From: a virus | Strand: one strand, 5' to 3' | IMG/VR virus record: IMGVR_UViG_3300012268_000006 | Coordinates: 1-20,442 of that record | Length of the DNA: 20,442 nucleotides | In this document: positions 1-20,442 of the stretch, piece by piece | Layout: the number at the start of each line of letters is the position of its first letter | Numbering within the stretch: position 1 is the first letter of the stretch | Position numbers and translations under genes: made by a program | Notes under the pieces: model-generated | The model's input: the letters and a program-made list of their open reading frames with translations, nothing else | Told to the model about the DNA's origin: nothing | The model's database searches: none

Positions 1-233
1 ATTGATCCTTTCCTGATGGTCCATTCAATGACGAATGGTCCGAGTTGAAGTTGATGGTGACTCCACCAGAACCCATGAAGGGTTGTTTTGAAGGAGTAAT
101 AGTCGAGTGACCATGGTCCCCAACGATAGTAGTTGTTGAGAGTCACACGCTCTTTCCACCAACTCTCCTCAAGGTCGATTTGACGTTGAGAGATGAGCTT
201 TGGGAAACGCATTTCCTGGTTGAAGTTAAGCAT
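1..233 (-). CDS. Unknown small protein, 3' end beyond window
   Basis: Leftward reading frame starting at ATG 233-231 and still open at base 1, so at least 77 residues. The start has a good Shine-Dalgarno (AAGGAAGGA, about 8 nt upstream), and it overlaps the end of the preceding gene by 8 nt, the usual sign of translational coupling. The visible product starts MLNFNQEMRF and is very rich in aromatic residues (several WW, YY and FW pairs). There is no signal peptide or clear membrane segment. I do not recognise the family. Its position at the end of a three-gene leftward operon beside the tRNA cluster suggests a phage accessory or structural protein, but nothing more specific can be supported. 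Confidence 0.6.
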   Translation of the reverse strand, partial: MLNFNQEMRFPKLISQRQIDLEESWWKERVTLNNYYRWGPWSLDYYSFKTTLHGFWWSHHQLQLGPFVIEWTIRKGS

Positions 234-552
234 TTTTAAGTCCTTCCTTATGGTTGATTATTTCGTTGATGAGCACAACATCGTTTAGTTTCTTCGAGCA
301 GATATGCCCGAACTTGACGGTGAACTCACCTTGGTCACGAATGTCCTCCATTGAGGTGTAAACGATCATCTGGATGAGTGGGATGAAGCTCACATGGTAT
401 GGGATTCCGAGGATGGATACAAAACGGATGCTGTACGTGTCACACAGGTCAACTGTGGTTGATCCTGCAAGCTGGGTAGCTGAGGTCATGGGCGATGTGC
501 TCCTACGAGGCTGGTTACGAGGCTGGTTTGAGGGTTGATAGCTATCTATCAT
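226..552 (-). CDS. Unknown phage protein, 108 aa
   Basis: Leftward ORF ending in TAA at 226-228. I place the start at ATG 552-550 (MIDSYQPSNQ) because GGAG lies about 9 nt upstream. The longer in-frame GTG start at 576 has no convincing ribosome-binding site. The N-terminal 25 residues are polar and low in complexity (Q, N, P, R, S). The remainder is mixed alpha/beta in character, with a hydrophobic stretch around the IPYHVSFIPLIQMIVY segment and a basic C-terminus. It sits between two other small leftward genes and overlaps the next one (ATGCTTAA junction). No family is recognised. It could be a small virion or tail-assembly protein, but this is a guess from context. Confidence 0.6.
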   Translation of the reverse strand: MIDSYQPSNQPRNQPRRSTSPMTSATQLAGSTTVDLCDTYSIRFVSILGIPYHVSFIPLIQMIVYTSMEDIRDQGEFTVKFGHICSKKLNDVVLINEIINHKEGLKNA

Positions 553-596
553 AGACGAAGTCTCCGACGCCTCCACGAGAGAGACGCCGGATTGGT

Positions 597-848
597 TTAC
601 CAGTCGGCTACGACTGCGTCGTACTGAGCCTTCAGTTTATCGGATGCTTCCAGTTCGTCTGCGACGTCTTGGTTGAATCTCGCTACGCTGAGTTGTGCAG
701 CAGTGGTGGTGGTTTTGGTGATGCGTTTGTGGTTTTCCTCCACATAATGGTTGGCAATATCGAGACCTTTTCCAACGGTTGATACTGAGTCAGTAGCTGT
801 GTTGACGGTGGTCTGGACTAGCTTGGACATTGAGTCGAGCATGGACAT
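597..848 (-). CDS. Unknown helical protein, 83 aa
   Basis: Leftward ORF from ATG 848-846 to TAA 597-599, preceded by a near-perfect Shine-Dalgarno (TAGGAGGT, 7 nt spacing), which makes this the best-supported start of the left operon. The product is predicted helical, rich in T, A, V and D, and includes a run of four threonines at about residues 46-49. It has no membrane segment. It is the first gene of the leftward operon, and the long non-coding region upstream (849-1574), with its tandem 55-bp-spaced repeats, is the likely source of its promoter. Function unknown. Confidence 0.65.
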   Translation of the reverse strand: MSMLDSMSKLVQTTVNTATDSVSTVGKGLDIANHYVEENHKRITKTTTTAAQLSVARFNQDVADELEASDKLKAQYDAVVADW

Positions 849-1017
849 GGGTGATACCTCCTACGGTATGGTTGATGGCAAAACGCCAATGGACCCAGAG
901 GGTCAGCGACAGTGGATGTAGAGAGTGTAGGATAATAAGGGGGGGCATAGCTGTACTGGAGAACGAAGACCGGGGGGGTCTGATCTGGGAGTGTACCTCC
1001 AGTGTACAAAACACCTG

Positions 1018-1112
1018 CCTCTGTCGATACATGTAATAATTTGAGAATATAAATTTTGAAAAATACCCTACACCTTTGTCGATACATACTAAGTTTTTCA
1101 AATATAAATTTA
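1018..1112. promoter_or_regulatory. Tandem 55-bp-spaced promoter/operator-like repeats
   Basis: Two copies of CCTYTGTCGATACAT occur at 1018-1032 and 1073-1087, exactly 55 bp apart. Each is followed after 13 bp by AATATAAATTT (from 1046 and from 1101). The conserved blocks and fixed internal spacing in otherwise diverged, AT-rich DNA suggest a protein-binding site or phage-type promoter used twice. Direction is unresolved: read leftward, the order is TATATT-like block, 13 bp, then ATGTATCGACA, and they would drive the genes ending at 848. No good sigma70 pair fits both copies. Confidence 0.5.
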
Positions 1113-1160
1113 TGATTTGGAGCGCATAAGCGAGTTTTATGATTTGGGTATTATATGCTC

Positions 1161-1241
1161 GGATACTTATTAATTCTCGACATTTTCATAACTCCGTGCT
1201 GCGCACTCCGTTATGAAATTCTCTCGAATTAATAAGTATCC
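1161..1241. repeat. 81-nt nested palindrome (long hairpin)
   Basis: The inverted repeat is perfectly symmetric about base 1201. The outer arms GGATACTTATTAATTC (1161-1176) and its complement (1226-1241) are 16 bp without mismatch. After a symmetric 7x7 internal loop come TTTCATAAC/GTTATGAAA (1184-1192 with 1210-1218). After a 3x3 loop come GTGC/GCAC (1196-1199 with 1203-1206) around TGC. In total 29 pairs are in register. There is no T-tract on either side, so it is not a standard terminator. It could be an operator, cruciform, insulator or RNA hairpin. Confidence 0.75.
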
Positions 1242-1307
1242 TCGATCATCCAGGGAATGGGACATTCGGGGTTGTCGAGGAGTCTTTCCGCGAAAGGCGA
1301 CGAGACT

Positions 1308-1329
1308 GCGAAGGTTCCGCTACCTTCGC
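1308..1329 (+). other. Stable hairpin in tRNA leader region
   Basis: GCGAAGGT (1308-1315) pairs perfectly with ACCTTCGC (1322-1329) over a TCCGCT loop. A smaller hairpin, CTTTC-CGC-GAAAG, lies just upstream and GTTCAT/ATGAAC (1335-1348) just downstream. The cluster of three hairpins suggests a structured transcript or weak terminator, but no U-run follows, so the function is open. Confidence 0.4.
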
Positions 1330-1540
1330 CTCTTGTTCATTTATGAACATAGCTGTGCCAAGCTCTGTCCCCCTGGGGCCGGGCCGACCCACCTCCGTGG
1401 TATGGATTTTGAGGGTGAGCCTGTCAAGTTTTTGAAACAGAACAAATGACCTGTTTGGAGGCAGATACGTAGGACAATGTTCTGCTTTCCTTGGTTCAGA
1501 GAGAACATATGTTCTGCCTCAGATACTAAATGCAGAACGA

Positions 1541-1568
1541 TTGACTTATTTTCATGGTTCTCTATATG
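1541..1568 (+). promoter_or_regulatory. Sigma70-like promoter for rightward tRNA array
   Basis: TTGACT (1541-1546) and TATATG (1563-1568) are separated by 16 bp. Transcription from it would start around 1574-1576, essentially at the first base of the first tRNA (1575), so the array could be made with almost no leader. This is inferred from the consensus match only. Confidence 0.5.
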
Positions 1569-1574
1569 AGGGGG

Positions 1575-1648
1575 TGCGAGCTGGTGTAGTGGTAACACGG
1601 AGAGTTCATGCCTCTCAGCTATGGGTTCGATTCCCATGTTCGCAACCA
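1575..1648 (+). tRNA. tRNA-Met (CAT)
   Basis: Acceptor TGCGAGC/GTTCGCA (one G-T pair), D-arm GTGT-AGTGGTA-ACAC, anticodon stem GAGAG/CTCTC with loop TTCATGC (anticodon CAT at 1607-1609), T-arm ATGGG-TTCGATT-CCCAT, A73 and encoded CCA (1646-1648). The fold is canonical. Position 37 is G rather than the usual A. The CAT anticodon cannot by itself separate elongator Met from lysidine-modified Ile. T1-A72 pairing argues against initiator Met. Confidence 0.9.
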
Positions 1649-1654
1649 ACAGAT

Positions 1655-1730
1655 GGGGTCGCATGTTCCAAGGGGGCGACGATGCTTTGCAAGCACTGTG
1701 TGAGGGGTTCGATTCCCTTCGACTCCACCA
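1655..1730 (+). tRNA. tRNA-Ala (TGC), atypical D-arm
   Basis: Acceptor GGGGTCG/CGACTCC includes the G3-U70 pair that is the main alanine identity element, with A73 and encoded CCA. The anticodon loop TTTGCAA gives TGC (1688-1690). The anticodon stem GATGC/GCACT has one A-C mismatch. The T-arm AGGGG-TTCGATT-CCCTT is standard. The D-region CATGTTCCAAGGGGGCGAC has the normal 19-nt length but does not form a standard four-pair D-stem; a GTTC/GGGC alternative with a tiny loop is possible. Confidence 0.8.
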
Positions 1731-1752
1731 AAGGATTCTTACCCTATGACAG

Positions 1753-1827
1753 ATCCATGTGACGACTGGTCGAAGATGCCGGTGAAAAAACCTGAAGAGC
1801 GGGGTTCGATTCCTCGCACCGATGCCA
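1753..1827 (+). tRNA. Degenerate tRNA-like element, identity unclear
   Basis: The 3' half is convincing: T-arm CGGGG-TTCGATT-CCTCG (1800-1816), seven acceptor bases CACCGAT, G73 and CCA at 1825-1827. The 5' half is poor. ATCCATG at 1753-1759 pairs only 5 of 7 with the acceptor. The putative anticodon stem CCGG/CCTG encloses an 8-nt A-rich loop in which GAA follows a T, but an intact Phe(GAA) tRNA exists elsewhere in the window. CGGTG (1780-1784) can instead pair with CACCG (1817-1821). Probably a decayed tRNA or an acceptor/T-arm minihelix. Confidence 0.4.
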
Positions 1828-1857
1828 ACTTTCGCGCATCTAAGATACGAATAAGTT

Positions 1858-1933
1858 GGAAGATGATCCGGCCCGGTTGCTAACCAGTTGGCCCCTTGAA
1901 TGGGGTGGGGATCAAGACCTCCATCTTCCGCCA
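1858..1933 (+). tRNA. tRNA-Ser (GCT) lacking a normal D-arm
   Basis: The acceptor GGAAGAT/ATCTTCC pairs perfectly, with G73 (typical of Ser) and encoded CCA. The anticodon loop TTGCTAA gives GCT (1879-1881). A long variable arm CCCC-TTGAAT-GGGG is present, as expected for a class II serine tRNA. Only 12 nt separate the acceptor from the anticodon loop, where about 24 are normal, so after the anticodon stem only about 7 nt remain for the D-arm. The T-loop reads ATCAAGA, with A where T54 is expected. The tRNA is otherwise well formed, so this looks like a D-armless tRNA rather than random decay. Confidence 0.75.
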
Positions 1934-1934
1934 T

Positions 1935-2012
1935 GCTCCCCTAGCCCAATTGGTAGGAGGCGGCTGGTTCAAAACCAGTACAGTCCCGGTTCGAATCCGG
2001 GGGGGAGTACCA
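1935..2012 (+). tRNA. tRNA-Leu (CAA anticodon), class I body
   Basis: Acceptor GCTCCCC/GGGGAGT, D-arm beginning GCCC with a GG-containing loop, anticodon stem GCTGG/CCAGT with loop TTCAAAA (anticodon CAA at 1970-1972), perfect T-arm CCCGG-TTCGAAT-CCGGG, A73 and encoded CCA. The anticodon reads the Leu codon TTG and A73 fits leucine, but the variable region is only 5 nt (ACAGT) whereas bacterial leucine tRNAs normally have a long variable arm. Charging specificity is therefore less certain than the fold. Confidence 0.8.
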
Positions 2013-2017
2013 ATAAC

Positions 2018-2104
2018 GGATGGTCCTGCTGTGTGGACGGCAAGCCGGTTTGAACCCGGTATGGCTCCGAGAGGATGAGGGTTCGACTCCTTGGCCATCC
2101 GCCA
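2018..2104 (+). tRNA. tRNA-Ser (TGA)
   Basis: Acceptor GGATGGT/GCCATCC, D-arm TGCT-GTGTGGAC-GGCA, anticodon stem GCCGG/CCGGT with loop TTTGAAC (anticodon TGA at 2051-2053), long variable arm ATGGCTCCGAGAGGAT, T-arm GAGGG-TTCGACT-CCTTG with one mismatch, G73 and encoded CCA. A canonical class II serine tRNA, in contrast to the D-armless Ser(GCT) two genes upstream. Confidence 0.88.
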
Positions 2105-2108
2105 AATT

Positions 2109-2183
2109 GATCGTGTGGCTCGAATGTAAGGCGCTTCCCTGCAAAGGAAGAGGATGCAGGTGCGAGTCCTGTCACGATCTCCA
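2109..2183 (+). tRNA. tRNA-Cys (GCA), unusual elbow
   Basis: Acceptor GATCGTG/CACGATC is perfect. T73 is the cysteine discriminator, followed by encoded CCA. Anticodon loop CTGCAAA gives GCA (2141-2143) on a perfect CTTCC/GGAAG stem. The D-loop (GAATGTA) has no GG dinucleotide, and the T-loop is TGCGAGT, with G instead of T at position 55. Last gene of the rightward array; its CCA ends 6 bp before the CCA end of the opposing array. Confidence 0.88.
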
Positions 2184-2189
2184 TAATCT

Positions 2190-2264
2190 TGGCTGGGGCG
2201 GTAGGATTCGAACCTACGAATGACGGGATCAAAGCCCGATGCCTTACCGCTTGGCGACGCCCCA
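2190..2264 (-). tRNA. tRNA-Gln (TTG)
   Basis: Read leftward: acceptor TGGGGCG/CGCCCCA perfect, D-arm GCC...GGC with GCGG in the loop, anticodon stem TCGGG/CCCGT with loop CTTTGAT (TTG), T-arm GTAGG-TTCGAAT-CCTAC perfect, G73, and CCA encoded at 2192-2190. Canonical. Last gene of the leftward array, facing the tRNA-Cys tail to tail. Confidence 0.92.
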
Positions 2265-2271
2265 ACAACCT

Positions 2272-2345
2272 TGGTACTAGGCAAAGGATTTGAACCTTCC
2301 TGACAACGGTTCACAACCGTGTCCCCTAACCCGTAGGAGCCTAGC
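2272..2345 (-). tRNA. tRNA-His (GTG), A73 and no G-1
   Basis: Acceptor GCTAGGC/GCCTAGT, T-arm GAAGG-TTCAAAT-CCTTT, anticodon loop TTGTGAA (GTG at 2314-2312), encoded CCA. The discriminator is A and the base before position 1 is T, so the G-1/C73 pair used by most bacterial His tRNAs is absent. Alphaproteobacterial tRNA-His is known for A73 and lack of G-1, which makes this a host clue. The D-stem CCTA/TAGG sits one base closer to the acceptor than usual. Confidence 0.85.
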
Positions 2346-2360
2346 ATATTCTTTCGTCTC

Positions 2361-2468
2361 TGGCCCAAGGGACTGGATTTGCACCAGTATCTCCGGGTCA
2401 ACCACCCGGTATCCTATCTGTCGGGACGATGGGTAGACCCACAATCACCTATGTTAGAAGACCCTTGG
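2361..2468 (-). tRNA. tRNA with GTT-like anticodon and 32-nt insertion
   Basis: Read leftward from 2468: CCAAGGG (2468-2462) pairs perfectly with CCCTTGG (2371-2365), then G73 and encoded CCA (2363-2361). Inside are D-arm GTCC-CGACAGATA-GGAT, anticodon arm CCGGG-TGGTTGA-CCCGG, variable AGAT and T-arm ACTGG-TGCAAAT-CCAGT. Between acceptor and D-arm lie 32 extra nt bounded by TC on both sides and containing the hairpin TGGG-TCTA-CCCA; removing them leaves a standard 73-nt tRNA. Anticodon by position is GTT (Asn), but position 33 is G instead of T. The alternative, an uninterrupted tRNA ending at 2433, pairs only 4 of 7 acceptor bases. Confidence 0.65.
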
Positions 2469-2474
2469 AAGGTC

Positions 2475-2549
2475 TGGTGTGACAAGATGGATTCGAACCA
2501 CCGACGCTCTGGCCTTCAACCAGACGCTCTACCCCTGAGCTACTGTCAC
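2475..2549 (-). tRNA. tRNA-Phe (GAA)
   Basis: Canonical fold: acceptor GTGACAG/TTGTCAC, D-arm GCTC-AGGGGTA-GAGC, anticodon stem TCTGG/CCAGA with loop TTGAAGG (GAA), T-arm GGTGG-TTCGAAT-CCATC, A73 and encoded CCA. Positions 37-38 are GG instead of the more common AA. Confidence 0.93.
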
Positions 2550-2554
2550 AATCT

Positions 2555-2631
2555 TGGTGTACCGGCAGGGATTCGAACCAAGAGCTTTACGGTTAACAGC
2601 CGTACCCCCCTGCCAATAGGGGCCGTGGAGA
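2555..2631 (-). tRNA. tRNA-Asn (GTT), mispaired acceptor
   Basis: Anticodon arm TACGG-CTGTTAA-CCGTA is perfect and gives GTT. The D-arm CCCC/GGGG with a GG-containing loop is good, and the T-loop TTCGAAT and encoded CCA are present. However, the 3' acceptor CCGGTAC has no matching 5' strand at the expected position (TCTCCAC pairs 2 of 7), and the T-stem CTTGG/CCCTG has two mismatches. A73 replaces the G73 usual for Asn. It may be a decaying gene, or one needing repair of its acceptor. Confidence 0.65.
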
Positions 2632-2642
2632 ACAATTAAATA

Positions 2643-2717
2643 TGGCCTTCCCCCAAAGAATCGAACTCTGCATTACGGGTTCGTAGCCCAAAAGCCGGAA
2701 ACACCACCGGGGGGAAG
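2643..2717 (-). tRNA. tRNA-Arg (ACG)
   Basis: Acceptor CTTCCCC/GGGGAAG perfect, D-arm CCGG-TGGTGTTT-CCGG (shifted two bases toward the acceptor), anticodon stem TTGGG/CCCGT with loop CTACGAA (ACG, expected to be read as inosine by host TadA), T-arm CAGAG-TTCGATT-CTTTG, G73, encoded CCA. Confidence 0.88.
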
Positions 2718-2719
2718 AT

Positions 2720-2796
2720 TGGTCTCTCTGGTAGGATTTGAACCTACGATCTTCTGGTCCCAAACCAGACGACTTACCAGACTAGCCTACAGAGAG
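2720..2796 (-). tRNA. tRNA-Pro (TGG)
   Basis: Acceptor CTCTCTG/CAGAGAG perfect, D-arm GGCT...AGTC with CTGG in the loop, anticodon stem TCTGG/CCAGA with loop TTTGGGA (TGG at 2762-2760), T-arm GTAGG-TTCAAAT-CCTAC perfect, A73, encoded CCA. Canonical. Confidence 0.93.
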
Positions 2797-2800
2797 ATAT

Positions 2801-2876
2801 TGGTGCCGCCACGAAGAGTCGAACTCCGGACATCCTCTTTACAAGAGAGGCGCTCTACCAACTGAGCTATGACGGC
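2801..2876 (-). tRNA. tRNA-Thr (TGT)
   Basis: Acceptor GCCGTCA/TGGCGGC, D-arm GCTC-AGTTGGTA-GAGC, anticodon stem CCTCT/AGAGG with loop CTTGTAA (TGT at 2843-2841), T-arm CGGAG-TTCGACT-CTTCG, A73, encoded CCA. Canonical. First gene of the leftward array; only 3 nt separate its CCA end (2801) from the 5' base of tRNA-Pro, so the array is processed from one transcript. Confidence 0.94.
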
Positions 2877-2910
2877 GAAATGGGGGGGAGGGAATTTTCC
2901 TTATTCATCT

Positions 2911-2952
2911 ACTCACCCCGGTTATGAGAGGGTGAGTACAAGCGTCTCACCC
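2911..2952 (-). promoter_or_regulatory. Competing hairpins in leftward tRNA leader
   Basis: Three complementary segments occur in order: ACTCACCC (2911-2918), GGGTGAGT (2930-2937) and CTCACCC (2946-2952). The middle one can pair perfectly with either neighbour (8 bp or 7 bp), giving two mutually exclusive hairpins 35-60 nt upstream of tRNA-Thr on the leftward transcript. This resembles an attenuator or processing signal, but no T-tract follows either form. The rest of 2877-3040 has no gene I can support. Confidence 0.45.
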
Positions 2953-3037
2953 GATCATGTCGGTTGATTTGGTCGCTTGGTAAACTGATGAATAGTGTTT
3001 TCCATGAGGGGTACTTACTTCCTTGGTTCAGACCCGT

Positions 3038-3065
3038 CAACAGAAAAGGGAGGCCGAAGCCCCCC
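3038..3065 (-). terminator. Rho-independent terminator of leftward operon
   Basis: On the leftward strand GGGGGGC (3065-3059) pairs with GCCTCCC (3054-3048) around a TTCG tetraloop, followed by TTTTCTGTT. The C(UUCG)G loop and the T-run make this a strong intrinsic terminator. It lies about 50 nt after the stop of the last gene of the 5652-3117 operon and separates that operon from the leftward tRNA array. Confidence 0.85.
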
Positions 3066-3116
3066 TGATCCGAGATATATGATCACCTCCATGTAAGAGG
3101 ACAGCCAACCTCTATG

Positions 3117-4097
3117 TTATGCCACGGAAACAAAACCAGTTTCAATAAGAGAAAGGTCAGATCCTTCCCACGGAAGAGAAGTCGCAGGATTGATTTGGAA
3201 GTCGGTGATGTTGTACTGAAGCGGGAACCCAACTGGGATCGTCGCACTGTCATAGTCCACACCGGAGAGACGCACAGTGTGCTTCAGTCCTGTGGGTGAG
3301 TTCTGACCACGAGTCGTTTGGCTGACCATCACAAAGTTCGAGATGTTGGTCGCACCTGTGTAAGCACTCAGGTTCACCGTCTGACGTTGATCAGGAGCGA
3401 TAGTTGTCATACCTGTGGTCGGATCATCATCGGCCAGAGCTGCAAGGCTGCCCTGCCATTGTTCGTATGCACCAGCACTGATGGGACGCAGAAGATCCAG
3501 ACGAGCATTCCGAGTGTCACCGTCGGCGACGATGATTTCAGAGATATGCTGAATATCACTCAGGGTTTCCGTAAACGCACAACCCAAAGAGAAAGTGACA
3601 GGAGCCACGTAGTTGTTTGGGTTTGCGTTGAACAAGATTGTGCTGCCCAACGAGCCGTTGATGTAGACCTTCAGCTCGATCTTCAGAGTGGTAACTGTGT
3701 ACTTGATGTCAACAAAACTGACTTTGCTGTCGGTCAGCGGGATTGTGCAGTCATCATTCTGAGGAGAACCACTACCATCATACAGGAAAGCTGTAAGAAA
3801 ATACTTATAGGTTAAATTTACTTTGCGGATATGAACCAGGGTATTACCTTGGATGTCATAACATTTGAATAGAGTTTGAACACCGCTGTAGTCTGCACTA
3901 CCTTCGTTGTAGATCCGGAAGTGGAACCACGTTTCATCTCCAGTCGAAGGATTGAACTGAGGAGAGTTCAAAGTTTCATAATTACTCATGGCAATCGAGT
4001 ATGGAACGCGGGCAGAATCGAACGTACCCGAAACCGATCCCGCAACAGCAGTCGGCCAATGGGCAATGTTGTTTGAAGCGAAGAGGATATTGGGCAT
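3117..4097 (-). CDS. Putative virion surface protein, lectin-like
   Basis: Leftward gene of 326 residues. I chose ATG 4097-4095 (MPNILFASNN) because AAAGGA precedes it by 7 nt and it begins 17 nt after the upstream stop; a longer in-frame start at 4178 would overlap that gene and lacks such a site. The product is beta-rich, with alternating Y/F/T/V strands. Residues about 20-200 resemble the concanavalin/laminin-G-like domains found on phage surface proteins (FHFRIYNEG, LKIELKVYING, HISEIIVADG), an impression, not a database match. The C-terminal third starts with NARLDLLRPISAG, a segment resembling a recurrent module in phage structural proteins. Likely a decoration, fibre or receptor-binding component. 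Last gene of a three-gene operon ending at a strong terminator. Confidence 0.6.
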   Translation of the reverse strand: MPNILFASNNIAHWPTAVAGSVSGTFDSARVPYSIAMSNYETLNSPQFNPSTGDETWFHFRIYNEGSADYSGVQTLFKCYDIQGNTLVHIRKVNLTYKYFLTAFLYDGSGSPQNDDCTIPLTDSKVSFVDIKYTVTTLKIELKVYINGSLGSTILFNANPNNYVAPVTFSLGCAFTETLSDIQHISEIIVADGDTRNARLDLLRPISAGAYEQWQGSLAALADDDPTTGMTTIAPDQRQTVNLSAYTGATNISNFVMVSQTTRGQNSPTGLKHTVRLSGVDYDSATIPVGFPLQYNITDFQINPATSLPWEGSDLSLIETGFVSVA

Positions 4098-4113
4098 GAT
4101 ATGTTCCTTTGGT

Positions 4114-5325
4114 TCAGGTATCGGAATAAAGACGAACACTAATGTCGTCAATAGAGGCGTATCCAACGGTAGTCCCAAGATTGTTGAAGAAGATAGTTAC
4201 CTTGATTTTCTCAGTCCCACTTGGGACATATTCAAGTTCGCTGAATTGGTGACTCCAGCTTTGGTTCTGAGTATTTATCAGAAGACCTTCAGTTGTAGTC
4301 CCCAAAACTGCATCAGCAGAACTAAGATACTGAACGGTGACTTGAACCCCATCCTGTCCAAGACGATTTTCCATCATAAACATATGGTTGCACATCAAAG
4401 TTCCATCGACCGCTTCAGCAATGTCACTTGCATTCAAAGCAACTGTTTGGAACATGGAGGATGATGAAGGTTGAATAGGTTCCTGATCCCCAAAGAAATG
4501 AGTTCCACTATAAGCAGTGACATCCCCAGAAGAAGAAATCGTCAGAGCTGCGATCGAACCCTCGGTAACAGTCCAACCTGTGAGATCCCCAAGGTCTGCA
4601 CTTGGGTTGATCAATGGTAGATCAGCAAGACGAGTTGGCTGCCACATCACATAGGCTTCGTTGTGATAGAGTTGTCCACCTTCATCTCCACCAAGACCAG
4701 TGATGACAGCACCTGTTCCACTCATGACATCATCACGAAACTCAACCCACATACCTGTGGGAATCAAAATGATTTGTTGTTGAACATCTGTTCGTAGATA
4801 CATCGAGATACCTGTGGTGATCAGAGTCTTGTGGTCAAACATGTTCTGTTTCAGATCTTGGCTCAGACCAGAAACAGCATACGTGAGATACTCTTCGTTG
4901 ATGATGGGTTCGACCAGACCTGGAGTGATACCATTTGTAAGACCAACATCAACACCAAGGAAGTTCACGGCTGTGACTTCGCAGGTGATCTCAACATCAT
5001 CGAATGAAAGACTGGTTGTGAGTGTCTTGCTGGTCTCACCGATCAACATGACTCCGTCAACATACCATTGGTAAAAGATGTTTGCTTTGGGACTGGCGTC
5101 AATGACACCAGGATTAACCGTCAACACTGATGGGATCTTGGAATCACCAGTCATATATGGAGGGAAAAGAAAGGTCGGGGCATACCGAACAATTGGAACA
5201 GCAGAACCCTGACCCAGCATTGAGGTATGCCCGCGTTCACCTTCCATGATGGACGGGTTGATGTGGCGAACGTCGATACGACGACGTTTCCACTCGTCCT
5301 GGGTATTGGTACGAATTACGGGCAT
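4114..5325 (-). CDS. Putative adhesin/fibre protein with Ig-like and jelly-roll domains
   Basis: 403-residue leftward gene, ATG 5325-5323, with AAAGGAT upstream inside the end of the previous gene. A basic N-terminus (WKRRRIDVRH) is followed by an Ig-like beta domain around residues 55-135, with the hallmark YQWYVDGVMLIGET and ITCEVTAVNFLG strands seen in phage Ig-like domains. The C-terminal part (about 235-403) has the features of a carbohydrate-binding jelly roll: INPSADLGDLTGWTV near its start, a GTHFFGDQ turn, and a closing YASIDDISVRLY strand. Such domains bind surface glycans, so a host-recognition or capsid-decoration role is likely. It sits between two other beta-rich genes and is co-transcribed with them. 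Exact virion position cannot be told from sequence. Confidence 0.65.
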   Translation of the reverse strand: MPVIRTNTQDEWKRRRIDVRHINPSIMEGERGHTSMLGQGSAVPIVRYAPTFLFPPYMTGDSKIPSVLTVNPGVIDASPKANIFYQWYVDGVMLIGETSKTLTTSLSFDDVEITCEVTAVNFLGVDVGLTNGITPGLVEPIINEEYLTYAVSGLSQDLKQNMFDHKTLITTGISMYLRTDVQQQIILIPTGMWVEFRDDVMSGTGAVITGLGGDEGGQLYHNEAYVMWQPTRLADLPLINPSADLGDLTGWTVTEGSIAALTISSSGDVTAYSGTHFFGDQEPIQPSSSSMFQTVALNASDIAEAVDGTLMCNHMFMMENRLGQDGVQVTVQYLSSADAVLGTTTEGLLINTQNQSWSHQFSELEYVPSGTEKIKVTIFFNNLGTTVGYASIDDISVRLYSDT

Positions 5326-5328
5326 ATC

Positions 5329-5652
5329 TTATCCTTTGCGGAGATCACCAGCCACAGAGAAGGTCGCATCGCCAGTGGCGAGGATCCGGATGTCTGGCAT
5401 GTTGGCCCGTGGGAGACGGACACAGTTCGAAGCCAGTACCGTGTAAGATGCTTCTGTTGGAGTGAACCAAACATCGTTCTGGTCTTTGACCTGAAACTGG
5501 ATGTCCCCAGTATTCACAATACAAGTCACGTTGAGATCTACCGCACTCGGCCCAGCCGCGTAGGAGATGACATCCTCACCACCGCCTTCGGTCGAATCGA
5601 CTGAAGTGTACCAAACGGGGGTGCAGGTGTAATTGGTTGTGCATATTGCCAT
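5329..5652 (-). CDS. Small beta-rich probable virion protein, 107 aa
   Basis: First gene of the leftward three-gene operon, ATG 5652-5650 with GGAAAG upstream. Its stop lies 3 nt before the start of the next gene. The product is rich in T, V, S and D with alternating hydrophobic residues (DIQFQVKDQNDVWFTP, RILATGDATFSVAGD) and ends in a short basic tail; it contains four cysteines. No signal peptide or membrane segment. Context with two putative surface proteins suggests a small virion or decoration protein, perhaps an adaptor or trimer-forming domain. I do not recognise the family. Confidence 0.6.
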   Translation of the reverse strand: MAICTTNYTCTPVWYTSVDSTEGGGEDVISYAAGPSAVDLNVTCIVNTGDIQFQVKDQNDVWFTPTEASYTVLASNCVRLPRANMPDIRILATGDATFSVAGDLRKG

Positions 5653-5729
5653 TTTGTTGCTTTCCAGTCTAAGTTCAGGTTATAGGCGGACCATTGAGAT
5701 CGCTTAACACACTATGAGGTAATCAGGCA
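5653..5729. promoter_or_regulatory. Divergent promoter region
   Basis: These 77 bp separate the leftward surface-protein operon from the rightward late operon, so promoters for both should lie here or within the flanking genes. A weak rightward pair TTGCTT (5657-5662) and TATAGG (5681-5686), 18 bp apart, is visible. The 1018-1112 repeat motif does not occur here. GAGGT at 5716-5720 is the ribosome-binding site of the first rightward gene. Confidence 0.35.
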
Positions 5730-6407
5730 ATGCTGACACTAGGCGCAGTTCAGGAATCCCTTCCTGCACAACATCGACACAATATCACTCAAGATATGGT
5801 GAACCAACTGAACGCTCTCTCACGAGATCCGGAAGAGGCTCGCAATATCCGAGATAACTTTGTGACATTCTCCGGAGTCTTGCAAGAAGGTCGATACAAG
5901 GTCGGTGATTACGTCCAAGCTGTGATGTACGTCTCCCACAAGATCATGGGCAAGACGAACATCGACTCGTATAAAGCTACGTTCCCCGATCGCTACCAAG
6001 CGATGAAGGACGCAGGCCGACAACCAAAAGACATTGCCTCCATGGTGACTGCTTACAACAAAGGCCAGCTCGTCACGAAAATCATGGAGCGTGCCATGGT
6101 TCCAACCTGGATCCTGAACCAGGATGTTTTCCAGGAAGCAATCAACACCCAGTATGAGCTGATGATGGACATTGATGTTTCTCCCAAAGTCCGGAGCGAC
6201 GCAGCGAACAGTTTGCTGACTCACCTGAAGAAACCAGAGATCCACAAATCAGAGTTGAAAGTGGACATTGCCATGAACGATGGTATGGCAGCTCTCGAAC
6301 AGCAACTGGTTGAAATGTCACGGAAACAACTCAATCTCATTGAGGATGATCCCAACACGTCGGCGAATGACATCGCTGCGTTGCCAATGAAAACGGTGAA
6401 TCCATGA
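5730..6407 (+). CDS. terS: Probable terminase small subunit
   Basis: 225 residues, ATG 5730 with GAGGT 9 nt upstream. Its stop overlaps the start of the large terminase by 4 nt (ATGA), the classic TerS-TerL arrangement. The protein is mostly helical. Residues about 55-110 (YKVGDYVQAVMYVSHKIMG, YQAMKDAGRQPKDIASM) may form a helix-turn-helix-like DNA-binding part; the middle (NQDVFQEAINTQYELMMDI) and C-terminus look like oligomerisation helices followed by an acidic, disordered tail. Small terminases are poorly conserved, so the call rests mainly on position. It would recognise phage DNA and regulate the motor encoded next. Confidence 0.65.
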   Translation: MLTLGAVQESLPAQHRHNITQDMVNQLNALSRDPEEARNIRDNFVTFSGVLQEGRYKVGDYVQAVMYVSHKIMGKTNIDSYKATFPDRYQAMKDAGRQPKDIASMVTAYNKGQLVTKIMERAMVPTWILNQDVFQEAINTQYELMMDIDVSPKVRSDAANSLLTHLKKPEIHKSELKVDIAMNDGMAALEQQLVEMSRKQLNLIEDDPNTSANDIAALPMKTVNP

Positions 6408-8029
6408 TCCAGCAGCCAGACTTCGTCCCAGAGAAGACCGTCGATGACTACCTCAACGAGGTAGACTTCATGATGCTCAACAGCCACGCTGGATACATCC
6501 CCAGCGAGTTCTCACTGAAATTCATGAACTTCATCAAGCTGGTGAACGGAGATGTTGGCGAAGACAACAAAACTCCAGTCATGCACTTGGCAATGCTGGA
6601 TAAATTGACCGGACGCGAGAAGAAGATTGCGAACCTCTGTGCTCGTGGTACGGCGAAGACGACGCTCTTCATGGAATATCTGGTTCTGTATCTGGCCATG
6701 TTTGGGACACTCCCCAACTTCGGGGTTGTCACAGGAATGCTGTATATTTCGGACAGCATGGACAACGGTGTGAAGTCAGCACGGAACTCGACTGAGTTCC
6801 GATACAACAATTCGGAATTTCTTCAAAGCTGGATTCCATATGCCAAGTTCACAGAGAACTATCTTGAATTTGAGAACAAGCGTGGACACCGTCTGGGTGT
6901 AAAGATGTTCGGTGCCAAATCAGGTATCCGTGGTACGAAGATCTTCGGTAAACGACCAGTGCTGGCCGTCATGGATGACTTGGTTTCAGATGCTGACTCA
7001 AAATCAAACACAGCAATGGAAGCCATCAAGGACACGGTATATTCCGGCGTCCAATATGCGTTGGATCCAACACGAAACAAGATGATCATGAATGGGACAC
7101 CGTTCAACAAGAACGACATCGTCTATGAAGCGATCGAGTCCGGGGCATGGCACGTCAACGTGTGGCCGATCTGTGAGAAGTTCCCATGCAGCAAAGAAGA
7201 GTTCCGTGGAGCCTGGGAAGACCGGTTCACATATAAGTACGTGAAAGAGCAGTATGAGTCGGCCAAGAAAGAAGGCAAACTCAAATCATTCCGCCAGGAG
7301 ATGATGCTGCGGATTACATCGGATGAGTCTCGCTTGGTTCAAGAAGCAGAGATCCTCTGGCGGCCACGAGCACCGGTTCTCCAAAAGAAGCAAAACTACA
7401 ACTTCTACATCACGACGGATTTTGCAACTTCTTCAAAACAAACAGCCGATTACAACGTTCAGTCTGTGTGGGCATATAACGCTGCGTCAGAATGGCACTG
7501 GGTGGACGGAGTCGTCGTTCGCCAAACCATGGACAAAGCGATCGACCAATTGTTCGGGTTCGTGGATGAGTATGATCCACAAGGTGTGGGCATCGAGATC
7601 TCTGGCCAGCAGCAGGGCTTTATCCAATGGCTCATGAATGAGATGAATTATCGGAACAAGTTCTTCAACCTGACACGCCAAAAAGGTAAATCAGGAATCC
7701 GGCCAACAACAGATAAACTGGCTCGATTCAACATGGTAGTGCCTCTGTTCAAGTCAGGAAAGATCTTCTTTCCGACAGAGTTGAAAAACTCACAGGAATT
7801 GAGTATCTTCATTGAACAAATCGCCCTTGCAACCAAGGACGGAATCAAAGGCAAAGATGACTGCATCGACACAGTTTCGATGTTGCAGTACATGAATCCT
7901 TGGAAACCCAACAGCGAGACACAAGACGATGGGGACGATTCCACCGTTCGGTCTCACCAAATTTGGGGTAGCAATCTCTTGACATCAGATGATACAGATG
8001 AATCTGAATACGGATCATACGTGGTCTGA
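6404..8029 (+). CDS. terL: Terminase large subunit (packaging ATPase/nuclease)
   Basis: 541 residues. TerL is the motor that cuts concatemeric DNA and pumps it through the portal. The N-terminal ATPase shows a deviant Walker A, CARGTAKTT at about residues 79-87, Walker B VLAVMDDL at 186-193 and the coupling motif MNGTPF at 229-234. The C-terminal RNase H-like nuclease shows its acidic residues in ITTDFA (about D339), VGIEIS (about E398) and KDDCID (about D486/D489). Length and domain order are typical of complete large terminases. The start overlaps terS by 4 nt. The gene ends in an acidic low-complexity tail (residues about 505-536). Confidence 0.95.
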   Translation: MIQQPDFVPEKTVDDYLNEVDFMMLNSHAGYIPSEFSLKFMNFIKLVNGDVGEDNKTPVMHLAMLDKLTGREKKIANLCARGTAKTTLFMEYLVLYLAMFGTLPNFGVVTGMLYISDSMDNGVKSARNSTEFRYNNSEFLQSWIPYAKFTENYLEFENKRGHRLGVKMFGAKSGIRGTKIFGKRPVLAVMDDLVSDADSKSNTAMEAIKDTVYSGVQYALDPTRNKMIMNGTPFNKNDIVYEAIESGAWHVNVWPICEKFPCSKEEFRGAWEDRFTYKYVKEQYESAKKEGKLKSFRQEMMLRITSDESRLVQEAEILWRPRAPVLQKKQNYNFYITTDFATSSKQTADYNVQSVWAYNAASEWHWVDGVVVRQTMDKAIDQLFGFVDEYDPQGVGIEISGQQQGFIQWLMNEMNYRNKFFNLTRQKGKSGIRPTTDKLARFNMVVPLFKSGKIFFPTELKNSQELSIFIEQIALATKDGIKGKDDCIDTVSMLQYMNPWKPNSETQDDGDDSTVRSHQIWGSNLLTSDDTDESEYGSYVV

Positions 8030-8050
8030 TCTAACCATAAAGGTAAGCCA

Positions 8051-8746
8051 ATGATCACGTTTCAGAATTTCAGTCAACGTCTCGCAACTGGGCAACTCAA
8101 AAACACCGCTGCGGTGGATGATGAGAACATGGGCGTCATTTGTCCTGAGTATTACCAGACGATCCTCAGCCTTACCAACCAGGGGTTGGTTGATCTCTCA
8201 ACACGGTTCCCGCTTTTCAAAGGACAGGTCGATCTGACATTCGTCGATGGGCAGAATATCTACCCGTTCACAGAAGCCAATGTTGGTGGGACTTTGACAG
8301 ACTCTACCGAAGAACCGTTCACTGATGACACGTTCATCAAGTTTCTGGATCTCTTTGATTCTGAAGGAAAACGTCACACGTTGAACAGCAATGGTCATAT
8401 CCTGACACCGTCGTTCAACACGATGCGTTTCACAGATGCAAAGATCGAAGAGTTCACAAAGACTGCATCTCCTGATGTTGGTCGAGTTCGGATCCGCTAC
8501 CAAAAGAAGCATCCCACTATCCTGAGTGCGGGTGAGATCAATCTGCCACCAAATTTGGAGACGGGCTTGCAACTATTCGTTGCAGCGTTGTATATCTCCC
8601 ACATGAATGGTCCTGAGCATTCAGCCAAAGGCGATAGCTACTACGCAGCCTACCTCCGGCATATCGGCGAAGATGAGATGAAAGATCTCTCTTCAACCTC
8701 GGAAACTCATGAAAGTGATAAATTCACAGATCGAGGTTTTGTGTAA
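8051..8746 (+). CDS. Putative head-tail adaptor/neck protein
   Basis: 231 residues, ATG 8051 with AAAGGT upstream, directly after terL. The product starts MITFQNFSQRLATGQ. It contains a mixed middle section with several aspartates and a helical C-terminal part (INLPPNLETGLQLFVAALYI, then HMNGPEHSAKGDSYYAAYLR), a pattern seen in helical connector (adaptor) proteins that dock under the portal. The helix with YY..YLRHIGEDEM is the most adaptor-like piece. The call is from pattern and gene position; a different virion role is possible. The stop shares one base with the next start (TAATG). Confidence 0.5.
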   Translation: MITFQNFSQRLATGQLKNTAAVDDENMGVICPEYYQTILSLTNQGLVDLSTRFPLFKGQVDLTFVDGQNIYPFTEANVGGTLTDSTEEPFTDDTFIKFLDLFDSEGKRHTLNSNGHILTPSFNTMRFTDAKIEEFTKTASPDVGRVRIRYQKKHPTILSAGEINLPPNLETGLQLFVAALYISHMNGPEHSAKGDSYYAAYLRHIGEDEMKDLSSTSETHESDKFTDRGFV

Positions 8747-9081
8747 TGTCGGAAAAAGACCCTAACCTCATTCTTGAGGTATTCAACCAACGAGCAGGTA
8801 TCTTGACATTCATGGGAATGTTGGGTGGTTCTGTACGTGCAGTTGTTTTGAAGACCACATGGCGTGAAGGAATCCGGGTCGTGTTCGTTGGTGGAGCAGT
8901 TGCATTTGGTATTGGCGTAGTAGCACCGGTCATCATGGAACCATGGATCGGTGAACTACCAGAAAATATGGCTGGAGCTTTGGGGACTCTTACAGCCGCC
9001 TCCTTCCTTATCGGATTGGTGGCAGTGACGCTCGTTGAGCGGTTCATTTCCGGACCCAAAGAAGGGGAAGAAAATGACTGA
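8746..9081 (+). CDS. Putative holin (three membrane segments)
   Basis: 111 residues starting at the ATG of the TAATG junction. Three hydrophobic segments are visible: about residues 17-33 (AGILTFMGMLGGSVRAV), 44-64 (VVFVGGAVAFGIGVVAPVI) and 76-97 (ALGTLTAASFLIGLVAVTL), with a short charged N-terminus and an acidic C-terminal tail. Size and topology match class I holins, which make the inner-membrane lesions that let the endolysin reach the cell wall. It lies two genes upstream of the endolysin in the lysis cassette. Its stop overlaps the next start by 8 nt. Confidence 0.7.
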   Translation: MSEKDPNLILEVFNQRAGILTFMGMLGGSVRAVVLKTTWREGIRVVFVGGAVAFGIGVVAPVIMEPWIGELPENMAGALGTLTAASFLIGLVAVTLVERFISGPKEGEEND

Positions 9082-9610
9082 TGAACATTCGAAAGTATTT
9101 CGTGCTGAACGCACAACCCGAAATCGTGATGATTTTAAGGTTCTTATCCTAGGACTGATGATTGGCATTGTAATGCTGCTGGTCTTCCCAATGGTGGGTC
9201 CAGTGAGTGACAAGTATTTCAAAGAGCGTCCATTTATCCAAGCGACTGTGGAAGTGATCCAGACAGACAACTATGAGCGTCCAATGCTTCTATATGATGC
9301 TGATGCAATTCTTTTGGTTGAAGCAACATGGATCGCAATCATTCGAGATGCTGACGACAACCGTCTGGCAACTCGTCATGGTACAGGCAATTATTCAACA
9401 GATAAAGACAGCCCACGTCTGTGGATATGGGCTGCTTTCTTCGACCAATTAGATGGGACAGAGCCACCTCTGGTTCCAGTTCAACCATTTAAGGTCTGCG
9501 TTCGTTATATCTCTGTGACTATCGACACACGGGTTTCTGATGAAACACCAGAAACTTGTAGTCTTATTTTCAATCCCGAAGAGGGAACAACCAAAATTAC
9601 AGGAGAATAA
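9074..9610 (+). CDS. Single-pass membrane protein in lysis cassette
   Basis: 178 residues. I use ATG 9074 (MTDEHSKVFR), preceded by GAAGGGGAAG; a longer TTG start at 9035 lacks such a site. After about 17 charged N-terminal residues comes one membrane segment (about 20-38, VLILGLMIGIVMLLVFPMV), then a roughly 140-residue domain expected on the periplasmic side, rich in beta strands (ILLVEATWIAIIRD, FKVCVRYISVTID) with two cysteines that could form a disulphide. Lying between holin and endolysin, it could be an antiholin or a lysis-timing factor, but no family is recognised, so the role is inferred from position only. Confidence 0.6.
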   Translation: MTDEHSKVFRAERTTRNRDDFKVLILGLMIGIVMLLVFPMVGPVSDKYFKERPFIQATVEVIQTDNYERPMLLYDADAILLVEATWIAIIRDADDNRLATRHGTGNYSTDKDSPRLWIWAAFFDQLDGTEPPLVPVQPFKVCVRYISVTIDTRVSDETPETCSLIFNPEEGTTKITGE

Positions 9611-9612
9611 CA

Positions 9613-10263
9613 ATGTATGCATCTCGTGAGTACCAAGGGCGTGTGAACGCCATTTTGCAAGCACCACGTCTTACTGTGGATGGGATTACCGGTCCCAACA
9701 CACGAGCTGGTATCGCTGAAGCCATGAAAGTTCGTAAGGTCCGGAAACAAGAGGATCTTTTCGATCGTGGTGTACGAGGCGTCGTTTGGCACTGGACTGC
9801 TGGAGCTAATGGTCTGATCGAGCTGGAGAAGGAGGCTTACAACTTCCTGACTGACACCAAAGGCAACATCTACGACGGGAACAGCACCATCGCCGAACAG
9901 GTGATGTATGACTGGCGCAAAGGTATTGGTGCATCGCACACGAAGTCGATGAACACTGGCTGGGTCGGAGTCTCTCAAGATGCAATGGCCGGAGCCAATG
10001 GTTGGCCAATGAAGTGGGGCAGCCACCCGATCACATGGGAAGGCACCGATGCGATGCTGGAGAAAACCTGGGAGATCTGTTGCGAATACAACATTCCAGT
10101 CTCTCCTTGGACAACTCTGAGCCATGCTGAAGTTCAGCAAACTCTGGGTGTCGCACAGAGAAACAAATGGGATTACATGGTTCTTCCTGGTTATGACAAA
10201 CCAAGTGATGCAGTGAAAATCGGAAACGTTCTTCGTGCTCGTATGCTGGAGAAATTCGGATGA
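9613..10263 (+). CDS. Endolysin, N-acetylmuramoyl-L-alanine amidase
   Basis: 216 residues, ATG 9613 with AGGAG upstream. It would cut the bond between N-acetylmuramic acid and L-alanine in peptidoglycan. An N-terminal peptidoglycan-binding-like repeat (residues about 4-40, with TVDGITGPNTRAGI) precedes an Amidase_2/T7-lysozyme-like domain. Expected zinc ligands are H60 (VVWHWTAG), H171 (LSHAEV) and D187 (NKWDY); the IGASHT segment at about 105-110 is also typical. There is no signal peptide, so release depends on the upstream holin candidate. Its stop overlaps the i-spanin start by 4 nt (ATGA). Confidence 0.88.
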   Translation: MYASREYQGRVNAILQAPRLTVDGITGPNTRAGIAEAMKVRKVRKQEDLFDRGVRGVVWHWTAGANGLIELEKEAYNFLTDTKGNIYDGNSTIAEQVMYDWRKGIGASHTKSMNTGWVGVSQDAMAGANGWPMKWGSHPITWEGTDAMLEKTWEICCEYNIPVSPWTTLSHAEVQQTLGVAQRNKWDYMVLPGYDKPSDAVKIGNVLRARMLEKFG

Positions 10264-10595
10264 AACAGTATCTGAACGTTGTGTTGATTGTTGGGGGTCT
10301 CGCCCTGTTGGGCGGGACTTTTGCCTATGGATACCACAAAGGATCTGTCAGCGAGATTCAGAAGATCGCCGATCGCACAGCCGAGAAACAACAAGAGTTG
10401 CTGGATCTCGGAGATGTGGTACGGATGCAGACAGAAGCTCTTCGCCAGATTCAACGTGAAAAAGAGGACTTGATCAATGCACTTGAAAAAGAAGCCACTG
10501 CGGCTCCTGATTCTAACAAGCCTGGCATTGCTACCACTGGGGGGATGCAGCGGCTCGAACGTCGGTGGGGTCCGAGTCCAGGAACTTCCGACTGA
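10260..10595 (+). CDS. i-spanin (Rz-like)
   Basis: 111 residues. An N-terminal membrane anchor (about residues 5-22, NVVLIVGGLALLGGTFAY) is followed by a charged coiled coil (about 30-80, EIQKIADRTAEKQQ, LRQIQREKEDLINALEKE) and a C-terminal segment with GMQRLERRW, closely resembling the conserved end of Rz-type i-spanins. It anchors in the inner membrane, spans the periplasm and joins the outer-membrane lipoprotein encoded in the overlapping frame to disrupt the outer membrane in the last lysis step. Confidence 0.85.
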   Translation: MKQYLNVVLIVGGLALLGGTFAYGYHKGSVSEIQKIADRTAEKQQELLDLGDVVRMQTEALRQIQREKEDLINALEKEATAAPDSNKPGIATTGGMQRLERRWGPSPGTSD

Positions 10596-10770
10596 TGTGG
10601 CTGAACCATGTCCACATCCTTTGGACGTGATCAAGGGTGTATCAGGTTCCACTGTTGGTTCAGATGAAATCCGAATGGGTCGCCTTGGCGATGCACTTAT
10701 TGAATGTGGCGTTGAGAAACAAATTGCTGTAGACGCAAACCAACAACTCATTCAGATCTTTCGAAACTAG
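10477..10770 (+). CDS. o-spanin lipoprotein (Rz1-like)
   Basis: 97 residues, starting inside the i-spanin gene in another frame and running 175 nt past its end, so the pair overlaps rather than being fully nested. A basic N-terminus (MHLKKKPLRL) and hydrophobic segment lead to a lipobox LPLGGC, giving a lipid-modified cysteine at about residue 24. The mature protein is short, with prolines near its start, as in Rz1 proteins, but is longer than the typical Rz1. GAGG about 10 nt upstream of ATG 10477 supports this start. It ends 10 nt before the portal start. Confidence 0.85.
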   Translation: MHLKKKPLRLLILTSLALLPLGGCSGSNVGGVRVQELPTDVAEPCPHPLDVIKGVSGSTVGSDEIRMGRLGDALIECGVEKQIAVDANQQLIQIFRN

Positions 10771-10780
10771 GAGTCGAATC

Positions 10781-13108
10781 GTGAAAAATGACAACGACAT
10801 GATTGAGAACGATGTTTCGTCTAAAAAGACGGACAACGACCCTGTGTCTGAAATCTACAACCCTTCGGATCTGAACAAAGTTGCGAGTGAGAAACTCACA
10901 GACTGGAAAATCGAACCGTCGGTCGCAGATCTCAAAGGAGATTTGGATTATGCACGGCAAGAAAACACAGACCAGAAAAGCAACGTTGATGGTTGGTTGA
11001 ACCTCCGTAACGCCACTGGTGCTGAGTCAGGCAAGAAAACCAAAACAGTTGGACGCTCTTCTGTTCAGCCAAAGCTGATCCGGAAGCACAACGAATGGCG
11101 TTATCCTGCGTTGAGTGAACCATTCCTGAACACGGAACGTATGTTCAACATCAACCCCCGTACCTTTGAAGACAAAGCATCAGCCGACCAGAACCAGTTG
11201 ATTCTCAACTGGCAGTTTGACACGAAGCTCAACAAAGTCGATTTCATCGACCGGTACGTCCGCAAGACTGTGGATGAGGGTACTTGCGTTGTGCGTGTGG
11301 GCTGGGAACGTAAGACCGAAAAGGTCAAAGTTCTCAAGCCTGTGTATGAATATACCCAACTGGAAATGGGTGATGAAGAAGGTATGCAGATGCTGGCTCA
11401 GGCAACTGAGATGGCGACATCTGATCCTGAAGCATGGGAAGCTGATCCATCTATCCCGGATGAACTTCGGGCCGCCGTAGAGTTTGGTTTGGAAAACCAG
11501 GAAATGGTTGTGGCTGTTGAGATTGGTGAAGAGTGGGTCCAAGAGAACAAGATCACATACAATCAACCATCTCTGAAGATTATTGATGTTGCGAACTTCT
11601 TCATTGATCCCTCGTGCGATGGTGAGTGGGAAGATGCTCAGTTCATGATTTCTACGTTTGAGTCCACAAAGTCGGAACTCAAAAAACGTGGTATCTACAA
11701 AAACTTGGACGATGTGAACTGGGGTGCAAACCAGATCAAAGCTCAGGTCGGTGATCCAGATCATGAGACAACAACTCCGATTGCAGACGATCGTCTGAAT
11801 CAGGACAAGTCCAAAGTGCTGGTCTATGAATACTGGGGTGAGTGGGATGTCCATGATGATGGGGTGATGATCCCAATCGTGGCCACGTTCATCGGTGACA
11901 CGATGATCCAGCTCGCAGAGAACCCTTTCCCTGACCGGAAGCCTCCGTTCGTCATCGTTCCTTACATGCCTATCCTTGGTTCAATCTGGGGCGAAGCAGA
12001 TGCTTCTCTCCTCCAGGACAACCAGCGTATCCTTGGTGCTGTCACTCGTGGCACGATCGACCTTTTGGGTCGTTCGGCGAATGCTCAGTCTGGGTATTCC
12101 AAAGGTTTCCTGGATCCAGTGAACCGGAAGCGTTTCACCAACGGTGAAGATTTTGAATTCAACCCCAATGAGGATCCTCGTGTTGCCATCCAACAGATGC
12201 AATATCCTGAGATCCCCAACTCTGCACTGACCATGATGCAGCTCCAGAACGCTGAAGCTGAAGGTCTGTCCGGGGTCAAGAGTTTCTCAGGTGGTATCTC
12301 TGGCGAAGCCTATGGCCAAGTTGCTCGTGGTATCTCTGGTGCGTTGGATGCGGCTGGCCAACGTGAGATGAATATCCTTCGTCGTCTGGCTGAAGGTATG
12401 CGTCTGATTGGCCGCAAGATCATCTCGATGAACGCTTTCTTCCTCGAAGAGAAAGAAGTCATTCGGGTCACAAACCGTGAGTTCGTTGAAATCAAACGAA
12501 AAGATCTCTCTGGTGCATTTGACCTGATCGTGGACATCTCCACTGCACAGGTTGATGAGCAAAAAAGCCAAGACTTGGGAATGATGCTCCAGACAATCGG
12601 TCCAGATATGGACCCTGGTTTGAGCAAGATCATCTTGGGTCAGATTGCTGATCTCAAGCGTATGCCTGAGCTGGCAGAGCAGATCCGCTCCTATGAGCCT
12701 CAGCCTGATCCGCTTCAGCAACGTCTCGCTGAACTTCAGATTGAAGAGCTGGAAGCCAAGATTGAACTCGACAAAGCTCGTGCAACAGAAGCAATGGCAC
12801 AAGCTGAGAACAAAGCTCTCGATACTGAGCTGGAGTCAACCGGTTCGAAGCATCAGCGTGATGTTGAGAAGATGGGTGCTCAGGCCCGTGGCAACCGTGA
12901 TCTCGAAGTCACCAAGGGTCTCCTGAAAGGGGAGACTCCTGCTGGACAGATCGAAGCTGCTGTTGGGTACAACAAGATGGTCGAAGATTCCGACCGTGAA
13001 CAAGCCAAACCTGAAGTTCCTCTGGGGCGTCCTCCTGCTCCAGAGCAGACACTTCCTATGGCTCCTCTCCAGAGTCTCCAAGAACAACCCCTTGCTTTTC
13101 CTCAGTAA
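10781..13108 (+). CDS. Portal protein
   Basis: 775 residues, GTG start at 10781 supported by TAGGAG 7 nt upstream. It forms the dodecameric DNA channel at one capsid vertex. An acidic N-terminal region (about 1-50) is followed by a large core (about 90-560) including YPALSEPFLNTERMFNINP, an anticodon-unrelated acidic insertion around 200-250, and the SGVKSFSGGISGEAYGQVARG region that looks like wing/stem. The last 150 residues are a long glutamine/glutamate/alanine helix (barrel-like) and a Pro/Gln-rich tail. Size is close to the large portals of N4-type phages, consistent with the N4-gp56-type capsid protein downstream. The identification also fits its place between terminase/lysis genes and scaffold. 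Confidence 0.88.
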   Translation: MKNDNDMIENDVSSKKTDNDPVSEIYNPSDLNKVASEKLTDWKIEPSVADLKGDLDYARQENTDQKSNVDGWLNLRNATGAESGKKTKTVGRSSVQPKLIRKHNEWRYPALSEPFLNTERMFNINPRTFEDKASADQNQLILNWQFDTKLNKVDFIDRYVRKTVDEGTCVVRVGWERKTEKVKVLKPVYEYTQLEMGDEEGMQMLAQATEMATSDPEAWEADPSIPDELRAAVEFGLENQEMVVAVEIGEEWVQENKITYNQPSLKIIDVANFFIDPSCDGEWEDAQFMISTFESTKSELKKRGIYKNLDDVNWGANQIKAQVGDPDHETTTPIADDRLNQDKSKVLVYEYWGEWDVHDDGVMIPIVATFIGDTMIQLAENPFPDRKPPFVIVPYMPILGSIWGEADASLLQDNQRILGAVTRGTIDLLGRSANAQSGYSKGFLDPVNRKRFTNGEDFEFNPNEDPRVAIQQMQYPEIPNSALTMMQLQNAEAEGLSGVKSFSGGISGEAYGQVARGISGALDAAGQREMNILRRLAEGMRLIGRKIISMNAFFLEEKEVIRVTNREFVEIKRKDLSGAFDLIVDISTAQVDEQKSQDLGMMLQTIGPDMDPGLSKIILGQIADLKRMPELAEQIRSYEPQPDPLQQRLAELQIEELEAKIELDKARATEAMAQAENKALDTELESTGSKHQRDVEKMGAQARGNRDLEVTKGLLKGETPAGQIEAAVGYNKMVEDSDREQAKPEVPLGRPPAPEQTLPMAPLQSLQEQPLAFPQ

Positions 13109-13159
13109 AGCAGGTTACGAACGACCCACTGTAACATATCAACCACAAAGGACGTGGCA

Positions 13160-13555
13160 ATGAACCTTTATGAACAAAATGCGAACGATACCGAGGAAAC
13201 CGCACACCTCACCATGGAACAGTATCAGGAGTATAAAGCCTCCTGTGAAGATCTGCTCCGCAAGGCAAAGGCCGCTGAGAAATTGGCTGAACTGCCAGAG
13301 TTCAAAGAGATCGTCATGGATGCGTATTTTGACCAAGAGCCAAAGCGGCTTGCTGGTCTGATGGCAACTGGTCGTCTTTCTGACAAGCAGTTCGACGAGT
13401 GCATCGGTGAGCTGAAGGCCATTGGTTCCATGCGGACCTTCCTCCAAGATTTCATCCAGAAGGGCAACATTGCTCAGTCTGAGTTGGACAACCTTGAGGT
13501 GGCCTGGAATGAAGCTGTTGAAGCCAACAGCACAATCGAGGGGAGTGTCCAGTAA
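13160..13555 (+). CDS. Unknown helical morphogenesis protein, 131 aa
   Basis: 131 residues from ATG 13160 (AAGGA 7 nt upstream); an in-frame GTG at 13154 is less well placed. The product is acidic and almost wholly helical, with likely coiled-coil segments (YQEYKASCEDLLRKAKAAEK, FDECIGELKAIGSMRTFLQD). Its stop shares one base with the scaffold start (TAATG), so the two are translationally coupled. Lying between portal and scaffold, it is probably a head-assembly factor, for example a portal- or scaffold-binding helper. No family is recognised. Confidence 0.6.
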   Translation: MNLYEQNANDTEETAHLTMEQYQEYKASCEDLLRKAKAAEKLAELPEFKEIVMDAYFDQEPKRLAGLMATGRLSDKQFDECIGELKAIGSMRTFLQDFIQKGNIAQSELDNLEVAWNEAVEANSTIEGSVQ

Positions 13556-14838
13556 TGGCTGATCCAGAAAACACACCGATCGACATCGAGTCGATGTCTG
13601 ATGAAGACTTTATGAAACTGGATCCCTCTCAGATGCAAGAAAATGCGTCTGCTGAGGAAAAGGAGATTGTTGATGAGAATACTGATCCAGATGGTGAAAA
13701 AGATCTTGATGATCCCGACGCTGGTTCAGGCGAAGTCGATCCAGATGATGCTCCATCCGGATCTGATTCTGACACCTCAGATGGAGAAGATCCTGATAAA
13801 AACGAATCAGATGAAGGGGAAGAAGACTCTTCTACTGACAACCCAGATGCGGGTGATGCCGACAAACCTCCAGTCAAAGATTCCGAAAAGTCGAAGAAAC
13901 CTGATGCCCCGAAAGGAGAAACAGACAAGTCAGCAAAGCCAGATGATTCAGAAGAACCAGAGAAGAAAGCTGACAAAGAGGCTGCTGGAGACGCAAAAAC
14001 CTCTCCAGAAGATGCGATGGATTTCTACGACAAAGTCACTGCATCGTTCAAAGCAGATGGTCGGGATGTTCAGGTAAAGACTCCTGAAGATGCTATCCGT
14101 CTGATGCAGATGGGTGTGAATTACTCTCGCCGTATGCAGGAAATGAAACCCCTGCGTGCTCAAGACCAGATGCTGAAGTCCAACGGTCTGAATGATCCGG
14201 AGAAGCTGAACTTCCTTATCGACCTGTCAAAAGGCAACAAGGAAGCAATCAAGCAACTCCTCAAGGATTACAAGATCGACCCTGTGGACATCGACACCTC
14301 GACAGAAGATTCGCCCTATCAGGCGAACAACTATCAGGGTGATCCAAAGGATTTGGCGTTCGACGATGCGATCAAAGAGACCATCTCACAAGATGGTGGA
14401 CGTGAACTCATTAGCGATATTAACCGGGATTGGGATACAGTTTCAAAAGAAGCTCTGCGAGATCAACCTACTATCTTCCAAAATATACTTGCACAAAAAC
14501 GTTCAGGAGTTTATTCGAAGATTCAAGACGAATTGAAATACCAGCGGACAATGGGTTATCTAACCGACGTTCCCTTCCTTCAAGCCTACCATCAGGTAGG
14601 TGAGGCGATGCAAAAAGCTGGGGTTTTCAATTCTGAACCAGAAGTCCAACCAAAAGCGAAAGCTCTTGGCACTGGCACCCGGAAGGCTGCTCCCAAGCCG
14701 AAAACTGAGCAACCCACTCCAAACGTCTCATCGGCAACTCCACCCCGATCCGCACCATCAAATGATGGCGGACATCCTGAACCGGATTACTCGTCCATGT
14801 CAGATGAAGAGTTCAAGAAGTTGGCTCCTCCTGGTTAA
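13555..14838 (+). CDS. Probable scaffold (prohead core) protein
   Basis: 427 residues immediately upstream of the major capsid gene. Residues about 25-155 are a highly acidic, low-complexity region of D, E, S, P, K and G, typical of disordered phage scaffold segments. Residues about 155-360 are helical and mixed in charge. The C-terminus is Pro/Ser/Lys-rich. A near-identical motif occurs at both ends: SMSDEDFMKLDP at residues 13-24 and SMSDEEFKKLAPP at 414-426. Scaffolds guide capsid assembly and leave the prohead; C-terminal segments usually contact the capsid protein. No protease is visible in the window. Role inferred from composition and position. Confidence 0.75.
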   Translation: MADPENTPIDIESMSDEDFMKLDPSQMQENASAEEKEIVDENTDPDGEKDLDDPDAGSGEVDPDDAPSGSDSDTSDGEDPDKNESDEGEEDSSTDNPDAGDADKPPVKDSEKSKKPDAPKGETDKSAKPDDSEEPEKKADKEAAGDAKTSPEDAMDFYDKVTASFKADGRDVQVKTPEDAIRLMQMGVNYSRRMQEMKPLRAQDQMLKSNGLNDPEKLNFLIDLSKGNKEAIKQLLKDYKIDPVDIDTSTEDSPYQANNYQGDPKDLAFDDAIKETISQDGGRELISDINRDWDTVSKEALRDQPTIFQNILAQKRSGVYSKIQDELKYQRTMGYLTDVPFLQAYHQVGEAMQKAGVFNSEPEVQPKAKALGTGTRKAAPKPKTEQPTPNVSSATPPRSAPSNDGGHPEPDYSSMSDEEFKKLAPPG

Positions 14839-14875
14839 GACAGAATCCAATTGAGAAGTTTGAAAAGGAAACACC

Positions 14876-16066
14876 ATGGCTCAATTGTATAACGCTCCTC
14901 CGGGTACGCCTTCGGACATTGGTCCGCAGTTCAACACCCATTACTGGGATCGTCGTTCTCTGATCGACGCTGCCGAACAGATGTTCTTCAGCCCTCTGGC
15001 TGACGTTCGCTCCATGCCGATGCACTACGGTAAAGAGATGAAAGTCTACTTCTACGTTCCTCTGCTGGACGACCGCAACGTCAACGACCAAGGTCTCGAC
15101 GCTTCGGGTGCTGTCACAGCTAATGGTAACATGTACGGTTCGAGCAAAGACGTCGGTCTGATCTCTGCCCGTATGCCTACCCTGACTGAAGAAGGTGGTC
15201 GTGTTAACCGTGTCGGTTTCACTCGTCTGGAACGCAACGGTACTCTGCAAGAGCACGGCTTCTTCACTGAATTCTCGGACGACATGATGACTTTTGATAC
15301 CGACTCTGACCTCTACAGTCACATGTCGCGTGAGATGGTTGCCGGTGCCAACGAGATCACTGAAGACCTTCTGCAAATTGACTTGCTCTCCAACGCTGGC
15401 ACAGTGGTTTACACCGGTGTGGCAACTCAGGACAGCGAGATCACTGGTGAAGGTGCGAACCCCTCGGTCGTGACGTTCATGGATCTGAAGAAATTGAGCA
15501 TCGTGCTCGATGACAACCGGACTCCGAAGAACACCAAGATCATCAAGGGTTCGACGATGAACGATACTGCGACAATCAATGCGTCGCGCATCATGTACAT
15601 CGGTTCTGACCTTCAGATCACTGTCGAGAATATGGTCGATGGGTTGGGCAACCCAGCGTTCGTTCCTGTTCGTAAGTACGCTGCTGCTTCGACAATCATG
15701 AATGGCGAAATTGGTTCGGTCGGCGACTTCCGTATCATTGTTGTTCCAAACATGATGAACTGGGAAGGTGCTGGTGCTGTCGCAACTGCTTCCAACCTGG
15801 GTTACGATGACGATGGTGCCAACTACAACATCTTCCCGATGCTGGTTGTTGGTGACGGCTCCTTCGCAACTGTCGGCCTGCAAGGGTCTGGCAAAAAAGG
15901 TACGAAGCAGAAGTTCAATATCATCGTGAAAAAACCTGGTAAGGAAATGGCAACGATCCAGGATCCTTACGGTAAGATTGGTTTCAGCTCGATCACGTTC
16001 TACCACGGCTTCATCGCCCTGCGTCCTGAGCGTCTGGCTGTTGTCAAAACTGTTGCGGCTGAGTAA
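14876..16066 (+). CDS. Major capsid protein, N4-gp56-like
   Basis: 396 residues, ATG 14876 with AAAAGGAA upstream. It forms the icosahedral shell (HK97-type fold). Features matching the N4-gp56 major capsid family are the N-terminal FNTHYWDRRSLIDAAEQMFF, the central EGGRVNRVGFTRLERNGTLQEHGFF, VGDFRIIVVPNMMNWEG and the C-terminal DPYGKIGFSSITFYHGFIALRPERL. Length is close to the roughly 400 residues of N4 gp56. Codons look biased to a few strong ones, as expected for the most abundant virion protein. A terminator directly downstream lets this transcript end after the gene. The antisense strand carries a long spurious ORF. Confidence 0.9.
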   Translation: MAQLYNAPPGTPSDIGPQFNTHYWDRRSLIDAAEQMFFSPLADVRSMPMHYGKEMKVYFYVPLLDDRNVNDQGLDASGAVTANGNMYGSSKDVGLISARMPTLTEEGGRVNRVGFTRLERNGTLQEHGFFTEFSDDMMTFDTDSDLYSHMSREMVAGANEITEDLLQIDLLSNAGTVVYTGVATQDSEITGEGANPSVVTFMDLKKLSIVLDDNRTPKNTKIIKGSTMNDTATINASRIMYIGSDLQITVENMVDGLGNPAFVPVRKYAAASTIMNGEIGSVGDFRIIVVPNMMNWEGAGAVATASNLGYDDDGANYNIFPMLVVGDGSFATVGLQGSGKKGTKQKFNIIVKKPGKEMATIQDPYGKIGFSSITFYHGFIALRPERLAVVKTVAAE

Positions 16067-16079
16067 TCAGCTCTAGGGG

Positions 16080-16113
16080 AAGGGGGCTAGAAATAGCCCC
16101 CTTTCTCACATTT
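16080..16113 (+). terminator. Rho-independent terminator after capsid gene
   Basis: AAGGGGGCTA (16080-16089) pairs with TAGCCCCCTT (16094-16103) around GAAA, followed by TTTCTCACATTTT. A ten-pair stem with a T-rich tail 13 nt after the capsid stop. Some read-through is presumably needed for the downstream virion genes, unless they have their own promoter. Confidence 0.85.
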
Positions 16114-16142
16114 TAATCCCACTCAACTGAAAGAGACTTTCA

Positions 16143-16862
16143 ATGAACATCAGTAAACTCGCACCCGCTGAAGCCATCGAGGCTGTCACGGCAATGGAAA
16201 CTGTAGAACAACTCCGTGAAGCAGCAACCTCAATCAACGTCACATTCTCCGGCAACACCGGTGAGGCTACACTTCGGAAGAAGCTCATGGATACTTTGAA
16301 ATCTGATTTGAACAAACTCGAAGTCGATGAGACTGTCCCCGATGCTGAGGAAGAAGAAGTCCCTGATTTTGGTGGTGAAGACACAACCGAAGATGGGATC
16401 CAATCGACTGCTGGCCCAGCAAAAACCGGCCCGACAATGGAAGAGATCCTGAAGATGGATCCGAACCAGATCACTGATCCGCAGCTTCTGCGTCAGGTGG
16501 TTCGTGCCAAAGCACTTCGTTTGCACCGTGTGAAGATCACCAACTTGGATCCAAGTGATTCACAGCTCAATGGTGCCATCATTACAGCCGTGAATAAATT
16601 CACCGGCAAAGTGGCGAAGTACATCCCTTTCGGCGACGAAGAAGCACCGAACGGATACCACGTCCCTGAGATCCTCCTGAACCAGTTGAAAAACACCAAG
16701 TTTCCTCTGCGTCGTGAGATCAAAGGTGGGGCATTCGGCGTCAAACGTTACAAGACCACGATGATCAACAAGTTCAATATCGAGACTCTTCCTCCGCTGA
16801 CGAAGAAAGAGATTGAAGAACTGGCCAACCATCAGCGTGCATCCCACGCTATCGACAGCTAA
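16143..16862 (+). CDS. Putative virion protein with N-terminal HeH/LEM-like segment
   Basis: 239 residues, ATG 16143 with a modest purine-rich site (GAAAGAGA). The first 60 residues (VEQLREAATSINVTFSGNTG, ATLRKKLMDTLKSD) resemble the helix-extended-loop-helix/LEM-like domains found next to phage capsid genes. An acidic linker (about 62-90) follows, then a globular C-terminal domain (about 95-239) with basic and aromatic residues (GKVAKYIPFGDEEAPNGYHV, GGAFGVKRYKTTM) and LPPLTKKEIEELANHQRAS at the end. Probably a head or neck component. A weak hairpin TCCCTG/CAGGGA at 16869-16886 follows the gene without a T-run. Confidence 0.6.
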   Translation: MNISKLAPAEAIEAVTAMETVEQLREAATSINVTFSGNTGEATLRKKLMDTLKSDLNKLEVDETVPDAEEEEVPDFGGEDTTEDGIQSTAGPAKTGPTMEEILKMDPNQITDPQLLRQVVRAKALRLHRVKITNLDPSDSQLNGAIITAVNKFTGKVAKYIPFGDEEAPNGYHVPEILLNQLKNTKFPLRREIKGGAFGVKRYKTTMINKFNIETLPPLTKKEIEELANHQRASHAIDS

Positions 16863-16915
16863 GCAGTTTCCCTGTTAAGGCAGGGAGACCAAGAAATTGA
16901 GAGAGGAATTCAGAG

Positions 16916-18190
16916 ATGCCCGTAAATGACTGCAATGCAGATGGACAGGCAAATGCTCTGTTTACCTCTCTCACCGCAGACTCTCCAACGCCTCCAACGT
17001 TGGATCTGTCTGATTCCAAGTATGACTTCAGTGCTGATGCCAGCTCCGAGCTGTACAAAGACATTCAGACAGTCACTCTCGAACAACTGACTGAGGTCAA
17101 TCTCGAAGGCGACGGTGTCTTTGACAAACTCATGCAAGCCATGGATCAGCATATCCAGCGTGAGTACAAAGGGAACCGGATCACCGGGGACCAATATGCC
17201 AAAGTTTACACAGATGTGAGCACCGCTGTCCTGGGACAGTCGGTCTCTTTCCTGTTGCAGAAAGACCAAGCCAAGTGGGCTGCCATCACTGCTCAGATGC
17301 AAGCACGGATTGCTGAGATCCAGGCAACTGAGGCTCTGATCAACCTTGAGAAAACCAAGGTCGAAGCACAACAGGCTGTCTTTGAAATGCAGAACGCTGG
17401 AGCACAGTATGCTCTGACGAAGATGCAGGTTGCCAATGCTGATGCAGCTTACTGCCTCACACAAGCACAGACTGAAGGTGAACAGTACAAGCGTAACTGG
17501 CTCATGCCAGCAGAACTGGCGATCCAGGAATACACACGCAGCAACATCCTGCCTGCTGAATATGCTGCGAAGCAGGTTACATCCGATCGGATTCTTCCTG
17601 CTGAAGCAGCGATCAAGGAATACCAGAACCGTGTTCTCCAGCCGCTCGAAAAAGATCTACAAGAGTTCCAGCGTGATCAAACACTGCCAACACAACAAGC
17701 AACTGCTGAGTACCAACTCAACCAGATGATGCCTGTTGCTCTGGGTAAAGAACAGCACCTGCTGAACTTCCAGCTCCCAGCTCAGACAAACCTGATCAAC
17801 GAGCAGAAGGAAGTTCAGCGTGCTCAAACTCTGGAGACACGTTCAGATGCTCTGACTCCAATCAGTGGTCTCCTGGGTCGCCAGAAGAACCTGTTGGAGA
17901 TGCAAATCGAACTGACCAGCGAGCAGCATGAGAATGAGCGTTCCAAGACAATGGATACTCGTTCGGATGACTCCACACTGGTTGAAGGTCTGAACGGTAA
18001 GCAGATGGATCTGTATGACCAGCAAATCGACAGCTTCATCAAGGACGCCAAACAGAAGGCTGCCAAGATGTATCTCGATGGCTGGATCACCCAGAAAACT
18101 CTGGATGAGAACTTGGCTGCTCCTGTTGAACTCAATGTTCCATCGGTCAGTGCTGTTCTTGAATCTCTGCGGTCGGCCAACAGCTTGTAA
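16916..18190 (+). CDS. Helical repeat virion protein, 424 aa
   Basis: 424 residues, ATG 16916 with AGAGAGGAA upstream. After an acidic N-terminal domain (about 1-110), the rest is alpha-helical and very rich in Q, E, A and L. Residues 196-300 form seven exact 15-residue repeats with proline at position 3 of each unit. Residues about 302-380 contain two copies of a 40-residue unit built around the TRSD motif (ETRSD at 307, DTRSD at 347). Such long helical repeats suggest an extended rod or a ring of helices. Possible roles are a tail-tube, neck or internal ejection protein. It lies between two other presumed virion genes; no family is recognised. Confidence 0.65.
   Translation: MPVNDCNADGQANALFTSLTADSPTPPTLDLSDSKYDFSADASSELYKDIQTVTLEQLTEVNLEGDGVFDKLMQAMDQHIQREYKGNRITGDQYAKVYTDVSTAVLGQSVSFLLQKDQAKWAAITAQMQARIAEIQATEALINLEKTKVEAQQAVFEMQNAGAQYALTKMQVANADAAYCLTQAQTEGEQYKRNWLMPAELAIQEYTRSNILPAEYAAKQVTSDRILPAEAAIKEYQNRVLQPLEKDLQEFQRDQTLPTQQATAEYQLNQMMPVALGKEQHLLNFQLPAQTNLINEQKEVQRAQTLETRSDALTPISGLLGRQKNLLEMQIELTSEQHENERSKTMDTRSDDSTLVEGLNGKQMDLYDQQIDSFIKDAKQKAAKMYLDGWITQKTLDENLAAPVELNVPSVSAVLESLRSANSL
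17501..17815 (+). repeat. Seven tandem 15-codon repeats inside CDS
   Basis: Seven consecutive 45-bp units encode 15-residue repeats, residues 196-300: LMPAELAIQEYTRSN, ILPAEYAAKQVTSDR, ILPAEAAIKEYQNRV, LQPLEKDLQEFQRDQ, TLPTQQATAEYQLNQ, MMPVALGKEQHLLNF, QLPAQTNLINEQKEV. Proline is invariant at position 3 and position 2 is always hydrophobic or Q. DNA identity between units is low, so the repeat is old and kept at protein level. Confidence 0.85.
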
Positions 18191-18202
18191 GGAGATCAAC
18201 CC

Positions 18203-20442
18203 ATGGGTCTCTTTGGTAGCAAGAAAATCTACGTCTCCAGCTCGATTTACAATCTGGCTGGGGACGAATTGGATCGTCCAAACTTCCTGAAATCGAGTCT
18301 CTTTGCAGCGGTCATGAACCCATACGATGCGTATCTGGGTGATACCATTGTCGGAAACTATCTGACTGGACCGGGCATTATGCAGCGGTCTTTCTTCAAT
18401 TGGTCTGTGCGTAACGACATTGCTGGGCTGCCCACATTGGATGTGTCCAACGCAACAACGATCGACCCTCTGCTTGTTCAGCCTTTGGTTCCAGTGCCTT
18501 CAACTCCTGCGGGTCAGGTGATTCAAGTACAGACAGCCGTACTGACTGACGGAGACTATGGTCTCTGGGCAGAACAATGGATCTTGGAGAATGATCCAAG
18601 TGTGATCGACACAGACTGGGTGGCTGATTATGACGAAGACACAAACGAGATCACAATCCAGTTTGAAGGTGGTGGGACAACTGTCTTCAATCCAGTCGGC
18701 TTCAACAAGAACAACAAATATATCGTTGCCAAATACTCGTCTGTAGTCCCATCAGCATCAGAACCTCTGGAAGTTGGAACCAAGATTCTGAGTGTCAGTT
18801 CGACACCATCAACCACAGGCTATGTGCTGGACTCAACAGTCAACACAGGGGTGGTCAATTACAACCTGGATCAGATCGTTGAAGTGACCAAATCATACAG
18901 TGATGGAAGCTCTGGTACATTCACCTCCAGTGCTCAGAACGTGAACCAAGGCTTTAACAGTCTGCTGAACACCTGGAATCGGACTGATTACGTTGGTTCA
19001 ACAGCAGGTGGGGATGACGTCTCAAACATCGAGAAGTGGCTGTATATCTGGGAACGTCGTGAGATCTACAACAATACTGTGGGGACCACGGTCGTTACGA
19101 CAAATCCGAATACACCCTCACCAGGGGTGACGGAGACTGTCTCGACAACAACCAAAGGAGATTGGCTCCGCCCTATCTACGATCATCAGCTCGACACACA
19201 GGAAACCATTGAGGACAATGTGATCCTGAATGGTGTGTGGATCTACCAGATTGGGACTGGCCAGGCCACACTGGATGCTTTGGTGGATGAAGAAGCGAAT
19301 GAACCAAGCCCGGATTACTACCCATTTATCCCTATTCGTTTGAACAACGTAGGGCTTCGGGAACCAGTGTTTGATGACCTGTATGCTGAAAGCAAACGGG
19401 CATACAAACGTGCAACTGGTGGTCCGATGGAGGGCAACAATATCGACAAGATCCTCGACGAAGTTGAGGCAAACGAAGATATTGGAGACATCGACTATTC
19501 CTATGTTCAGTGGGGTGTGTCGGTGAACGTGTTTGATCCTGCTTGTCGCCGGTACATGTATGAGTGGTTCAAAAACCAGATCCCATATCAAAACACATCT
19601 CCATCGACGATGACTAATTTTACAAACTCAGTCACCAACTATGAAGCCGATATGGCCACATATACGGAGTGGCTTGAGGGTCAAGGTGATAGTGGTGATG
19701 CGTTGTTTGGGGAACCTCGTCCTCCAAAACCAACAATCTCAGAACCTCCATCGACGACAGTTCGTCTGGTTGCAGATCACCCTCAATTGGGTGGTTTTGA
19801 TAACCGTTTCACATGGGTAAATATCACTGAAACTTCTCATACTGGTTTGGGTAAAGCTGGTGCTGTTCCAGGAGACATCTGGTGGGATACAGGTGATACT
19901 CTGAGCTGGAGTGTTCAGACTGGTTCAACAGGACGTGATGGGGATTTTCTGCCCATGTTCACGGTCAACACTCTAGACGAAATGGTGTTGTTCAAACAAA
20001 CCGGGGTCAACACGTACTCGAAGATGTCCATTTGGGGCATGGTTCATGAGAACTTCATCTATGGTGGTAAGGCTGTACGGACAACTCTGGCTGAAGGTGT
20101 TGCAGATACTGCTGAGTCTGTCTTCATCGTACCTCTGCACGCTCCAACGGTGAAAACTCTGGGTGTGAAAGACTTCACCCAAATGGCTCTGTCAAACACG
20201 TTTATCACCTTCAACTCGTACAAGGTCGTGAAGAAGAAGTGGTATCAGACATTCCTCGGAATGTTGTTCATCGTGATTGCCATCGTTGTGGTGTCTGCTC
20301 TGATTGCTCCGTCTGCCGTAGGGGGTGCCTCTGGGGTATTCGGAACCAACGCTGCTGTGGGTGGTGCTCTGGGTCTCACAGGTACAGGTGCGATCGTTGC
20401 TGGTGCTGTGACCAATGCCATTGCTGCTGTGGTTATTGCACA
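18203..20442 (+). CDS. Large virion protein with hydrophobic segment, 3' end missing
   Basis: Open from ATG 18203 (TAAGGAG 8 nt upstream) to the window edge, at least 746 residues without a stop. The N-terminus MGLFGSKKIYVSSSIYNLAGDE resembles the start of a family of large uncharacterised phage virion proteins, which I recall only in outline. The body is beta-rich with many T, N, D and W residues. At about residues 676-700 a basic KKKW leads into a strong membrane-type segment (FLGMLFIVIAIVVVSALIAP), then Gly/Ala-rich hydrophobic sequence to the edge (GGASGVFGTNAAVGGALGL). A structural protein that can insert into membranes could help eject DNA, but a tail or baseplate role is equally open. 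Confidence 0.65.
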   Translation, partial: MGLFGSKKIYVSSSIYNLAGDELDRPNFLKSSLFAAVMNPYDAYLGDTIVGNYLTGPGIMQRSFFNWSVRNDIAGLPTLDVSNATTIDPLLVQPLVPVPSTPAGQVIQVQTAVLTDGDYGLWAEQWILENDPSVIDTDWVADYDEDTNEITIQFEGGGTTVFNPVGFNKNNKYIVAKYSSVVPSASEPLEVGTKILSVSSTPSTTGYVLDSTVNTGVVNYNLDQIVEVTKSYSDGSSGTFTSSAQNVNQGFNSLLNTWNRTDYVGSTAGGDDVSNIEKWLYIWERREIYNNTVGTTVVTTNPNTPSPGVTETVSTTTKGDWLRPIYDHQLDTQETIEDNVILNGVWIYQIGTGQATLDALVDEEANEPSPDYYPFIPIRLNNVGLREPVFDDLYAESKRAYKRATGGPMEGNNIDKILDEVEANEDIGDIDYSYVQWGVSVNVFDPACRRYMYEWFKNQIPYQNTSPSTMTNFTNSVTNYEADMATYTEWLEGQGDSGDALFGEPRPPKPTISEPPSTTVRLVADHPQLGGFDNRFTWVNITETSHTGLGKAGAVPGDIWWDTGDTLSWSVQTGSTGRDGDFLPMFTVNTLDEMVLFKQTGVNTYSKMSIWGMVHENFIYGGKAVRTTLAEGVADTAESVFIVPLHAPTVKTLGVKDFTQMALSNTFITFNSYKVVKKKWYQTFLGMLFIVIAIVVVSALIAPSAVGGASGVFGTNAAVGGALGLTGTGAIVAGAVTNAIAAVVIA

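Follow-up and report, generated by a model that had tools for sequence, protein, structure and literature searches.

Conserved RNAs of tRNA-like fold that probably do not decode, encoded in and beside the tRNA clusters of unrelated bacterial viruses

Introduction

The described RNAs that come closest in kind to the element studied here are RNA C and RNA D of phage T4 and RNA1 and RNA2 (and RNA3) of phage T5. RNA C and RNA D, also referred to as species 1 and 2, are stable RNAs, 139 and 119 nt in length, whose genes lie within the phage tRNA cluster and whose function is unknown (PMC3014915, PMC9697503). RNA1, RNA2 and RNA3 of T5 likewise lie in a tRNA cluster, where they are annotated as tRNA-like and have no known function. 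The element resembles these T4 and T5 RNAs in its location in a phage tRNA cluster, its tRNA-like ends and its apparent lack of decoding. RNA C has a tRNA-type T arm at its end, and T5 RNA2 combines an acceptor-like stem, which by eye has 8 bp, with a T arm but otherwise has no standard tRNA body. Unlike the element, however, three of these RNAs carry canonical T-loops, UUCGAAU in RNA C and UUCGAAU and UUCAACU in T5 RNA2 and RNA1, respectively. They were rejected as homologues because the two covariance models of the element's family (R1 and R2, described below) score RNA C, RNA D and T5 RNA1-3 at or below tRNA background; RNA C reaches 15 bits with R1 and 10.6 bits with R2, below most true tRNAs, and R2 finds no match above tRNA background in T5 RNA1 or RNA2.

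A U54-G55 T-loop as in the element occurs in the staphylococcal cell-wall tRNA-Gly, in which GUGC stands in place of GTPsiC. Those tRNAs retain their anticodon and a normal D-arm, unlike the element.

Mimicry of tRNA is also known from the bacterial Y RNA YrlA (Rfam RF02553), which contains a tRNA-mimicking domain and has been proposed to be a nuclease inhibitor (PMC7790460). The RF02553 model has no match at the element and only sub-threshold matches elsewhere, in contigs L063 and L083. YrlA has a separate Ro60-binding stem, whereas the ends of the element themselves form its acceptor stem. GOLLD and ROOL, finally, are phage non-coding RNAs of unknown function that are often found near tRNA islands (PMC12286853). 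They are far larger than the element (many GOLLD RNAs exceed 800 nt), their fold is unrelated to it, and neither has an Rfam match there.

Genomic setting

The window, that is, the whole stretch of DNA analysed, comprises 20,442 nt (20.4 kb; positions 1 to 20,442 of IMG/VR record IMGVR_UViG_3300012268_000006) and comes from a roseophage of the N4-like kind (Schitoviridae), of which it is one piece. The best isolate matches of its terminase are Rhodovirinae N4-like phages, and its tRNA array region is best matched by Sulfitobacter phage phiCB2047-B. The array consists of two convergent tRNA clusters, at about 1575-2183 on the plus strand and 2876-2190 on the minus strand, which meet at about 2183/2190 with only about 6 nt between their last genes. 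The element is located in the minus-strand cluster, flanked by tRNA-Phe (2475-2549) and tRNA-His (about 2272-2346); it starts 6 nt after tRNA-Phe, a tight spacing already pointed out in an earlier note on this DNA.

Several other genes of the array are unusual as well. The tRNA-His(GTG) at 2272-2346 (minus strand) is not called by ARAGORN, and its counterpart in phiCB2047-B is annotated as a pseudo tRNA-OTHER. On the plus strand, three more tRNA-like genes (1655-1729, 1737-1828 and 1850-1931), whose D arms are odd or short, go uncalled by ARAGORN; by eye these are an Ala (TGC), a degenerate one and a Ser (GCT). An Asn(GTT)-like gene at 2552-2640 (minus strand) is apparently a chimera, its 3' end matching the tRNA-Lys of the related contig L002 and its body tRNA-Asn; Lys and Ile seem to have been lost through a deletion between GGTTCGAATCC repeats.

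Architecture of the element

In the earlier note the locus was read as a tRNA split by a 32-nt insertion between acceptor stem and D-arm. Its ends are indeed tRNA-like, with a T arm, a GCCA end and the perfect 7-bp acceptor that the note had described (CCAAGGG with CCCTTGG, followed by G and CCA), and the element does carry about 32 bases beyond the length of a tRNA, a hairpin among them. The position of these bases is a different one: in an alignment with 18 relatives, as in any ordinary tRNA, a D-stem strand comes directly after U8-C9 and finds its partner further downstream, which places the extra hairpin within the D-loop (Table 1). This hairpin, reported as TGGG/CCCA, is present and is longer than was stated. 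Nor does taking out the 32 nt yield the standard 73-nt tRNA that had been anticipated, as the resulting 73-mer has a D-arm of 2 bp in its predicted fold, a G at the U33 site and G55, and is not called by ARAGORN. The 108-nt form, folded by itself, has just a modestly low energy (z = -1.8, with 11 of 200 shuffles as good), and the case for its structure therefore rests on comparison.

Table 1. Parts of the tRNA-like element in the window, with the observations that bear on each (R1 and R2, covariance models of the family)
Feature	Positions	Strand	Observation
Whole putative non-decoding tRNA-like RNA, 108 nt including encoded GCCA	2361..2468	-	Models R1/R2 88-101 bits (window is a training sequence); same-place homologues in L002, L006, L007, L012
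Acceptor stem 5' strand CCAAGGG	2462..2468	-	Pairs with 2365-2371; 7/7 pairs changed on both sides across relatives
U8-C9 linker	2460..2461	-	Invariant 19/19
D-stem 5' strand UUCU (relatives GUCU/AUCU)	2456..2459	-	Pairs with 2411-2414; 75/76 cells paired in the family; 10-25 is U-U in the window
Enlarged D-loop, 41 nt, A14 A15 at start, A21 at end	2415..2455	-	A14 and A21 invariant 19/19
D-loop hairpin GG.GAU.GUGGG-UCUA-CCCAU.GUCCC	2423..2449	-	In minimum-energy folds of window, L007, L013b, L013c, CBB, GAP32, RaK2, EJP2
D-stem 3' strand GGAU	2411..2414	-	19-member segmentation
Anticodon-like arm CCGGG-UGGUUGA-CCCGG	2393..2409	-	Stem kept by covariation; loop not conserved; no U33
4-nt variable region AGAU (Y48)	2389..2392	-	RRAY 19/19; 15-48 mostly A-U, G-C in L131
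T arm ACUGG-UGCAAAU-CCAGU, G55 replacing U55	2372..2388	-	T stem 94/95 cells paired; U54 19/19; G55 16/19
Acceptor 3' strand CCCUUGG, nt 73 (G) and CCA	2361..2371	-	CCA right after nt 73 in 13/19

Standard annotation passes the element over. ARAGORN at default settings calls no tRNA there, the Rfam tRNA model RF00005 gives no match to 2361-2468 even at E <= 10, and Rfam 15 has no matching family at the element. A tmRNA was considered and rejected, as ARAGORN finds none in the window, no Rfam tmRNA model matches the element and the family is just about 105-125 nt long.

The contacts 8-14-21, 15-48 and 54-58 belong to the core of the established tRNA structure (on tRNA core contacts see also PMC4810234). 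Among the 19 family members compared, U8, C9, A14, A21 and U54 are identical throughout and A26 is kept in 17, although A21 was one criterion for placing the D-stem, so that its invariance, in distinction to that of the other residues, is partly a matter of choice. In all but one of the 19 the 15-48 pair is A-U or G-C; the exception is L013a, with A-C. The core helices (acceptor, D, anticodon and T) and the residues of the 8-14-21 and 15-48 contacts are thus those of a tRNA, whereas the elbow residues that would form G18-U55 and G19-C56 are not: position 55 is G (16 members) or A (3 members), position 56 is variable, and the T-loop of the family reads UGNAA in place of the UUCRA of canonical tRNA. 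The variable region conforms to RRAY in every member.

On the anticodon side the stem is kept by covariation and the loop is not conserved. In the roseophage copies it measures about 4-7 nt, and in those from jumbo phages its place is taken by a hairpin that contains an internal loop; in phages GAP32 and CBB the arm is wholly different despite about 86% identity over the stretch. No anticodon loop of the standard kind (7 nt, U33, a conserved triplet) is found, the 19 members differing in both size and sequence of the loop (UGGUUGA in the window). As, moreover, no relative without the hairpin was found, the comparison lends no support to the earlier supposition that a normal decoding tRNA lies beneath. 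The letters of the acceptor vary freely and nt 73 can be G, A or U. Since the core fold and its residues are conserved while the anticodon loop is not and the T-loop is altered, the element is very probably a conserved phage-encoded non-decoding tRNA-like RNA. Judged from its sequences, the family appears to be derived from tRNA, with the acceptor/T-arm stack and the tertiary core kept, decoding lost and an extra hairpin in the D-loop.

Relatives in other viruses

Four roseophage-like contigs (L002, L006, L007 and L012) have a related stretch in the same place, adjoining tRNA-Phe; in a fifth, L001, this stretch is identical to that of the window. An alignment of the window with the four shows GUCGUCUAA directly after the acceptor, GAUAGGAYAC ahead of the anticodon-like stem and GGUGCAARUCC in the T arm. 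The covariance model R1, trained on these five copies, detected three tandem copies in the 76-kb contig L013 with 47-60 bits, ordinary tRNAs scoring up to about 37 bits. A nucleotide similarity search of phage records with the element itself returned nothing useful, and the relatives in jumbo phages were reached only by a degenerate pattern scan of viral contigs, which led to L084, from a 371-kb virus (42.9 bits). Similarity searches from L084 then extended the set to Erwinia phages Kaldavass and pEa_SNUABM, Xanthomonas phage XbC2, Serratia phage BF, Pectobacterium phage CBB and Cronobacter phage GAP32. Where the records were inspected, the jumbo copies lie shortly after a tRNA-Ala at one end of the tRNA run and have no RNA annotation; in Kaldavass, a short hypothetical ORF is annotated over the element. 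A second model, R2, trained on the five sequences of R1 together with L013, L084 and the jumbo copies, added copies in Klebsiella phage RaK2 (35 bits) and in the schitovirus contig L131 (39.5 bits), and a similarity search from RaK2 added K64-1, other Klebsiella phages and E. coli phage EJP2. For both models, the scores of training sequences are high by construction. The L131 copy, at 1501-1619 (plus strand), has no tRNA gene within 1.5 kb on either side, lies directly 3' of a terminator-like hairpin and has a second TCGTCTAACATAGGACAC motif nested inside its enlarged anticodon-side arm.

Several unrelated groups of bacterial viruses thus encode an RNA of this kind, most members being located within tRNA clusters or adjoining them. 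The family is unannotated and absent from Rfam, and a literature search, to which subscription papers were mostly inaccessible, found no description of it. The uninterrupted homologues against which an alignment had been suggested were not found, the hairpin being present in every relative recovered.

In viral contigs, matches to a degenerate pattern of the kind used are almost exclusively family members. Among the genomes of 84,980 species of bacteria and archaea, two such patterns yielded nothing credible, a result to be read with the blindness of these patterns to divergent copies in mind, as the first of the two missed CBB, and RaK2 and L131 would escape both. Six matches to the patterns in bacteria were taken as chance because none was a credible match to the model, and an R2 search of 56 bacterial genomes, which was prefiltered, had no positive control and is thus weak, gave no match. 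Most loci carrying CTGGTGCAAATCCAGTCC turned out to be chance occurrences or ordinary tRNAs. Pattern matches in L098 and L099 were rejected, as they score 19 bits and lie without tRNA genes in coding-like sequence. Searches of named Rhodovirinae records, phiCB2047-B included, with R1 or R2 produced no credible match, so that the distribution of the family is patchy.

Covariation and folding

Support for the fold comes from alignment A4, in which 15 sequences and 20 core pairs (acceptor, D, anticodon-side and T) make up 298 cells. The core pairs are formed in 98.0% of these cells, compared with a mean of 75.8% in shuffles and 32-53% when slid by 1-3 columns, and the covariation score is 0.726 versus 0.275 +/- 0.023 in shuffles, none of 500 shuffles reaching the observed value. 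Double changes occur in 14 pairs, and compensatory change affects every one of the seven acceptor pairs as well as four pairs of the T stem. The first acceptor pair, for instance, is found as AU, CG, UA and UG among the relatives, and the spread of pair types at each acceptor position would be hard to explain otherwise. The earlier note had looked to conservation of CCAAGGG in homologues; its letters are not conserved, whereas its pairing is, by compensatory change. In the segmentation of all 19 members, 130 of 133 acceptor cells are paired (D-stem and T-stem in Table 1). Both data sets lean towards structure, as A4 was fitted to the model and the segmentation took 3' strands partly by pairing, and the counts of pair changes overstate the number of events since the members are not all independent.

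Unguided minimum-energy folding gives the proposed architecture for RaK2, K64-1, EJP2, CBB and GAP32, which in the case of RaK2 offsets the low model score. The folds of L006, L013a and L084 depart partially from the cloverleaf, and that of L131 shows none.

Exchange between close phages

Over 7.3 kb, the window and L002 share 98.5% identity, yet this drops to just 64% at the element and to 88% at the adjoining tRNA-Phe, while the tRNA-Gln and tRNA-His next door are 99-100% identical; the fold of the element is kept through this swap. Between the window and L006 the element is 92.5% identical, tRNA-Phe 93.3%, tRNA-His 90.7% and the neighbouring gene 72%. These comparisons show the element being exchanged as a cassette between close phages.

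A similar swap concerns the tRNA-Pro of the window (2720-2796, minus strand), which has 71% identity to the tRNA-Pro of L002 in nearly identical surroundings and by which tRNA genes, too, appear to be exchanged one by one.

Alternative explanations and possible function

The comparison indicates that the element is neither a broken nor an intron-split tRNA. An unusual intron, a retained extra hairpin and a recombination scar had all been considered in the earlier note, and it is the retained hairpin that the comparison backs. In the intron scenario, the D-loop hairpin would be removed after transcription to leave a normal decoding tRNA. The hairpins of L007 and L002 do lie between GATAGG repeats, and by inspection the removal of hairpin plus one repeat leaves a short D-arm; in that reduced form of the window ARAGORN at a lowered threshold calls a tRNA-Thr(ggt). 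At default settings, however, the reduced 73-mers are not called, and the scenario is made highly improbable by an anticodon loop that varies from 4-7 nt to a large hairpin with no conserved triplet after U33, by a T-loop without U55 in all members and by the presence of the hairpin in every member found, with no continuous copy among them; nor is any bacterial system that splices tRNA D-loops known to us. Still less credence can be given to a decaying tRNA pseudogene or a recombination scar. Damaged tRNAs do exist in the array, such as the Asn/Lys chimera, and the D-stem of the window contains one U-U mismatch, but for the family as a whole this explanation is excluded by the compensatory changes in all seven acceptor pairs, to which those in four T-stem pairs are added. 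The identity of the element to its L006 counterpart, similar to that of tRNA-Phe and tRNA-His and above that of the neighbouring gene, likewise stands against decay.

If established tRNA biology applies, the non-decoding RNA would be transcribed together with the tRNA array, and its tRNA-like ends and tight spacing suggest that host RNase P would cut its 5' end at 2468 and that the 3' end would be trimmed. Copies without an encoded CCA would have it added by the host enzyme, and the product would be a stable RNA, about 105-108 nt long, for which the ribosome has no use. One might speculate that this RNA occupies a host or defence protein which reads the acceptor, T-arm and core of tRNA, its specificity possibly lent by two modules, the D-hairpin and the changeable arm on the anticodon side. 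By analogy, a role as decoy or competitive inhibitor of an enzyme reading the tRNA body is the leading, if tentative, proposal, and it would account for the conserved core, the free anticodon side, the loss of decoding and the fast swapping. Its main rivals are a diverted aminoacylated RNA and a cis-acting role. For the former, in which the charged RNA would be kept from the ribosome and its amino acid carried for another purpose, one can cite the T-loop shared with the staphylococcal cell-wall tRNA-Gly and the CCA encoded in 13 of 19 members; no constant aminoacylation identity is visible, though, given the free acceptor letters and nt 73 and the missing anticodon, and we consider it improbable. 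There is a similarly small chance that the element serves in precursor processing or spacing, or as a cis-acting leader of the next gene, and is functionless once released. Such a role would fit the element of Mimasvirus and Eneladusvirus, which lies about 65-75 nt upstream of a same-strand gene (a structural protein in some annotations), and the L131 copy, which is found just after the terminator-like hairpin and upstream of an ATG, but it is at odds with the roseophage copies, which sit between two tRNA genes with no protein gene next, and with the three tandem copies in L013.

More tentative than the decoy role itself is the combined view of one tRNA-mimic family, common to N4-like roseophages and enterobacterial jumbo phages, that would act in trans as a decoy and rapidly exchange its arms. 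The jumbo and roseophage groups may instead carry the same RNA derived independently from tRNA-Gln/Glu/Asp-like genes, which we regard as rather unlikely. The D-arm letters (UCGUCUAA, UAGGACA) equal those of the L013 tRNA-Gln, which R2 scores at 36 bits, R1 gives the jumbo copies 35-43 bits, near the best true tRNAs (36 bits), and between the two groups no alignment of the D-hairpins is possible; against separate origins, both groups have in common G55, the RRAY variable region, the D-loop hairpin and the loss of the anticodon. On account of the R1 scores and the D-arm letters, common descent of the groups is less certain than their shared architecture.

What a phage gains from a tRNA that is unable to decode becomes a testable question now that the family offers numerous members, a consensus that has been measured and residues that are clearly conserved, the more so as members occur in E. 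coli jumbo phage EJP2 and in phages of Klebsiella, Serratia and Pectobacterium. Should the RNA be a decoy, this would point to host defences that target the body of the tRNA and not its anticodon. Since tRNA gene finders overlook such RNAs, phage tRNAs that look split or degenerate are better compared with relatives before introns or pseudogenes are called.

A further unannotated RNA was observed beside tRNA-Phe in L002 (4609-4694, minus strand) and L007 (635-730, minus strand). It is a conserved stem-loop, GGGCUAUCAGCUCAC...GGGACAAGUCGGCUCGACCUG, closed by a terminal stem that varies; the window lacks it.
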